Shown piece after piece: positions 1 through 64,000 of a stretch of 64,000 nt of DNA; position 1 is the first letter of the stretch; the number at the start of each line of letters is the position of its first letter. The position numbers were made by a program, and so were the translations under genes. Source of the stretch: an uncultured Muribaculaceae bacterium (GTDB taxonomy: Bacteria > Bacteroidota > Bacteroidia > Bacteroidales > Muribaculaceae). The stretch lies in the NCBI GenBank assembly GCA_905233845.1, contig CAJOFH010000007.1, positions 15,212 through 79,211 of the forward strand. The letters are read 5' to 3'. The notes beneath the pieces were generated by a model. It saw only the letters and a program-made list of their open reading frames with translations, did no database searches and was not told the DNA's origin.

Positions 1-84
1 TGTCAACCACAAAGTTACAAAATGTCTCGCTATTTTCCAAATATTAGCCCCACTATTTTTGATAAAAACAACATATTTCCTTAT

Positions 85-96
85 CCCGAACTCGGG
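85..96. repeat. Short perfect palindrome at the 5' junction of the GLUG gene
   Basis: CCCGA-AC-TCGGG lies just where in-frame protein-like sequence begins (about 99). It may be chance or mark a junction. Confidence 0.3.
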
Positions 97-182
97 TAAC
101 ATATGCCATCGACCCAGAGCATTTCTCGGGCACAGGCACCGAAAACGACCCGTATCTCATAAAGACCGATGCAGGTTGGGGA

Positions 183-2252
183 GTGTTCTGTGACTGCTTG
201 GAGGATAACGCCACTTGGAATGGTTTCAGCGGCAAGACGGTGAAGCTGGGCGCCGATATCAGCATTGAACGCGCAGCTGGCAACGCTGGCCATGAATTTA
301 TGGGCACCTTCGATGGCGACTACCACACGCTCACTGTCAACATCACCGAGACCACTACTCAGGGTACCGCTCCCTTCCGTGAAATCAAGGGAGCCACCAT
401 CAAGAACGTGATCACTACGGGCAATGTGAATGGCACAGCTCATGCCTCGGGTCTCGTGGGCTTTGCGCGAGGCGATGCCAGTGTGACCAACACCATTGAA
501 CGATGCAAGGTGGGTGCCAATGTCACTGTCACCACTGCTGACCAGAATGGCAACTACCATTGCGGTGGTGTGGTGGGCCATGCCATCAAATCCAATCTCA
601 ACATCAGCAACACCGTGTATTGCGGTGCAATCACCAATAGCGGCAACCACGTGGGAGGTTTCCAGGGTTGGTGCGACGGCAACACGATCACCCTCAATAA
701 CTGCCTCTTCGCTGGCAGCTACTCTGGCGGAGGCGTGTTCCACCCCGTGGCAGTACGCAACAAGAACAATGCCACCACCGCCACCGTGACCAACACCTTC
801 TACACCGTGCTACCCACACAGACCGACGCGGCCTATATCGCCGCCGACGGCAAGAAGACCACAGGCAACGCCAACATTCCCATCAATCTTGGCAACCAGG
901 AAGAAGAAATAAACTTCATGACCGTGTATGAAGGCGGAATGCTCTATGACGGACTCTACTACGCTGCCCCAGCATTCTCTGTCGACGATGATTACACATA
1001 CCTCATCAACAACGCTACCGACTGGGACTACTTCTGCGATGCGTTGCAGGACAACGACACTTGGAACCGCTTCATCCACACGCCAATTAAGTTAGGCAAC
1101 GACATTACCGTTTCGAGGGTGGCAGGCAGCCCCAACCATGACTTCTGTGGCACCTTCGAAGGCAACCACAAGACTATCACGTTCAACCTCGGCACTGCCG
1201 ACAATCCCGAGTCGGGCATCTCGGCACCGTTCAGCCACACTTCGGTAGATGCTGTGATCAATGATCTCACTGTAGATGGCACCATTTACACCAGCAACGA
1301 CAATTCATCGGGATTTGTAGGCCGCGCCTTCGCAAACCTCATGATTTACAATTGCCGTTCGCATGTTACCATCCACACGTCAAACAAATTCGCTGCTGGT
1401 TTCGTGAGCTATAGCAACGACAGCACCTCCATCATCAATTGCGAGAGCAGCGTGGTCATTATCAGCAGTGTGAACGGTGACGGCACGCATGCGGGCTTCA
1501 TCGGCAGGTCGAGAGGCGCTTCAGTCAACACCATCGACGGCTGCGTGTTCAACGGCAAACTGCTGACAACCAACGGCACCACCAGCTGTGGCGGTTTCAT
1601 AGGCTGGTATAATGCTTGCGCCAACACTATCAGTAGCTGTCTATATGCCCCTGCGGCTCTCGCCGAGGGAGAGACCGCCATCACTGATGGTGCAACATTC
1701 GTCCGTTGGAACACTAGCGACACCGACCATGCTCCCACCATTGACGGCTACTACATCGAAGCGATGGGTGAAGCACAAGGCAAGCAAGCCTTCAGCATCA
1801 CTGGTGGCGAGGATGTGACCGTAACAGGAATAGAATCCGATGGCACTGAATATGACGTGAGCGGCATCACTGCCTATGGTGACGGCTTTATGCGCGACAG
1901 CGTGTTCTATGCTGGTGAAGAAGACGAGGTGCTCCTGACACTGACTTACACCGGCAATGGAGTGCTGGAGGGCTTCACAGCAAGCGCCGGCACACTCACT
2001 GGGCGTAGTAATCCCTACTGGTTTATCATGCCTGCCGAGGATGTGGTAATTTCGGCAATAGCAACTTCGGTTACAGTCCCCGGCGACGTGGATGGTGACG
2101 GAAACGTCACCGCTGGCGATGTCACAGCACTCTACAACTGGATTCTCAATAGCGATGACAGCCTTATCGTCAACGGTGACCAAGATGGCGACGGCTTTAT
2201 CACCTCAAGCGACGTCACCTTCGTCTACAATATCCTGCTGGGAAGTAAATAA
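183..2252 (+). CDS. GLUG-repeat surface protein with C-terminal dockerin-like domain; 5' end missing
   Basis: The first possible start codon in frame is GTG 183, but the frame is open back to position 66 and codons 99-182 read like mature protein (TYAIDPEHFSGTGTENDPYL), so the signal peptide region seems lost or replaced. Two long units each begin with a W-x-x-F-C-D segment and carry repeated GLUG-like motifs (SGLVGFA, CGGVVGHA, VGGFQGW, SGFVGRA, AGFIGRS, CGGFIGW). A segment near residues 570-625 resembles an InlB-type B-repeat. The end, about 630-689, has two calcium-loop dockerin-like repeats (DVDGDGNVTAGDV and DQDGDGFITSSDV). GLUG repeats are known from bacterial adhesins and secreted proteins. 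Role as a surface or complex-associated protein is inferred. Without a start it may be a pseudogene. Confidence 0.7.
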   Translation: MFCDCLEDNATWNGFSGKTVKLGADISIERAAGNAGHEFMGTFDGDYHTLTVNITETTTQGTAPFREIKGATIKNVITTGNVNGTAHASGLVGFARGDASVTNTIERCKVGANVTVTTADQNGNYHCGGVVGHAIKSNLNISNTVYCGAITNSGNHVGGFQGWCDGNTITLNNCLFAGSYSGGGVFHPVAVRNKNNATTATVTNTFYTVLPTQTDAAYIAADGKKTTGNANIPINLGNQEEEINFMTVYEGGMLYDGLYYAAPAFSVDDDYTYLINNATDWDYFCDALQDNDTWNRFIHTPIKLGNDITVSRVAGSPNHDFCGTFEGNHKTITFNLGTADNPESGISAPFSHTSVDAVINDLTVDGTIYTSNDNSSGFVGRAFANLMIYNCRSHVTIHTSNKFAAGFVSYSNDSTSIINCESSVVIISSVNGDGTHAGFIGRSRGASVNTIDGCVFNGKLLTTNGTTSCGGFIGWYNACANTISSCLYAPAALAEGETAITDGATFVRWNTSDTDHAPTIDGYYIEAMGEAQGKQAFSITGGEDVTVTGIESDGTEYDVSGITAYGDGFMRDSVFYAGEEDEVLLTLTYTGNGVLEGFTASAGTLTGRSNPYWFIMPAEDVVISAIATSVTVPGDVDGDGNVTAGDVTALYNWILNSDDSLIVNGDQDGDGFITSSDVTFVYNILLGSK

Positions 2253-2275
2253 ATCTTTGTCTTTTGCACTATAGA

Positions 2276-2312
2276 GCGGTTACCGTACTTTTGAGGTACG
2301 ATAACCGCTTTT
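2276..2312. terminator. Repeated hairpin, copy 1, downstream of the GLUG gene
   Basis: GCGGTTACCGTAC (2276-2288) pairs with GTACGATAACCGC (2296-2308) around a 7-base loop with a single C/A mismatch and is followed by TTTT. Copy 2 with the same stem, the same mismatch and nearly the same loop is at 20125-20155. It probably ends transcription, but the sequence identity of the copies also makes it a repeat family. Confidence 0.75.
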
Positions 2313-2424
2313 CTGGTGGGTTTCGGCTCGCACCATTGGTCTATGAGTTTACACACAAGCTCATAAGCATGCAGGGGTACCAGTGCGGCTCGCTTTGCTC
2401 GCAGTTTTATTCAAAAAAACGCTG

Positions 2425-2463
2425 TTTCCGTAAATTGAGCACAAATTTCCGTAAAATGGTCAC
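2425..2463 (+). promoter_or_regulatory. Tandem 18-bp direct repeat, candidate AraC operator
   Basis: TTTCCGTAAATTGAGCAC (2425-2442) and TTTCCGTAAAATGGTCAC (2446-2463) agree at 15 of 18 positions and are 21 bp apart, two helical turns. The second copy ends two bases before the predicted -33 element. This is the layout expected for an AraC-family activator, and an AraC gene lies at the far end of the unit. Confidence 0.6.
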
Positions 2464-2464
2464 A

Positions 2465-2493
2465 TTGTTGAGAAGGGATTGTCTATAATTTTG
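2465..2493 (+). promoter_or_regulatory. Promoter of the cyclophilin-flavodoxin/hydrolase unit
   Basis: TTG (2465-2467), 18-base spacer and TAATTTTG (2486-2493) fit the Bacteroidetes housekeeping promoter. The leader to the ATG at 2537 would be about 35 bases. Confidence 0.7.
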
Positions 2494-2536
2494 CAGTCGA
2501 TAAAGCATCCCGTGAAATCAACTAATAAATAAGAAA

Positions 2537-3655
2537 ATGAAAAACTTCACCAAAACATTTTTGATTGTAGTCGCAATGCTTTTAAGTGGCTGCTCAGACG
2601 ACAACAACGACGCAATGGCTCAGAACACTATGACACAAAAGATGTACATCACGATTGACGGTGTGTCGCAATCGGTAACCCTCTACGACAATGCTGCAAC
2701 ACAGGCACTTGTCGCCAAGTTGCAAGACGGTGCAGTCACCGTTACCCTTAACTCGAGTGGCGGTTTCGAGATTTGGGGCCCATTGGGCTTCTCGCTGCCT
2801 ACGAGCAACGAGCAGATCACCGCACAACCTGGCGATGTGATTCTCTACAACGGCAGCAACATCTGCCTAATGTATGGCACCAACTCATGGAGTTACACTC
2901 GTCTAGGCAAGATTGACGGATTGAGTGCGAGCGAACTTGAGACATTCCTCAAGGCTGGTCAGAGCAATATCAGCGTCACGTTGTCTCTAACCCCTTCTAG
3001 CATTCCTTCAAACAACAACACACTTGTGGTGTATTACAGCTATACTGGAAACTGCCGCGAGATTGTACAAACGTTGACCTCGCAGATTCAAGCTGATGTT
3101 GTTGAGATCCAGACCGTAGCCGAGAATCAGGACTATAATGCCAACGGCTATCAGCTGGGGCAAGACCTGCTTGATGCCATCAACGCTAATCCTGAATGTG
3201 TCGACAGCTATCCTCCCATCAAACCTGTCCTCAGGGATGCGGAAAACTACGAAAACATAATCTTTGTGACACCGCTTTGGCACTCGCAGATGGCGGCTCC
3301 TGCACAGACCTACCTGTTCATAAACCGCGAGAAACTTGCCGGGAAGAAATTCGGGATGATAGTGTCTAGTTGGAGCAGCGGCATCAGCACTGTGGTTGCC
3401 AATGCCAACCGCCTTGTTCCCGATGTGCAATGGATGGGTGAGTCGCTGTGGATTAACCACAACAATCATGCCAACCGCGCAACACTCATTGAAAACTGGC
3501 TTGAGGACATACACTATGAAGATATCAGCACCATTGTCAGGATTATCTCAAGCGACCAGAAAAACTCAGGCGAAATCTACAATCTGAATGGTCAGCGAGT
3601 TATCAATCCTTCTCATGGCATTTACATCAAAAACGGCAAAAAAGTAATACTATAA
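2537..3655 (+). CDS. Secreted lipoprotein: cyclophilin-like domain fused to flavodoxin, Por-like C-terminus
   Basis: Residues 1-19 form a lipoprotein signal (LLSGCS). Residues 33-150 (MYITIDG start, GDVILYNG and IGRLGKIDG-type strand endings) resemble the cyclophilin-like fold found in Bacteroidetes proteins. Residues 155-335 are a flavodoxin: the FMN phosphate loop is YYSYTGNCREI, followed by FVTPLWHSQMAAP. The last 40 residues (IYNLNGQRV then GIYIKNGKKV) look like the short C-terminal sorting module of Bacteroidales secreted proteins. Both folds occur separately in reductase-type gene sets; having them in one exported polypeptide is unusual. The next gene starts 3 bases after the stop, so they are co-transcribed. 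Redox partner and substrate are unknown. Confidence 0.8.
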   Translation: MKNFTKTFLIVVAMLLSGCSDDNNDAMAQNTMTQKMYITIDGVSQSVTLYDNAATQALVAKLQDGAVTVTLNSSGGFEIWGPLGFSLPTSNEQITAQPGDVILYNGSNICLMYGTNSWSYTRLGKIDGLSASELETFLKAGQSNISVTLSLTPSSIPSNNNTLVVYYSYTGNCREIVQTLTSQIQADVVEIQTVAENQDYNANGYQLGQDLLDAINANPECVDSYPPIKPVLRDAENYENIIFVTPLWHSQMAAPAQTYLFINREKLAGKKFGMIVSSWSSGISTVVANANRLVPDVQWMGESLWINHNNHANRATLIENWLEDIHYEDISTIVRIISSDQKNSGEIYNLNGQRVINPSHGIYIKNGKKVIL

Positions 3656-3658
3656 AAT

Positions 3659-4741
3659 ATGAAGAAAATAATATTAATGCTGGTACTGGGCTTCATGCTC
3701 GTTTCCTGCAACCAGAACCAACAAAATGACGAGAGTATGACAACACTGCAATTAACTCAGGAGTGGGACAAGACGTTCCCCAAGAGTGACAAAGTGGACC
3801 ACAAGAAGGTCACGTTCAAGAACCGTTACGGCATCGAACTCGCTGCCGACATGTACACGCCGAAGAATGCCGAGGGCAAGTTGGCAGCTATCGCCGTGAG
3901 TGGTCCCTTCGGTGCTGTGAAGGAACAGTCGAGCGGACTCTATGCACAGACGATGGCAGAGCGCGGCTTCCTGACCATCGCCTTTGACCCGTCGTTCACG
4001 GGTGAGAGCGGTGGCGAGCCGCGCCGCATGGCTTCGCCCGACATCAATACGGAGGACTTCCTCGCAGCCGTCGATTTCCTCAGCGTGCAGGAGAACGTCA
4101 ATCCTGAGCGCATCGGCATCATCGGCATCTGCGGTTTCGGCGGCATGGCTGTGAATGCGGCCGCTCTCGATCCACGCATCAAGGCAACGGTCGCTTCGAC
4201 GATGTACGACATGAGTAAGGTGAATGTGGAGGGCTACTTCAAGAGTGAGGACACCAAGGAGCAGCGCATCGATAAACGCAAGGCGCTTGCGTCCCAGCGC
4301 ACCGAGGACTTCAAGAGTGGCACTTACAAACGTGCCGGTGGTGTCATCGACCCGCTGCCCGATGACGCGCCTTTCTTTGTAAAAGACTACTATGACTATT
4401 ACAAGACCAAACGCGGTTATCACGAGCGCAGCGGGAACAGCAATGACGGCTGGAACGTCGTTGGCTGCCAGTCGTTCCTCAACCAGCCGCTGCTGGCTTG
4501 GGCCCACGAAATAGAAACTCCCGTGCTGCTTATCCACGGCGAGAAAGCCCACTCGCGCTACTTCAGCGAGTACGCCTTTGAGAAGATGACCGGTGTTCAC
4601 GTCGAGGGCGAGAGCAAGACTGTTGGCAACAAGGAAATTTTGATTATTCCTGGTGCTGTCCACACCGACCTCTACGACGACAAGAACAGCAAGATACCAT
4701 ACGATAAGATTGAGACCTTCTTTCGCGAACACCTACGATGA
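3659..4741 (+). CDS. Alpha/beta hydrolase lipoprotein
   Basis: A lipoprotein signal ends at C17 (LVSCNQ). The body is an alpha/beta hydrolase of the dienelactone-hydrolase/peptidase-like kind: oxyanion strand around IAVSGPFG (78-85), nucleophile elbow GICGFGG (156-162) in which C158 rather than a serine is the only obvious nucleophile, and a C-terminal acid/His region with PGAVHTDLYDD giving H335. Substrate is unknown. It follows the cyclophilin-flavodoxin gene by 3 bases. Its 3' end overlaps the convergent AraC gene by 9 bases. The serine-less elbow deserves care: the protein could act through cysteine, or be inactive. Confidence 0.8.
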   Translation: MKKIILMLVLGFMLVSCNQNQQNDESMTTLQLTQEWDKTFPKSDKVDHKKVTFKNRYGIELAADMYTPKNAEGKLAAIAVSGPFGAVKEQSSGLYAQTMAERGFLTIAFDPSFTGESGGEPRRMASPDINTEDFLAAVDFLSVQENVNPERIGIIGICGFGGMAVNAAALDPRIKATVASTMYDMSKVNVEGYFKSEDTKEQRIDKRKALASQRTEDFKSGTYKRAGGVIDPLPDDAPFFVKDYYDYYKTKRGYHERSGNSNDGWNVVGCQSFLNQPLLAWAHEIETPVLLIHGEKAHSRYFSEYAFEKMTGVHVEGESKTVGNKEILIIPGAVHTDLYDDKNSKIPYDKIETFFREHLR

Positions 4742-5554
4742 CCTTGGCTGCAGACTCTGGCGGAAGGCGCTTGGCGACTGGCCGAGGTGCTTGGTGCAGT
4801 AGCGGCTGAAGTAGGAAAGCGAGGCAAAATTCATGCGCTCGGCTATCTGCGTGAGCGAGAGGCGTTCGTCGCTCAACAAATCTTTCAGTATGGGCACAGT
4901 GGCACGGTCTATATACGATGTGACGCTGTGCCCTGTCAGTCGCTTTATGGTGGCCGAGAGGTACTTGGGCGACACGTTCAGGCTTTCAGCATAATAGTTC
5001 ACGCTGCGCTCGGTGCTGCTCACTCCAGTCGATAGCAGTTCCATGAGCGATTTAACGATATAGCCCGTGCGGTCGCTGTGCTCGCTTGTGGTGTCGCGTT
5101 GCGAATGCGATTCAAAGATGTCATACATCATGGTCAGGCACAGGCTCCCCATCATTTCACGGTAAAACATGGCCTGCCGGTTTTCCATGCGCTCTCTCAG
5201 CCGGTGGAAATCGTCAAGGATGCGCACTGCGTGCTCTTCACTGAGCGGTATCACTGGATTGTGGTTAAGGCTAATGCTGCCACCAATGCTATAGTTATTT
5301 GATGGCAACTGGTTTTGAAGGAACTTGTAGTCGGCGGCAAACCACTCCACTTTCATGTCGGGATGAGCAGCCAAGTTACGAGCACGGTGAGGAAATGGCA
5401 TCACTACCAGATCATTCTTCACGATGTGGTAGCAGTGCTCGTTAAATACAAAACTTCCTTCGCCCTCTAGGCACAGCATGTGCATGCAAGTGTGCTTGAG
5501 CTCGGGAGCATTCATGCCATAAAAATCTTCCGAGAAAAGAAAATCCACCTTCAT
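4733..5554 (-). CDS. AraC-family transcriptional regulator
   Basis: The N-terminal half (about 1-150) is a cupin-like sensor domain (GEGSFVFNEHCYHIVKNDLVVMPF-type strands). The C-terminal 100 residues hold the double helix-turn-helix of AraC proteins (SPKYLSATIKRLTG; SLTQIAERMNFASLSYFSRYC; GQSPSAFRQS). The frame could begin at TTG 5575, but a -7 element on the same strand (5573-5580) overlaps that codon, so ATG 5554 (MKVDFLF) is preferred. It is convergent with and overlaps the hydrolase gene, and the 18-bp repeat at 2425 is its most natural target; that link is inferred. Confidence 0.88.
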   Translation of the reverse strand: MKVDFLFSEDFYGMNAPELKHTCMHMLCLEGEGSFVFNEHCYHIVKNDLVVMPFPHRARNLAAHPDMKVEWFAADYKFLQNQLPSNNYSIGGSISLNHNPVIPLSEEHAVRILDDFHRLRERMENRQAMFYREMMGSLCLTMMYDIFESHSQRDTTSEHSDRTGYIVKSLMELLSTGVSSTERSVNYYAESLNVSPKYLSATIKRLTGHSVTSYIDRATVPILKDLLSDERLSLTQIAERMNFASLSYFSRYCTKHLGQSPSAFRQSLQPRSS

Positions 5555-5572
5555 ATCGTTTATCGTTTGTTG

Positions 5573-5580
5573 CAAAAATA
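5573..5580 (-). promoter_or_regulatory. -7 element of the AraC gene
   Basis: TATTTTTG read on the minus strand, about 19 bases upstream of ATG 5554, giving a very short leader. It decides the start codon. Confidence 0.5.
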
Positions 5581-5644
5581 CTCATTTATTTTATATTTAA
5601 ACGAACGATTTGACAAAAAAGCTTAAATTAGCATATTTACACGA

Positions 5645-7606
5645 TCAATTAGATTCAAACACATAGCCAAAACCTGTTCGGCTGACGATGTTTTGTGCGT
5701 ATGGCCCCAGTTTCTTGCGTAAGCGGGTTATGTTAACGTTGACAGTGCGATCAGATACTACAACTCCGGACCATACGCTGTCCATTAGTTGCTTGCGCGA
5801 GAGTACTTTACTACGGTTTGCAAGAAGCAGATGGAGCAGTGCAAACTCTGTTGGGGTAAGGCTTACAGGATTTCCATCAACTGTAATTGTCTTCTTGTCG
5901 AGGTTCATATTTAGTCCGTTATAGCTGATCAGACGTTTACCAAGACGGGCCTCAACAATATTCATCACATAGTCGCTAATCTTCTCGCATTCGGCCACTA
6001 TGTCATTGTAGAAAGTTCCAAGGGCATAGGAGAACTTGTTAGAATTGACTGCTATTATGGTGTCGGCCCTGAGTTGACTACGTAGCTCATTAATATCGCT
6101 TTCAATGGCGCGAGAGTCAGTTATCGAGATGTCTTTGTTGCGCCCGCTCACCACCACAATCATCTCGGCAATTGCCTCATTCACCAGTCGCAGCATGTCG
6201 TGCAGTCGCACATATTGCTCGGCTGTGAAATCCTCTTTGTGCTCCCGCAGATGACTCACTGTGCGACCTGTCTTGTAACAGGAGTCGCCTATAGACTCCA
6301 ACTCGCATATCTGACGCAGCATTACACGGGTCTTATCCTTTGTTTCGTCCGATAGGTGCTCATTGCCCACTAGCTCTAGATAGTTGGCTATCTCAATCTC
6401 CATATTGTCGGCAATGGTCTCATAGCGCTCGATACGGGCGTACTGGCTCTCAAACTCTTTCTTATCTCGCTCGTCGATAAGTGCACAGACCATACCAAAC
6501 ATACGGTGCATGCGCTCGGCAAAATGCACAATCTCCTTCTGCGCTTGCAGCACGGCTATCTCGGGAGTTTGTATCACACCTCTGCTGATGTAATGCACCG
6601 TAGTGGGCAGTTTGACTACAGATTTATTGTCGGGCAGAAGTTTGCATACGAGCCACTCCATCTGCGGTATCAGCCCTATGAGCAATGCGGTGTTGAGTAC
6701 ATTGAAACACGTGTGGAACATGGCTAGCACTACGGGGATGCGCACTACCTGACCTGTCTGCGATGGAAGAAAGCCCACAATGCTGCACACCATATCAACA
6801 AAGGGATAGAACACAGCGAGCATCCAGATGACGCCAAACACGTTGAAAAGCAGGTGGGCCAATGCAGCGCGTCGTGCCTCGATGCCTGCCCCCAGCGCTG
6901 CTAGATTGGCTGTGGTCGTAGTACCTATATTCTCGCCCATGACCAAAGCGATGCCCATATAGATGGGCAGCACGCCTGTGGAGCAAAGCAGGATGGTGAT
7001 GGCCATCACCGCTGCTGATGACTGCACGATACAGGTGATAATTGTACCTGCTGCCAGGAAAATCAGGATTGTGAGATAGCTGTCTGTGTCAAATGAGGCA
7101 AAGAAGTTGACAACATTAGCATTATGAGCCAGATCCATATCGCGCCCCACACTGCTCAACATGACTAGCGACCAGAACAGGAAGCCCAGTCCGAACAGCA
7201 GATCGCCTGCCACGCGATGACGCTTTTTGTAGATGAGCACCATACCTATGAGAAAGGCTGGAAACACCACAACCGTCAAGTCGAGATTGTAGCCTAGCGA
7301 CATAATCCATGCTGTGAGTGTGGTGCCAATGTTGGCACCCATAATAACCGATATGGCTTGAGCCAGCGTGAGCAACCCAGCTGATACAAACGAGACAGTC
7401 ATCACTGTGGTGGCCGACGATGACTGCACCGCACATGTCACAATCGTACCAGTTAGCATGCCCATGAAGCGGTTACCTGTCATTCGGGCCAATATGTTTC
7501 TCAAACTTGGTCCTGCCATCTTCTGCAAGGCATCGCTCATGGTCTTCATGCCATAGATAAGCAATGCCAGCGAGCCAAGCAATCTAAAAAACAATATTAT
7601 ATTCAT
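5645..7606 (-). CDS. Na/Pi cotransporter-PhoU protein fused to an OmpR/PhoB-type DNA-binding domain
   Basis: Residues 1-320 are a type II Na/phosphate cotransporter with its inverted duplication: QSSSATT (61-67) and QSSAAVM (195-201), GANIGTT (90-96) and GENIGTT (224-230), and about eight membrane segments. Residues 350-555 are a PhoU-like helical bundle. Residues 565-652 are a winged-helix effector domain: TPTEFALLHLLL (584-595), recognition helix DRTVNVNITRLRKKL (619-633) and wing RTGFGYVF (643-650). The first two parts are a standard bacterial pairing; the third is normally found in response regulators or in CadC/ToxR-type membrane activators. The reading frame is continuous with no sign of a frameshift. 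It is monocistronic with its own promoter. I infer phosphate transport or sensing coupled to gene control by a membrane-bound factor. Confidence 0.88.
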   Translation of the reverse strand: MNIILFFRLLGSLALLIYGMKTMSDALQKMAGPSLRNILARMTGNRFMGMLTGTIVTCAVQSSSATTVMTVSFVSAGLLTLAQAISVIMGANIGTTLTAWIMSLGYNLDLTVVVFPAFLIGMVLIYKKRHRVAGDLLFGLGFLFWSLVMLSSVGRDMDLAHNANVVNFFASFDTDSYLTILIFLAAGTIITCIVQSSAAVMAITILLCSTGVLPIYMGIALVMGENIGTTTTANLAALGAGIEARRAALAHLLFNVFGVIWMLAVFYPFVDMVCSIVGFLPSQTGQVVRIPVVLAMFHTCFNVLNTALLIGLIPQMEWLVCKLLPDNKSVVKLPTTVHYISRGVIQTPEIAVLQAQKEIVHFAERMHRMFGMVCALIDERDKKEFESQYARIERYETIADNMEIEIANYLELVGNEHLSDETKDKTRVMLRQICELESIGDSCYKTGRTVSHLREHKEDFTAEQYVRLHDMLRLVNEAIAEMIVVVSGRNKDISITDSRAIESDINELRSQLRADTIIAVNSNKFSYALGTFYNDIVAECEKISDYVMNIVEARLGKRLISYNGLNMNLDKKTITVDGNPVSLTPTEFALLHLLLANRSKVLSRKQLMDSVWSGVVVSDRTVNVNITRLRKKLGPYAQNIVSRTGFGYVFESN

Positions 7607-7629
7607 CTCTTTATGTTTTTATTGCGCTG

Positions 7630-7637
7630 CAAAGATA
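7630..7637 (-). promoter_or_regulatory. -7 element of the Na/Pi cotransporter fusion gene
   Basis: TATCTTTG on the minus strand, 24 bases upstream of the start codon at 7606. Confidence 0.65.
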
Positions 7638-7716
7638 CAAACAACAATATCATATGGACGATAGAATGCTGGTTACAATTTGGCTACATTTCTATTGGAC
7701 ACACTTGTTTTTATGT

Positions 7717-7754
7717 TTTTTGTGTAAAAAGTGAAAATTATGGTGCTTTTTGTG
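7717..7754 (+). promoter_or_regulatory. Spaced direct repeat upstream of the oxidoreductase operon
   Basis: TTTTTGTG occurs at 7717-7724 and again at 7747-7754, 30 bp apart (about three helical turns), upstream of the -7 element at 7780. It could be the binding site of the AraC protein encoded at the end of the operon. Confidence 0.4.
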
Positions 7755-7779
7755 AAACTTTTAAGTCAAAAAACAGTAG

Positions 7780-7787
7780 TAATTTTG
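7780..7787 (+). promoter_or_regulatory. -7 element of the oxidoreductase operon
   Basis: TAATTTTG followed by CAG, 29 bases before ATG 7817. No good -33 element sits at the usual distance, which suits an activator-dependent promoter. Confidence 0.6.
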
Positions 7788-7816
7788 CAGTGTCAAACTT
7801 TTAAAAGAGAATAACA

Positions 7817-8251
7817 ATGGATTTCAGAATGCAAGACCGCATGGAGTTGAAGGCTTTAGTAGATTTCTATGCAACCGAGAGTGATAAGAACAATCAGGAC
7901 TGCTACGTTGAGATTTTCCGCCCTGACATCAAGCTTGATGTTTACTTTGGTGAAACTCTGGGAATGCAGGCTCGCGACGTGCAGGACATGATTAAGCAGT
8001 ACAAAGCATTTGGCGCAGCCAAAGTGTCGTTCCACATGAATGGACAGCAGAACGTTGAGTTCGTTGACGAGACTCACGCCACAGGCACTTGTTATGCTTT
8101 GGCCACATTGGTGACTGAGCAGGAAGGTAAAGACGTGCTCACTACCCATGCAGTGCGTTACTATGACAAGTATGTGAAAATTGACGGCCGCTGGTGGATT
8201 AGCGAGCGTGAACAGCACTTCGAGTGGTCAACAAATCAAAGTTTAGGATAA
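7817..8251 (+). CDS. SnoaL-like (NTF2-fold) protein, first gene of the operon
   Basis: A 144-residue single-domain protein of the SnoaL-like/NTF2 fold: an N-terminal helix (RMELKALVDFYATESD), the pattern YVEIFRPDIKLDVYFG, and a C-terminal sheet ending in RYYDKYVKIDGRWWISERE. Members bind or isomerise small hydrophobic molecules, or act as enzymes such as polyketide cyclases. No signal peptide is seen, so it is cytoplasmic. The next gene begins 11 bases later. It leads an operon of reductases; the substrate cannot be told. Confidence 0.82.
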   Translation: MDFRMQDRMELKALVDFYATESDKNNQDCYVEIFRPDIKLDVYFGETLGMQARDVQDMIKQYKAFGAAKVSFHMNGQQNVEFVDETHATGTCYALATLVTEQEGKDVLTTHAVRYYDKYVKIDGRWWISEREQHFEWSTNQSLG

Positions 8252-8262
8252 AGAGTTTGACC

Positions 8263-8898
8263 ATGTTTAAGTCATTTAAGTATATTCTCGCATCAGTATT
8301 TTGTTTACTGATTTCGACGGCCTGCAATGGCAACAGTATAAGTGATAATACAACGCAAAACAATAATAAATCTATGGAAAATAAAGGTAAAGCATTAGTT
8401 GTGTTTTTCTCGCATGCGGGCGACAACTACGCAGTAGGTAACATCGAGGTGGGCAACACTAAAATCGTTGCCGACTACATAAGCGAAATCGCTGGTGCCG
8501 ACCAGTTTGAGATTGTAACTCACAAGTATGACGGTATGGCCTACACGCCACTAATCAACCTTGCTCAGGATGAGGCACGCAAAGGCGAGCTACCTCCATA
8601 CGAGGGCACCGATCCCGACTTGTCGCAGTACGACACCGTGTTCATTGGTGGACCAGTGTGGTGGGGCACCTATCCCCAGGTGATGTTCACCTTCTTCAAG
8701 AATCATGAAAATGACTTGAAAGGTAAGACTGTTATCCCATTCACAACCCATGAGGGTAGCGGACTTGCCAATTGTGTTGAGGACGTGAAAGAGGCTTTTC
8801 CTGGTGCTAATGTGACTAAGGGCTTCAGCATCTATGGCCACGATGTCCGTTCTGGAAAGAACAAGGTTGAGAAATGGCTCAAAGGCCTAGGTTTCTAA
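8263..8898 (+). CDS. Flavodoxin-type lipoprotein
   Basis: I start at ATG 8263 rather than the in-frame GTG at 8224, because the former gives a clean lipoprotein signal (MFKSFKYILASVFCLLISTAC) and avoids overlap. The mature part is a flavodoxin_4-type domain: KALVVFFSHAGDNYAVG for the FMN phosphate loop, then FIGGPVWWGTYPQVM and PFTTHEGSGLANC. Such proteins are common in Bacteroidales next to aldo/keto reductases. Being exported, it would work in the periplasm or at the membrane, unlike the cytoplasmic reductases that follow. It is a paralogue in fold of the flavodoxin half of the 2537 gene. Confidence 0.85.
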   Translation: MFKSFKYILASVFCLLISTACNGNSISDNTTQNNNKSMENKGKALVVFFSHAGDNYAVGNIEVGNTKIVADYISEIAGADQFEIVTHKYDGMAYTPLINLAQDEARKGELPPYEGTDPDLSQYDTVFIGGPVWWGTYPQVMFTFFKNHENDLKGKTVIPFTTHEGSGLANCVEDVKEAFPGANVTKGFSIYGHDVRSGKNKVEKWLKGLGF

Positions 8899-8917
8899 CG
8901 ATAAACAATCTGCAATT

Positions 8918-9763
8918 ATGGAATATCTAAAATTATCCAACGGTGTTGAAATGCCATTGTTGGGCTACGGCGTGTTTCTGGTGAGTCCTGATGAATGCGA
9001 ACATTGCGTGAGCGATGCCTTGAATGTGGGATATCGTCTTGTCGACACTGCGCAGGCCTATCAAAATGAGGAAGGCGTGGGCAATGCCTGGCGCAAGAGT
9101 GGACTCAAGCGCGAGGACCTTTTTCTAGTGACTAAGGTATGGATTGCCAACGCCGGTGAGGAAAAGGCGGCACAAAGCATCGACGAGAGTCTGCGCAAAC
9201 TGCAGACCGATTACATCGACCTATTGCTCATCCACCAAGCCTATGGCGACGTGTTCGGCTCATGGCGTGCTATGGAGAAGGCTTATCGCGACGGAAAGGT
9301 GCGCGCCATTGGCGTTAGCAATTTCCAGGCAGGTCGTTTCTTTGACTTTGCTCATTATGTTGATGTGAACCCCATGGTTAATCAGTTGCAGTGCAACACT
9401 CTCATCCAGCAAACGGGCATTGAGTCCATTCATGCCGAATTCGATACCAAGATGATGGCATGGGGACCTCTGGGCGGTCAGGGCGTTGACGGCATCGTCA
9501 AGAGCAAGGTGCTTTCCGATATAGGTGCAAAGTACGGCAAGAGCGCAGCCCAGGTGGCCCTTCGCTGGCTCACTCAGCGCGGCATTGTGGCCATCCCCAA
9601 GAGCACTCATCGCGAGCGCATGGAGCAGAACCTCGACGTTTTCGACTTCACGTTGAGCACCGACGACATGGCTCTCATTGCCAATCTCAACCAGCACGAC
9701 ACAGGCACTATCAACTTTGGCGATCCACAGTTCGTGAAGTACTTAATTGAGAATTACGGATAA
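8918..9763 (+). CDS. Aldo/keto reductase
   Basis: A full-length (281 residues) NADPH-dependent aldo/keto reductase of the 2,5-diketo-D-gluconate reductase/prostaglandin F synthase group. The catalytic tetrad is visible: D43 and Y48 (YRLVDTAQAYQNEEGVG), K73 (LVTKVW) and H106 (LLIHQAYGD). The cofactor segment is AIPKSTHRERMEQN near the C-terminus. It would reduce an aldehyde or ketone. Co-transcribed with flanking genes (gaps of 19 and about 12 bases). Confidence 0.9.
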   Translation: MEYLKLSNGVEMPLLGYGVFLVSPDECEHCVSDALNVGYRLVDTAQAYQNEEGVGNAWRKSGLKREDLFLVTKVWIANAGEEKAAQSIDESLRKLQTDYIDLLLIHQAYGDVFGSWRAMEKAYRDGKVRAIGVSNFQAGRFFDFAHYVDVNPMVNQLQCNTLIQQTGIESIHAEFDTKMMAWGPLGGQGVDGIVKSKVLSDIGAKYGKSAAQVALRWLTQRGIVAIPKSTHRERMEQNLDVFDFTLSTDDMALIANLNQHDTGTINFGDPQFVKYLIENYG

Positions 9764-9775
9764 AGAATTTTGGCA

Positions 9776-10609
9776 ATGAAACAGATTTCAGTATTGGTGG
9801 GCGCTGGTAGCATCGGACAGGCAATCATTCGACGAGTGTCGGCAGGTAAGCACATTGTTTTGGCCGACTATTCGCTCGAGAATGCACAGCGAGCAGCTGC
9901 GACACTCGAGAATGCAGGCTTCGAGTGCTCGACAGTAAAGTGTGACCTCGGTTCTAAGGACGACATTCTGCGCTTAGTGGATTTTGCCACCAGTAGGGGA
10001 GAGGTTTCCAATCTGGTAAATGCAGCTGGCGTATCGCCATCACAAGCTCCTGTAGAGGAAATCCTGCGAGTTGACCTCTACGGAACTAGCGTGCTGCTAG
10101 AGGAGTTTGGTAAGGTTATTGCCGAGGGTGGTAGTTGTGTTATTATCTCATCTCAGAGTGGTCATCGTCTGCCTGCATTGTCACAGGAGCAAAATGAGGC
10201 ATTGGCAACAACTCCTGTTGACCAATTGCTTGAACTTCCATTCCTTAAGAGTATTGACGACACCCTCAAGGCCTACCAGTACTCAAAGCGCTGCAATGTG
10301 CTTCGTGTCATGTATGAGGCAACTCGATGGGGGCGTCGTAATGCTACAATCAATAGCATTTCACCGGGTATAATCATTACTCCGTTGGCCAACGATGAGC
10401 TACATGGACCTCGCAAGGACGGATACCTACGCATGATTGAGGGTATGCCGGCCCGACGTGCGGGAACTCCCGACGAAGTTGGCGACCTAGCAGAATTCTT
10501 GATGTCAAGCCGTGGTCGTTTCATCAGTGGTGCCGATTTTCTCATTGACGGCGGTTGCACAGCCAGCTACTGGTATGGTGATTTGCAATACTTGAAACAG
10601 ACTCACTAA
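9776..10609 (+). CDS. Short-chain dehydrogenase/reductase
   Basis: ATG 9776 (MKQISVLVGAGSIGQAI) is preferred over TTG 9770. The Rossmann glycine motif is GAGSIG, the NNAG-like motif is NAAGVSP, the catalytic serine is in IISSQSGH, and the catalytic pair is YQYSK (YxxxK). The C-terminal SPGIIITPL and DGGCTASYW are typical of classical SDRs of about 280 residues. It oxidises or reduces a hydroxyl/carbonyl group with NAD(P). It overlaps the next gene in a TAATG junction, so translation is probably coupled. Confidence 0.88.
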   Translation: MKQISVLVGAGSIGQAIIRRVSAGKHIVLADYSLENAQRAAATLENAGFECSTVKCDLGSKDDILRLVDFATSRGEVSNLVNAAGVSPSQAPVEEILRVDLYGTSVLLEEFGKVIAEGGSCVIISSQSGHRLPALSQEQNEALATTPVDQLLELPFLKSIDDTLKAYQYSKRCNVLRVMYEATRWGRRNATINSISPGIIITPLANDELHGPRKDGYLRMIEGMPARRAGTPDEVGDLAEFLMSSRGRFISGADFLIDGGCTASYWYGDLQYLKQTH

Positions 10610-11055
10610 TGCGATTGACGTTAATTATTTTGTCGGCAGTTCTGGCTCTCTCATTATGTTCACAACAAAAAATAAGCGACAGGACAATGAACGATAGGCA
10701 ACAGATAATAGAACTTTATAATCACATGTATCAGGCAATGGTAGAGAAGGACACTGCCACTCTCAACCGTATTCATGCCAACGAGTTTGTGCTGATTCAC
10801 ATGACAGGCATGCGACAGACTAAGTACGAATATATCAATGCTATTGCCGATGGAACACTCAACTATTATAGTGCCGAGCATGAGCAAATGGACGTAGCCA
10901 TCAATGGAAATAGAGCCACCCTCACAGGGCGCAGCCGTGTAACAGCAGCAGTCTTTGGCGGTGGCAAACACACATGGCAATTGCAACTCACATTTCAACT
11001 GGTCAAGCGTGATGGCCAATGGTTTTTCACTAGTAGCCAGGCCTCAACTTATTAG
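10609..11055 (+). CDS. NTF2-like (DUF4440-type) exported protein
   Basis: 148 residues with a hydrophobic N-terminus ending in LSLCSQQ, a possible lipoprotein signal, then an NTF2-like domain: RQQIIELYNHMYQAMVEKDTATLNRIHANEFVLIH and a closing WQLQLTFQLVKRDGQWFFTSSQ strand. This is the second NTF2-fold protein of the operon; the first (7817) has no signal. Function is unknown. Start codon overlaps the SDR stop. Confidence 0.8.
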   Translation: MRLTLIILSAVLALSLCSQQKISDRTMNDRQQIIELYNHMYQAMVEKDTATLNRIHANEFVLIHMTGMRQTKYEYINAIADGTLNYYSAEHEQMDVAINGNRATLTGRSRVTAAVFGGGKHTWQLQLTFQLVKRDGQWFFTSSQASTY

Positions 11056-11064
11056 TTCATAGCA

Positions 11065-12450
11065 ATGAAAGTAGATTTAAAAAATACTCATTTTAGCATG
11101 AAAGTCGCCATCTTTTTTTTGATGACGACCTTCATAGCAACTAAAGGTTATGCTCAAGGCGTGATTGATGTGCACAGCCACATGATCACACCCGAGTTCG
11201 TGTCGGCACTGGAACAGGAAGGGCGGCTGATGGATGAGGGCTTCCCGCTGCCAAAATATGATGTTGAAAGTCATTTGAAATGGATGGATGAAGCCGGTGT
11301 TCAGACATCGGTGTTGACGCTGGCAGCCCCACAGCCCACTTCGGCCCTTGTGGTGAGAAAGACCAACGGGGAGGCAGCTCGCATCAAGCGAGAGTATCCT
11401 GGTCGATACTTGTTTTGTGCCGCACTGCCACTGCCCGATGTTGACGCTGCCATCCGCGAGGTGAAATATGCGCTCGACACATTAGGGGCCGACGGCATCA
11501 AACTGGCTACGAATGTGCAGGGACAGTATCTTGGAGCTCCAGAACTGGACACCCTTTTCTCGGTGCTCAACGAGCGTCAGGCGGTAGTCATTCTGCATCC
11601 GCATCGCCCCGAGCCCGTGAATCGTGAGGTGATGGCCCAGACACCCCTTGCCATGCAGGAATATCTGTCCGAAACGACCCGTGCCGTGACCAACATGATA
11701 AGCCGCAATGTGCTGGCGCGTTATCCGGGCGTTAAGGTTGTGGTGCCTCATTGTGGCGCTTATCTGCCCCTGGCTGTGCCTCGCATGAAGTCGCTTGTGC
11801 CAGTGATGCAGGCCAATAAGCTCGTGGGAGACATAGACTGGGATGCCAATCTCGCGGCTCTATATTATGACCTCGCTGGTGCACACTCGCCCGAGGTTAT
11901 CCGAATGATGCTAACCATCACAACTCCCGACCATTTGCTCTATGGTTCCGACTATCCCTACGTTGCTCCACAGGTTCTCTCTCAAAGCCTCGCGAGGATG
12001 AATCAGTACTTGACCACCGAGCCCGACCTCGCTCCCTTTAAAGAAATGATTTTGTGGAAGAATGCGAAATGGTTGCTTGGTCAATCGAGCGAAAAACCGA
12101 CGGCGGAGAAGACTGATATGACAAAGATGCTTGTGCGCATCGCCGAGATTGAGGTCTATCCTCAGTATCTCACGGACTACTTGGTTTTTGCCAATGAGGT
12201 TGACCGCCTCAGTGTTGAGCGTGAGCCTGGCGTAATATGTCTTTTCCCGATGCAGAGCGCCGAGAATCCATCACTCATTCGCATCCTCGAAATCTATGCA
12301 TCCGAGAAGGCCTATCAGAGTCACCTGAAGACCGACCACTTCCAGAAGTACAAGCAGGGCACACTCCACATGGTGAAGGATTTGAAACTGCCTGCCATGA
12401 ACCCGCTTGACCCTGAGATGATGAAAATGATATTCAAAAAGCAACGATAA
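11065..12450 (+). CDS. Exported amidohydrolase fused to an antibiotic-biosynthesis-monooxygenase (ABM) domain
   Basis: The signal sequence is clearest if translation starts at the internal ATG 11098 (MKVAIFFLMTTFIATKGYAQG); the first ATG is 11065. Residues 30-345 form an amidohydrolase_2 barrel of the ACMSD/decarboxylase type: metal motif DVHSHM, later VILHPHRPEP, VVPHCGAYLP and the closing LYGSDYPYV. Residues 352-461 resemble an ABM ferredoxin-like domain (LVRIAEIEVYPQYLTDYLVFANE, REPGVICLFPMQ, FQKYKQGTLHMVKDLKL). ABM domains in small monooxygenases act on quinols without cofactors. Carrying both suggests successive steps on an aromatic or related compound; this is inference. Confidence 0.82.
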   Translation: MKVDLKNTHFSMKVAIFFLMTTFIATKGYAQGVIDVHSHMITPEFVSALEQEGRLMDEGFPLPKYDVESHLKWMDEAGVQTSVLTLAAPQPTSALVVRKTNGEAARIKREYPGRYLFCAALPLPDVDAAIREVKYALDTLGADGIKLATNVQGQYLGAPELDTLFSVLNERQAVVILHPHRPEPVNREVMAQTPLAMQEYLSETTRAVTNMISRNVLARYPGVKVVVPHCGAYLPLAVPRMKSLVPVMQANKLVGDIDWDANLAALYYDLAGAHSPEVIRMMLTITTPDHLLYGSDYPYVAPQVLSQSLARMNQYLTTEPDLAPFKEMILWKNAKWLLGQSSEKPTAEKTDMTKMLVRIAEIEVYPQYLTDYLVFANEVDRLSVEREPGVICLFPMQSAENPSLIRILEIYASEKAYQSHLKTDHFQKYKQGTLHMVKDLKLPAMNPLDPEMMKMIFKKQR

Positions 12451-12451
12451 C

Positions 12452-13486
12452 ATGGAATACATAAAACTTGGAAACTCCGACTTGCGCGTGTCGCGCATCT
12501 GCCTTGGGTGCATGGGGTTTGGTAACCCTACCATCGGTCAGCACTCGTGGACGATTGGCGAGGAACCCACGCGTGAGATTATCAGGCGTTCGCTCGATTT
12601 GGGTGTGAACTTCTTTGATACGGCCATTGCCTATCAGTTGGGCACTTCTGAACAGTTTGTAGGACACGCATTGCGTGACATGGCAAAGCGTGACGATGTG
12701 GTTGTTGCCACGAAGTTCCTGCCTCGCACCGACGAGGAAATCCAGAAGGGCATAGATGGGCGGCAGCATGTGCTGAACAACATCGACCTAAGCCTGCAGC
12801 ACCTGGGCATAGATTATGTAGACCTTTACATCTACCATATCTGGGACTACAAGACTCCCGCCGAGGAGATTCTTGAGGGCATGAACGAAGCGGTGACCTC
12901 GGGCAAAGTGCGCTACATAGGCATTGCCAATGCTTATGCCTATCAAGTGGCTAAAATGAATGCGCTGGCCGAAAAGAAGGGATGGGCAAAGTTCATCTCG
13001 GTACAAAACCATTACAACCTGATTATGCGCGAGGAGGAACGCGAGATGTTCCCCTACTGCCATGAGGAGAATATCGCCATGACCCCCTATAGCGCGCTGG
13101 CATCGGGCAAACTTGCCAAGCGTCCAGGAGAGACCTCTCTGCGCCAAGAGAAGGACGCGTTCATGCATTTCAAGTACGACAGCACTGCCGAGCAGGATAA
13201 TCGCGTTGTGGAGCGCGTCGTTGAACTTGCCGACCGCTATGGCGTGGAGATGACCCAGATTTCGCTGGCCTGGCTACTCACCAAGGTAGAGTCGCCCATT
13301 GTGGGAGCCACCAAGCTGCACCACATCGAGGGAGCGGTGAAGTCGCTTGATGTTCAATTGACGGCCGACGACATCCGTTATCTTGAGGAACCGTATGTGC
13401 CTCACAATCTTTCGGGCGTGATGGCAGTGAACAAACCCGTGATGAACGAGGACCCCGTGTGGGTGAAAGCAAGCAAGAACAAGTAG
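12452..13486 (+). CDS. Aldo/keto reductase (YajO/AKR11-13-like)
   Basis: 344 residues, longer than the 8918 enzyme and from a different subgroup. Tetrad residues are D56 and Y61 (FFDTAIAYQLGTSEQFVG), K88 (VATKFLP) and H129 (YIYHIWD). The cofactor region is SPIVGATKLHHIEGAVK. It starts two bases after the amidohydrolase stop. With two AKRs, an SDR and flavoproteins, the operon is strongly reductive. Substrate unknown. Confidence 0.9.
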   Translation: MEYIKLGNSDLRVSRICLGCMGFGNPTIGQHSWTIGEEPTREIIRRSLDLGVNFFDTAIAYQLGTSEQFVGHALRDMAKRDDVVVATKFLPRTDEEIQKGIDGRQHVLNNIDLSLQHLGIDYVDLYIYHIWDYKTPAEEILEGMNEAVTSGKVRYIGIANAYAYQVAKMNALAEKKGWAKFISVQNHYNLIMREEEREMFPYCHEENIAMTPYSALASGKLAKRPGETSLRQEKDAFMHFKYDSTAEQDNRVVERVVELADRYGVEMTQISLAWLLTKVESPIVGATKLHHIEGAVKSLDVQLTADDIRYLEEPYVPHNLSGVMAVNKPVMNEDPVWVKASKNK

Positions 13487-13506
13487 AAACAAGTAAAATA
13501 AATCAA

Positions 13507-14511
13507 ATGAAAAGAATCATAACAATATTAATAGCTGTATTGACTATGACAACAGTAAACAGTCAGACGCTCACCGAGCGTCAAAAAGGATTGGCGGCAT
13601 GTGCCTGCCTGATGGCACAAGGTGATTTGGTACGCTTAGAGCCCGCAGTGCGGCAGGCTCTCGACTGCGGTGTAACCATCAACGAACTCAAGGAAGCTTT
13701 CTCGCAACTCTATGCCTACACGGGATTCCCCCGTTCGTTGAATGCGCTGGGAGTGTTGAACAAGGTGCTGGAGAACAAACAGGCCAACTGGCAAGAGGGC
13801 AAACCATGGACCCGCCCTGCTGAATGGGACAATGCCAAGAAAGCCTACGAACTGGGTGTGAAAAACCAGACACAACTCTCGGGACGCCCGTTTAACTACG
13901 ACTTCTGCCCGCAGGATGACTACTATTTGAAGTCGCACCTCTTTGGTGACATCTTCGCTGGCGACCAGCTTTCACATGCCGACCGCGAAATAGTGACCGT
14001 GGCGGCGCTGAGTGGTCTTGAAGGTGTTGCGCCCCAACTGGCCGCCCACAAGCAAGGAGCCGTGAACATGGGTAACTCGCAAGAACTTGTGGATGAACTT
14101 TGCGCCTGGCTCAACAACGAGGGCTACACACTGCGCAGCAGTTGGCCCAAAGGCGAACTCAACCCTTACGGACAATTCTTTACGGGCAAAAGCTATCTTG
14201 CCGAGGTAGAAAGTGGGTTGTTCAATGTAACCTTTGAGCCCCGCTGCCGCAACAACTGGCACGTTCACCACAAACAGGTGCAGGTACTCATTTGCGTTGC
14301 CGGTCGTGGCTGGTATCAGGAATGGGGCAAGGAAGCCATTGAGATGACTCCCGGAACCATCATTGCCGTTCCCGCCGAGGTCAAGCACTGGCACGGTGCC
14401 GCCAAGGACTCTTGGTTCCAGCACCTCACCTACCACAAAGATGTGCAAGAAGGTGCCTCAAACGAATGGCTGGAGCCTGTGACGGATGAAGTATATGACG
14501 AACTGAAGTAA
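13507..14511 (+). CDS. Exported carboxymuconolactone decarboxylase-like protein with C-terminal cupin
   Basis: ATG 13507 gives a signal peptide ([20 protein letters not shown]); the longer frame from 13459 would overlap the previous gene. Two carboxymuconolactone decarboxylase-type halves follow (about 22-100 and 125-215: [12 protein letters not shown], then [34 protein letters not shown]). The C-terminal 110 residues are a cupin with metal-type residues ([26 protein letters not shown] and [10 protein letters not shown]). The first half has CAC instead of the usual CxxC of AhpD-type members. Such fusions are common in Bacteroidales redox gene sets, but their reaction is not established. Confidence 0.85.
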
Positions 14512-14515
14512 TTCT

Positions 14516-15085
14516 ATGACGATACAAGAGTTCAGAGACCATATGGCTGCGGGCAAGCCCATTGAGGGCGACTCGGAGCTTCACATGATGTTTCACAAGC
14601 TGTCGCAGGAGGCGCTGAAGATTACGGCTGAAATCAATGGTAAATACCATAAACCCGAAGAGTTGCATGGGTTATTGGAAAAATTATGGGGGCGTGAGGT
14701 GCCTAAGTCCGTTGGCATGTTCCCGCCGTTCCATACCGACTGTGGCAAGAATACAGTGGTGGGCGAACACGTGTTCATCAATATGGATTGTAAGTTCCAG
14801 GACCAGGGTGGCATCACAATCGACGAGGGTGCGCTCATCGGTCACAATGTGGTGTTGGCAACCCTCAATCACCTGCTCGATCCTGAAAAGCGCGCTGGCA
14901 TGACCTACGCGCCCATCCGCATCGGAAAGAACGTATGGATAGGAGCCAATGCAACGGTACTGGCTGGCGTGACCATCGGCGATGGTGCCGTGGTGGCTTC
15001 GGGTGCCGTGGTGACGAAAGATGTGGAGCCTAACACCATCGTTGGCGGTGTCCCTGCAAAAGTCATTAAAAAGATTGAAGTATAA
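14516..15085 (+). CDS. Sugar O-acetyltransferase (maltose/galactoside acetyltransferase-like)
   Basis: 189 residues with the left-handed beta-helix hexapeptide repeats of the LacA/Maa/NodL family: [51 protein letters not shown], and the catalytic histidine probably in ATLNHLLDP. It transfers acetyl groups from acetyl-CoA to a sugar or similar acceptor. It starts 4 bases after the previous stop. In this operon it may modify or detoxify the same small molecule; inferred. Confidence 0.88.
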
Positions 15086-15095
15086 ACTAAGTAAA

Positions 15096-15641
15096 ATGAT
15101 AACGATGAAAAAAGTTGTTGTAATATCCACCAGTTTGCGCCCTGGTTCGAACAGCCAGGCTATGGCAGTGCAGTTCGCCGAAGGCGCGAAAGCCACAGGT
15201 CATGAAGTAGAACTCATCTCACTTCGGGGGAAAGAAATCAAGTTCTGTGTCGGCTGCCTATCGTGTCAAGAAACCGGCTCATGTGTTTTCAAAGACGATG
15301 TGCCCGCAATCATGGACAGCGTGCTAAATGCCGATGTCATTTGCTGGGCGACACCCATCTATTACTACGAGATGAGTGGACAGATGAAAACGCTCATCGA
15401 CCGCATGAACGCCATGTACCCCAAGGATTACCGCTTTCGTGACATCTATCTGCTGACTTCGGCTGCCGAAGATGAAGATTTCACTCCGAAGCGTGCCGAG
15501 AGCGGTTTACAGGGCTGGATAGACTGTTACGAGAAATCGTCACTGAAAGCACACCTGTTCTGCGGCGGAGTCAATGACGCTCGCGCGATAGAAGGTAAGC
15601 CCAAACTGCAAGAGGCTTACGAATTGGGGAAAAGCATTTGA
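15096..15641 (+). CDS. NADPH-dependent FMN reductase / iron-sulfur-flavoprotein-like reductase
   Basis: The likely start is ATG 15096 or 15105 (MKKVVVISTSLRPGSNSQA); the longer frame back to 15021 would overlap the acetyltransferase. The N-terminus carries the flavodoxin-like FMN phosphate loop (STSLRPGSNSQ). A cysteine cluster CVGCLSCQETGSC follows, and then WATPIYYYEMSGQMKTLIDR. This is the NAD(P)H:flavin/quinone reductase group found in the 21530 gene as well. Last enzyme of the operon; the AraC gene begins 44 bases later. Confidence 0.86.
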   Translation: MITMKKVVVISTSLRPGSNSQAMAVQFAEGAKATGHEVELISLRGKEIKFCVGCLSCQETGSCVFKDDVPAIMDSVLNADVICWATPIYYYEMSGQMKTLIDRMNAMYPKDYRFRDIYLLTSAAEDEDFTPKRAESGLQGWIDCYEKSSLKAHLFCGGVNDARAIEGKPKLQEAYELGKSI

Positions 15642-15685
15642 CGCATAGGAAATAAATTGCCATCGTTTCACGTTTAGTATATACG

Positions 15686-16600
15686 ATGATGATAAAAGTA
15701 GATAATATCGACCAATTCAACCACGCCTTGGGCATTGAAACCATGCATCCGCTGGTGACGGTGTGCAACCTGAAGGATGTGCCTAACCGTGAGTTTATTG
15801 ACAATGAGATCACGTGGCAGTATGGCGTGTATGCCCTTTACTTGAAGAATACGCGCAGTTGTCTGCTGTCATATGGCCACAAGGAATATGACTACAGCGA
15901 CGGAACGGTAACGAGTTTCGCCCCGATGCAGATGGTGACCTCCACACCAATTCCGGGCATGGATCACGATGTGGTGGCGTTACTGTTTCACCCCGACCTG
16001 ATTCGCGGCACCTCGCTCGCCAAAGGTATGGCTGATTATCGCTTCTTCCAGTACTCGTCGAATGAGGCACTGCATATGTCGGAGCGTGAGCGCGGCATTT
16101 ATCTAGACTGCATCGAGAAAATCAAGGAGGAAATCAACCGCCCGATTGACAAGTTCAGCCGCAAGCTCATCTGCCGCAACATTGAGTTGTTGCTCGATTA
16201 CTGTCTGCGTTTTTATGACCGCCAGTTCATCACACGCGAGTTGGAAAACAGCAGCGTGATGGCGACATTCGAGCAGGCTCTTAACGACTATTTCCACAAC
16301 AAAGAGTCAATTTTCATGAGCGGACTGCCTTCGGTCAAGATTTTTGCCGACAAGTGCTGTCTGTCGCCTAACTACTTCGGCGACCTCGTGAAGAAAGAGA
16401 CAGGGAAAACGCCGATGGAGTTCATCCAGCAGAAGATTATCGACATCGCCAAGGAAGATTTGTACTCCACCGATGACACCATTGCGGAAGTGGCATACCG
16501 ACTTGGCTTCCAGAGCAGCCAGCATTTCAACCGCTATTTCAAGCGTTGCACAGGCATGACACCGACCGAATACCGCAAACACAGCCGCCAATCAGCTTAA
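15686..16600 (+). CDS. AraC-family transcriptional regulator of the oxidoreductase operon
   Basis: 304 residues. About 200 residues form an AraC-type N-terminal sensor (TSTPIPGMDHDVVALLFHPDL). The C-terminal domain is HTH_18: SVKIFADKCCLSPNYFGDLVKKETG and TIAEVAYRLGFQSSQHFNRYFKRCTGMTPTEYRK. It is read in the same direction as the operon and closes it before a terminator, so it probably regulates that operon, perhaps through the spaced repeat at 7717. The inducer is unknown. Confidence 0.9.
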   Translation: MMIKVDNIDQFNHALGIETMHPLVTVCNLKDVPNREFIDNEITWQYGVYALYLKNTRSCLLSYGHKEYDYSDGTVTSFAPMQMVTSTPIPGMDHDVVALLFHPDLIRGTSLAKGMADYRFFQYSSNEALHMSERERGIYLDCIEKIKEEINRPIDKFSRKLICRNIELLLDYCLRFYDRQFITRELENSSVMATFEQALNDYFHNKESIFMSGLPSVKIFADKCCLSPNYFGDLVKKETGKTPMEFIQQKIIDIAKEDLYSTDDTIAEVAYRLGFQSSQHFNRYFKRCTGMTPTEYRKHSRQSA

Positions 16601-16616
16601 TTAACCATATCACTAC

Positions 16617-16645
16617 CGAGCGAACCCGTTGAGGTTCGCTCGCTT
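16617..16645 (+). terminator. Rho-independent terminator after the AraC gene
   Basis: A perfect 10-bp stem, CGAGCGAACC with GGTTCGCTCG (16617-16626, 16633-16642), loop CGTTGA, then a short T-rich tail. Confidence 0.75.
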
Positions 16646-16666
16646 TATCATTATAGAAACATAATT

Positions 16667-17692
16667 TTATCTATTAAGCATTACTTGAAGCATAGAATAT
16701 ACTTCTCTTGCATTTTCGACATTTTCTCCAAATTCTAGTCGCAGCAAAGGCCTTTGAGGGTTATTAATAGAGATATTAACAAAATATTCATGTTTTATTG
16801 TTTCAATTTGTTCTGTATGTTTTTGGGAGGTTAATCCACCAATAATTGCCCCTGTTGCGCCACCTACAGCGGCACCAACCACACTCCTGCCAACGACATT
16901 CCAAGTATTATTCTTTATTGTTCCTATTGTTCTAATTGAACCGCCGCCTTCATCATCCAATGAGCACTCCAAAACATCTTTAATATTTATGAATTCTGAA
17001 TCATACTTTAGCAATCCTTTTTCTACATAAAAGAATATTTGTTTCCCAACATTTTGGAATCTTCCGACACGAACAGATTTGTCTGGTGCTCCATAGAACG
17101 ATTCCTCTTTATTTTTATTTAAATTCAGCCATTTTTTCTGTAGCAAATTGTATTCTTGTTCTCTTGATCTTATCTCATTCATTGCTTTATTAAAAGGTTC
17201 ATTTAATCGTTTATATAAATATATAAGTAATATTAAACTTGGTATTAAAGCAATAGCAAATGCCGTTGAAAAACTTAATGATAAATTACAAAGAATGATT
17301 GTTAAAATAATCACTGTTGCGATTGGTGCGACGAAAGTGAGCCAAGTTCTGTCATTTTCATATAATTCACCAATTTGTTTGTTAAACAGAGAATTAATAT
17401 AATCTTCTCCTCTATCATCAAAATAATAGCTCTTATAACGAAATCCAACAGGAACGTAAGTGAATCCACAGTTATGGCATTCCTTTTCATTATTTTCCCT
17501 AAGTGTTCCACACATTGGACATTTATCTAATTCTATTATAATATCTGGTGATTCTGTTTTTAATCTATTTTCTATATCTTCTTTACTAAAAGTGTAATGA
17601 TGTGGTTCCAATCTATTTCCACATGTTGGACATTTTTCTGCATCTGGGTCATTAATTACACCATTGCAATAAGGGCAAAGATTATTATTCAT
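16667..17692 (-). CDS. Zinc-ribbon, two-transmembrane protein with glycine-zipper segment
   Basis: I do not recognise a named family. The N-terminus has a zinc ribbon (CPYCNG... CPTCG, residues 6-24) and a second one (CPMCG... CHNCG, about 58-77). Two adjacent membrane segments lie at about 118-160. A charged helical stretch (about 165-195) is followed by a beta-rich domain with FYGAPDKSVRVGRF and YVEKGLLKYDSEFINI. A glycine-zipper-like segment GAAVGGATGAIIGGLTS lies near 275-291. Base composition is clearly AT-richer than its neighbours and codon use differs, a sign of transfer. It stands alone with its own promoter. It may be a membrane stress or scaffolding protein; no function is claimed. 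Confidence 0.75.
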   Translation of the reverse strand: MNNNLCPYCNGVINDPDAEKCPTCGNRLEPHHYTFSKEDIENRLKTESPDIIIELDKCPMCGTLRENNEKECHNCGFTYVPVGFRYKSYYFDDRGEDYINSLFNKQIGELYENDRTWLTFVAPIATVIILTIILCNLSLSFSTAFAIALIPSLILLIYLYKRLNEPFNKAMNEIRSREQEYNLLQKKWLNLNKNKEESFYGAPDKSVRVGRFQNVGKQIFFYVEKGLLKYDSEFINIKDVLECSLDDEGGGSIRTIGTIKNNTWNVVGRSVVGAAVGGATGAIIGGLTSQKHTEQIETIKHEYFVNISINNPQRPLLRLEFGENVENAREVYSMLQVMLNR

Positions 17693-17717
17693 TTTTTAAG
17701 TATTAAGTATAACACGG

Positions 17718-17744
17718 CAAAAATACAATTAACAAATTGTATTT
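17718..17744 (-). promoter_or_regulatory. Promoter with overlapping palindrome, zinc-ribbon gene
   Basis: The minus-strand -7 element TATTTTTG is at 17718-17725. A perfect 10-bp inverted repeat, AAATACAATT and AATTGTATTT (17721-17730, 17735-17744), overlaps it and is well placed as an operator. Confidence 0.5.
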
Positions 17745-18189
17745 ATCAATTTTTGTCTTCATTTTTTGTCTTTTTCAACCCATAATCTTTAGTTTGCCGC
17801 ATAGAAACCTCGCTCCGCTCGGTTCTTTGCTTTTTCTGAAAACTGACAACTATAATATGGCAATTACACTATCAACTAGTATTCCGCAACTCCAGTTCTC
17901 GTCTGCAATCCCTGATAAAGGTCTTTGATCTTCGTTCGGTGGTAGAAATGTAGAGAAAACACGAAGAGCAGTTTCAAGAGTTCAAGAACTCTGAAACTTA
18001 TAAACTATTTACATCTCAAAAAGAGAGCACATGGGGATTGGTGTTGATTTAATAAGCGTACCTCTATTTCAGTTCGCTTAATAGTTATACCATTTCGCTG
18101 AATATCTATAACAAAACTGCAATATTGTTAAGGTTTTTGCGTAAATTTATTAGAAGCATCATTAGGTGATTCATTGGGTAATAATTATG
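17745..18189. other. Gene-poor interval with a possible coding remnant
   Basis: No gene is supported. One frame at 17955-18053 reads as about 32 residues (KHEEQFQEFKNSETYKLF and on) ending in TAA and could be the tail of a decayed gene. It contains an imperfect palindrome, GTTTCAAGAGTTC with GAACTCTGAAAC (17970-17996). Confidence 0.3.
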
Positions 18190-18230
18190 AGCGGGTTTGA
18201 CAATATCCCACAAGAATTGTCAAATCCGCT
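18190..18230 (+). promoter_or_regulatory. Long leader hairpin before the Cthe_2159-like lipoprotein gene
   Basis: A 15-bp stem with one G-T wobble: AGCGGGTTTGACAAT (18190-18204) with ATTGTCAAATCCGCT (18216-18230). It sits 24 bases before the start codon and is followed by TTAAAT, not a real T-run, so leader control is at least as likely as termination. Confidence 0.55.
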
Positions 18231-18243
18231 TTAAATAAAAAAG

Positions 18244-18249
18244 AGGAGG
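18244..18249 (+). promoter_or_regulatory. Strong Shine-Dalgarno sequence
   Basis: A perfect AGGAGG five bases before ATG 18255. Such sites are rare in Bacteroidetes and absent from almost all other genes here. Confidence 0.7.
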
Positions 18250-18254
18250 TTAAA

Positions 18255-20075
18255 ATGAAAAAACTTAGATTTCTCTCTATTTTGGCAGCAACGGCAATAA
18301 TATTTGCCGGGTGCTCAGAGGATCCATATAGTAATATTGACCCTTTCAATGGCGGTTTCCCACCAGGAGGACAAGGTGGCAACAATGCCACTGGTGATGA
18401 CCTGGAATCGTTTGACATTACATTCGACACGTCCTCATTAAGCGAGACCGAGGTGATTCCCTCTGACGACAGCGATGACTCCTATAATGACTATGTGGAG
18501 AACAGCACTTTCTCCCGTCAGGTGACAATCGCATTTGATGGCAACTCGGCAAATGTGACTGGGAATACTGATGGCGTTGACGTGACAGTTGACGGTGCTA
18601 ATGTAACCATTGTCAACGGCAACAAGAATATGGAATTCATCCTTACTGGCACCACCGCCAATGGCTCGTTCAAGAGCTACAGTGACTATAAGTTCAAAAT
18701 CACTCTTGACGGTGTGAGCATCACTAATCCTAGCGGTCCCGCCATCAACAATCAGAGCCACAAGCGAACTTTTGTTGAGATAGTAAACGGCACCACTAAT
18801 AATTTAACAGATGGTGAGTCCTACACAGACATTCCTGAAGACGAAGACTGCAAGGCGTGCTTCTTCAGCGAGGGGCAACTGATTTTCAGTGGCAGTGGAA
18901 CGCTCAATGTTAACGGCAACTTCAAGAATGCATTGTGCAGCGACGACTATGTGCGTTTCAGACCTGGCAACGTCATTAATGTTAGTGCGTCAAAAAGCAA
19001 CGGCATCAAGACAAACGACGGTGTGTATATCAACGGCGGTGTGCTTAACGTGAGCGTCACAGGCACAGCCGCGAAGGGAATCTCGAGCGACGCTCTCGTT
19101 GAGATAGACGGTGGACGAACAACCATCATCACGACAGGCAACGGAGAGTATGACAGCGATGAGAAGGATACCAACGCTTGTGCGGGAATCAAGGCCGACA
19201 GCACATTCACCATGAACAGCGGTGAACTCTACATCAAGAGCAAGGGGTCTGGAGGAAAGGGCGTCAACTGCGACCAGACTGTCACTTTCAACGGTGGTAC
19301 TGTGAAGGTGCTGACAACTGGCTCACGGTACAGCTACGGCAGTCTCCACTCCAGTGCGAAAGGCATCAAGGGTGATGGTGACATCGTAATCAACGATGGC
19401 TCTATCAAAGTACGAGCCAGCGGCGGTGAGGGCAGTGAAGGCATTGAGAGCAAGAGCAACATCACCATAAATGGAGGCACAGTAGAGGTGTCAAGTTATG
19501 ACGATGCGCTGAATGTGAGCAACAAGACATACAATCTCAACATCACTGGTGGCAGTGTATATGCTTATTCAAGCAACAACGATGCAATTGACAGTAACGG
19601 AAACATAACAATATCTGGTGGTATTGTAATCGCTGCAGGGGCAAGTCAGCCTGAGGGAGGACTTGACAGCGACAACACAGCTATGCTCATTAATGGCGGA
19701 GTGGTGATTGCTTTGGGAGGCGAGAACAGCTCGGTATCTACTTCCAGCACTCAGACCACACTCGTGTCGGGCAACCAAGTTAGTGCGGGAACTGTGATGG
19801 CAGTCACATGTGGAAGCAACAACGTGTTGACCTACAAAGTGCCGCGAACTTTTAACCAGATGATAATCTCGTCGCCAAAACTTACAAAAGGCAGCTCTTG
19901 GAGCATTTCGTCAGGAGTAAGCGTTAGTGGTGGAACGACATTCCATGGACTCACCACAGGCGGTTCTGCTAGTGGAGGGAGTAGTGTGGCCTCGGGCACT
20001 TTGAGTTCTATCGTCAACTACAGCAATACTTCGAGCGGCATGGGAGGTGGCAACCCTCCTGGTGGATGGCACTAA
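18255..20075 (+). CDS. Lipoprotein with Cthe_2159-like carbohydrate-binding beta-helix domain
   Basis: Lipoprotein signal ending in IFAGCSED. From about residue 85 the protein is a series of short beta-helix turns: ITLDGVSITNPSGPAINNQS, NGIKTNDGVYINGGVLNVSVTGTAAKGISSDALVEIDGG, GIKADSTFTMNSGELYIKSKG, and KGIKGDGDIVINDGSIKVRASGG. This is the pattern of the Cthe_2159/DUF4353 family, members of which bind acidic polysaccharides. A low-complexity Gly/Ser C-terminus (SASGGSSVASG... GMGGGNPPGGWH) mirrors the GGFPPGGQGG near the N-terminus. Likely displayed at the surface. A repeat-type hairpin lies downstream. Confidence 0.85.
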   Translation: MKKLRFLSILAATAIIFAGCSEDPYSNIDPFNGGFPPGGQGGNNATGDDLESFDITFDTSSLSETEVIPSDDSDDSYNDYVENSTFSRQVTIAFDGNSANVTGNTDGVDVTVDGANVTIVNGNKNMEFILTGTTANGSFKSYSDYKFKITLDGVSITNPSGPAINNQSHKRTFVEIVNGTTNNLTDGESYTDIPEDEDCKACFFSEGQLIFSGSGTLNVNGNFKNALCSDDYVRFRPGNVINVSASKSNGIKTNDGVYINGGVLNVSVTGTAAKGISSDALVEIDGGRTTIITTGNGEYDSDEKDTNACAGIKADSTFTMNSGELYIKSKGSGGKGVNCDQTVTFNGGTVKVLTTGSRYSYGSLHSSAKGIKGDGDIVINDGSIKVRASGGEGSEGIESKSNITINGGTVEVSSYDDALNVSNKTYNLNITGGSVYAYSSNNDAIDSNGNITISGGIVIAAGASQPEGGLDSDNTAMLINGGVVIALGGENSSVSTSSTQTTLVSGNQVSAGTVMAVTCGSNNVLTYKVPRTFNQMIISSPKLTKGSSWSISSGVSVSGGTTFHGLTTGGSASGGSSVASGTLSSIVNYSNTSSGMGGGNPPGGWH

Positions 20076-20124
20076 TTGCAGTGTTGCCGTTGTAACATAT
20101 TTTTTTATAATTTACACATTGAGA

Positions 20125-20162
20125 CGGTTACCGTACTTTTGTGGTACGATAACCGCTTTTTT
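20125..20162. terminator. Repeated hairpin, copy 2
   Basis: CGGTTACCGTAC (20125-20136) pairs with GTACGATAACCG (20144-20155) around TTTTGTG and is followed by CTTTTTT. It matches the hairpin at 2276-2308. Confidence 0.75.
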
Positions 20163-20186
20163 AGCGACACACTCGAAAAAAAGTTG

Positions 20187-20194
20187 TATATTTG
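20187..20194 (+). promoter_or_regulatory. -7 element before the VOC remnant and alcohol dehydrogenase
   Basis: TATATTTG. It may now serve the alcohol dehydrogenase/flavodoxin pair. Confidence 0.5.
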
Positions 20195-20198
20195 TAAC

Positions 20199-20315
20199 CT
20201 AAAAACTTCATTAAATGGCTATCAAGTGGTAAGTGATCCACGTACCACAGGCGACGGCTATTACGAGAGTTGTATCCTCGGGCCAGAGGGCATTCAAATA
20301 GAGATAACAATATAA
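20199..20315 (+). pseudogene. C-terminal remnant of a VOC/glyoxalase-family gene
   Basis: About 37 codons end in [20 protein letters not shown], then IQIEITI and stop. As I know the family, this matches the last part of VOC (glyoxalase/bleomycin resistance) proteins in Bacteroidales ([12 protein letters not shown]... EGN.IEIT). The first two thirds of the gene are missing, while a promoter element remains just upstream, so an internal deletion is likely. It lies 19 bases before the alcohol dehydrogenase gene. Confidence 0.65.
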
Positions 20316-20334
20316 ACATAATAAAGAACAAACC

Positions 20335-21507
20335 ATGTTAGGAAACTTTTCTTATTACAATCCCACCAAGTTGTATTTTGGTGATGAGTCTTTGAACTTC
20401 CTCAAAGACGAATTGAAAAACTATGGCCCCGTAGTATTGCTGAATTACGGTAGTGGCAGTGTGAAACGAAATGGCATCTACGACCAGGTGATGGCCATCC
20501 TGAAAGAGGCCGGCAAGACCATCGTGGAGAACCCAGGCGTGATGACCAATCCCACTCTGGAGAAACTGCACGAAGGAGTAAAAATTGCCCGCGAAAACAA
20601 TGTTGACTTGATTCTTGCCTTGGGCGGCGGCAGCGTGTGCGATTACTCAAAGGCCGTGGCTGCATCAGTGTTCTACGATGGCGACTACTGGGATAAGTTT
20701 TGGCTCAGGCAGGAGCAACCCGATGCTGACCAGAAGCTGCTGCCCGTGGGCTGCGTACTAACGATGGCAGGAACGGGATCGGAGATGAATGCCGGCACGG
20801 TGATTACCGACGCAGAACATACGTTCAAGGTAGGTCATGTGTTCGACAGCCGTCTGATGCCGAAGTTCTCTATCCTGAACCCGAAGTTCACGATGACCGT
20901 GCCCGAGAACCAGATGAAGGCGGGCATCTACGACATCATGAACCACATCATGGAGCAGTACTTCTCGGATTTCGACGACAACACTAGTGACTATATCTCT
21001 GAGGGTCTGATGCGCTCTGTAGTGAACAGCAGCCGCGTCGCCGTGAAGAATCCGCAGGACTATGAGGCTCGCTCGAACATAATGTGGACTGCCACATGGG
21101 CACTGAATACCCTAATCGGACTAGGAAAGAAGGAGGACTGGATGGTGCACATGATTGGCCACAGCGTAGGTGCTTGGACACACGCCCCTCACGGCTATGC
21201 ACTGGCTTCAGTCTCAATGGCCTATTATCGCCGTGCGATGGAAAACGGTTTACCTAAGTTTGTGCGCTTCGCCAAAAACGTATGGAACATCAATGCCGAC
21301 GGTTTGACCGACGAGCAGGTAGCCGAGCGAGGATTGCAGGCTCTGAAGGACTGGATGCTAGAGATAGGTCTGCCGCTTACGATTAGCGAACTCGGTGCCA
21401 CCGACGACATGATTCCCAACATCACTGAAACCACAGTTGTCTATCCTGCGGGATACCTTAACCTGACGAAAGAGGATATCACCAAGATTCTGAAAGAGAG
21501 CATGTAA
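20335..21507 (+). CDS. Iron-containing alcohol dehydrogenase (butanol dehydrogenase/YqhD-like)
   Basis: 390 residues, full length. The nucleotide-binding motif GGGS is at 97-100. The metal ligands expected for group III alcohol dehydrogenases are present: D200 and H204 (IYDIMNHIMEQYF), H272 (MVHMIGHSVGA) and H286 (HAPHGYAL). It reduces aldehydes to alcohols with NAD(P)H. It is followed after 22 bases by a flavodoxin-family reductase, and preceded by a VOC remnant, so this was probably an aldehyde/methylglyoxal-type detoxification set. Confidence 0.92.
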   Translation: MLGNFSYYNPTKLYFGDESLNFLKDELKNYGPVVLLNYGSGSVKRNGIYDQVMAILKEAGKTIVENPGVMTNPTLEKLHEGVKIARENNVDLILALGGGSVCDYSKAVAASVFYDGDYWDKFWLRQEQPDADQKLLPVGCVLTMAGTGSEMNAGTVITDAEHTFKVGHVFDSRLMPKFSILNPKFTMTVPENQMKAGIYDIMNHIMEQYFSDFDDNTSDYISEGLMRSVVNSSRVAVKNPQDYEARSNIMWTATWALNTLIGLGKKEDWMVHMIGHSVGAWTHAPHGYALASVSMAYYRRAMENGLPKFVRFAKNVWNINADGLTDEQVAERGLQALKDWMLEIGLPLTISELGATDDMIPNITETTVVYPAGYLNLTKEDITKILKESM

Positions 21508-21529
21508 CCTTTTAAAAACAAATACAATT

Positions 21530-22045
21530 ATGAATATTTTGATTTTGCAAGGCTCTCCACGAGCCAATGGAAACACAGCCTGGATGGCTGAAGAGTTTAA
21601 GAAGGCCGCCGAGGCAGCAGGTCATGAAGTAACGCTGGTGAACGTGGCACGTAAGAAGATTGCGGGCTGCCTGGCTTGCGAGTATTGTCACACCAAAGGT
21701 AATGGCGCATGCATCCAGAAGGATGATATGCAGGAACTCTATCCCCTGATGGCTGAAGCCGAAGTGCTGGTGCTGGCCGCGCCAATCTACTACTTTACGC
21801 TTTGCGCACAGATTCAAGCACCAATCCAGCGAATGTACTGCGTGAACAATCCTGCCAAGGTGAAGAAGATGGCGCTACTCACTTCTTCTTACTCTCCTGG
21901 CGTATATGACGGAGCCACAGCCGAGTTCAGAGACATCTGCAACTACTGGAACATAGAGAACATCGGCACTGTCACAGCTAATATTAACGAGCAGAAGACC
22001 GAAAAGACCAAGCAGAAAATCCAGGAATTGGTAAAAATGCTGTAA
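21530..22045 (+). CDS. NADPH-dependent FMN reductase-like flavoprotein
   Basis: 171 residues. FMN phosphate loop QGSPRANGNTAWMAEEF, cysteine-rich CLACEYCHTKGNGAC, and LAAPIYYFTLCAQIQAPIQR. It belongs to the same group as the 15096 gene. It is the second gene of the alcohol dehydrogenase pair and converges on the ZIP transporter gene. Confidence 0.86.
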   Translation: MNILILQGSPRANGNTAWMAEEFKKAAEAAGHEVTLVNVARKKIAGCLACEYCHTKGNGACIQKDDMQELYPLMAEAEVLVLAAPIYYFTLCAQIQAPIQRMYCVNNPAKVKKMALLTSSYSPGVYDGATAEFRDICNYWNIENIGTVTANINEQKTEKTKQKIQELVKML

Positions 22046-22061
22046 CCGCGCATTATCAAAG

Positions 22062-22841
22062 TTATCCCATCACCACGTCAAGCACCATCATCAGGACGAA
22101 ACCGATGGCGAAGCCAATGGTGCTGACGTTGGTGTGTTGGCCGTTTGATGCTTCGGGTATCAGTTCCTCAACTACCACGTAAAACATTGCTCCCGCAGCA
22201 AAAGCAAGCATATAAGGAAGCACCGGCAAGACAGATGATGCCAATAGTAATACCACAAGAGCACCTATTGGTTCGACAGCACCGCTCAGCGAGCCAATGA
22301 GGAAAGAGCGCCAACGGCTGTTGCCGGCGGCTCGCATCGGCATGGAGATAATTGCCCCTTCGGGAACATTCTGAATGGCGATACCCAAAGATACTGCAAT
22401 GGCACTAGCAAGCGATATGTTTGTAACACTGCTGTCGGCTCCAGCAAACACCACACCTACAGCCATGCCCTCGGGTAGGTTGTGAATGGTGACAGCCAAA
22501 GCCAGCATCGCAGTCCGTGACAGATGGGTGCGAAGTCCTTCGGGCTTGTCGGTGCCGATGTGCAGGTGAGGGGTCAGTTCGTCAATCATCAACAGGAAGC
22601 CAATTCCTAACAAGAAACCAGCGGCAGCAGGGAAAACCGACCAAGCGCCTTTTGTCGCTTCCATCTCCATTGCTGGAATCAATAGTGACCAAACCGATGC
22701 TGCCACCATTACTCCCGATGCAAAGCCGAGCAAAGCCTTCTGCAACCTTATTGACATATCGCCTTTCATCAAAAAGACAAATGCTGAGCCAAGCATAGTA
22801 CCGAACAATGGGATTAGCAGTCCTATAATAAGTGTCGTCAT
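22062..22841 (-). CDS. ZIP-family metal transporter
   Basis: 259 residues with about eight membrane segments. The metal-binding motifs of ZIP transporters are clear: HNLPEGMAVGVVFAG in segment IV, NVPEGAIISMP in segment V, and VVEELIPEA near the C-terminus. A histidine-containing loop ELTPHLHIGTD lies before segment IV. It imports zinc or another divalent metal, ZupT-like. It follows the methyltransferase gene by 11 bases in one operon. Confidence 0.9.
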   Translation of the reverse strand: MTTLIIGLLIPLFGTMLGSAFVFLMKGDMSIRLQKALLGFASGVMVAASVWSLLIPAMEMEATKGAWSVFPAAAGFLLGIGFLLMIDELTPHLHIGTDKPEGLRTHLSRTAMLALAVTIHNLPEGMAVGVVFAGADSSVTNISLASAIAVSLGIAIQNVPEGAIISMPMRAAGNSRWRSFLIGSLSGAVEPIGALVVLLLASSVLPVLPYMLAFAAGAMFYVVVEELIPEASNGQHTNVSTIGFAIGFVLMMVLDVVMG

Positions 22842-22852
22842 CGTGCAGTGTA

Positions 22853-23518
22853 TTATGATTTCTTCCTTGCCCTGAAATAGAGCCTGGCTCCTTCCACATG
22901 GAAGTCGAGAATAACATAGTTATCCTTTAATCTACGACGCACGTCACTGGCTGTGTCGAATGGTGGGGTGAACCATCCCATTCGGGTCATGACCGTCTTG
23001 GCGAGCCAATCAGCAGTCTTTTTCTCTCCGGCAATATAGAAGCACGCCAGCAGTTCGCCGCCATTTTTCAAGGTGCGTAGAATTTCGGCGTAGGCCTTGG
23101 ACTTGTCGGGAAACACATGAAGTCCGTTCATGCAGAGCACGATGTCGAATGTGCCATCATCAAAGGGCAGAGCGCCCACATCGCCCTGCATTGTCTTGAT
23201 ATTGGAGATGCCTGCCTCACTAAACCGTTTCTCGGCTTGCTCAAGCATGTCGTGGCTGTAGTCAAGGCAAGTAATATCTGCTTGTTTTAGGCGAGTGTAT
23301 TTCTCTGCGGTAAACACAGCAGTGCCAACGGGAACGTCAAGCAGCCGTCCCGAGAAGTTGTCGGGGATATAACCGAGCACTTTGCTGGCAATCTGGTTGT
23401 CATCAACACCGCCCCACAGCAGCTTGAAATACAAGCGGCTCCACCACTTACTTTGGGTGAGTGCGTCGTCGTAGAATCGCTTGCTGAACTTGTATGATTT
23501 TCTGATTTTGTCTGCCAT
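22853..23518 (-). CDS. Class I SAM-dependent methyltransferase
   Basis: 221 residues. SAM motif I is LLDVPVGTAVF (slightly atypical: no GxGxG), the acidic strand is ITCLDYSHDML, and motif DGTFDIVLCMNGLHVFPDKSKAYAEILRTLKNGGELLAC is UbiE-like. The substrate is unknown. First gene of a two-gene operon with the ZIP transporter. Confidence 0.85.
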   Translation of the reverse strand: MADKIRKSYKFSKRFYDDALTQSKWWSRLYFKLLWGGVDDNQIASKVLGYIPDNFSGRLLDVPVGTAVFTAEKYTRLKQADITCLDYSHDMLEQAEKRFSEAGISNIKTMQGDVGALPFDDGTFDIVLCMNGLHVFPDKSKAYAEILRTLKNGGELLACFYIAGEKKTADWLAKTVMTRMGWFTPPFDTASDVRRRLKDNYVILDFHVEGARLYFRARKKS

Positions 23519-23548
23519 AATCTTCTTTTCGGTTTGTATTTATGGGTA

Positions 23549-23556
23549 CAAAATTA
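23549..23556 (-). promoter_or_regulatory. -7 element of the methyltransferase/ZIP operon
   Basis: TAATTTTG on the minus strand, about 31 bases upstream of the start at 23518. Confidence 0.55.
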
Positions 23557-23599
23557 TAGTTTGCTGGGCGCAACCTGGTTGCAAATCAAAAACTATTGC

Positions 23600-23607
23600 T
23601 AACTTTG
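23600..23607 (+). promoter_or_regulatory. -7 element of the DUF4491 gene
   Basis: TAACTTTG followed by C, 23 bases before ATG 23630. Confidence 0.6.
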
Positions 23608-23629
23608 CATCAATATATAAAAAGATAAT

Positions 23630-23941
23630 ATGTATTTCACAGGAATTATCATCGCCATCGTGACCTTTCTCACTACAGGCATTTGGCATCCCATAGTCAT
23701 CAAGACAGAGTATTACTGGGGTACACGACCCTGGATACTTTATCTGCTCATAGGCATCAGTTGTTGCGTTGCTGCCCTTTTCATCGAGAACATCTACCTC
23801 TCGTCATTCCTTGGCGTGTTCGGCGCTTCAGCGCTTTGGGGTATCGGCGAACTATTCACACAGAAAAAGCGAGTGGAGAAAGGTTGGTTCCCGATGAACC
23901 CCAAGCGCAAGAAGGAATACGGCTCTAAAGCCTCGGCTTAA
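23630..23941 (+). CDS. DUF4491 small membrane protein
   Basis: 103 residues with three membrane segments (about 2-18, 33-52, 56-72) and a basic tail (NPKRKKEYGSKASA). GTRPWILYLLIG and GASALWGIGELFTQKKRVEKGWFP match what I know of the Bacteroidetes family DUF4491. Function is unknown. It ends one base before the convergent methyltransferase gene. Confidence 0.82.
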   Translation: MYFTGIIIAIVTFLTTGIWHPIVIKTEYYWGTRPWILYLLIGISCCVAALFIENIYLSSFLGVFGASALWGIGELFTQKKRVEKGWFPMNPKRKKEYGSKASA

Positions 23942-23942
23942 T

Positions 23943-24557
23943 CTAAGATGGCTTTACACCCATGAAAGTCGCATATGATGGCTTCTTTTGGTAGATTTCA
24001 GTGTTGACAAAGCCGGCATCGTCAAGCATTTTTTTCAATTGTTCGGGCGTGTAGACGGTCATGCCCTCTACTACGTTGGTCCATATAGAATCGTTCTCAA
24101 CGCTCTCAACCATGATAGCGAACTTTGCACCTGGCTTCAACACACGATACACCTCTTGTAGACAGGAAGGCAGATTAGGCCAAAAATATACTGTCTCAAC
24201 GGCTGTCACGAGGTCGAACTTGCCGTCTTCATAAGGCAATTTCTCGGCAGACCCTTGACAGACGAACACTTGCTTGTCGAGCAGGTCGGCATTCAGCTTG
24301 CGTGCCTTTGCTACGCTTTCCTCCGAAATGTCTATACCATAGACCTGTGCGTCCTTGCTCCTCTTTAAAAGTCTTTTAATTGTGGCTCCGCCACCACAGC
24401 CAATGTCAAGCATCGTCCAACTATCCTGAAAGCAGATATGATCCAGCCCCCAATTCGTTAATGGAGCATGGCAGCAGTTCATGAATCGCAACATCGCGCG
24501 TCCCATCCGTCCTTGCGGATTGGCGCAATTTGTAAATAATGATTTCAAAAGTCCCAT
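23943..24557 (-). CDS. Class I SAM-dependent methyltransferase
   Basis: ATG 24557 (MGLLKSLFTNCANPQGRMG) is preferred over the longer frame, since the -7 element lies at 24589-24596. SAM motif I is MLDIGCGGGATIKRL, the acidic strand VYGIDISEESVAKA, motif II FDLVTAVETVYFWPNLPSCLQEVYRVLKPGAKFAI. This is the UbiE/COQ5-like group with about 205 residues. Substrate unknown. Not the same gene as 22853 (low similarity by eye). Confidence 0.87.
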   Translation of the reverse strand: MGLLKSLFTNCANPQGRMGRAMLRFMNCCHAPLTNWGLDHICFQDSWTMLDIGCGGGATIKRLLKRSKDAQVYGIDISEESVAKARKLNADLLDKQVFVCQGSAEKLPYEDGKFDLVTAVETVYFWPNLPSCLQEVYRVLKPGAKFAIMVESVENDSIWTNVVEGMTVYTPEQLKKMLDDAGFVNTEIYQKKPSYATFMGVKPS

Positions 24558-24588
24558 TTTAATGCTTTTTTTTGTTAATAATCTGCTG

Positions 24589-24596
24589 CAAAAGTA
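24589..24596 (-). promoter_or_regulatory. -7 element of the 23943-24557 methyltransferase
   Basis: TACTTTTG on the minus strand, 32 bases before the chosen start. Confidence 0.5.
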
Positions 24597-24731
24597 AAGA
24601 GTCATGAAAGTCACGACAATACCCAATAATTGGGATTTTTAGCAGTCTTATTGCAATAATAGGTGGGAACTCAAATAATCTTCTAAAAACTCGCACCAAC
24701 TTAATAAAAATATCGCACCATTCTCGTCACG

Positions 24732-24763
24732 TTTGTTCTTTATTCTAAAAATAAGTAACTTTG
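24732..24763 (+). promoter_or_regulatory. miaB promoter
   Basis: TTTG (24732-24735), 20-base spacer, TAACTTTG (24756-24763): a near-ideal Bacteroidetes promoter, 25 bases before the ATG. Confidence 0.75.
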
Positions 24764-24788
24764 CAGCCCATACACATATATTTACGAC

Positions 24789-26189
24789 ATGAACAAACTC
24801 AATTTGAAATATGATGGAAGCGGGGAATTCTCAAAGAAGCTCTTCCTTGAGACCTACGGATGCCAGATGAATGTCGCCGATAGTGAGGTGGTGGCAAGTG
24901 TGATGCAGATGGCTGGATATGGCACTACCGATGACCTAGACAGCGCCGATGCTATCTTTATCAACACGTGCAGTGTGCGCGACAATGCCGAACAGCGTAT
25001 ATTCGCGCGCCTAAACACTCTCAACGCACTGCGTCGCAAGCGTCAACGTCGCCTTATAATCGGCATCATTGGCTGCATGGCTGAGCGCATGAAGGACGAA
25101 CTCATCAACAATCACGGTGTGGATCTCGTGGCTGGCCCCGACAGTTACCTTGAGCTACCAAGCCTGATTGCTACCGCCGAGGCTGGCGAGAAAGCCATCA
25201 ACGTGGAACTCTCGACTACTGAGACTTATCGTGACATTATCCCCACGCGTCTGGGCAGTAGCCGAACCAGTGGCTTTATCTCAATCATGCGAGGGTGTAA
25301 CAACTTTTGCACCTATTGCATTGTGCCCTACACTCGTGGGCGCGAACGCAGCCGTGAGCCCCAGAGCATCCTCAACGAGCTCCACGACCTGCAGGCCAAA
25401 GGATTCAAAGAAGTTACACTGCTGGGACAGAATGTGAACTCCTACCTCTACAAAAACTCCCACTCAGAGGGGGGCGGGGGGAATATGACAACCTCCAATG
25501 ATGTTGACTTCGCCGCGCTTCTTGCTCTGGTAGCTGAGGCGGCTCCCGAAATGCGTGTGCGTTTCACCACCAGCAATCCCGAGGACTTGACCTATGCCAT
25601 TATCGACACTATGGCGAGTCATGCCAACATTTGCAACCACATTCACTTGCCTGTGCAGAGCGGCAGCAACAAGGTGCTCAAACTCATGAACCGCAAGTAC
25701 ACTCGCGAGTGGTATCTCAACCGCATAGCTCGAATTCGTAAGGCAATTCCCGACTGTGGAATCTCGACCGACATGTTCACCGGCTTCCACAACGAGACCG
25801 AAGAGGATTTCCAGGAGACGCTGAGCCTGATGCGAGAGGTGGGATTTGACTCATCGTTCATGTTCAAATACAGCGAGCGACCTGGCACGTTCGCCGCCAA
25901 GCGACTTCCCGATAATGTACCCGAGGAAGTGAAGATTGACCGTCTCAACCGTATGATTGCCTTGCAAAATGAATTGTCACTATGCAGCAACCGCGCCGAC
26001 GTGGGCAAATCCTTTGAAGTGCTTGTTGAAGGCTACAGCAAGCGTTCACGCAACGACATGTTTGGCCGCACTCAGCAAAACAAAGTCATCGTCTTCCCTG
26101 CTGGAGACACCAAAGTTGGCGATTTCGTGACCTGTACTGTAGAGAAAGCAACCAGTGCCACCCTCATCGGGGTGAGAGTTGAGAACTAA
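24789..26189 (+). CDS. miaB: tRNA-2-methylthio-N6-dimethylallyladenosine synthase
   Basis: MiaB adds a methylthio group to i6A37 of tRNAs reading U-starting codons. The N-terminal MTTase domain has cysteines C25 (ETYGCQMN), C61 (NTCSVRDNAE) and C96 (GCMAER) for one iron-sulfur cluster. The radical SAM triad is C170, C174 and C177 (RGCNNFCTYC). The C-terminal TRAM domain is from about 400. An unusual Gly-rich stretch, NSHSEGGGGN, after NVNSYLYK (about 222-232) is encoded by a GC-rich palindromic insert at 25456-25481. Monocistronic, with a strong terminator. Confidence 0.95.
   Translation: MNKLNLKYDGSGEFSKKLFLETYGCQMNVADSEVVASVMQMAGYGTTDDLDSADAIFINTCSVRDNAEQRIFARLNTLNALRRKRQRRLIIGIIGCMAERMKDELINNHGVDLVAGPDSYLELPSLIATAEAGEKAINVELSTTETYRDIIPTRLGSSRTSGFISIMRGCNNFCTYCIVPYTRGRERSREPQSILNELHDLQAKGFKEVTLLGQNVNSYLYKNSHSEGGGGNMTTSNDVDFAALLALVAEAAPEMRVRFTTSNPEDLTYAIIDTMASHANICNHIHLPVQSGSNKVLKLMNRKYTREWYLNRIARIRKAIPDCGISTDMFTGFHNETEEDFQETLSLMREVGFDSSFMFKYSERPGTFAAKRLPDNVPEEVKIDRLNRMIALQNELSLCSNRADVGKSFEVLVEGYSKRSRNDMFGRTQQNKVIVFPAGDTKVGDFVTCTVEKATSATLIGVRVEN
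25456..25481. repeat. GC-rich imperfect palindromic insert inside miaB
   Basis: CTCCC-ACTCAGA-GGGGG with a second G-run after one C. It adds about nine residues in frame to a surface loop and resembles the inserts at 47445 and 59441. Confidence 0.4.
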
Positions 26190-26230
26190 GTATTCCTATA
26201 GAATATATCACGCCCATTATACCAAAAAAA

Positions 26231-26262
26231 GAAACATCGGAAGCCTCCGATGTTTCTTTTTT
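26231..26262 (+). terminator. miaB terminator
   Basis: Perfect 11-bp stem GAAACATCGGA/TCCGATGTTTC (26231-26241, 26246-26256), loop AGCC, T-run; A-run on the other side allows bidirectional use. Confidence 0.85.
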
Positions 26263-26329
26263 CATTCATTTACCCTTTATTTAAACCTAAAGAGCCTCGG
26301 CCACAATTGACTGAAACTCTTTACTTTAG

Positions 26330-26401
26330 TGGCGGGGGCCGGATTCGAACCAACGACCTCTGGGTTATGAGCCCAACGAGCTACCACTGCTCCACCCCGC
26401 G
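26330..26401 (-). tRNA. Initiator tRNA-fMet (CAT)
   Basis: The minus strand begins CGCGGGGTGGAGCAG and carries the anticodon arm GGGCTCATAACCC, i.e. CAT with three consecutive G-C pairs, the mark of initiator tRNA. C1 faces C72, so the first acceptor pair is unpaired, as needed for formylation and initiator function. T-arm is GGTTCGAATCC. The discriminator is A; genomic CTA follows, so CCA is added after transcription. D-loop is two bases shorter than in E. coli. Confidence 0.93.
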
Positions 26402-26412
26402 ATTTGCGACTG

Positions 26413-26420
26413 CAAAATTA
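26413..26420 (-). promoter_or_regulatory. -7 element of the initiator tRNA
   Basis: TAATTTTG on the minus strand, about 12 bases before the tRNA 5' end. Confidence 0.55.
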
Positions 26421-26480
26421 CTACATTTTCCCGATTCACCAAAAATATCATCATTTTTTAAACATAATTTAACAAAATAC

Positions 26481-26524
26481 AAATAACTGCTCTTGCCCAA
26501 TTATATAACAAAAGCAGTTATTTT
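26481..26524. terminator. Hairpin between PBP1A gene and tRNA
   Basis: AAATAACTGCTCTTG (26481-26495) pairs with CAAAAGCAGTTATTT (26509-26523) with one mismatch. It most likely ends the PBP transcript. Confidence 0.6.
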
Positions 26525-26576
26525 ATCCTTTTAGGCCACTCAAATCCAAAGGATTTCAGAGCCCAAGTGAGTGCTA

Positions 26577-29114
26577 TTAGTCAAACACTCCTTGCATAGA
26601 TTCGGCTTGATGAGTCTCTTCCTTGTGTGGTGTCGACGACTCGGCAGCGCCACCAGTAGAAGCAGCACCAGCATTAGCATCATTACCGCCTGTCGAAGCC
26701 TTGGGCTGTGAAGACTGCGGCTTGCGTTGTGCATTATTCGTTGCACGAGGCTTGTTTGATACATTGCGATTTCCTCCGCCTACATATACCACCTCCTCTT
26801 CAGTTTCGAGACCTTTCTCACGATAACAGAAGTCATAGCCTTGTGGCACATCAAACGATGCGCTACTTGTGTAGACATTGTCACCATCGGCAAGAACTTT
26901 TTCCATGTATCTACCCCAGATGGGAAGTGCCTGTCCAGCACCTTGACCAATTCCACCACTGTAGAAGCGGATGTAGCGTTCCTCACCACCTACCCACACG
27001 CCGGTCACCAACTGTGGAGTGAAGCCCATGAACCAACCGTCGGCATTGCGGTTAGTGGTTCCTGTTTTACCTCCCATTTGAATGCCATGCACATAACCGC
27101 GCACACGACGTCCAGTACCAGCGTTGATAACGCTCTCAAGCATTGTGAGCATCTTCAAGTATGATTCCTCACTTAGTACTTCCTTTTGACGTGGAGTGAA
27201 CTCAGCAAGCACATTACCGTGACTGTCACAAATGCGAGACACGAAAATTGGATCGGCACGCATGCCATGGTTGGCAAACACCGAATAAGCACTCACTTGC
27301 TGCTTCACCGAGATTTCGCATGGTCCCAAGCAAAGGGGAGCCACGGTGTCGAAATCGTTGGTCAAGCCATAGTTGTGTAGCATATTAACAAGATTGGTGG
27401 GCTTGAGCAGGTCGATAAGTCGCGCCGAACAAGTGTTGTTAGATTCAGTAAGAGCGCCCTTAAGGGTTTTCATTCCTCCGCCACCTCCACCTCGTGGACT
27501 CCAGCCGTTAATCTTAATCTTAGAATTTGAAATCTTGTCACAGGGGTTGTAGCCACATTCCATGGCAAGAGAGTAGAGATAAGGCTTCATAGTAGAACCA
27601 ATCTGACGACGTCCAACAGAAACCATATCGTAGTTGAAGTGATCGAAATCGGGACCGCCAACATAAGCCTTCACATAGCCAGTCTTTGGGTCCATCGACA
27701 TCATACCGCATCGCAAGATACTCTTGGTGAAAAGCAATGAGTCGAGAGGTGTGATATTGAGTTCGCGCTCACCATTCTCAAGGTCAAACACTTTCAAGCG
27801 CTGCTTGGTCTTGAAGTTGGCCATAATCTCGTCGCCACTCTTACCCTGAGCCTTCAAGGCACGATACCGCGCCGAGCTGTAAATGGCGTTCTTTATCAAC
27901 CTCTCCTTAAGCGCCTCGGGAAGCTCGTTACGATGTTTGGAATAAGGATCTTTGTTGCCATCCTCACCAGTGCTGATACCATGCTCATGCCAGAAGGTGT
28001 GCTGAAGCTTAATCATGTGCTCACGCATTGCTTCCTCGGCATAGGCCTGCATCTTACTGTCGATGGTGGTGTAGATTTTCAGACCATCGGTGTAGATATT
28101 GTAAGGACGACCGTCGGCCTTATGGTTCTTGTTACACCAACCATAGAGAGGATTGTCAACCCACTGCGCCGAGTCGGCATAGAAAGCGTTCTTATTCCAG
28201 GTGGGATAATCCTTATATTGAGGACGCTTTGCCATCATCATGCGCTTCACCTCCTCACGCAGATATGGAGCGGGATTTGTCTCTTTTTTCTTCTCATCGA
28301 CGGCAGACTTCACTTCCACGTTTGTCTGCTTTGCCTTATCGCAGTCGGCCTGTGACAAGAAACCGTTCTCCACCATTTTCTCAAGCACAAGATTGCGACG
28401 ACTCTTGGCACGGTCGGGATAACGACGTGGATTGTAGTAGGATGGATTCTTACACATACCCACCAGCAGAGCAGCCTCTTGAAGATTCAGCTCACTGGGA
28501 GAGTCCTTGCCAAAGTATACATAAGCAGCACTCTTGATACCCACAGCGTTATTCAAGAAGTCAAACTGGTTGAAATACATCTGCATTATCTCATCCTTGG
28601 TGAAATAGCGCTCCAGCTTCATTGCAATAACCCACTCAATGGGTTTTTGCAGAGCACGCTCAAAGAGGTTGCTCGACGAGGGAGAATAAAGCTGCTTGGC
28701 AAGCTGTTGTGTAATGGTACTACCACCACCTGCAGCCTCGCGACCCATGATGATGCGTTTAATGATAGAGCGACCTATCGCATAAGCGTCTATTCCAGAA
28801 TGGTCATAGTAACGCTCGTCCTCTACTGCTATCAACGCATTGCGCAAATAAGGCGAAATTTGGTCAAATTCCACATAGTAACGGTTGCCTTTGTCCTGGA
28901 AAATCTTTCCCATCTCAACACCATCGGCGGTATACATCGTCGAAGCAAAGTTGTCGGTAGGATTGCGCAACTCGGCAATAGGCGGCATATAGCCAATAAA
29001 ACCGTTATAAATAAGGAAAAACACTCCTGCCACCGCAATGAAGAACAATGCCAAGCATCGCCACATCCATTTAATAATCTTGCGGTTACGGGCTTCTTTA
29101 TTTTTCTTTGCCAT
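26577..29114 (-). CDS. mrcA: Class A penicillin-binding protein (PBP1A-like)
   Basis: 845 residues. Cytoplasmic start and one membrane segment (about 16-38), then the GT51 glycosyltransferase with E98 in EDERYYDHSG and GSTITQQLAKQLY. The transpeptidase has SxxK at S507-K510 (GSTMKP), SNN at 558-560 and KTGT from K683. It polymerises lipid II into glycan strands and cross-links peptides in the periplasm. The last 100 residues are a low-complexity Asn/Ser/Ala/Glu tail, as often seen in Bacteroidetes PBPs. Monocistronic. Confidence 0.94.
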   Translation of the reverse strand: MAKKNKEARNRKIIKWMWRCLALFFIAVAGVFFLIYNGFIGYMPPIAELRNPTDNFASTMYTADGVEMGKIFQDKGNRYYVEFDQISPYLRNALIAVEDERYYDHSGIDAYAIGRSIIKRIIMGREAAGGGSTITQQLAKQLYSPSSSNLFERALQKPIEWVIAMKLERYFTKDEIMQMYFNQFDFLNNAVGIKSAAYVYFGKDSPSELNLQEAALLVGMCKNPSYYNPRRYPDRAKSRRNLVLEKMVENGFLSQADCDKAKQTNVEVKSAVDEKKKETNPAPYLREEVKRMMMAKRPQYKDYPTWNKNAFYADSAQWVDNPLYGWCNKNHKADGRPYNIYTDGLKIYTTIDSKMQAYAEEAMREHMIKLQHTFWHEHGISTGEDGNKDPYSKHRNELPEALKERLIKNAIYSSARYRALKAQGKSGDEIMANFKTKQRLKVFDLENGERELNITPLDSLLFTKSILRCGMMSMDPKTGYVKAYVGGPDFDHFNYDMVSVGRRQIGSTMKPYLYSLAMECGYNPCDKISNSKIKINGWSPRGGGGGGMKTLKGALTESNNTCSARLIDLLKPTNLVNMLHNYGLTNDFDTVAPLCLGPCEISVKQQVSAYSVFANHGMRADPIFVSRICDSHGNVLAEFTPRQKEVLSEESYLKMLTMLESVINAGTGRRVRGYVHGIQMGGKTGTTNRNADGWFMGFTPQLVTGVWVGGEERYIRFYSGGIGQGAGQALPIWGRYMEKVLADGDNVYTSSASFDVPQGYDFCYREKGLETEEEVVYVGGGNRNVSNKPRATNNAQRKPQSSQPKASTGGNDANAGAASTGGAAESSTPHKEETHQAESMQGVFD

Positions 29115-29183
29115 TGCTTATATGATTTATTATTTTGCTAATTTATGTAAGTGATTGATGTATTTACCCACCAATTCAAACTG

Positions 29184-29191
29184 CAAAATTA
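29184..29191 (-). promoter_or_regulatory. -7 element of the PBP gene
   Basis: TAATTTTG on the minus strand, 69 bases before the ATG. Confidence 0.5.
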
Positions 29192-29289
29192 ATAATAAAT
29201 TTTAATTACACCACATATTTACAAAAAATAGTGATGTTTTAACACTCCTTGATTATAAGCGTGGAGTTGAGAGGGAAGAGCGGTGATGT

Positions 29290-29318
29290 AAAAAGCGAGA
29301 CTGCCAGTCTCGCTTTTT
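29290..29318. terminator. Bidirectional terminator between fumarase and PBP genes
   Basis: AAAAAGCGAGACT pairs perfectly with AGTCTCGCTTTTT (29290-29302, 29306-29318), loop GCC. On the minus strand it ends the fumarase transcript. Confidence 0.85.
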
Positions 29319-29347
29319 ATATCGTGCATTAATCAAGGTAAAGCCCA

Positions 29348-29375
29348 ATTATGCATTGTGCATTATGCATTATTT
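29348..29375. repeat. Heptamer array at the fumarase stop codon
   Basis: Units ATTATGC, ATTGTGC, ATTATGC and ATTATTT in tandem; the fourth contains the stop codon (29370-29372, minus strand). Confidence 0.75.
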
Positions 29376-31013
29376 AAAAGCGCAGCGGGGCTTGATTTGC
29401 TTGAAGAAGTCGTTGCCCTTGTCGTCAACGAGGATAAAAGCGGGGAAGTCTTCAACTTCGATTTTCCATATTGCCTCCATTCCCAGTTCGGGATACTCAA
29501 CGCACTCAATGCTCTTGATGTTGTTCTGCGCCAGGATTGCTGCTGGGCCACCAATGCTGCCCAAGTAGAAGCCACCGTGTTTCTTGCAGGCATCGGTCAC
29601 AGCCTGAGAGCGGTTGCCCTTGGCGAGCATGATGAGGCTGCCTCCGTGGTCTTGGAACTCATCAACGTAGGGGTCCATGCGTCCTGCTGTGGTGGGTCCC
29701 ATCGAGCCGCATGCCATGCCTGCAGGAGTCTTGGCAGGTCCTGCATAATAGATTGGGTGATCCTTGAGGTATTGTGGCATACCTTCGCCAGCATCGAGGC
29801 GTGCTTTAATCTTAGCGTGAGCTATGTCGCGGCCCACGATGATGGTGCCGTTAAGGCTCAGACGGGTGCTTACAGGATACTGACTCAAAATCTTGCAAAC
29901 CTCGCTCATGGGTTGATTGAGGTCAATCTTCACGGCGTCGCCCTCACCGGCTTCGCGCAGTTCGGCGGGAATCAGCTCACCGGGATTGTCGTCAAGTTTC
30001 TCAATCCAGATGCCGTCTTTGTTAATCTTAGCCTTTATGTTGCGGTCGGCACTGCAGCTAACGCCTAGTCCGATGGGGCAGCTGGCTCCGTGGCGTGGCA
30101 GACGAACTACACGCACGTCATGAGCCAGATATTTGCCGCCAAATTGCGCTCCAAGCCCAATGTTTTGGGCTTCTTCGAGCAACTGTTTCTCGAGTTCGAT
30201 GTCGCGGAAGGCGCGGCCTGTCTCGTCACCGGTGGTTGGCAGTTCGTCATAGTAGTGGGTTGATGCCAATTTCACGGTGAGCAGGTTTTTCTCAGCGCTA
30301 GTGCCGCCTATCACAATAGCGATGTGGTAAGGCGGGCATGCGGCGGTTCCCAGCGATTTCATTTTCTCCACCAGGAAGGGAATGAGAGTGCCAGGGTTCT
30401 GGATGCGTGCCTTGGTCTCCTGATACAGATAGGTCTTGTTGGCGCTGCCGCCACCCTTAGTCACGCACAGGAACTTGTATTCCATGCCTTCGGTAGCCTC
30501 GAGGTCAATTTGTGCCGGAAGGTTGCAACGAGTGTTGATTTCATCAAACATGGTGAGCGGAGCGTTTTGCGAGTAGCGCAGGTTCTCCTCGGTATAGGTC
30601 TTATATACTCCAAGCGAGAGGGCTTCCTCGTCGCAGAATCCGGTCCACACCTGCTGACCCTTCTCGCCGTGGATGATGGCGGTACCGGTGTCCTGACACA
30701 GGGGGAGTTGGCCCTTTACCGATGTCTCGGCATTGCGAAGGAAGGTGAGGGCAACATATTTGTCGTTCTCACTGGCCTCGGGGTCACTGAGGATTTTCGC
30801 TACCTGCTCGTTGTGGGCACGGCGCAGCATAAACGACACGTCACGGAAACAAGTGTTGGCGAGCAAAGTCAGCGCCTCGGGCTCCACTTTAAGGATTGGT
30901 TTGCCTTCAAACTCTCCCACGCTCACGTGGTCTTTGGTGAGAAGGTAGTACTCGGTCTTGTCTTCCCCAAGCTGAAACATGGGGGCATACTTAAACACAG
31001 GATTGTTAGCCAT
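29370..31013 (-). CDS. fumB: Fumarate hydratase, class I (iron-sulfur type)
   Basis: ATG 31013 ([15 protein letters not shown]) is chosen because a -7 element lies at 31054-31061, inside the longer frame. 547 residues. Cluster cysteines are expected in [34 protein letters not shown] and the AACPPYH region; the C-terminal beta domain has [26 protein letters not shown]. It interconverts fumarate and malate with an oxygen-sensitive [4Fe-4S] cluster. It fits the fumarate-reducing metabolism shown by sdhCAB at 42 kb. The fumA/fumB choice is arbitrary. Confidence 0.92.
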
Positions 31014-31053
31014 AAGAAAAAGGGTTATTTTGTGATTATTGTTTTCAGTACTG

Positions 31054-31061
31054 CAAAGATA
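31054..31061 (-). promoter_or_regulatory. -7 element of the fumarase gene
   Basis: TATCTTTG on the minus strand, 41 bases before ATG 31013. Confidence 0.65.
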
Positions 31062-31144
31062 GTATTTTTTTAGATATAACACAAATTAGGGCTATTTTAC
31101 CATGATTTATTTCAGCAAAGAGTGTGCAAGCGAAATGGTATCAT

Positions 31145-31184
31145 AAAAAAGCGATTGATTTACAATGCAAATGTAAACCAATCA
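31145..31184 (-). terminator. Terminator of the dockerin/SUMF1-like gene
   Basis: On the minus strand TGGTTTACA-type stem: GATTGATTTACA (31153-31164) pairs with TGTAAACCAATC (31172-31183) with one wobble, followed by a T-run (A-run at 31145-31150 on the plus strand). Confidence 0.75.
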
Positions 31185-31212
31185 CTTATGTTTTCAAAAG
31201 ACGTAGGTGTTA

Positions 31213-32703
31213 TCATTTCACTCGATGGAGAGCAGCAGTTTCTCCTTCAATCGTCATGTACAATATATTACCTTCAATAAATATTTCTGCAGTTTGTATG
31301 CCTTCACTAGTAGTCATTGATAAAATATTGCCGTTCAAAGACCAGGTAAATAATGTTTCATTCTGGATGTTCTCAGCAAGTAACTTCGTATATTTTCCAG
31401 TATGATCTGCATTGAAAAGAAAATGTACCTCTAGTCCAGATCCTGAATTAATGAAAACCCATTCACCAATCAGTTGCTGCTCAAAATCATATGGTATCAC
31501 TCGATGTAAATCAAAAACTTCTCCATCAGACATAATGTGTAAAACATCACCCTCAATGGAAATTTCAACTATTAACGTGTCTGATTGGCCATTTACACTA
31601 ACTGTCATAGTCAAAATATTGCCATCTAATGACCATGTACCATTTAACTCCTCATTTAGAACACCGTTTTTATAAGTCTTCATAATTAGAGTATGGTCAG
31701 AGTTGTATATGTAATTGTATTGTACTCCATGTTCAGTAGCTGTCCATTCACCAATCAGTTGCTGTTCAAGATTTGGCACAAGGACGATACGCAAACCAAG
31801 ATCCTTGTCTTTATTGCCAAGATTCCAATAATCGCGACTCGTAACTTGGCAACTGTTTGCTACTGTATTGTAAGTTCCACCTCGCAAAATACGGTTAGTT
31901 CCAGTCGTTGGGCCTGTAGGGTTGGTTTGTGGCTCGGTAGGATAGGCAGCTTCCCTGTCGGCACACCACTCCGCAACATTGCCGCTCATGTCATAAAGCC
32001 CCAACTCATTGGGAGCCTTGCCCATGACAACATGAGTACTGCCGCCACTATTGTTCTTATACCAAGCCACGTCGTTAATGGCATCACTGCCAGAATACCT
32101 GTAGTCATGGCTCTTGTTTCCGCCACGAGCTGCGAACTCCCACTGTGCCTCGGTGGGCATGGCGAACTCATAGCCGTAAATTGGCAACATCTGGTTGAGC
32201 TTGACAATAAACGCTATACAGTCGTTCCAGCTTACATTTTCTACTGGCAGATTGAGATTGCCAATATAATAGCTTGGATTAGACCCCATCACGGCCTTCC
32301 ACAGTGCCTGTGTTACCTCGGTCTGACTAATGGCAAAACTGCTCAAAGTAACTTGATGGGCAGGCATATAACTATTGCCGCTAACTCCCATCGTGAACGT
32401 TCCTCCCTCGACATCCACCATCTTGAACTTCACACCGTTGACAGTATATTCTGTCTCTGTGGGTGTATCGTTTCCAAGCAAGATGTTGTAGATGATGGTA
32501 ATATCAACCGAAGAGATAACGCCGTCACCATCTACGTCGCCATTGAAGATAGCGCTAGCATCGCTGTTAAGCAGCCAATTATAAAGCGCAGTGATATCCA
32601 CACTGGAAACAAGTCCATCACCATTCACATCACCTTTGACAGCGGCATCCAAAGCCACATTGAAAGCAACTAAAGCTATAAGTGTTAGTAAAATTTTCTT
32701 CAT
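31213..32703 (-). CDS. Secreted dockerin-like / sulfatase-modifying-factor-fold / lipocalin-repeat protein
   Basis: Signal peptide (1-20, ending ALDAA). Residues 22-78 are two dockerin-like calcium repeats (DVNGDGLVSSVDI, DVDGDGVISSVDI). Residues 88-310 form a formylglycine-generating-enzyme (SUMF1) fold: GGTFTMG, SQTEVTQALWKAVMG, PVENVSWNDC, MPTEAQWEFAARGG, GLYDMSGNVAEWC, RILRGG. Only a single cysteine (NSCQVTSRDYW) sits where the catalytic pair would be, so enzyme activity is doubtful. Two copies of an 85-residue lipocalin-like unit (EQQLIGEW... LDGNILTM... LHRV) complete the protein. The dockerin matches that of the 183 gene. Partner proteins are not seen here. Confidence 0.83.
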   Translation of the reverse strand: MKKILLTLIALVAFNVALDAAVKGDVNGDGLVSSVDITALYNWLLNSDASAIFNGDVDGDGVISSVDITIIYNILLGNDTPTETEYTVNGVKFKMVDVEGGTFTMGVSGNSYMPAHQVTLSSFAISQTEVTQALWKAVMGSNPSYYIGNLNLPVENVSWNDCIAFIVKLNQMLPIYGYEFAMPTEAQWEFAARGGNKSHDYRYSGSDAINDVAWYKNNSGGSTHVVMGKAPNELGLYDMSGNVAEWCADREAAYPTEPQTNPTGPTTGTNRILRGGTYNTVANSCQVTSRDYWNLGNKDKDLGLRIVLVPNLEQQLIGEWTATEHGVQYNYIYNSDHTLIMKTYKNGVLNEELNGTWSLDGNILTMTVSVNGQSDTLIVEISIEGDVLHIMSDGEVFDLHRVIPYDFEQQLIGEWVFINSGSGLEVHFLFNADHTGKYTKLLAENIQNETLFTWSLNGNILSMTTSEGIQTAEIFIEGNILYMTIEGETAALHRVK

Positions 32704-32749
32704 GAATAATATTGGTTTATGAGGTTAATGAATCTTTTTTCTCAAATTG

Positions 32750-32757
32750 CAAAGATA
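32750..32757 (-). promoter_or_regulatory. -7 element of the dockerin/SUMF1-like gene
   Basis: TATCTTTG on the minus strand, 47 bases before ATG 32703. Confidence 0.6.
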
Positions 32758-32801
32758 TATCATTTTATCAAAAATAGCAATAATCTTATCAAGAAAATGA
32801 T

Positions 32802-32809
32802 TATCTTTG
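32802..32809 (+). promoter_or_regulatory. -7 element of the DUF2027 gene
   Basis: TATCTTTG followed by CAC, 33 bases before ATG 32842; divergent from the element at 32750. Confidence 0.65.
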
Positions 32810-32841
32810 CACTAATAAAAAACAATAAAACGAACAATATT

Positions 32842-33921
32842 ATGGTAAAAGTCAATGATATAGTGCGCTTTCTCAACGATGTGGGAGGTGGCAAAGTAAC
32901 ACGGATTGAAGGAAAAATGGTCTATGTAGAGGACGAGGACGGTTTTGAACGTCCTGCTTTGGCACGAGAAGTGGTTGTAATCGACACTGCCAAGCCGCAT
33001 CACATGACCTATGAGAAGCCTCTAGAAATAAAGAGCAATCTTGTAGAGCCTGACGAACCAGCACCAAAGCCCAAGCCAGAGCCTATGGAACCCGTGTTTG
33101 AGACCGAGGAGGGAGAAGTGCTCAACATCGTGCTCGCCTATGAGCCACGCGAAATCAAGCACCTGAACACCACCACGTTCTACTCGATGCTCATCAATGA
33201 CAGCAATTATTATCTCTATTTCGCCTATATGACTCGAGGCGACGAGAGCCATGAGTGGACCACCCGCTACCACGACATCGTTGAGCCCAACACCCAAGTG
33301 CCCCTCGACGAGTTTGGGCACAACGACCTCAATGCCATGACCCACGTTGCCGTACAGTACATCGCTTTCAAGCAAGGCAAGGGCTTCGCGCTCAAGAACC
33401 CTGCACTGGTGCAGCTAAAGCTCGACGTGACAAAGTTCTACAAGCTCCACTGCTTCCACGCGAGCGAGTATTTCGACAATCCAGTGCTTCAGCTCGACAT
33501 CACCCGCAACGACCTGCCGGTGAAACCGCTGCGCATCGATAGCAGCGCCCTTGAGAATGCCATGCGTGACAAGCGTCGCGCCGACGAGCGTCCACGTCGC
33601 CACCCCAAGCCCGTGCACAAGAAAAAGAAGATGGAGACCATCGTGCAGGACCTTCACATCGCTGAGCTTGTTGACAACCTGGCAGGCTTCTCCAATGCCG
33701 ACATCATCAACTACCAGCTTGCCAAATTCTGCGAAGTGATGAAGGCCAATGAGGACAAGCTTGGCCAAAAGATTGTCTTCATCCACGGCAAGGGAGAAGG
33801 AGTGCTGCGCAAGGCAATCCTTGCCGAGCTCAAACGCAAATGGCCTGCCTGCACCGTGCAAGACGCCAGCTTCCAAGAATATGGCTTCGGAGCCACACAA
33901 GTCACGATACACAAGCACTGA
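32842..33921 (+). CDS. DUF2027 protein with C-terminal Smr domain
   Basis: ATG 32842 (MVKVNDIVRFLNDVGGGKVTRIEG) lies downstream of the -7 element, so the longer frame from 32719 is rejected. The N-terminal 45 residues are a small KOW/Tudor-like barrel. About 95-255 is the DUF2027 body (LAYEPREIKHLNTTTFYSMLINDSNYYLYFAYM). About 270-359 is an Smr domain with QDLHIAELV and IHGKGEGVLRKAI, the nuclease-type motifs of MutS2/Smr. Role in nucleic-acid processing is inferred from the Smr domain. 359 residues is normal for Bacteroidetes members. Confidence 0.87.
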   Translation: MVKVNDIVRFLNDVGGGKVTRIEGKMVYVEDEDGFERPALAREVVVIDTAKPHHMTYEKPLEIKSNLVEPDEPAPKPKPEPMEPVFETEEGEVLNIVLAYEPREIKHLNTTTFYSMLINDSNYYLYFAYMTRGDESHEWTTRYHDIVEPNTQVPLDEFGHNDLNAMTHVAVQYIAFKQGKGFALKNPALVQLKLDVTKFYKLHCFHASEYFDNPVLQLDITRNDLPVKPLRIDSSALENAMRDKRRADERPRRHPKPVHKKKKMETIVQDLHIAELVDNLAGFSNADIINYQLAKFCEVMKANEDKLGQKIVFIHGKGEGVLRKAILAELKRKWPACTVQDASFQEYGFGATQVTIHKH

Positions 33922-33943
33922 GGAAAGTGAAAGGAGGAAGTGA

Positions 33944-33978
33944 AAACTCTCAACTCTTCACGTTCACGATTCACACAA
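33944..33978. repeat. Heptamer array upstream of susC-like gene
   Basis: AAACTCT, CAACTCT, TCACGTT, CACGATT, CACACAA: five 7-base units whose neighbours resemble each other, between the DUF2027 stop and ATG 34000. Confidence 0.6.
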
Positions 33979-33999
33979 CACAACACAAACATAATAACA

Positions 34000-36717
34000 A
34001 TGAATTATCGCCGATTTCTTTATTTCATCATGCTGAGCGTCACGGGGGTGTCGATTGCAATGGCGTCGACAGTGCCGACAACCAATGATTCCACGACTAC
34101 TGTGGGCTACGCCAAGAGTGGCATTAGCACCGGCTCGGTGGAGACCGTCACCGAGAACGAAATGAACCATGACCAAGTATCGACAGCCCTCGATGCCATC
34201 AACGGACGCGTGGCTGGCCTGACCATCACACGCAGCGACAATGGCGTAGCGGCGATGAATGCCGTGAGAGTTCGTGGCACCACGTCGCTCACCGGTGGTA
34301 ACGACCCACTCATCATCATCGACGGTGTGATGGGTGACCTCACCACATTATCGTCGATTTATCCTGCCGACATCGAGAGTTTCAATATCCTTAAAGATGC
34401 CAGCGAAACAGCGCAATATGGCTCACGCGGAGCGTCGGGTGTCATCGAGGTGGTCACCAAGAAAGGCAAATCGGGAAAGACCACAATCAGCTATAATGGT
34501 AGTATAGGATTCCGAAAAGTGTTCAAGAACCTTGACATGCTTGATGCCACCAGCTACGTGAACCAAGTGAAGGCACGTGGGCTCATGCTCATTGACCACG
34601 GATTCAACACCAACTGGCAGAAGGCCATCGAGCAGACTGCTTTCCTGCAAGACCACCACATTGCCTTTGGCGGAGGCGGCAAGGACAATGGCTACCGTGT
34701 GTCGCTGGGATATGTAGACCATGCTGGCGTGATTCTTCACGAGAAGTCGCGCAATTTCACCAGCAACATGCGAATGTACCAAAACATGTGGGACGGACTG
34801 CTGAAGATTGACCTGGGAATGTTTGGAAGCCTACAGAAGAATCGCACAGCCATCTACGACGTGCAAAAAACATTCTATTCAGCTGCCACACTCAACCCAA
34901 CCTTTGAAGCAGCTCAAAACGCCAATGGTGGCTACGACGGTTTCTCCTACAGCAACCAGATTAACCACCCCTTGGCACTGATGGACAGCCGCACTCAAGA
35001 TAACACCACCCATATCAGCACACACGCTAAACTGACTTTCAACTTGGCCGAAGGCCTTGAACTGGCTCTCTTTGGCGCCTACAGTCACACCGAGATTGAT
35101 AGACAGCAATACCTGCCCACCACCATTTGGGCTCACGGACAAGCTTATCGCAGTACCGCAAAAAATGAGCAACTGCTTGGCAACATAATGCTTAGCTACG
35201 ATAAGACCATAGACAAGCACCACATTAATGCACTGGTGCTTGCCGAGGCTGAGCGAAATAATTATAACGGATTCTTCACAACCACTACCAATTTCAAAGA
35301 AAACTCAGTCGGGCTTGACAACATTCAGGCTGGCGCTCTGACACTGTGGGAGGGAACTGGCAGCTATCGCTCAACACCCTCTCTGGTGGCTTTTATGGGG
35401 CGCGTGAGCTATGACTACGACAATCGCTACACGCTCACCGTCACGGCTCGCACCGATGGCTCATCGAAGTTTGGCAAAAACCATAAATGGGGATTCTTCC
35501 CCTCGGCATCGGCAGCATGGACTTTAAGCCAAGAGCAATTTCTGCGCGATGCAGCTTGGCTCGACAACCTAAAACTGCGAGTGGGCTACGGTCTTGCCGG
35601 CAATCAGGGTGGCATCGATTCTTATTCCAGTGCAGCCTATGTGCAGCCTGGCGGCATCGCTCCCGTTGGGAACGAGGCCTTGGTGACCTTCACAACTCTA
35701 CGCAATGTGAATCCCGACCTTAAATGGGAGGTTAAGAGCACCTTTGACGCTGGCCTTGATGCTGTGTTCCTCGCTGGTCGCCTATTTACCAGCATCGGCT
35801 TCTACACAAGCAAGATTAGCGACATGCTCTACAACTACGGTGTTCCAGTGCCACCATTCACCTATAATAACCTGCTTGCTAATATCGGCCAGATGCGTAA
35901 TAGCGGTCTTGAAATCTCGCTCGGCACCACACCTTTCAAGACCAGAGATATGGAGCTGAATGTGAATATCAATCTGGCACTTCAACGCAACAAACTATTG
36001 TCGCTCAGTGGCGAATACCAAGGCTATCACATCAATGCCAATGACTATGTAGTGATTTCAAGCCTCAATGGAGCGGGATTTCACGGCGGAGACAACAATA
36101 TCGTTTATCAAATCGTGGGACAGCCTCTTGGCACCTTCTATCTTCCACACTGCACTGGTCTCAAGGGCAATGATGATGACTCCTACTCCTACGAGATTGC
36201 CGACCTTGACGGTGACGGCATCATCGACCTGGAAAACGGCAAGGACCGTCAAATATGCGGTCAAGCGACACCAAAAGCACTTCTTGGCACAAACCTGAGC
36301 TTCCGATACAAGAACTTCGACATCACTTTACAGATGAATGGAGCCTTTGGACACAAAATCTATAACGGCACGTCGCTCACCTACATGAACATGAACAGCT
36401 TGCCAGGATATAACGTGCTGGAAAATGCGCCACAAGAGAACATCTGTGACCAGACAGCTACCGACTACTGGCTCGAGCGAGGCGACTATCTCAACATCGA
36501 CTACTTGACCCTGGGTTGGAACGTGCCCGTAAAGAGCAAGATAATAAGCCGTTTGCGATTGTCAGTGACCATAAACAACCTCGCGACCTTCACCAGCTAC
36601 AGTGGCTTGACACCTATCATCAACAGCAACAATGTTGACAGCACCCTTGGAGTCGACGATAAACGCAACTATCCTCTTGCCCGCAATTACACCCTTGGTA
36701 TAAACATCAACTTCTAA
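34000..36717 (+). CDS. SusC/RagA-family TonB-dependent outer-membrane receptor
   Basis: ATG 34000 (MNYRRFLYFIMLSVTGVSIAMA) gives a signal peptide; the longer frame adds a tail encoded by the heptamer array. The plug domain runs from about 35 to 160 (AINGRVAGLTI, VRVRGTTSLTGGNDPLIIIDGV, IESFNILKDASETAQYGSRGASGVIEVVTKKG). The rest is the 22-strand barrel, ending in ARNYTLGININF. At about 905 residues it is short: the N-terminal carboxypeptidase-regulatory-like extension of most SusC proteins is missing. It imports a nutrient, probably a glycan or peptide, with the SusD that follows. No glycoside hydrolase is adjacent, so the substrate cannot be named. Confidence 0.93.
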   Translation: MNYRRFLYFIMLSVTGVSIAMASTVPTTNDSTTTVGYAKSGISTGSVETVTENEMNHDQVSTALDAINGRVAGLTITRSDNGVAAMNAVRVRGTTSLTGGNDPLIIIDGVMGDLTTLSSIYPADIESFNILKDASETAQYGSRGASGVIEVVTKKGKSGKTTISYNGSIGFRKVFKNLDMLDATSYVNQVKARGLMLIDHGFNTNWQKAIEQTAFLQDHHIAFGGGGKDNGYRVSLGYVDHAGVILHEKSRNFTSNMRMYQNMWDGLLKIDLGMFGSLQKNRTAIYDVQKTFYSAATLNPTFEAAQNANGGYDGFSYSNQINHPLALMDSRTQDNTTHISTHAKLTFNLAEGLELALFGAYSHTEIDRQQYLPTTIWAHGQAYRSTAKNEQLLGNIMLSYDKTIDKHHINALVLAEAERNNYNGFFTTTTNFKENSVGLDNIQAGALTLWEGTGSYRSTPSLVAFMGRVSYDYDNRYTLTVTARTDGSSKFGKNHKWGFFPSASAAWTLSQEQFLRDAAWLDNLKLRVGYGLAGNQGGIDSYSSAAYVQPGGIAPVGNEALVTFTTLRNVNPDLKWEVKSTFDAGLDAVFLAGRLFTSIGFYTSKISDMLYNYGVPVPPFTYNNLLANIGQMRNSGLEISLGTTPFKTRDMELNVNINLALQRNKLLSLSGEYQGYHINANDYVVISSLNGAGFHGGDNNIVYQIVGQPLGTFYLPHCTGLKGNDDDSYSYEIADLDGDGIIDLENGKDRQICGQATPKALLGTNLSFRYKNFDITLQMNGAFGHKIYNGTSLTYMNMNSLPGYNVLENAPQENICDQTATDYWLERGDYLNIDYLTLGWNVPVKSKIISRLRLSVTINNLATFTSYSGLTPIINSNNVDSTLGVDDKRNYPLARNYTLGININF

Positions 36718-36728
36718 ACAACTGCAAC

Positions 36729-38357
36729 ATGAAACGCATTCTCACTATATTAGCAGCAACTGCACTAATTGCTTGCACTGCATGTGACAAATTCCTGGAA
36801 GAAGATCCCACCGACCGCATTCCCAGCGACGAGGCTTACAGCACCGAGGGCGAACTCTACCGCAACGCTGTGGCGACACTCTACTTGATGGTGGGAGGAA
36901 ACGCCAACAGTCAGGGCCTGCAAGGAACAGGACGCGGAATTTATGACCTGAACACCTTTACCACCGACGAAGCAATTATGCCCACTCGCGGTGCCGACTG
37001 GTATGACGGCGGTTTTTGGCAAGACCTCTTCACCCATCAGTGGGGAACCAGCAACGGCGCCATCGATGGCACTTGGGACTACTTGTTCCAAGCTATCATG
37101 AAGTGCAACGAGTCGCTCGAGCACATCAACGCATTCCTTGAGCAGCACACAAGCAACGACAACGCGGCGATGTGGCGTGCCGAGGTGCGTGGCTTGCGCG
37201 CGATGTTCTATTTCTATGCCATGGATCTCTATGGACGTGTGCCAGTGTTCACTATGTCTACTCCCGATGTGAGCGACATGAAACTACAGCCCAGAAGCAC
37301 CACTTTCAACTTCATTCGCAACGAACTGCTCGACATCTTGCCTCTGCTCAGCCACAACCGTAGTAATAAGCACGGAGAATACTATGGACGGTTCACATAT
37401 CCTGTTGCCGACTTTCTTCTTGCCAAGCTGGCGCTCAATGCCGAGGTCTATTGCCAAGACAACTGGACCGACGCTGCCTCACGTCCCAACGGCAAAAACA
37501 TTGAGTGGACCATCTATGGCAGTAAAATGAACACTTGGGAAGCGGCTGTACATTTCTGTAATGAAATTACCCGTCATGGCTACACACTTGACGACTACTT
37601 CTCACAACCCTTTGCTGTCAACAATGAAAACTCGGCTGAGAACATCTTCATAATTCCCATGGACAAGCACCTTTATACCAACTTGTTCATTTACCTGTTC
37701 CGTTCCCGTCACTACAATCATGCCGCTGCATTAGGGCTCAATGGCGAGAATGGTTCGAGTGCCACAATAGAGGCCCTCAACACCTTTGGATATGAGACCG
37801 ATAACGTTGACCCACGATTTGCATCAACCTACTATGCTGGCGAAGTCTTTGATAACGACGGCAATCCAGTGCTGCTTGATGATGGCACTCCGCTAATTTA
37901 TGAGCCGTGGAAAGTGTCTCTCGACGTTAGCGGTAAACCCTGGGAGAAGACTGCTGGAGCGAGAATGAAGAAATATGAGATTGACCCCACCGCAACCAAA
38001 GACGGCAACCAAAGTGATAACGATATCGTACTCTTCCGTTATGCCGACGTGCTGCTCATGCAGGCCGAGGCTCTTGTGCGCAACGGAGGCAACGGCGATG
38101 AGCCATTCAACATGGTGCGTGACCGAGCTAATGCCGAATATCGCACTGCCACTCTCAGCAACATCTTGAAAGAACGCATGTTAGAGCTTTCATGGGAGGG
38201 ATGGCGACGCAACGATATGATTCGATTTGGCACCTTCACCAATAGCCGTACCGACCGTCCGCAACTCCCTGGTGAGGCTAATGGCTACACCACCGTCTTC
38301 CCAATCCCAGGTAAATTTCTCGCCCTCACTGGCGACGCCCAAAACCCTGGTTACTAG
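36729..38357 (+). CDS. SusD/RagB-family nutrient-binding lipoprotein
   Basis: 542 residues. Lipoprotein signal ending in LIACTACDKFLEEDP, the usual SusD start. TPR-type helices follow (MWRAEVRGLRAMFYFYAMDLYGRVPVFT), and the C-terminus has VLLMQAEALVRNGG... FNMVRDRANAEYR... LKERMLELSWEGWRRNDMIRFG and the closing FPIPGKFLALTGDAQNPGY. It is the surface lid of the SusC transporter encoded 11 bases upstream. Confidence 0.94.
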   Translation: MKRILTILAATALIACTACDKFLEEDPTDRIPSDEAYSTEGELYRNAVATLYLMVGGNANSQGLQGTGRGIYDLNTFTTDEAIMPTRGADWYDGGFWQDLFTHQWGTSNGAIDGTWDYLFQAIMKCNESLEHINAFLEQHTSNDNAAMWRAEVRGLRAMFYFYAMDLYGRVPVFTMSTPDVSDMKLQPRSTTFNFIRNELLDILPLLSHNRSNKHGEYYGRFTYPVADFLLAKLALNAEVYCQDNWTDAASRPNGKNIEWTIYGSKMNTWEAAVHFCNEITRHGYTLDDYFSQPFAVNNENSAENIFIIPMDKHLYTNLFIYLFRSRHYNHAAALGLNGENGSSATIEALNTFGYETDNVDPRFASTYYAGEVFDNDGNPVLLDDGTPLIYEPWKVSLDVSGKPWEKTAGARMKKYEIDPTATKDGNQSDNDIVLFRYADVLLMQAEALVRNGGNGDEPFNMVRDRANAEYRTATLSNILKERMLELSWEGWRRNDMIRFGTFTNSRTDRPQLPGEANGYTTVFPIPGKFLALTGDAQNPGY

Positions 38358-38373
38358 TGTAGGAGCAGCATAA

Positions 38374-38408
38374 TTTTGCATTATGCATTGTGAATTGTGC
38401 ATTTATTC
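38374..38408. repeat. Heptamer array at the 3' end of the 38403 gene
   Basis: TTTTGCA, TTATGCA, TTGTGAA, TTGTGCA, TTTATTC; the last unit covers the stop codon of the minus-strand lipoprotein gene. Confidence 0.75.
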
Positions 38409-39161
38409 AACTATCTGCAGCCAGTTGCTCTGGAAGCGGGTGTTGAAATAGTGCTCGGTAAGTTCTTGGGGAAGCATGTCCCATTCTCTTACCCAACCCC
38501 ATGACCATGTGCCCATATCGAGATATAGTGCCTGACGTACACCATAAGCTACAAGTGCGTCAACAAACTCACTGCAATATATCTCCTCATCACTTTGGAT
38601 GACGGCAAACTCGCCATCTTCCATAAGGCAAGCCGCTCGCCATAAAATGTGTGGATTTCGGTCAAGGATGGGCTTAGGCACGCGCTCCACAACTCCCCTA
38701 CCATCTTCAACAATGTAACACTGCTGGAAAAGGTAGCCTTTGCCATCCACTGCTGCTTTCAAAGACTCTTCAAGGCTTGCATTGCTCTTGATAGAAACTT
38801 TGTCATTGAGAATAAGAATATGACCTGTTGTTGTCACATCGTCATAGCCCTCTATGCGCTCTCCGGCCACCACATGGTCACCACACACGTCCATGGTCAC
38901 CAAATCTTTAGTAAAGGCCGCCGCCACATTCAGCACAATGCTGGTGTCGGCCATATCTGGAGCACCAGTGAAATCCTTCTGTTTGTGACTGACAAAGCGC
39001 AGACGGGCACCACCTACAGGCTTCATCACCATGAGTGAATGACCTGCCGCCTCAACATGGCTCACTTTCACAGCATCGCCCATCGCCACCTTATGTGACT
39101 TGGTGCCACACCCCATGAGAGTCATGGGCATGACACCAAGTAATATCCATTTGAGATGCAT
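38403..39161 (-). CDS. Lipoprotein, possibly phosphodiester-glycosidase (NAGPA)-like
   Basis: 252 residues with a lipoprotein signal (MTLMGCGTK). The layout follows the phosphodiester glycosidase family: VLNVAAAFT in place of the NAGFF strand, then TTTGHILILND, WRAACLMEDGEFAVIQSDEEIYCSEFVDALVAYGVRQALYLDMGTWSWGW, where ALYLDMG sits at the usual ALNLDGG. Conserved glycines are partly lost, so activity is uncertain. It is convergent with the SusD gene and next to the C10 peptidase, 11 bases from that gene's stop and reading the same way. Confidence 0.6.
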   Translation of the reverse strand: MHLKWILLGVMPMTLMGCGTKSHKVAMGDAVKVSHVEAAGHSLMVMKPVGGARLRFVSHKQKDFTGAPDMADTSIVLNVAAAFTKDLVTMDVCGDHVVAGERIEGYDDVTTTGHILILNDKVSIKSNASLEESLKAAVDGKGYLFQQCYIVEDGRGVVERVPKPILDRNPHILWRAACLMEDGEFAVIQSDEEIYCSEFVDALVAYGVRQALYLDMGTWSWGWVREWDMLPQELTEHYFNTRFQSNWLQIVE

Positions 39162-39172
39162 TATGGTAAAAT

Positions 39173-42100
39173 TTATCTTACTACCACCTTGTGACGCTTG
39201 CCGTCGGCAACCACAATGTAGATGCCTGCTGGCAATATACTATTGGCATTAGTGCTTACAAGAGCGCCAGCAGCATTATAGACTGCCACACGCTGTGCTC
39301 CAACCACATTGATGTTGCCACCAGCAACACCGACTCTCACTCCATCGCCACCCACTTGGTCAATAGCGGTCACTACGGCAGGAGCTTCGGTAGGATATAC
39401 GATATAGTTCTTGAACGCCATGTCGTCACCCTCAGCTTTAAGATTTGGAACAGCATCCCATGCATGCTTGAGTTGTGCCACACCATGAATGGTGTAACGA
39501 TGTCCCTCAACAAGCGATGGCATGCTCGACAGCCAATCAAGAGAGAGCTCCACGCTCTGTCCCTTTGGACCGTCAGTACCATCATAAGCTCGCATCACGG
39601 GCACACCATTTTCGGGGAAGTAATATCCGTTAAACTCAATTACCTGAGCGGGCGCTGGAGCAAATGGCTCGCTCATGTTAATCATCTCCACTGCAACATG
39701 CTGCACTACTCCAGCCTCTGGAAGGCGAGTTAGTGTGAGTGATGGATTACCGTTAATCACATTATATGTGCCATAGACCGTTCCTGCCTTAAAGGCATTC
39801 ATTGCGTTGAGCTGGTCGAAGTTGTCGCCACATTTCACCTCAATCCACGAACCTTTACCGTTGGTAACAAAGAGGCTTGGTGCATGAGCATCGACGATAG
39901 TGAGGTTGTCGCCCAAGTTGTAGGTCTCCCCGGGCTCGCCATCCTCAAGCAACTTCTCAAGCGTGATGGAAGGTAGCTGCTGAGCAATCTCAAATGGCAC
40001 CTTGTCACCCCACACATAGTAACTGTCGGGATAACTTGGATTTCGCAGGCAGAACAAGTATACAGTCCCCACGCTGCCGCTGAATGAGGTCTTAAAATTG
40101 ACTGTCACACTCTGGTGGGCAGGAATAGTCACTACCGACGACTTGCCTTGACCAAGAACTCTTGTGACGTTCTCGTCAAGTATCATGAATGGCAACATTC
40201 CAACAAAGTCGCCTGAGCCGTTGTTGTAGACTGTTGCCGAGGCCATCACGTTGTTGGCATCCATATAGTAGCTTGCCACTTGCACATTGGTGGGAGTGCT
40301 TAAATTATAATTGCTGCTGTTCACAACCTGGACGTTGACTGCGTCACCTATTTGCTGCTTGTTCTTGTCGAGGACGACAAGCTGATAATTACCTGTATTT
40401 GAAGGAGCTGTGAGCGAGGAGTTGATAGTCACATCGTTGCCTGTTGCCACGTCAATCTTCATGCCGTTACTCTCAACAACAACACTGCCATTGCGCTTGA
40501 GAGCAAAATATATGTTGTCATAGTACTCATCACCACTGTTGGCAATGGTGGCACTTAAGTCGAAATCAGAGTAAGAACCCACCTTGCTGGGAGCATCGAG
40601 AGCCACTAGCGAGAGCTCGCCGTCATTTGTCTCTGGAGTTCCGAAATACATCACGCCATTCTGCACTGTAGCAGGGATATAGCCCTGAGTGGTGTTGCCG
40701 TGGTTATAGACCTCATAGCCGCTCATTCCTGCCTCAGGAACTGAATAAAGCAGCCACAGTTGGTATTGACCATCGGCAAGCGAAGTCGACGGAGTGTAGC
40801 CCAGTGCTCTGTCACCGGTGAGATTGTAGTTTGCCCCAAAATACAGATTATAAGCATACTGGCTTTCGCTGTTGAAATCGGCTTGATTTCCGTTAAGATC
40901 GGTCAGGTAGAATGCCAAGTATACTGTCACAACAGGGTAATAGCCATAACCATTCACCTGAATCCAGCTAAGGTTTATTGGTGCTTCCGAACCTAAATTC
41001 ACCTGATCCACGCCAGCAGTTAATCCTTCACAGGTGAACTGAACGTATGGCTCGGGTTCAGGCGATCCATCATCGGGATAGAAGCCCGAGACAAACTCTT
41101 GACCAGCATTGTAGCCACCCTCAAAGGAGCCAATGCCCTGGTCTCGAGGGTTAAGAGCTGTGACAAGGAAATAACCGTTGCTGGTGCCTCCCCAACCCCA
41201 ATTAATGTGATAGTAGCCATCGGCGTTATATCCATCAAACACAAACGCATGACCGCCACCGCCAGGTGTAAATCCTGAGTAGAGCACCGGACGCGAATTG
41301 TCAAGCTCGTTCATCAGCAAGCTGTCCCACTGTGCTATAGGGGTGTTGGCGCGCTTGTGCAGTTTCATGCCCTTGTTGTAGCCGAAGTAGGTGCGCAGGG
41401 CCTCCATCATGTCGTAGGTGCCTGTACCGCTGCTGCGGCCATAGTTCATCTCGGATGCCACTCCCAGATGATACATGAGAGTTGCCACGGCATTACCCTC
41501 TGCAGTAGTGTAGCCACTGCTGTAGTCATCAAGCATGTTATCCCAGTCATAGGTAGTGTTGAAGTCGGCACTCAGAGTCTGCTCTCCTTCGCCGTTCACA
41601 TTACAAGTGTAACTATGACTTCCAGTGCCCTGCACAGGCCATTGATAATAGTTCATGATTTGTGCCGTGGCTGTTGCCACGCATCCTGTCACAGCATGTC
41701 CATTACTATAGGTGGGGCACAAGTCGTTATAGGGGGAGCTCTGATTCCACATGGTGGTGAGTAATGGATTCACGCTTGTTGTCAGTTCTGAACGTGGAGC
41801 AATGCCGCCAGCCTGTGGGTGCGAACGCAGGTAGCTCATCTCACTGGCATAACAATCAAGCCAATACTGTAACCCATCGGGAATATTGTTGGCATCAAAG
41901 GTGCCCTCGTCGCTGTAGCCCAGCACTGGGGCGGCATTATCCTCGCCCGACACTATAACATATCCGTGATTGTTGCTATTGTTGAACACGTAGTAGTCCA
42001 CCTTTTTCTCTGGGCTCAAGGCAGCCATCGCAAGCGACAGCTGAGGAGGCTGTGGATTCACTCCGAGTAGATGTCGCGAAGCGTTAGTTTGTAGATAGTT

Positions 42101-42193
42101 CACCGCGACGGCTTTTGCTTCATCGCTTGAGCGCTGCACAGCCAACACAGGTAGCGCCAGCAATGCAATCATTAGGAATAATAATTTTTTCAT
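39173..42193 (-). CDS. Secreted C10-family cysteine peptidase (streptopain-like) with C-terminal extension
   Basis: ATG 42193 (MKKLLFLMIALLALPVLAVQ) is chosen; the -7 element is at 42220-42227. 1007 residues. Propeptide about 20-135, then the C10 catalytic domain: nucleophile C171 in TGCVATATAQIMNYY, H315 in GGGGHAFVFDGY, and N331/W332 in HINWGWGG. About 380-880 are Ig-like/CARDB-type strands. The C-terminus (VYNAAGALVST... AGIYIVVADGKRHKVVV) is a Por/T9SS-like sorting module. Related to SpeB, interpain and Bfp proteases, which degrade host proteins. It precedes the lipoprotein gene at 38403 in the same direction. Confidence 0.92.
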   Translation of the reverse strand: MKKLLFLMIALLALPVLAVQRSSDEAKAVAVNYLQTNASRHLLGVNPQPPQLSLAMAALSPEKKVDYYVFNNSNNHGYVIVSGEDNAAPVLGYSDEGTFDANNIPDGLQYWLDCYASEMSYLRSHPQAGGIAPRSELTTSVNPLLTTMWNQSSPYNDLCPTYSNGHAVTGCVATATAQIMNYYQWPVQGTGSHSYTCNVNGEGEQTLSADFNTTYDWDNMLDDYSSGYTTAEGNAVATLMYHLGVASEMNYGRSSGTGTYDMMEALRTYFGYNKGMKLHKRANTPIAQWDSLLMNELDNSRPVLYSGFTPGGGGHAFVFDGYNADGYYHINWGWGGTSNGYFLVTALNPRDQGIGSFEGGYNAGQEFVSGFYPDDGSPEPEPYVQFTCEGLTAGVDQVNLGSEAPINLSWIQVNGYGYYPVVTVYLAFYLTDLNGNQADFNSESQYAYNLYFGANYNLTGDRALGYTPSTSLADGQYQLWLLYSVPEAGMSGYEVYNHGNTTQGYIPATVQNGVMYFGTPETNDGELSLVALDAPSKVGSYSDFDLSATIANSGDEYYDNIYFALKRNGSVVVESNGMKIDVATGNDVTINSSLTAPSNTGNYQLVVLDKNKQQIGDAVNVQVVNSSNYNLSTPTNVQVASYYMDANNVMASATVYNNGSGDFVGMLPFMILDENVTRVLGQGKSSVVTIPAHQSVTVNFKTSFSGSVGTVYLFCLRNPSYPDSYYVWGDKVPFEIAQQLPSITLEKLLEDGEPGETYNLGDNLTIVDAHAPSLFVTNGKGSWIEVKCGDNFDQLNAMNAFKAGTVYGTYNVINGNPSLTLTRLPEAGVVQHVAVEMINMSEPFAPAPAQVIEFNGYYFPENGVPVMRAYDGTDGPKGQSVELSLDWLSSMPSLVEGHRYTIHGVAQLKHAWDAVPNLKAEGDDMAFKNYIVYPTEAPAVVTAIDQVGGDGVRVGVAGGNINVVGAQRVAVYNAAGALVSTNANSILPAGIYIVVADGKRHKVVVR

Positions 42194-42219
42194 ATTTATC
42201 AAATTTAATAACTTTTTGG

Positions 42220-42227
42220 CAAAGATA
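42220..42227 (-). promoter_or_regulatory. -7 element of the C10 peptidase gene
   Basis: TATCTTTG on the minus strand, 27 bases before the start. Confidence 0.6.
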
Positions 42228-42286
42228 ATATTTTTGATAACAACCACCAAAAACCTATCACTGAAAAAAGTTTTTTTGTCTTCGGG

Positions 42287-42317
42287 TTGCAAATAACGGT
42301 GGAAAATGGTATATTTG
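42287..42317 (+). promoter_or_regulatory. sdhCAB promoter
   Basis: TTG (42287-42289), 20-base spacer, TATATTTG (42310-42317). The leader of about 85 bases holds a small hairpin, ATGCGC-CCT-GCGCAT (42332-42346). Confidence 0.7.
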
Positions 42318-42408
42318 CACATTAATTTCGCTATGCGCCCTGCGCATGGTGGCTATTGCATTGAATAATAATTAACTAAATCAATTAATAACTAAATTCA
42401 AAACTACT

Positions 42409-43095
42409 ATGTGGTTATTTAAATCTTCGGTAGGCAGGAAAGTGGTGATGAGTGTCACTGGACTTTTCCTTATCCTATTCTTAACATTCCATGCGCTGAT
42501 GAACGTGGTAGCAGTCTTCTCGCTCGATAAATACGAGGCTGTTTGCGAGTTCCTTGGCGCTAATTGGTATGCTCTGCTGGGCACGCTGGTGCTCGCCGCA
42601 GGTTTTGTGATTCACATCATCTATGCTTTCTGGCTCACATTGCAGAATCGCAGCGCTCGTGGCAACGACCGCTATGCAGTGACAAGCCGCCCAAAGAGCG
42701 TGGAGTGGGCTTCACAAAACATGCTCGTGCTGGGTATCATCGTTGCATGCTTCCTGGTCCTGCACCTTGTTCAGTTCTGGGCTAAGATGCAGATGCCTGA
42801 GATTATGGGCGAGGGTCCCGACAGCGGCTATATGGCTCTTAAGGCGACATTCGAACAGCCTTGGGTACTGCCTGTTTATCTGATTGGCTTCCTTGCCGTT
42901 TGGTTCCACATTACCCATGGTTTCTGGAGCGCATTCCAGTCACTCGGCGTTAACAACGACAAGTGGATTGAACGTTGGAAATGCATTGGCTACTGGTGGG
43001 CTACCTGCGTCATGGTACTCTTTGCCATCTGCGCTATCGCTCTTACTATCAAGTTTGCGACCGACAGTTGTCCCTGCATTGGTGACTTGATTTAA
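42409..43095 (+). CDS. sdhC: Succinate dehydrogenase/fumarate reductase cytochrome b subunit
   Basis: 228 residues with five membrane segments, the single-subunit di-haem type of Bacteroidetes and Wolinella. Start GRKVVMSVTGLFLILFLTFHALMN is diagnostic; candidate haem ligands are H in FHALMN, HIIYAFW, LHLVQFW and HITHGFWSAFQS. It anchors the enzyme and passes electrons between quinone and the FeS subunit. First gene of the operon; in an anaerobe it works mainly as menaquinol:fumarate reductase. Confidence 0.94.
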   Translation: MWLFKSSVGRKVVMSVTGLFLILFLTFHALMNVVAVFSLDKYEAVCEFLGANWYALLGTLVLAAGFVIHIIYAFWLTLQNRSARGNDRYAVTSRPKSVEWASQNMLVLGIIVACFLVLHLVQFWAKMQMPEIMGEGPDSGYMALKATFEQPWVLPVYLIGFLAVWFHITHGFWSAFQSLGVNNDKWIERWKCIGYWWATCVMVLFAICAIALTIKFATDSCPCIGDLI

Positions 43096-43132
43096 TTTAG
43101 CTGAGTAATTAATCTTTAAAACTTTTTGAAAA

Positions 43133-45142
43133 ATGGAAGAAAACATTAAGAACAACGTTGCTCAGCCAGTTATTGACTCTAAGATTCCTGAGGGACCTGT
43201 TGCTGAGAAATGGACCAACTATAAGGCACATCAAAAACTTGTGAACCCCGCCAACAAGCGCCGCCTCGACATCATAGTCGTAGGTACCGGTCTGGCAGGT
43301 GCCAGCGCCGCCGCCACTCTAGGCGAAATGGGTTTCAAGGTAATGAATTTCTGCATTCAAGACTCACCACGTCGTGCGCACTCTATTGCCGCGCAGGGTG
43401 GTATCAATGCCGCTAAGAACTATCAGAACGACGGTGACTCGGTTTACCGCCTCTTCTACGACACCGTTAAGGGTGGTGACTATCGTGCCCGTGAGGCCAA
43501 CGTTTACCGTCTTGCCGAGGTATCGAACAATATCATCGACCAGTGCGTGGCACAGGGAGTGCCCTTCGCTCGCGAATACGGAGGTCTGCTCGCCAACCGT
43601 TCATTCGGTGGCGCTCAGGTAAGCCGCACATTCTATGCCAAGGGACAGACTGGCCAGCAGTTGCTGCTCGGTGCCTACTCATCGCTCAACCGCCAAATTG
43701 AGATGGGCAACGTGACAAGCTACAACCGCTACGAGATGCACGACGTGGTAATCATCGACGGTCGCGCACGCGGCATCATCGCCAAGAACCTGGTTACTGG
43801 TCAGCTCGAGCGTTTTGCCGCACATGCTGTGGTTATCGCCACTGGTGGATATGGCAACACCTATTTCCTCTCGACCAACGCTATGGCTTGCAACGTGAGC
43901 GCTGCTATGGCTTGCTACCGCAAGGGCGCTTACTTTGCTAATCCCGCCTATGTTCAGATTCACCCAACTTGCATCCCTCGCCACGGCGACAAGCAGTCGA
44001 AGCTCACGCTGATGAGTGAGTCGTTGCGTAACGACGGCCGCATCTGGGTTCCCAAGAACATTGAGGATGCCAAGCGCCTGCAAGCTGGCGAGATTAAAGG
44101 TAGCGACATCCCCGAGGAGGAGCGTGATTATTACCTCGAGCGCCGCTATCCAGCCTTCGGTAACCTCGTGCCTCGCGACGTGGCAAGCCGCGCCGCTAAG
44201 GAGCGCTGCGACAAGGGCTTCGGCGTGAACAACACCGGCCAAGCTGTGTTCCTCGACTTCAGTGAGGCTATCAACCGCTTGGGCATCGACGTGGTTCGTC
44301 AGCGCTATGGCAATCTTTTCGATATGTATGAGGAAATCACCGACGTGAATCCTGGCGAGCTCGCCAACGAGATCAACGGCGTGAACTACTACAACCCAAT
44401 GATGATTTATCCCGCTATCCACTACACTATGGGTGGCATTTGGGTAGACTATGAGTTGCAGACCTCAATCAAGGGCCTCTTCGCTATTGGTGAGTGTAAC
44501 TTCAGCGACCACGGCGCTAACCGTCTGGGTGCTTCGGCGCTCATGCAAGGTCTTGCCGACGGTTACTTCGTACTCCCCTATACTATCCAGAACTATTTGA
44601 GCGACCAAATCACTGTGCCTCGATTCTCGACCGACCTTCCTGAATTTGAGGAAGCTGAGGAGCGCGTGCAAGCCGACCTCGACCAGATGATGAACATTCG
44701 TGGCAGCCGCTCAGTTGACTCTATCCACAAAGAGCTAGGTAATATCATGTGGGACTACGTGGGCATGGGACGCACTAAGGAAAGTCTAGAGATTGCTATT
44801 GACAAAATCAAAGCCCTGCGCAAGGAGTTCGAGACCAATCTCTTCGTGCCTGGCTCTCAAGAGGGCATGAACATCGAGCTTGACAAAGCATTCCGTCTGC
44901 GTGACTTCATCACCATGGGTGAACTTATCGCCTACGATGCTCTCAACCGCGAGGAGTCGTGTGGTGGTCACTTCCGCGAGGAACACCAGACCGAGGAAGG
45001 CGAAGCTAAGCGCGACGACGAGAACTTCTTCTACGTGGCTTGCTGGAAATACAACGGCAACGACGAAAAGGCTCCAAGCTTAATCAAGGAACCTTTGCAC
45101 TACGAGGCTATTAAGGTACAAACACGCAACTACAAAAACTAA
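43133..45142 (+). CDS. sdhA: Succinate dehydrogenase/fumarate reductase flavoprotein subunit
   Basis: 669 residues. FAD dinucleotide motif [19 protein letters not shown] (about 47-65), covalent-flavin region [15 protein letters not shown], active-site [15 protein letters not shown] and [10 protein letters not shown], and substrate loop [19 protein letters not shown]. The non-classical subgroup typical of Bacteroidetes. Catalyses succinate/fumarate interconversion. 37 bases after sdhC and 6 before sdhB. Confidence 0.95.
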
Positions 45143-45148
45143 ATAATT

Positions 45149-45904
45149 ATGGAAAGCAATATTAGCGTTAAACTTAAGATATGGCGCCAAGCTAATCCTC
45201 AGGCGCAAGGTGAATTTGTGACCTATGAGTTGCAGGACATTCCTACCGACACCTCGTTCCTCGAGACTCTCGACATTCTCAACGAACAACTCGTTGAGCG
45301 TGGAGAAGAGCCAGTCGCTTTCGACCATGACTGCCGCGAGGGAATTTGCGGCATGTGCTCGCTATACATCAACGGTCGTCCTCACGGACCTGGTGATGGA
45401 GCTACCACTTGCCAACTCTATATGCGACGTTTCAAAAACGGTGAAACTATCACGGTAGAGCCTTGGCGCTCGGCAGCGTTCCCTGTTATCAAGGACTTGA
45501 TGGTTGACCGCAACGCATTCGACAAGATTCAGCAGGCTGGAGGCTACGTGAGCTTCAACACTGGTGGCGCTCAAGATGCAAACGCAATCCCCATCAGCAA
45601 GGTGGCGGCCGACGAGGCTATGGACAGCGCAAGCTGCATTGGATGCGGCGCCTGCGTAGCTGCTTGTAAGAATGGTTCGGCGATGCTCTTCGTTTCAGCA
45701 AAGGTAAGCCAATTCGCTCTGTTGCCACAAGGCAAGGCCGAGGCCAAGAAACGCGTGAAAGCTATGTTGGCAAAGATGGACGAACTGGGATTCGGCAACT
45801 GCACCAACACTGGTGCCTGTGCCGCCGTGTGCCCAAAGAACATCAAGCTGAGCAACATCTCACGTCTCAACCGCGAATACATCAGCGCAAAATGCAACGA
45901 CTAA
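45149..45904 (+). CDS. sdhB: Succinate dehydrogenase/fumarate reductase iron-sulfur subunit
   Basis: 251 residues. [2Fe-2S] ligands in [10 protein letters not shown] followed by TTCQLYM, and the ferredoxin-type pair [15 protein letters not shown] and [15 protein letters not shown] for the [4Fe-4S] and [3Fe-4S] clusters. Passes electrons between flavin and cytochrome b. Last gene of the sdhCAB operon, with a clear terminator. Confidence 0.95.
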
Positions 45905-45923
45905 TCGCTGAACGCACATTTAT

Positions 45924-45964
45924 AAAAATCGCCAGCCCCATTCCTGAGGCTGGCGATTTTTTTA
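45924..45964 (+). terminator. sdhCAB terminator
   Basis: ATCGCCAGCC (45928-45937) pairs with GGCTGGCGAT (45948-45957), followed by a long T-run; A-run before allows bidirectional action. Confidence 0.88.
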
Positions 45965-45978
45965 TTTTGGGATTCCCC

Positions 45979-46006
45979 ATTTATGAATTATGACTCATAT
46001 TAGTCA
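45979..46006. repeat. Heptamer array at the stop of the P-loop/CYTH gene
   Basis: ATTTATG, AATTATG, ACTCATA, then TTAGTCA, which holds the stop codon of the minus-strand gene. Confidence 0.6.
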
Positions 46007-47094
46007 TAGAGAGTCTTAACGGCGAGGTTAATGTTGTAGTACTTGACTTTACCAGTTACATCCTTGATGACCCTGATGAATGGTGGGAACTTGGTTTCTT
46101 CGCCTTGTGCCTCGCTGTCCATCTCCAGAATGCTGAATCCTGGATCGGGGTCGATGAACTGGTCGAGTTCGTAATATTGTCCTTCCCAAATGAAGCTCTT
46201 GCGAATCTTGTGGATAGACTGGCGAGTTGGGTCAGCAAGTGCCATCATACTCATATACTGGTTGTAGCTTATGTTACGCTCGGTAACGATGCGCTCGCTC
46301 TCGCCAACAGTCTTGGTAGTAGTTTGCAAGTAGACATACTTGCCCTGCATCATGCGCTTGCGCAGACGAACCACGGTTCCTGGCTCGCTCATGAGGTAGG
46401 TCTGAACAATGTCGGTCTCGATAGCATTAGGAATCTCTCCAATGAGTTCAACCATAAACTTGCGCTCGTTCTCGATGGGTGCAGGAATTCCCAGCACATT
46501 AGAAATCTCGCGAAGCACACGGCGAATCTTATTCTCAAAATTCTCGCTGTTGCTAATTACACGCAGGTGAGGATGACCAGTCCATGCGTTGCGAAGTTTC
46601 TTATCAAGGGTGCAAGCAAGATCCACGCCTTCGGTTCGCGCCTCGTTGTTGCTCGTGGTGTAGAATTCAGCAGCACCATCGGCAGCAGTAACCAAGTGGA
46701 GTACAGCATCATAGCGACTATCACGAAGCTTCTCAATTGGTATGTCAATCTCGGCGGTGATTGCCTGCCAGGTCTCGGGTGTGAGGTAAACCGAAATATC
46801 CATAGTGCCGCGATCGCACACCAGCAGCACAGGTTTCTCACTCTCGGCAGCAATGGCAGCAAAGTGATCTTCAAGGTCGAGCTGCAGCTTCAAGGTCGCT
46901 TTCTCGGCTTGGTAGAACTGTGACTGATTCTTAGTGAGATAGTCTACTCCTCCCACTGCAAACATGGTGGGAACTTCGGGAACGGTATACACTTGATATC
47001 CCAGATTGGAGAAATGCTCTACCACCTTGGCGAGCGCTGTAGTCTTGCCGGCACAAGGGCCACCAGTAAGCACCACTTTAGTTATCTTGCTCAT
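46000..47094 (-). CDS. P-loop ATPase fused to a CYTH domain (TTD14-like)
   Basis: 364 residues. The N-terminal half is an AAA/NadR-like P-loop kinase fold: Walker A GGPCAGKTT (11-19), VPEVPTMF, and CDRGTMD (93-99) as Walker B-like. From about 205 a CYTH domain begins with the signature E208-x-E210-x-K212 (ENERKF) and continues VVRLRKRMMQGKYVYLQTTTK and YYELDQF. CYTH domains bind triphosphates in a tunnel (thiamine triphosphatase, triphosphate tunnel metalloenzymes). The same order is known in the eukaryotic TTD14 protein. A phosphotransfer or triphosphate-sensing role is inferred; the natural ligand is unknown. Confidence 0.85.
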   Translation of the reverse strand: MSKITKVVLTGGPCAGKTTALAKVVEHFSNLGYQVYTVPEVPTMFAVGGVDYLTKNQSQFYQAEKATLKLQLDLEDHFAAIAAESEKPVLLVCDRGTMDISVYLTPETWQAITAEIDIPIEKLRDSRYDAVLHLVTAADGAAEFYTTSNNEARTEGVDLACTLDKKLRNAWTGHPHLRVISNSENFENKIRRVLREISNVLGIPAPIENERKFMVELIGEIPNAIETDIVQTYLMSEPGTVVRLRKRMMQGKYVYLQTTTKTVGESERIVTERNISYNQYMSMMALADPTRQSIHKIRKSFIWEGQYYELDQFIDPDPGFSILEMDSEAQGEETKFPPFIRVIKDVTGKVKYYNINLAVKTLYD

Positions 47095-47144
47095 AGATAA
47101 TAGTTTATGTTTATTCGTTTTTACTTTTTTCTTGTTTTAGGTCA

Positions 47145-47152
47145 CAAATATA
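47145..47152 (-). promoter_or_regulatory. -7 element of the P-loop/CYTH gene
   Basis: TATATTTG on the minus strand, 51 bases before the ATG. Confidence 0.5.
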
Positions 47153-47347
47153 GTCATTTTTTTTAAGATGACAAAACATAGGAAAGTTATCATGTAGTGA
47201 GGAAATCGTTGTAGCATCTAAAGTCTTCCTCCACCGACCACACATTTATTTTGGACTGATAGACCACCTATAATTATGCATTTCGTGGGAATAAAGTTGT
47301 ATTTCGCTGAATATTACTAAAATATGCGCAAAAAAATATGCATTTTT

Positions 47348-47378
47348 TTTGTGGTTATCAACAATTGAGCTAAATTCG
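47348..47378 (+). promoter_or_regulatory. Candidate promoter of the 2113-residue protein
   Basis: TTTG (47348-47351), 19-base spacer, TAAATTCG (47371-47378). It implies an unusually long leader of about 360 bases. Confidence 0.45.
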
Positions 47379-47405
47379 CACCCAAATAGACAAATTTTGT
47401 ATTCA

Positions 47406-47745
47406 TAAACCAAACTTATTTTAAACTCACTGTCTTACAGACTTCTACCCTTAGAGAAGGGAGCAAAAAACTTACACATTAGCACTTCTAACCAACCATT
47501 ACGACGGATTTATAACTTGCAAGGCCAATATTAAACCCAAATCTCACTTCACACTCTTGCACAACTATGCCCTAATGGCAAATTCCAAGCGCTAATCTAG
47601 ATTAGAAGACAAGAGGCGAAACAAATTGTTCTTATGTTCCTCTCTCTAAAAATGGACAAACAATAGCCATTGCCTTGTCTACTAGTTAACTAAAAAACAA
47701 ATCGAGACAAACAATATTTTTTATTAACTAAACCAAACTTATTTT
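47406..47745 (+). repeat. Long leader bounded by a 17-bp direct repeat
   Basis: TAAACCAAACTTATTTT occurs at 47406-47422 and again at 47729-47745, the latter ending two bases before ATG 47748. The 306 bases between hold no gene; a small hairpin CTACCCTTAGAGAAGGGAGC lies at 47445-47464. Confidence 0.7.
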
Positions 47746-47747
47746 TT

Positions 47748-50700
47748 ATGATCAAAAAATTCTATCTAAAATTCCTAATGGGCTTGCTGCTCACGTCTCT
47801 CGCCGTGCCGCATACGCAAGCGGAGACTTTGACCGTGGCCAATGGGACTGGGACAGACCAATATATGCCTATATATGGGTCTGCTTGGAAAACTAATGGC
47901 GCTGGTTGTCAGTTTATTTATCCTGCAAGTGAATTGAGTAACTTGTCTAATGGCGCTATTATTAAAAAAATCAAGTTTTTTAGTTCTTCTACTGTCAATT
48001 CAAAGTTGGGCTATAGTACAACGGCTATAAGATTGGGCAATACTCAATCGACAACTATAGCCAACAACACTTCGGCTATGGCAGCAAACAGAGAGAACAT
48101 GACTCTTGTTTTCACTGGAAACTTGCCTACAGGTTCTACCGAAATGGAGATTACCTGTAGTACAGACTTTGTATATCAAGCTGGCCAGAATCTAATTGTT
48201 GATACTTATGTAACATCAGCATCAAGCACTGGATATTATAGTCAGTATTGGTATGTAAATAGCGGATATTCTTCAGGTTGTGTTGCTGAATGTAATGGTA
48301 CATCCGTTTATAGTGACTCTAAACTTCCAAAGATGGAAATCACATACGAACTTGGTACAGTTGAAGAGTATGCTGCTGTTGTAACACCTACGACTCTCGC
48401 TTTTGGTGAGATTCCTGTTGGTGGAGAAATAACACAAACTATTACATTAAGAAACACAGGTGCTAATGCCTTCACTCCAAGTTTGAATATCTCAAATTCA
48501 GCATATACTACCACCTATTCCCCAACATCACTTGCTTCAGGGGCTTCTATTGAAATTCCTATTAAGTTTAACCCAACCACAACAGGCAATTTTGATGGAA
48601 CATTGACAATTGATTGTGGAAATGCAGGAGTAAAAGAAGTTGCCCTTACAGGTAGCGGCTCTTATTCTGCAACCATTGGAGGTGACGCATCAACTAGTGA
48701 ATATTTGCCTGTATATGGATATAATCATGATTCTTATAATCAACAGAATCAGTTTGTTTATCCAGCCTCAATGTTGACTTCTCTTGTGGGCAAAAGGCTT
48801 AAATCAATAACTTTTTATCCCTCAGGTGGAATTAAGTTCTATAATGGTTCTGTATCATTCTCATTAGCAAATGTTGCTTCTGGTTCTATAACTTTTACGG
48901 CATCAGGTAATACACCACAATCACCCAGTGGTTTGACACAAGTTGGCACAATCACAATGCCTTCATCTGCCCAGTCGTCTCTCACAGAATGGACCTTATC
49001 GTTTGATGGTGATGGTTTTGATTATACAGGAGGTGATTTATTTGTAGATGTAACTACAGTTAAAGGCTCTTGGGGAACCACTAATTTCTATGGCACAACA
49101 ACCGAAGATTATGTAGGTTATTCTTGCACAAGCAGCTCGGCAAAAACAGGTCAAAAATTCCTCCCCAAGGTGAAATTCACTTATGAGGATAGTTATGCAC
49201 CAGCTACCCCTACTATCACAGCTAATCCTGCTTCTGTTAGCTTAACTACTGAGGTTGGTACACCTGTGACTGGCACTTTCTCTGTGACTGGTGCTAATTT
49301 GACAGGTGACATCACTGTTGCTGCTAGTGGTGATGGCTTCAGCGTAGCTCCTGCTACAATCACTGCTGCCGATGCAGCCAATGGCGTTACCGTAACTGTT
49401 ACTTACAACCCTGCTGCTGCTGGAACTCATACTGGTGCAATCACTTTGAGCAGCGATGGTGCTACCAGCAAGACTGTGAACCTGAACGGTACAGCAACCT
49501 TGCCTCCAGTTCCAATGATTGTTGCCAATCCTACTGCTTTGACAATGAATGCTATTGTTGGAACTCCAGCAACCTCAACCTTCACTGTTACAGGTTCTAA
49601 CCTTGAGGGCGACATCACCGTTGCCGCAAGTGGCGAGGGCTTCAGCGTAGCTCCTGCTACTATCACTGCAGCCGATGCAGCTAATGGTGCAACTGTAACC
49701 GTTACTTACAATCCTGCTGCCGCTGGCAACCACACTGGCTCAATCTCTTTGACCAGCACTAATGCCGATGCAGTTACTGTAGCTCTGACAGGTACTGCTG
49801 CCACTCCCGTTATCAGCGGAACTGTAACTCCTGCAACTCTCAACTTCAGTTGCTATGCTGAGCAGACTGCCACTGGCACAATCACTGTTGAGAACACAGG
49901 TAACCAAGCGTTCACCCCAGCATTTAACCTAGCTGCCCCATTTAGCATCGAGGCTGCTACCGAGATTGCCGCTGGCGCAAGCAAGCAGTTCACCGTTACT
50001 TATGCTCCCACTGCTGCTGGCACTCACACTGGAACTCTCACCGTTACCATCAACGGCACCGACACCCAGGTTGCACTGAACGGTACCGCTACCGAGGCAC
50101 CTGAGGGTGGAGAGCTCACAGTTGCCGAGAGCACTACCACCGGTGACAAGTATATGTCAAGCATTGCACCAATCTATGGTGGTAGATACAATTCTACTGG
50201 TACTGTGCAGATGCTTTATCCAGCTTCTTTGTTGACAGATATGGTTGGCATGCAAATTACCAAGGTTACATTCCGTCACTATGGTGCTCCTGGATTCAGC
50301 GGCGGCGCCGTTCAAGTTAGCATTGGCGAGACCGAGAATGCTAACCTGTCGGGTGGTGAGGTAAGTGCCAGCACTTTGACCGCTGTGGCAACAGTTTCTC
50401 CTATTGGATCTGCTTTTGATAATGAATATTATCTCACATTTGAGTTCTCACGTCCTTATTTATATAATGGTGGCAACCTTGTAATTCAAACTCATGTGAC
50501 CACTGAGGGTTCAGAGAGTCGTAGTCGTTTCTATGGTAAGAGTACTTACGACTTGAGCTTAGGTAATATCACAACACTGGCAACTAGCTATTCAGCACAA
50601 ACTGGTAATGGCTATAGCACTTCGTTCCTGCCCCAGGCTACCTTCACTTACGAGAAGGCTCGTGGTGTAGAACTCGTTTCTCCTGAGGATGGCATTCTCA

Positions 50701-53700
50701 ACTTTGGTGAGGTGAGCGTTAAGGGTCACAAGACTATGACCATCACTGTCAAGAACAACAACTCGACTGAGGTAACTGTTAGTGCATCTGATTTGGCTTA
50801 TCCTTACAGCGTGGTTGACGCTCCTGCGAGCATTGCTGCTGGCGAGACAGCAACCTTCTCTGTTGACATGAAACCAAACAATGACACCGAGAACATCGAC
50901 TACAACAATGTTCAATTGACATTGACATTTGGTACTCAAGAGATGGTAATCACCATCAATGGTACTAGCCATGTGAATGAGCCAACAATGACCACCGAGG
51001 ACTTCGCTGAGATTGAATATACATGGGTTGACGAGAATGGTGACACTCAAACCAGCAATCTTGCTGAGGTGGCTACAGATCCAGCCCAGATGATTGCCCT
51101 GATGCGTGAGGTTTATATGAACCGCAACGTGCCCGGCAACTGGTATCGTGGTTACACCAAGGCTGGTGAGCCCAGCTATGAGGTGGCTTATCCCGCCATT
51201 GGTAAGATTGTTTACGATAATGAAAATCTGAACTACACCTACAGCGACTCTTATGGCTGGAACATTGGCTTCAGTGAGAATGTGAATGACCACATCTTGA
51301 CAAACCCGACCTACAATCAATATCGTTACTTCAACCCCGACGAGTATAAACCCATCAAGAATGGTGTTACTCTGCTTCTCGTGGAGATGAACGACAATAT
51401 TGTTAGCGCAGATGGTAATTCTTACACCGAAATCGTGAATGGTATCAACTCTGTTCCCAGTGGCTATAATGCTCTAAAGAGTATGGTGGGCACTGTCTTC
51501 AAGAGCGTGCGTGTTGTAACCCAGTCGCGCAACATGGGTGCTGGCGAGGATGCCGGAACACTCTTCAAGCTTGACTGCGACAAGATGAATCGCTTCTTCT
51601 TGCTCGCTAAGGGTCGTCTGCGTATGTTCAGCGGTGATGTAACCCGTCACCATGGCTCATACATTGATGCTACTAGCACCGGCAACAGCTACCGCGAGTT
51701 CGAGGAAATGGGCCCATTCTATCAGATGTATGAGCAATTGAGCCCAGTGGATTTGGCTAATGTATCGGATGTTACCGACGTTTATCAAAAACTCGTGAAC
51801 ATGGAGTCTTACGGTATTGAGCATGACTGCCAATCTATAGCATTTATCAGCTATGATGGTGTTACTGGCCATGAGTTCAATATGTATGGCAAGGCAAGTA
51901 TCTCTGATGACTGCCAGGATGTTCGTGACCTCATGATTACCATACCCGAGCGCCGCATGCAGTGGTGGTACGAAGGTAGCGGAAACAACAGTCGTGATGG
52001 ATATAGCTATGAAACAGATGCTAACGACATGTTTGTGAACTACAACAAACAGCGTGTTCCCAAGATGGGTCTGTTTGTTATCAAGCAATTCCCAATCACT
52101 GGCGAGCAACAAGAGAATGCCAACGTTTATGACCTGAACCTGAGTTGGACTTCTAACCTGCTTGAGTTCTTGCCAACAGGCTATGGTGTTTACAACCTCT
52201 ATCGCGTTGTTACCAATGCCGACGGCACTAAGACTTATACTAAGGTCGTTGACAACTTGGATCCCAACACCTTCAGTTATGTTGACCATGTTGAGATGCA
52301 GCAGACTGGCCAAGTTGTGACCTACGTTGTGCAAGGTCAGGATCAGGAGAAGTTCTTGAGCATGCAGCTGTCAAACGAGGAAAGCTTTGTGATTCCTGGT
52401 CTCGACCGCCGCGAGCAGATTATTATCGCTCTCAACAACGACTACTACTACAGCCGCTATGATGCAGCCAACCAAAAGAACAACTACTCTAACTCGCTTA
52501 TCGCCAACAACACAGTTGGAACTAATGTGAAACCTGAGTATTTGACAGTTTGGCAAGATGGTAGTGATAAGGGCATGTTCAAGTTCTGGCGTGCTACTCT
52601 CAAGACTGTTGACGGCGAGCAAGTTGTTGACACTGAGAACGCTGTAAACTTTGCTAACTGCAAGGTTACCGCCCTCAATGAGACAAGTGGAACTCTGACT
52701 TATGAGGCAGGTGATGACCAAGCTACATTTACTATTGGCTATCACCAGAACACAGCCACTTCTACTATCTCTATTGTCAATGGTGAGGTTAAGTTTGACG
52801 GCTTGAAGCTTTATGACAACTTCAGCGTAAGCGTTGAGGAGAACACTCATCCAGCTCAATATGTTTACTATGTGACTCTTAAGACTGCCGTGCCATTCAA
52901 TCTTAACGATGAGGGCACTGAGACTAGCGATGAAGCTCGCAGTAACACCGTAAGTGTTCCTGTTTACAAAACTGGTATGGCAATGAATCCACTCAGCGCA
53001 ACAGATGTAGAGAATGATGTCACTCACGAAACTCCAGCGGCTACTAAGTTTGATCTCAATGCTCGCTACAGTAGTAAGAGTGAGATTCTCGGCTACTATA
53101 TCTATCGTTGGGCCGACAAGGAGACTGCAGCAAATGAGCGTTCTATCTATGAGGCTAACGGTGACGATGCTTCTCCACAAGGTCAGGCAGGCAACCAGGG
53201 TACTTACTACACTGTAGCCATGAACACCGACTACACTGCCCAGACCGAAAACTTCGCTATGGATGCCAACGGCAACCATCCCGATGTGACTGCTACATTC
53301 ATGGACAACTACATGGTTAAAGACGCTACGAATGCCGATACCTACACCTATGCTCCCGTTGTTGAGCTATTCGCTCCACAACAGGCAGTAGAACTTCCTA
53401 GTGGTGTCGACCGTGAGGACTACAATACCTATGGTGGTCCACAGCAGATGACCGCTGGTGGCGTGGTTAATGTTGAGGTTCTGAAGCCTGCTCAAAGCAC
53501 ATATACCTGGACAGCCAACGGCAAGACTTACACTTACTACAACGTATTCCTTGATGTGTCCAAACTTAGCATACCTCAGGATTATGAGATTGTTAAGGTT
53601 CGCGCTTGGCGTAAGATTGACAGTGAGTACCTGGGTGAGGAAACAGGCAAGGGCTATGAGTGGCGCATCAACGATATCGTTAATGGCGAGCTTAAGTTCA

Positions 53701-54089
53701 TCGAGCATGCTTCATGTACAGAAGGTGAGGAACTTGGTAGTGAAGGTTCTAACGACATCTTTGAAGGTACCTTTGGTGCTGTGAAACTGAGTGGCAGCGA
53801 GAAAATTCCTATGGATTTTGTTGTTCGCGTTTACTTCACCAAATCGCTAAGTGGTGCTAAGGCCGCTGATCCTGATGGTGATTACTACATTGCTGAGTAC
53901 ACCATTAATGATGCACTCACAAGCGACATCCCCACCAGCATCTTCGGCGTTGATAGCTACAAAGTCGTTACCGGCATCAAGTACTACAACCCAGCTGGTG
54001 TTGAGAGTGATGTGCCATTCCAGGGTGTAAACATTGAGGTTACCACCTATGACGATGGCAGCCGCACTACTCGCAAGTTACTCAAGTAG
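47748..54089 (+). CDS. Very large secreted repeat protein with choice-of-anchor modules and T9SS-like C-terminus
   Basis: 2113 residues with a signal peptide (1-25, ending HTQA). Three copies of a 150-185-residue module marked by YPAS (QFIYPASELSNL, NQFVYPASML, QMLYPASLLTDM) begin near 27, 307 and 788. Between and after them are five Ig-like choice-of-anchor/ASPM-type modules (near 208, 483, 584, 684 and 980), recognised by TLAFGEIPVGG, TYNPAAAGTHTG and similar. Residues about 1095-1460 form a globular domain I cannot place (MREVYMNRNVPGNWYRGYTK, EMNDNIVS, DVTRHHGSYIDA, IAFISYDGVTGHEF). Fibronectin-like stretches follow. The end (VVTGIKYYNPAG... PFQGVNIEVTTYDDGS) is the sorting type common in Bacteroidales. 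Cargo function is unknown; an adhesin or a peptidase-like centre are both open. Confidence 0.82.
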   Translation: MIKKFYLKFLMGLLLTSLAVPHTQAETLTVANGTGTDQYMPIYGSAWKTNGAGCQFIYPASELSNLSNGAIIKKIKFFSSSTVNSKLGYSTTAIRLGNTQSTTIANNTSAMAANRENMTLVFTGNLPTGSTEMEITCSTDFVYQAGQNLIVDTYVTSASSTGYYSQYWYVNSGYSSGCVAECNGTSVYSDSKLPKMEITYELGTVEEYAAVVTPTTLAFGEIPVGGEITQTITLRNTGANAFTPSLNISNSAYTTTYSPTSLASGASIEIPIKFNPTTTGNFDGTLTIDCGNAGVKEVALTGSGSYSATIGGDASTSEYLPVYGYNHDSYNQQNQFVYPASMLTSLVGKRLKSITFYPSGGIKFYNGSVSFSLANVASGSITFTASGNTPQSPSGLTQVGTITMPSSAQSSLTEWTLSFDGDGFDYTGGDLFVDVTTVKGSWGTTNFYGTTTEDYVGYSCTSSSAKTGQKFLPKVKFTYEDSYAPATPTITANPASVSLTTEVGTPVTGTFSVTGANLTGDITVAASGDGFSVAPATITAADAANGVTVTVTYNPAAAGTHTGAITLSSDGATSKTVNLNGTATLPPVPMIVANPTALTMNAIVGTPATSTFTVTGSNLEGDITVAASGEGFSVAPATITAADAANGATVTVTYNPAAAGNHTGSISLTSTNADAVTVALTGTAATPVISGTVTPATLNFSCYAEQTATGTITVENTGNQAFTPAFNLAAPFSIEAATEIAAGASKQFTVTYAPTAAGTHTGTLTVTINGTDTQVALNGTATEAPEGGELTVAESTTTGDKYMSSIAPIYGGRYNSTGTVQMLYPASLLTDMVGMQITKVTFRHYGAPGFSGGAVQVSIGETENANLSGGEVSASTLTAVATVSPIGSAFDNEYYLTFEFSRPYLYNGGNLVIQTHVTTEGSESRSRFYGKSTYDLSLGNITTLATSYSAQTGNGYSTSFLPQATFTYEKARGVELVSPEDGILNFGEVSVKGHKTMTITVKNNNSTEVTVSASDLAYPYSVVDAPASIAAGETATFSVDMKPNNDTENIDYNNVQLTLTFGTQEMVITINGTSHVNEPTMTTEDFAEIEYTWVDENGDTQTSNLAEVATDPAQMIALMREVYMNRNVPGNWYRGYTKAGEPSYEVAYPAIGKIVYDNENLNYTYSDSYGWNIGFSENVNDHILTNPTYNQYRYFNPDEYKPIKNGVTLLLVEMNDNIVSADGNSYTEIVNGINSVPSGYNALKSMVGTVFKSVRVVTQSRNMGAGEDAGTLFKLDCDKMNRFFLLAKGRLRMFSGDVTRHHGSYIDATSTGNSYREFEEMGPFYQMYEQLSPVDLANVSDVTDVYQKLVNMESYGIEHDCQSIAFISYDGVTGHEFNMYGKASISDDCQDVRDLMITIPERRMQWWYEGSGNNSRDGYSYETDANDMFVNYNKQRVPKMGLFVIKQFPITGEQQENANVYDLNLSWTSNLLEFLPTGYGVYNLYRVVTNADGTKTYTKVVDNLDPNTFSYVDHVEMQQTGQVVTYVVQGQDQEKFLSMQLSNEESFVIPGLDRREQIIIALNNDYYYSRYDAANQKNNYSNSLIANNTVGTNVKPEYLTVWQDGSDKGMFKFWRATLKTVDGEQVVDTENAVNFANCKVTALNETSGTLTYEAGDDQATFTIGYHQNTATSTISIVNGEVKFDGLKLYDNFSVSVEENTHPAQYVYYVTLKTAVPFNLNDEGTETSDEARSNTVSVPVYKTGMAMNPLSATDVENDVTHETPAATKFDLNARYSSKSEILGYYIYRWADKETAANERSIYEANGDDASPQGQAGNQGTYYTVAMNTDYTAQTENFAMDANGNHPDVTATFMDNYMVKDATNADTYTYAPVVELFAPQQAVELPSGVDREDYNTYGGPQQMTAGGVVNVEVLKPAQSTYTWTANGKTYTYYNVFLDVSKLSIPQDYEIVKVRAWRKIDSEYLGEETGKGYEWRINDIVNGELKFIEHASCTEGEELGSEGSNDIFEGTFGAVKLSGSEKIPMDFVVRVYFTKSLSGAKAADPDGDYYIAEYTINDALTSDIPTSIFGVDSYKVVTGIKYYNPAGVESDVPFQGVNIEVTTYDDGSRTTRKLLK
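49197..49797 (+). repeat. Two tandem ~300-bp repeats in the choice-of-anchor region
   Basis: Two adjacent units of about 100 codons share long runs: DITVAAS, GFSVAPATITAADAANG and VTVTYNPAAAG. DNA similarity is high enough to allow copy-number change by recombination. Confidence 0.7.
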
Positions 54090-54118
54090 TTTTTAGATAG
54101 TAAAACTATATTTTCAAA

Positions 54119-54147
54119 TTAGGGCGACCCCCACGTGGGCCGCCCTA
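54119..54147 (+). terminator. Terminator of the 2113-residue protein gene
   Basis: AGGGCGACCC and GGGCCGCCCT pair with one mismatch around CCACGT; T-rich sequence follows. It overlaps the next promoter region. Confidence 0.65.
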
Positions 54148-54148
54148 G

Positions 54149-54180
54149 TTTGTTTCTTGTTTAAAAAAGCATTATCTTTG
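54149..54180 (+). promoter_or_regulatory. Promoter of the ABC-F gene
   Basis: TTTG (54149-54152), 20-base spacer, TATCTTTG (54173-54180). Confidence 0.75.
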
Positions 54181-54194
54181 CAGTGTCGGACAAA

Positions 54195-54215
54195 AGTCTA
54201 ATAACTGACAACTGC
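54195..54215. repeat. Heptamer array ending at the ABC-F start codon
   Basis: AGTCTAA, TAACTGA, CAACTGC, then one base and ATG 54217. Confidence 0.5.
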
Positions 54216-54216
54216 T

Positions 54217-56085
54217 ATGGGCGTATTGTTGCAAGTTGAGGAATTGACCAAGTCATATGGATATGACTTGCTCTTTGGCGATATCTCCTTCGGACTCGAC
54301 GAGGGCGACAAGGTGGGGCTTATCGCTAAGAATGGCACGGGAAAAAGTACACTGCTTAATCTGCTTGCTGGTATTGATTCCCCCGACAGTGGCACTATTA
54401 TCTACCGTAACGACGTGCGTCTGGGCTATCTGCCACAAATTCCCACCTTTGAGGATGCGAAGACGGTGATTGAAGCGTGCCTTGAGGGTGATGACCCACG
54501 TGCCAGAGCCGTGCTTGCCTATGAGCATGCTGCTCAGAGCGGTGACAGTGATGCCCTTACTGCAGCTATTCAAGCGATGGACAATAGTCACGCTTGGGAC
54601 TACGAAGAACGCTTCAAACAAGTGCTCACAAAACTCAAGATTGACGATTTCCATCAACCAGTGAACGAGCTGAGCGGCGGCCAGGTGAAACGTGTGGCGC
54701 TTGCCAAAATTCTTATTGATGACCCTGAGTTCCTAATCCTCGACGAGCCTACCAACCACCTTGACATAGACATGATAGAATGGCTGGAAAATTACCTCAA
54801 GCGCAGCACTATGACCATCTTGATGGTCACCCACGACCGCTACTTCCTCGATAACGTGTGCAACCGCATCCTCGAGATGGATCAGCAAGAGATTTTTGTC
54901 TACGAGGGCAACTATAACTACTATCTTGAGAAACGGGCGGAGCGCATCGATGCTCAGAACGCCCAGGTTGAGAAGGCCCGAAACCTGCTTCGAACCGAGC
55001 TTGAGTGGATGCGCCGTCAGCCTCAGGCACGTCAGCACAAGGCACAATACCGCATCGACGCATTCTATGAACTCAAGGAACGCGCTCGTGGCTATCGCGA
55101 ACGAGGCGACGTTCGCCTTACGGTGAACTCGGCATACATAGGTAAGAAAATTTTCACTGCACACCATGTGAGCAAAAGCTATGGTGACAAGGTAATACTC
55201 AAGGACTTCGAATATACCTTCGCGCGCTATGAAAAACTTGGCATTGTGGGTGATAATGGCGTGGGAAAATCTACCTTTATAAAAATGCTGCTTGGCGAGG
55301 TGCCCTGCGACAGTGGGTCGTTTGAGCTGGGCAAGACGGTGCGTTTTGGCTACTACAGCCAGGAGGGTATGCAGCTCGACGAAAGCAAAACGGTAATAGA
55401 GGCGGTGCGCGACATTGCCGAGTATATCGTCTTTGACGAGAAGACCCATTACACAGCAGCCCAATTCTTGAATCTGTTCCTCTTTAACAACAGCGAGCAG
55501 CAGAAGTATATATCTACACTGAGCGGTGGCGAGAAGCGCAGGCTCTACCTGGCGATGGTGCTCATGAGCAAGCCCAATTTCCTTATCCTCGACGAGCCAA
55601 CTAACGACCTCGACATCTCCACGCTCGAGATTCTTGAGGACTATCTGTCGAAGTTCAACGGTTGTGTGATAATAGTGAGCCACGACCGATTCTTTATGGA
55701 CCGCACGGTGGACCACACTTTTGTGTTCTTGGGCGATGGCGTGGTGAAGGACTTCCCTGGCAACTACAGCGAGTACCGTGCATGGAAGAACTACCATGAC
55801 CGAGAGGCTGCCGAAGCGGCTCGTGCCACTGCCAAGCCCAAAGAAAAAGTGCAATATAATGTACGTGACAACTCACGCAAACTAACTTTCAAGGAGCGCC
55901 GTGAGCTCGAACAGCTGACTATCGAAATAGATGAGCTTACTGCTGAGAAAAAGGCTCTTGACACACTTTTTGCCAGCGGTTCGGTGATTACCGACATGGA
56001 CATTAAGAGTGCCCGCTACAGCGAGCTTCAGGATTTGCTTGAAGAAAAAGAAATGCGCTGGCTCGAGCTCAGCGAGAAGGAATGA
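54217..56085 (+). CDS. uup: ABC-F family ATPase (Uup-like)
   Basis: 622 residues, no membrane segments. Two ATPase halves: Walker A GLIAKNGTGKST and GIVGDNGVGKST, signatures LSGGQVKR and LSGGEKRR, Walker B LILDEPTNHLD and LILDEPTNDLD. The linker helix between them has the charged ARNLLRTELEWMRRQPQARQHKA pattern, and the C-terminus is a coiled coil (RRELEQLTIEIDELTAEKKAL), as in Uup. ABC-F proteins act on ribosomes or in DNA precision functions; this subgroup is housekeeping, not clearly a resistance factor. Confidence 0.92.
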   Translation: MGVLLQVEELTKSYGYDLLFGDISFGLDEGDKVGLIAKNGTGKSTLLNLLAGIDSPDSGTIIYRNDVRLGYLPQIPTFEDAKTVIEACLEGDDPRARAVLAYEHAAQSGDSDALTAAIQAMDNSHAWDYEERFKQVLTKLKIDDFHQPVNELSGGQVKRVALAKILIDDPEFLILDEPTNHLDIDMIEWLENYLKRSTMTILMVTHDRYFLDNVCNRILEMDQQEIFVYEGNYNYYLEKRAERIDAQNAQVEKARNLLRTELEWMRRQPQARQHKAQYRIDAFYELKERARGYRERGDVRLTVNSAYIGKKIFTAHHVSKSYGDKVILKDFEYTFARYEKLGIVGDNGVGKSTFIKMLLGEVPCDSGSFELGKTVRFGYYSQEGMQLDESKTVIEAVRDIAEYIVFDEKTHYTAAQFLNLFLFNNSEQQKYISTLSGGEKRRLYLAMVLMSKPNFLILDEPTNDLDISTLEILEDYLSKFNGCVIIVSHDRFFMDRTVDHTFVFLGDGVVKDFPGNYSEYRAWKNYHDREAAEAARATAKPKEKVQYNVRDNSRKLTFKERRELEQLTIEIDELTAEKKALDTLFASGSVITDMDIKSARYSELQDLLEEKEMRWLELSEKE

Positions 56086-56129
56086 TGCTTTTTCTGCACG
56101 TGCGCATTGATTTATTTCTCAACACTGAT

Positions 56130-57356
56130 TTATTTCTCCACCTTTAGAACAGCACGATAGAGGGCGGTTGGACTGGGTGTTGTGAGCTGCAGCGTTCCTG
56201 CGACAAGTCGTCCGTTTTCTATCACGGATTCACGACTTTGAGGCCATGGGTCGCTATTGCTGGAGCGCTGTTCAATAATGAATTTAGCCTCTGCATCAGG
56301 AGCGAGCAGTTTGTTGCCCAGCACGCTAGTAATCGCACCCATCGTTGGCCGCAGATTCAGCTCCACACATGGGTCTATTCCAACATTTTCAAGAGATTGT
56401 GCGGTAATGGAAGACGAAACGCTCTTCCTGCTTCCTACTTTATACTTTGTACTTGATTGTACATTATTAAATAGGAGCATATCAACGCCTAACCAACCGT
56501 TGTAGTGAGGTGCGACAAGTTCGTCAAGAACCTGAGTCACAGCAGCCACCACCTCATCAAACTTTGGATATAATTTTGTGATTCTACTCTTCAACTCCTT
56601 TTTAGAAGCCACTATACCATAACTGTACTGGCTGTGACTATCAGTTTCAAACACCGAGTATCCTCGCACCTCAGCTTTGCCGTTATCACTATAAAACTCG
56701 ACGCCCAAGTCCATCATCTTGTCGAGAGCTTCCTCGCACAGAACTGAACCCTGTCGCTTGAGGGCACCACGACACCACTGCTCAAGTTCTGGAGTGGGAC
56801 CGTCGGTGGTATGATAGATGCCACGACCACTACTTGACCATGGTGTTTTGACAAAGCACTGCTTATGTTTTTTGACAAAAGCCAACACAAGTTCAGGGGT
56901 GGCTAACTCCACTGGCGCAGGACACAATTTACGACCAAGGATTTCCTGAAGACGAAGATGTATCAATACCGAGATACGACGATGTGAGAGCCCACGAAGG
57001 TAGTAAATTTCATCTTTCGAGGGCATACTGTCACTGCTGGCGCCCCACTTGAGAAGTCGCCGTCGCAGGTCCAAGCACCATCCCCACGGCATGACGCAAT
57101 AGTCATTCAAATATCTCAGTTCATTTCGTTTGACAGCATGAACATCAAAACCCATCGTGGCATTAAGTTGTTCTAGCCATTGAGCATCATGATCACTATC
57201 TGTAATGAGTAACGAACCTGGCTCTGCAATATAGGCAGGAAGAATGGCAAGGTCTGTGGCCATCTGCATAGCAAACGGCGGGGCAACATAATTGATGCCC
57301 CCCGTCGCCAGCGCTAAGTCATTCTGCGGATTGAATATATAAACTTTCCTATCCAC
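56130..57356 (-). CDS. ATP-grasp-like protein of unknown function
   Basis: 408 residues, unfamiliar by name. The N-terminus IFNPQNDLALATGGINYVAPPFAMQMATDLAILP recurs in Bacteroidales hypothetical proteins. The middle has an ATP-grasp-like lysine loop, CFVKTPWSSSGRGIYHT (about 167-183), and a later ELNLRPTMGA that would give the metal-binding E and N. Between these, STKYKVGSRKS is coded by the heptamer array at 56424-56458 and looks inserted. Probably an ATP-dependent ligase or peptide-bond-forming enzyme, but no substrate can be proposed. It is followed on the same strand by no close gene; upstream is the DUF3298 gene (17 bases). Confidence 0.65.
   Translation of the reverse strand: MDRKVYIFNPQNDLALATGGINYVAPPFAMQMATDLAILPAYIAEPGSLLITDSDHDAQWLEQLNATMGFDVHAVKRNELRYLNDYCVMPWGWCLDLRRRLLKWGASSDSMPSKDEIYYLRGLSHRRISVLIHLRLQEILGRKLCPAPVELATPELVLAFVKKHKQCFVKTPWSSSGRGIYHTTDGPTPELEQWCRGALKRQGSVLCEEALDKMMDLGVEFYSDNGKAEVRGYSVFETDSHSQYSYGIVASKKELKSRITKLYPKFDEVVAAVTQVLDELVAPHYNGWLGVDMLLFNNVQSSTKYKVGSRKSVSSSITAQSLENVGIDPCVELNLRPTMGAITSVLGNKLLAPDAEAKFIIEQRSSNSDPWPQSRESVIENGRLVAGTLQLTTPSPTALYRAVLKVEK
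56424..56458. repeat. Heptamer array inside a coding sequence
   Basis: CTTCCTG, CTTCCTA, CTTTATA, CTTTGTA, CTTGATT: five units, in the ATP-grasp-like gene, translated in frame on the minus strand. Confidence 0.75.
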
Positions 57357-57373
57357 AAATCTTCACAAAAAAA

Positions 57374-58198
57374 CTACTTCAGTCTTTTGCCATAGGTGGT
57401 CAAGAGCCGTTTGGCTTTTAGGGTCTTGAGGGGGATGGCAACTTCGATAATGCCGTCGCAGAAGGGACCCACAGCATAAGGAGGAAAGACAAACACCAGT
57501 TTACCATTCTTCACATAGAAGTTCTGGATATCGGGGACATCGATATTCTTCCACCACTTGTTGTCGGCATCGCGCTTGTCATAGCTGGGCAGCAAGCGCA
57601 GCACCTTACTTTGATTTGTGACAATGTCACCGAGACGAATGGGCTTGTCAAGCGCTGCATCGAAGGCTAGGAAATTGGAAGCAAACATGTTGTGGGCACC
57701 GCCATAGTAAGAATCTCCGTTTTCGACAAAGAACATAAGGTTTCCCACTGAGTGACTGTAATTGAAATCGAGAGTCTCATACCAGCAACTCATGGGATTT
57801 TCCTCATGGTTAATGTCTTTTATTCCACTCTTATATTCCTTCACATCAAAATCCTTAACCATAGTGTTGGAGCGAAGAATATCGTGGACCCAAGATTTCA
57901 CACAGTTTTTGAGGGTCTTAGCATCGTTGATGTCATTAGGAAAGTTCTCACGGTTGTGGCTTGCGTAGAACACTTCTTCAATCAAGAAATCGTTGAGTGC
58001 TTTTGACTTCTTGCCATTCACTGTAACGGGCCAGTCGGCAGTAACGGTCTTGGTGAACTTGTAACCAACACCTTGTGGCTCGTCTTTCTCGAAAAAGCGG
58101 ATAGAATCCTTAACAACAAAGTGTTGTGTCTTGATTTTTGGAGCTGCCTGGGCACTGAGTGCCAGCAGCATGAATGCAATTAATAGTTTTGTTTTCAT
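57374..58198 (-). CDS. Exported DUF3298 (RsiV-like) protein
   Basis: 274 residues with a signal peptide (1-18, ending SAQA). The first part resembles DUF4163 (YKFTKTVTADWPVTVNGKKSKALNDFLIEEVF). The C-terminal part is DUF3298: SYYGGAHNMFASNFLAFDAALDKPIRLGDIV and VFVFPPYAVGPFCDGIIEVAIPL. In RsiV this pair binds lysozyme, but such proteins are widespread and a ligand cannot be assigned. It is upstream of the ATP-grasp-like gene on the same strand. Confidence 0.8.
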   Translation of the reverse strand: MKTKLLIAFMLLALSAQAAPKIKTQHFVVKDSIRFFEKDEPQGVGYKFTKTVTADWPVTVNGKKSKALNDFLIEEVFYASHNRENFPNDINDAKTLKNCVKSWVHDILRSNTMVKDFDVKEYKSGIKDINHEENPMSCWYETLDFNYSHSVGNLMFFVENGDSYYGGAHNMFASNFLAFDAALDKPIRLGDIVTNQSKVLRLLPSYDKRDADNKWWKNIDVPDIQNFYVKNGKLVFVFPPYAVGPFCDGIIEVAIPLKTLKAKRLLTTYGKRLK

Positions 58199-58228
58199 AA
58201 TTAAATCAATTAAATGATATTTCGTTTA

Positions 58229-58236
58229 CAAATATA
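58229..58236 (-). promoter_or_regulatory. -7 element of the DUF3298 gene
   Basis: TATATTTG on the minus strand, 31 bases before the ATG. Confidence 0.5.
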
Positions 58237-58385
58237 GTCTTTTTTTTAATTATAAAAGTATTTTGTCTTCATTTTTATTCAAAAAAGTGTACATTTATTA
58301 CCACAAAAGAATGAATTCTTCTTCTTTTGGAAATATAAACCATATTATGTGAATTTTAAACCTTTCGGGGGAATGAAAACGATAG

Positions 58386-58492
58386 TAATTTTGCATCGCA
58401 TAATAATTAGGACAGCAATATTATATTGCACTTTTCTATACAGATTCTATTCATAAATTTAAAGTCCCACTCGTGAGAGCCGGGCTTTTTTT
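58386..58492 (+). ncRNA. Candidate small RNA between divergent genes
   Basis: A -7 element TAATTTTG (58386-58393) with TTTCG near 58363 is followed about 70 bases later by a hairpin, GTCCCACTC (58464-58472) with GAGCCGGGC (58477-58485), and seven T residues. No open frame lies between. A transcript of about 95 bases is predicted. Alternatively this is a leader attenuator of the 58588 gene. Confidence 0.4.
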
Positions 58493-58517
58493 ATTGCCCC
58501 AAGCACTATATAGAAAA

Positions 58518-58545
58518 AACTAACAACTAATAACTAATAACTAAA
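58518..58545. repeat. Heptamer array upstream of the DUF4105 promoter
   Basis: AACTAAC, AACTAAT, AACTAAT, AACTAAA, the most regular array in the window. Confidence 0.8.
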
Positions 58546-58555
58546 AACAATTATC

Positions 58556-58563
58556 TATCTTTG
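58556..58563 (+). promoter_or_regulatory. -7 element of the DUF4105 gene
   Basis: TATCTTTG, 25 bases before ATG 58588. Confidence 0.65.
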
Positions 58564-58587
58564 CACATTATTAGATATAGATAGACA

Positions 58588-59823
58588 ATGAAACAACATT
58601 TCTGGCATATTATAGCTTTAAGCATCATCCTTGTTTTAAGTAATGTCACTTCTGCTGCCCAAAGCGACACCGCCACCGTCCATCCCGTGAAGGTGAGCCT
58701 TATCACTTTCTATCCTGGCAACGAAGTGTTTGAGGTGTTTGGACACAGCGAAATATTGCTATCTGATTCCACAGGCGACTACTTTATTAATTATGGTGTA
58801 TTCGACTTCAACTCGCCAGGATTCGTCACACGATATATCATGGGCGAAACCGACTACTTGTGTGCTATTATGCCGCCTAACATGGATGGTGGCATCAAAG
58901 AGGGGCGCAAAAGGGTGAAGCAAGACCTTAATCTCACTCCCGAGCAAGCAAAAAAAGTTTGGGACATACTGGTATGGAATGTGCAACCTGCCAATCGCGT
59001 CTACCGTTACCGTCATTTCAGTGACAACTGTTCCACACGGCCCCGCGACGTGATAGAAACTGCTCTGGGACATGAGCTCGACTATAACCAATGCAACTAT
59101 ATAGTTGGCAAGACTCTGCGACAAGTGATGAGCCACTACACGCGCAACTATCCATGGGAGCAGTTTGGCATCGACCTCGCGTTGGGAGCCGTCTGCGACA
59201 CCATTATCGATGCACGCACCCACACCTTCGTTCCATTGTTCCTGATGCATGCTCTCGACAGCGCCACAGTGGTGAGCAATGGCAAGACTGAACCTTTAGT
59301 GAGCAATAGCACAGTTATCACTCCAGGCAACGACAACGGCATTGTAGCCTCACCCACACCCTGGTACCTCACCCCAATGTTCTTTGCTCTACTGCTCTTC
59401 ACCATCACAATAGTCATCACTCTCCACGACTGGCGAAAAAGCTCCCCCTCTAATAGAGAGAGGACCAAAGTTGTGAAGAGCATAAACAAAGGTATCTCCC
59501 GCTGGTACGACACCATCCTCTTCACCATTGCAGGACTAGCTGGATGCCTCATCTTCTTCATCGAGTTTATCTCAACCCATGAGGCGGTGATGCCCAACTA
59601 CAACATCCTGTGGCTGCACCCATTGCTGCTCCTGCTCGCCATTCTTCCATGGATAAAGAAAGCTTCTCAATTGCTCAAGTGGTGCCACTTTGTGAACCTT
59701 GCTCTCATCGCCACAATGGCTGTCGTTTGGCTTAGTGGTCTCCAGGCACCAAACGCCGCCTTCATCCCCATCATCGCAGCCCTTGCCATCCGTTCACTCC
59801 TCAACGTAATTAAATTACGCTGA
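58588..59823 (+). CDS. DUF4105 membrane protein
   Basis: 411 residues. Signal sequence (1-24), then the DUF4105 domain: SLITFYPGNEVFEVFGHSEILL, NYGVFDF, and FSDNCSTRPRDVIETALG, whose His and Cys suggest a papain/NlpC-like catalytic fold. The C-terminal 150 residues have four membrane segments with a basic loop, WRKSSPSNRERTKVVKS, encoded around the GC-rich insert at 59441-59464. Function unknown; a periplasmic hydrolase anchored in the inner membrane is plausible. Confidence 0.85.
   Translation: MKQHFWHIIALSIILVLSNVTSAAQSDTATVHPVKVSLITFYPGNEVFEVFGHSEILLSDSTGDYFINYGVFDFNSPGFVTRYIMGETDYLCAIMPPNMDGGIKEGRKRVKQDLNLTPEQAKKVWDILVWNVQPANRVYRYRHFSDNCSTRPRDVIETALGHELDYNQCNYIVGKTLRQVMSHYTRNYPWEQFGIDLALGAVCDTIIDARTHTFVPLFLMHALDSATVVSNGKTEPLVSNSTVITPGNDNGIVASPTPWYLTPMFFALLLFTITIVITLHDWRKSSPSNRERTKVVKSINKGISRWYDTILFTIAGLAGCLIFFIEFISTHEAVMPNYNILWLHPLLLLLAILPWIKKASQLLKWCHFVNLALIATMAVVWLSGLQAPNAAFIPIIAALAIRSLLNVIKLR
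59441..59464. repeat. GC-rich palindromic insert inside the DUF4105 gene
   Basis: CCCCTCT-AATAG-AGAGAGG, an imperfect palindrome coding for part of a basic loop; similar to the inserts in miaB and in the leader at 47445. Confidence 0.4.
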
Positions 59824-59874
59824 CATGAATTGACTTAAGAGGACAACTATACAGGAAAATCCAGATAATTTCAT

Positions 59875-59882
59875 TATATTTG
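59875..59882 (+). promoter_or_regulatory. -7 element of holB
   Basis: TATATTTG, 22 bases before ATG 59905. Confidence 0.6.
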
Positions 59883-59904
59883 CATTGTTAAAACTTGAAA
59901 CAAG

Positions 59905-61026
59905 ATGAGATTCCGAGACGTAATAGGCAACGAGCGTGCTATAGAGCAGATTAGACGTATGGTGGACAGTGGAAACATCGCCCACGCATTGCTGCTGCAT
60001 GGCGAACCTGGTGTTCCAAAGTTGGCGCTCGCCCTTGCCACTGCGCAATATATCCACTGCACCAACCGCATCGATGGCGACTCATGCGGCATGTGTCCCT
60101 CGTGCCTGCAGCACCAATCGACGAACCATGCCGACACGTTCTTCTCCTACCCTATCATCAAAAAGGGCGAAAAGCCAGTGAGCGAGGACTTTGGCAACGA
60201 ATGGAAGCGATTCCTTGAAGAAGAAGTTGTGGCCGAGGATTATGAGCACTGGCTCTCATTACTGGGCAACACCAACGCTCAACCCATCATCTATGCAAGC
60301 GAGAGCGACAACATTGTGCGTAAGATGAGCTTGAGCGCCTACACAGCAAAATACAAAGTGCTTATAATGTGGCAGGCCGACAAAATGAACAAAGAGTGTT
60401 CAAACAAGCTTCTAAAGCTCATCGAGGAGCCATCGGACGACTGCATATTCTTGCTCACTACCGATAACGCAAAAGCCATACTCCCCACTATCTTCTCACG
60501 CACTCAGCGCATCGAGTTGCGCAAACCTTCGACCCAGCAAATAGCCGACTACATCGCTCGCGACGGTGACATCGACATGACCGAAGCACTGGCTATCGCC
60601 GCACCAGCCGACGGCAATGTGCTACAAGCACTGCGAAATATGGACCATGGCAGTGAAACACATGAATTCCACCAACAATTTGTCAATCTCATGCGTCTTG
60701 CCTATATGCGCAACATCGCTGGACTGAAGGAGTGGAGCGAAGATATCGCCGACTACAAGCGCGAGAAAGCACAACGATTCCTGAACTATGCCAGCCGCAT
60801 GGTGCGAGAGAACTACATCTACAACCTGCAGCACCCTGAGCTCAACTATGAGACTCAGGAGGAGACGCAGTTCAGCAAAAACTTCGCACGCTTCATCAAT
60901 GAGGAGAACGTGGAGAGAATGCTCAAACTCTATGTGGACGCAGCCCGCGACATCCGAGGCAACGCCAACGCAAAAATTGTCCTCTTTGACATCGCCCTTA
61001 AAACCACCATCCTCATCAAAAAGTGA
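59905..61026 (+). CDS. holB: DNA polymerase III subunit delta'
   Basis: 373 residues, a clamp-loader AAA+ protein. Start FRDVIGNERAIEQIRRMVDSGNIAHALLLHGEPG with a degenerate P-loop (GEPGVPKLAL), as is usual for delta'. Zinc module CGMCPSCLQH. Sensor region VLIMWQADKMNKECSNKLLKLIEEPSDDCIFLLTT and SRTQRIELRKP. Part of the clamp loader that places the beta clamp on DNA. The nuclease gene follows after a heptamer array. Confidence 0.92.
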   Translation: MRFRDVIGNERAIEQIRRMVDSGNIAHALLLHGEPGVPKLALALATAQYIHCTNRIDGDSCGMCPSCLQHQSTNHADTFFSYPIIKKGEKPVSEDFGNEWKRFLEEEVVAEDYEHWLSLLGNTNAQPIIYASESDNIVRKMSLSAYTAKYKVLIMWQADKMNKECSNKLLKLIEEPSDDCIFLLTTDNAKAILPTIFSRTQRIELRKPSTQQIADYIARDGDIDMTEALAIAAPADGNVLQALRNMDHGSETHEFHQQFVNLMRLAYMRNIAGLKEWSEDIADYKREKAQRFLNYASRMVRENYIYNLQHPELNYETQEETQFSKNFARFINEENVERMLKLYVDAARDIRGNANAKIVLFDIALKTTILIKK

Positions 61027-61055
61027 GGAAAGAAAAACGAGAAGCAAGGAACGAC

Positions 61056-61083
61056 CTCTCAACTATGAACTTTTAACTCTTAA
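61056..61083. repeat. Heptamer array abutting the AddB-like start codon
   Basis: CTCTCAA, CTATGAA, CTTTTAA, CTCTTAA, immediately followed by ATG 61084. Confidence 0.8.
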
Positions 61084-64000
61084 ATGCATTTTGCTATGCT
61101 TCCATTCCTGCGCCAAGTGGCACGATACTTTCATGAGAAAGGCAACATTGAAGAGTACTGTTTTGTGATGCCCAATCACCGCAGTTGCAAGTTCTTCGAG
61201 CGTGAGCTCGACTTGACGGCTCGCGGCGTGTTTCTCATGCCCGACTTGATGCCTATAAGCGACTTCGTGACTCGGCTCTCGGGCGACGTGATGGTCAACA
61301 CTATCGACTCACTCTTTATGCTCTATAAGTGCTACACAAGCCTTGCAGGCAATGAAGACTATGAATTTGACAAGTTTGTCTACTGGGGCAATGTCCTGCT
61401 CAACGACTTCAACGATGTGGACATGTATCTTGTCGACCCCAAGCAGATTTTCACCAATGTCAAAGAGCTTCATGAAATAAAGTCGACCTATCTCGATGAC
61501 GAACTGCAGGAGATAGTGTCACACTTCTTTAACCTCAGTACCGAGGGGCAGGCATCCCACAAAGAAGACTTCTGGATAAACTATTCTCCCGACAATCTCG
61601 ACAAAGAGGAGGTGAGAGCAAGCTACTTGAAGCTGTGGCAGAGCATGCTTGAACTTTACAAGAGCTATCAAGCCGAACTCGAGAAACGCCGACTGAGATC
61701 AATGGGAATGATGTATCGCGATGCCGTAGCCGCACTGAAAGATGGTCATGACTTGGGACACAAATGCTATGTGTTTGTGGGCTTCAATGTGTTGTCAACA
61801 AGCGAGATTGCAATTTTCAAGCAATTAGAGAAACGCGGCAAGACATTGTTTTTCTGGGACACAGCATCACCTGCTTTTAGCGACAAATACCCACCAAATA
61901 ATGGCTCACGATTTGTGAAGTTCTTCAAGCAGCAATTTCCCGAACCTAATGACTTTACCCCCGAACCCATCGATGAGTTCCCCAAGGTGGAAGTATGGGG
62001 AGTACCATCTAACGTAGGACAGGCAAAATGTGCGTTCAGCTTAATAGAGGATCTCGTTGCCGAGAAGAAAATAACCAACCCGCTGAATGCCATCAACACT
62101 GCAATTGTGCTGCCCGACGAGACGCTCTTTGTGCCGTTACTCAACTCACTGAGTCCGCAAGTGCCAAACATCAACGTCACCATGGGCTATCCTTTGCGCA
62201 ACAGCGACATAGCATCACTCATGCGCGTGGTGGCAAAGATGCACCGTCAAGCACGTCGCGAAGGAGATGGCGAATGGCACTTCTATCGCAGCGATGTGAA
62301 AGTGTTACTGTCGCATCCCATCATCAAGAGTTGTTACGGTGATCAAGCCCTCAACATTATTCAAAAGCTGGATGCCGACAATGTGTTTCTGATGCCAGAG
62401 TCAATGGTGATTGACACGCCATTTGGAATGCTGTTCAAAACAGTCGAAGATAACAACGACTCACAAAGTGTCATCAATTTCTTGAATGAGTTGGTGAAAT
62501 TTTGCGAGAAAGTACGTGGCGACATGTTGCCTGCAGCAGATGTCATCCGAAACGACTCAAGCGAGGACTACGAGGACAGCGATAATCAAGAATCACGTGG
62601 CACCATGACACTACAAGAAGCTTTTCTCAACCAATATGTTGAGGTGATTAATAGGATCATCGATGCCATATCGCGCTATCAAGTGCCGCCCTGCGAGAAC
62701 ACTGTTTTCTTTCTGCTCGACCGCTTGACTGGAGTCTTCTCCATACCCTTTGAGGGCGAGCCACTGCAAGGCTTGCAGGTGATGGGCATGCTCGAGACTC
62801 GTTGTCTCGACTTCGACAATGTGATTATCATGTCGGCCAACGAGCGCGTGCTGCCACGCAAGTTCCGCTCTAGCTCGTTTATCACCGACTTCATGCGGCG
62901 GACCTTTAAAATGTCGACCTCACAAGACCAGGAGGCTATGTGGTCCTATTACTTCTATCGGCTCATCAGCCGCGCCCACAACGTCTACATGCTCTACGAC
63001 ACCAGCGCGCAATCCATGGGAACAGGCGAGGTTACCCGTTTTGTACCTCAACTTAAGATGATCTATGGATGCGACGTCAAGGAAGTGGAACTCACGATGC
63101 CTGTACCAGTGAGCCAGGAGGTAAAAATCGATTTGCCAAAAATAGGCCATGTGGAGCAAGTGCTGAAAAGCTATCTCCCACAAGGTGGTAACAAGTGCCT
63201 TTCGGCAAGTTCAATAAATGACTATATCAACTGCCCGCTATTGTTCTATTTCCGCCACATCGAGGGTCTGAATGCCGACAATGCCGATGTTGACTTCATG
63301 GATAGCAGCACCTTTGGCACAATCGTCCATAACACCTTGCAGCAACTCTACTATCCCGATGTGAATGACGAACCACGCACTGGGAAGTACAAGGTCACTG
63401 GAGCGATGATCACTGAGTTCAGAGACAAACACCTTGATGATGTGGTTTGCCGCATGGTCAATAGCGAGTATGGCCGCAAGTCAAAGCCCAACGAGCCTCT
63501 CAGTGGCGAAGCGTCAATCGTGAGCGTAGCAATCAAGCTGTTTGTGAAATCGGCACTTAAATATGATTTAGAGCTGTTGGCTGGCGACAACGACTTCTTC
63601 ACAGTGCTGGAATGTGAGCGCAAGCACAGCAATGTGGTACTGAGCTTTGGTGACGTGAGCTTCAACTTTACCTATACCGCCGACCGTATCGACCGCCTAA
63701 GCAATGGCGTCTTGCGTATGGTTGACTATAAGACAGGACACGACAAGACCGATTTTGAGACTATGGACGACCTCTTTTTGCGTGAAGATGATCGTCGCAA
63801 GGCTATCCTGCAGCTGATGCTTTACTGCAACGCCTATGCACATGAGATTGGTTACACAGGTCCCATCAAACCAGTAATCTACACCTTGAGCGACATGAGC
63901 AAGGCAGGCATAACATACAAAGAAAATAAGGAAAAGGTTGAATTAAAAGACTATCTCACGGTGAATGACGCTTTCAAAGAACGCATGGAAGAACTGATGC
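61084..64000 (+). CDS. PD-(D/E)XK nuclease family protein, AddB-like, 3' end beyond the window
   Basis: 972 codons are present and the frame is still open at the window edge. The N-terminus (MLPFLRQVARYFHEKGNIEEYCFVMPNHRSCKFF) is an inactive helicase-like start as in AddB. The C-terminal nuclease has ASSINDYINCPLLFYFRHIEGL with C717, probably an iron-sulfur ligand, and the catalytic core DRIDRLSNGVLRMVDYKTG with D881 and K883. It probably joins a UvrD-type AddA, expected next, for processing of double-strand breaks. It follows holB on the same strand. Confidence 0.85.
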   Translation, partial: MHFAMLPFLRQVARYFHEKGNIEEYCFVMPNHRSCKFFERELDLTARGVFLMPDLMPISDFVTRLSGDVMVNTIDSLFMLYKCYTSLAGNEDYEFDKFVYWGNVLLNDFNDVDMYLVDPKQIFTNVKELHEIKSTYLDDELQEIVSHFFNLSTEGQASHKEDFWINYSPDNLDKEEVRASYLKLWQSMLELYKSYQAELEKRRLRSMGMMYRDAVAALKDGHDLGHKCYVFVGFNVLSTSEIAIFKQLEKRGKTLFFWDTASPAFSDKYPPNNGSRFVKFFKQQFPEPNDFTPEPIDEFPKVEVWGVPSNVGQAKCAFSLIEDLVAEKKITNPLNAINTAIVLPDETLFVPLLNSLSPQVPNINVTMGYPLRNSDIASLMRVVAKMHRQARREGDGEWHFYRSDVKVLLSHPIIKSCYGDQALNIIQKLDADNVFLMPESMVIDTPFGMLFKTVEDNNDSQSVINFLNELVKFCEKVRGDMLPAADVIRNDSSEDYEDSDNQESRGTMTLQEAFLNQYVEVINRIIDAISRYQVPPCENTVFFLLDRLTGVFSIPFEGEPLQGLQVMGMLETRCLDFDNVIIMSANERVLPRKFRSSSFITDFMRRTFKMSTSQDQEAMWSYYFYRLISRAHNVYMLYDTSAQSMGTGEVTRFVPQLKMIYGCDVKEVELTMPVPVSQEVKIDLPKIGHVEQVLKSYLPQGGNKCLSASSINDYINCPLLFYFRHIEGLNADNADVDFMDSSTFGTIVHNTLQQLYYPDVNDEPRTGKYKVTGAMITEFRDKHLDDVVCRMVNSEYGRKSKPNEPLSGEASIVSVAIKLFVKSALKYDLELLAGDNDFFTVLECERKHSNVVLSFGDVSFNFTYTADRIDRLSNGVLRMVDYKTGHDKTDFETMDDLFLREDDRRKAILQLMLYCNAYAHEIGYTGPIKPVIYTLSDMSKAGITYKENKEKVELKDYLTVNDAFKERMEELM

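Follow-up and report, generated by a model that had tools for sequence, protein, structure and literature searches.

How the state of a phosphate transporter is read out in bacteria such as E. coli is still an open question. In E. coli the signal passes from the transporter PstSCAB through PhoU to the kinase PhoR, then to the response regulator PhoB, and so to DNA. A gene in the window analyzed here (64,000 nucleotides from an uncultured Muribaculaceae bacterium; assembly GCA_905233845.1, contig CAJOFH010000007.1, positions 15,212 to 79,211) raises the question of whether a single protein could span that whole path: the original prediction placed a Na/Pi cotransporter, a PhoU domain, and a DNA-binding winged helix-turn-helix (wHTH) in one polypeptide. 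This was borne out, since the gene encodes 653 amino acids in one frame, with no break, and is laid out as follows.

5645..7606, minus strand: whole coding sequence of the NptA-PhoU-wHTH fusion, 653 aa in one frame (open reading frame and relatives)
6632..7606, minus strand: Na/Pi cotransporter membrane part, residues 1-325, with QSSS (61-64) and QSSA (195-198) (PF02690, TIGR00704, motif counts)
5942..6580, minus strand: PhoU-type helical bundle, residues 343-555, with E-x3-D motifs E396-D400, E437-D441, and E541-D545
5648..5941, minus strand: PhoB-type wHTH, residues 556-653
5690..5752, minus strand: modelled helix 619-639, containing the recognition helix (structure model and residue conservation in lineage A, defined below)

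Two stretches of the protein matched the Pfam family PF02690 (Na_Pi_cotrans), and TIGR00704 scored 216 bits against a cutoff of 210.1. The Pfam PhoU family, PF01895, fell just short of its gathering score in the window protein (23.2 versus 23.5) and reached 32.6 in L077; a helical bundle of the PhoU fold is present, and E/D-x3-D motifs are characteristic of PhoU. The C-terminal part is a winged-helix effector domain of the OmpR/PhoB kind, with a fold match to PhoB in complex with DNA and to the isolated PhoB effector domain. It lies C-terminal to the seven hydrophobic stretches of the transporter part, and a DNA-binding-type domain and membrane segments form one chain. No receiver domain (PF00072) and no kinase output domain (HisKA or HATPase) was matched by Pfam in the window protein, and NF053854 gave 108.8 bits versus 270, with the match confined to the tail; lacking a receiver, the fusion would have no phosphorylation switch. 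In a structure model (pTM 0.47, in which the relative placement of the domains is not resolved) there is almost no linker, the last PhoU helix stopping at residue 555 and the first wHTH strand starting at 559, and the junction is free of gaps in an alignment of eight proteins.

The PhoU-wHTH junction was found in at least 57 genomes, of which 53 encode a near full-length protein, one is truncated where its contig stops (L112), and three have the PhoU-wHTH end alone; the fusion is thus not confined to this genome, which was the check proposed with the original prediction. Seven of 101 genomes of the window's genus have it. A sample of the order (393 genomes) yielded the window's own genome and one from another family, G621, and a scan with one genome per species gave 80 listed loci, 53 with the junction and 27 that are separate response regulators; four of these 53 scan genomes were already counted in the genus and order sets, and 57 is a lower bound. 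No further fusion was found in a sample of the phylum (395 genomes) queried with the fusion tail at an E value of 1e-25 or better: among six matches only the window's own spans the junction, and the other five are separate response regulators. Strain-named records that carry the fusion, which are taken to be isolates, include Prevotella aff. ruminicola Tc2-24, P. ruminicola KHT3, Prevotella khp7, Prevotellaceae HUN156 and MN60, and Bacteroidales KHT7. A ruminant host is named in the titles of 15 of the 53 scan records, and about 25 more have RUG or RUI names, which we take to denote rumen genome series. At most six fusion loci have any neighbor in common within 4 kb, and these belong to a single subclade, so that genomic context points to no partner.

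The set of 53 near full-length ORFs comprises all of these loci but L093, L112, L130, and L135. At L093 (7920-8462), L130 (7620-8486), and L135 (7947-8357) the PhoU-wHTH end has no membrane part upstream; gene breakage, faulty assembly, or a soluble form of the protein may account for this, and a PhoU-wHTH end without its transporter may be working or decaying.

A likely source of the fusion is suggested by its relatives. At 12 non-fused loci, nptA is followed on the same strand by a phoB-like response regulator gene and a short kinase gene, and nptA stops where the fusion joins. The regulators exceed the PhoB cutoff at eight loci of the genus and have a receiver and a wHTH by BLAST at the other four; the kinases have HisKA and HATPase domains by Pfam in five cases, the rest being assigned by BLAST or sequence. 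By a hydropathy script, two predicted membrane helices lie 15 to 18 residues apart in 11 of the 12 clustered kinases (L080 differs), compared with 132 to 140 residues in four PhoR proteins, an arrangement in which the PhoU-bearing transporter might act as the kinases' sensor. Kinases predicted to have almost no periplasmic part adjoin nptA-phoB at L079 (8518-9441), L085 (5891-6814), and L091 (7557-8477), and at similar loci. No regulator-kinase pair follows nptA at the non-fused loci L082, L088, and L089. The flanks of the fusion loci examined, some of them short, contain no PhoB-type regulator with a kinase alongside, and the protein has no receiver, in keeping with the original proposal of a link that dispenses with both kinase and response regulator. 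Most likely the fusion descends from an nptA-phoB-kinase cluster in which nptA was joined to the wHTH and the receiver and kinase disappeared. Intermediate steps seem to survive among the relatives, from PhoR with a periplasmic part, through a short kinase beside nptA, to no kinase.

Fusions fall into two lineages, A and B. In a transporter tree of 47 rows, which excludes L089 (long branch), L133 (after its odd placement was seen), and 20 near relatives, A and B are apart, and B lies beside a clustered nptA (support 100/98); a single clade of all fusions was rejected, with a log-likelihood 90 lower and an AU p of 9e-57. The wHTH tree (99 columns) does not separate them (AU p 0.446), and its bootstrap is not settled. 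Lineage B, with eight loci and a wHTH more divergent than that of A, differs from A by a junction two residues longer and by a retained loop residue, lost in A, as seen in the 16 of 53 fusion ends displayed. A single origin is thus rejected by the transporter tree but not by the wHTH tree, and the two lineages have different junctions; the fusion probably arose twice. A third origin, considered for L133, was dropped when a split alignment revealed a chimera, in which the membrane part of another nptA lineage sits on a lineage-A PhoU-wHTH end (6450-8471). The fusions of G621 (L128, G621:C36) and L114, both labelled as other families, are nested within lineage A, which suggests transfer between families, and horizontal transfer of the fusion to both is probable.

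Purifying selection acts on each of the three parts: for 17 pairs of related fusion genes, chosen from a set of 50 (L110, L117, and L138 having been dropped by a start-motif filter), pooled pN/pS was 0.09 in the transporter, 0.13 in PhoU, and 0.16 in the wHTH. Residues 61-64 read QSSS in lineage A (44/45 proteins, the other having QSST) and QSSA in 8/8 of lineage B, residues 195-198 read QSSA in all 53 fusion proteins, and ELES(I/V)GD occupies positions 435-441 in 45/45 and 8/8 proteins, respectively. In the wHTH, R628, R630, K631, K632, W612, G634, and Y648 are invariant in 43/43 lineage-A proteins, and R620 is found in 41/43. The tail seems not to be a relic.

A PHO box consists of 7-bp direct repeats with an 11-bp period, before a promoter. 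A PHO-box-like repeat before the fusion gene, in genomes with no PhoB above the cutoff, is what a DNA-binding transporter would predict, and the region upstream of the gene contains two elements that bear on this.

7671..7688, minus strand: PHO-box-like direct repeat TGTAGCC-AAAT-TGTAACC, 11-bp period, upstream of the fusion gene, 13/14 consensus positions
7630..7637, minus strand: TATCTTTG (TAnnTTTG), which we take to be a Bacteroidetes-type -7 element, 51 bp after the box start

Upstream regions matched TGTAACC-N4-TGTAACC at 11/14 or better in 40 of 43 cases in lineage A (all but L105, L133, and L144), versus 21 of 2,150 order-1 random sequences. TAnnTTTG lies 49 to 51 bp past the box start in 36 of these 40 regions and is absent there in four. 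No box was found in the seven lineage-B upstream regions examined, where the wHTH is also more divergent, and autoregulation is therefore argued for lineage A only. Among the non-fused relatives, a weaker box (at least 10/14) precedes 12/12 clustered nptA genes and 11/14 phoB genes; we treat this as supportive only, because random sequence already reaches 10 in 6% of stretches of 200 bp, and the regions scored were longer, at 360 bp.

Genome-wide scans placed the box mainly at the fusion's own promoter. In the window's genome that promoter is the sole zero-mismatch match to TGTARCCN4TGTAAYC and the only site with the strict pair of box and -7 element; matches with one mismatch numbered two, which is the chance level (three in the reversed control). 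Box plus -7 gave 11 matches in 22 genomes, versus one in the reversed control: six fusion promoters, three clustered nptA genes, one nptA whose next part is inverted (G194), and one site in G219. Across 39 fusion genomes there were 31 matches, 26 of them at the genome's own fusion promoter, and 10 in the reversed control; the other five lie at a clustered nptA (G095), at the G219 site, at a truncated nptA-like ORF (G1034), and in G1033 and G1023, where they look like chance. These 39 were a chosen list from the 57, which leaves aside lineage B, L105, L114, L128, L144, and others. By the strict pattern, 13 of these 39 genomes have no match at the promoter of their own fusion gene, so that other targets would be overlooked as well. 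The G219 site (L211, 990-1430, minus strand, G219:C11) precedes a small ORF, PepSY-like by look, upstream of phoB and a kinase gene.

PhoB itself is scarce where the fusion occurs. A protein above the curated PhoB cutoff was found in 5 of 50 fusion genomes, compared with 51 of 94 non-fusion genomes of the genus (Fisher p 9e-8, for two sets that were sampled in different ways and share ancestry, completeness not being given for 43 of the fusion genomes). Within the genus, 53 of 101 genomes are above the cutoff, two of them with the fusion, and the further fusion genomes contribute 3/43; the 50 covered, out of 57, are the seven fusion genomes of the genus and a chosen list of 43, without L093, L112, L125, L127, L130, L135, and L137. 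In the fusion genome of L138 a PhoB scores 263.6 bits and so falls just short of the cutoff of 270, and 43 of the 94 non-fusion genus genomes also have no PhoB above it. The window's genome has no PhoB above the cutoff, its only other Trans_reg_C protein being a distant regulator that adjoins a 499-aa kinase. No PstB above the cutoff was found in 12 genomes, seven of them genus fusion genomes, G621 scoring 314.8 bits versus 343.2, so that PstB is possible there. On sequence grounds, the best reading is that the fusion has largely replaced PhoBR. Partial PhoB-like pieces, receiver-only or with stops, were seen in the genomes of L094, L100, and L133 (G1017:C63, G1023:C70, G1049:C9) and may be decaying phoB genes or contig ends.

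Beyond what the sequence establishes (the fusion, its conservation and selection, the absent receiver, the lineage-A promoter repeat, and the scarcity of PhoB), we infer DNA binding, transport, and a response to phosphate, and put at roughly 70% the reading that the fusion is a membrane-tethered transcription factor that regulates itself with the Na/Pi transporter as its sensor. The NptA part would move phosphate, and the PhoU bundle below it would sense the state of the transporter or of phosphate. The wHTH, joined directly to the last PhoU helix, would bind the 11-bp direct repeat in front of its own promoter. Under phosphate scarcity, the PhoU part would release the wHTH, and two copies, arranged head to tail on the repeat in the manner of PhoB, would turn the gene on; at high phosphate flux the wHTH would be held back. 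Sensor, actuator, and regulator would then be a single chain that acts mainly on one promoter, which a membrane protein synthesized next to its gene would be well placed to reach. We lean, if only slightly, toward the fuller account of a phosphate homeostat made of one protein and one promoter, in which the state of the transporter sets activation of its own gene with no kinase or phosphorelay. On this account, two-component systems would have collapsed into such a design on two or more occasions, and the design would have passed from family to family in the ruminant gut and displaced PhoBR.

Other explanations account for parts of these data. Assembly or sequencing error could have joined two genes in one frame, and many of the fusion genomes are metagenome assemblies; however, 53 near full-length ORFs come each from its own genome, strain-named records such as KHT3 and Tc2-24 among them, and the junction, gap-free in the eight aligned proteins, is alike within each lineage in the 16 displayed. 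Because independent assemblies carry the fusion, an artefact is excluded for practical purposes, and with it the frameshift that the original prediction had set against itself. The wHTH might instead have lost DNA binding and persist as a leftover, or as a structural piece of the PhoU domain; it is, after all, inherited from a response regulator, and the recognition helix is altered in some lineage-B copies. A dead domain is nevertheless very improbable given a pN/pS of 0.16, the four basic residues R628, R630, K631, and K632 unchanged in 43/43 lineage-A proteins, and a box retained where no PhoB exceeds the cutoff.

Proteolytic release is known for other membrane regulators, and a protease might free PhoU-wHTH or the wHTH as a soluble factor, the transporter being a store only. 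That the wHTH is a complete domain, matching the isolated PhoB effector domain, and that three loci have the PhoU-wHTH end alone would fit such cleavage, but there is hardly any linker in which to cut (555 to 559 in the model) and no gap at the junction, and a target at its own gene should require no release, since the gene could approach the membrane while its product is being made; we regard cleavage as unlikely. A little less likely still is a repressor, whose wHTH would bind the box and lower its own synthesis when phosphate is plentiful. The position of the box by itself leaves the sign undecided, and lineage A has one residue fewer in the loop just ahead of the recognition helix, a loop that contacts sigma in PhoB. 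Against repression, some 50 bp separate the start of the box from the -7 element downstream, an activator-like position, and the nptA-phoB clusters of the relatives have a comparable though weaker box ahead of them; PhoB-type regulators are usually activators and would be expected to activate there.

Self-activation by a tethered transporter, the reading we prefer, combines features of several known systems. Like NptA Na/Pi cotransporters with a PhoU tail (TIGR00704, PF02690), the fusion has membrane repeats, QSSS motifs, and a PhoU bundle, but those transporters stop at the PhoU domain, with no DNA-binding domain, whereas the fusion continues into the wHTH. With PhoB it shares the wHTH fold, the basic recognition helix, and the 11-bp direct repeat; unlike PhoB it has no receiver and is tethered to a transporter. 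As proposed here, transporter state would pass via PhoU to a PhoB-type wHTH, as in the Pst-Pho system of E. coli, which however uses several proteins and a phosphorelay in place of one chain. CadC and ToxR have an N-terminal wHTH, a single membrane helix, and a periplasmic sensor; the fusion differs in its C-terminal wHTH and in its putative sensor, a multi-pass transporter. Transmembrane transcription regulators of this kind (surveyed in PMC10269533) have a DNA-binding domain and a membrane part in one chain, as does the fusion. In Ks-Amt5 (PMC5764959) and CbrA (PMC7096432, PMC13022988), which are transporter-histidine kinase receptors, a transporter domain is likewise fused to a signaling output, but that output is a histidine kinase that requires a response regulator, whereas in the fusion it is the DNA-binding domain itself. 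The original prediction knew of no described member of the architecture, and this agrees with what was found here: among the matches listed from open-licence papers, there was no description under cotransporters combined with PhoU and a DNA-binding domain, transporter-regulator fusions, the Pho regulon of Bacteroidetes or Prevotella, transceptors, membrane-bound transcription factors, or PhoU with AbrB. Three points go beyond the original prediction: the likely descent from an nptA-phoB-kinase cluster, a second fusion event, which is probable, and a seeming concentration of the fusion's action on its own promoter.

In some gut relatives of Prevotella, many of them ruminant derived, one protein may thus sense phosphate, carry it, and set its own production. 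The signal chain is seemingly reduced to one polypeptide, with its own promoter as the clearest target, and a link between transport and transcription could be tested here with one gene and one promoter. With its probable repeated origin and the scarcity of PhoB around it, the fusion would serve as a natural example of one-component regulation taking the place of a two-component system.

Incomplete or rearranged nptA sequences were also seen. At L202 (1594-2280, G194:C48) the start of nptA is on one strand and the next part is inverted on the other, either a rearrangement or an assembly fault. At L233 (about 1321-1560, G1034:C77), four consecutive 11-bp repeats precede the truncated nptA-like ORF, of 114 aa, and a wHTH-like piece adjoins that ORF on the other strand.
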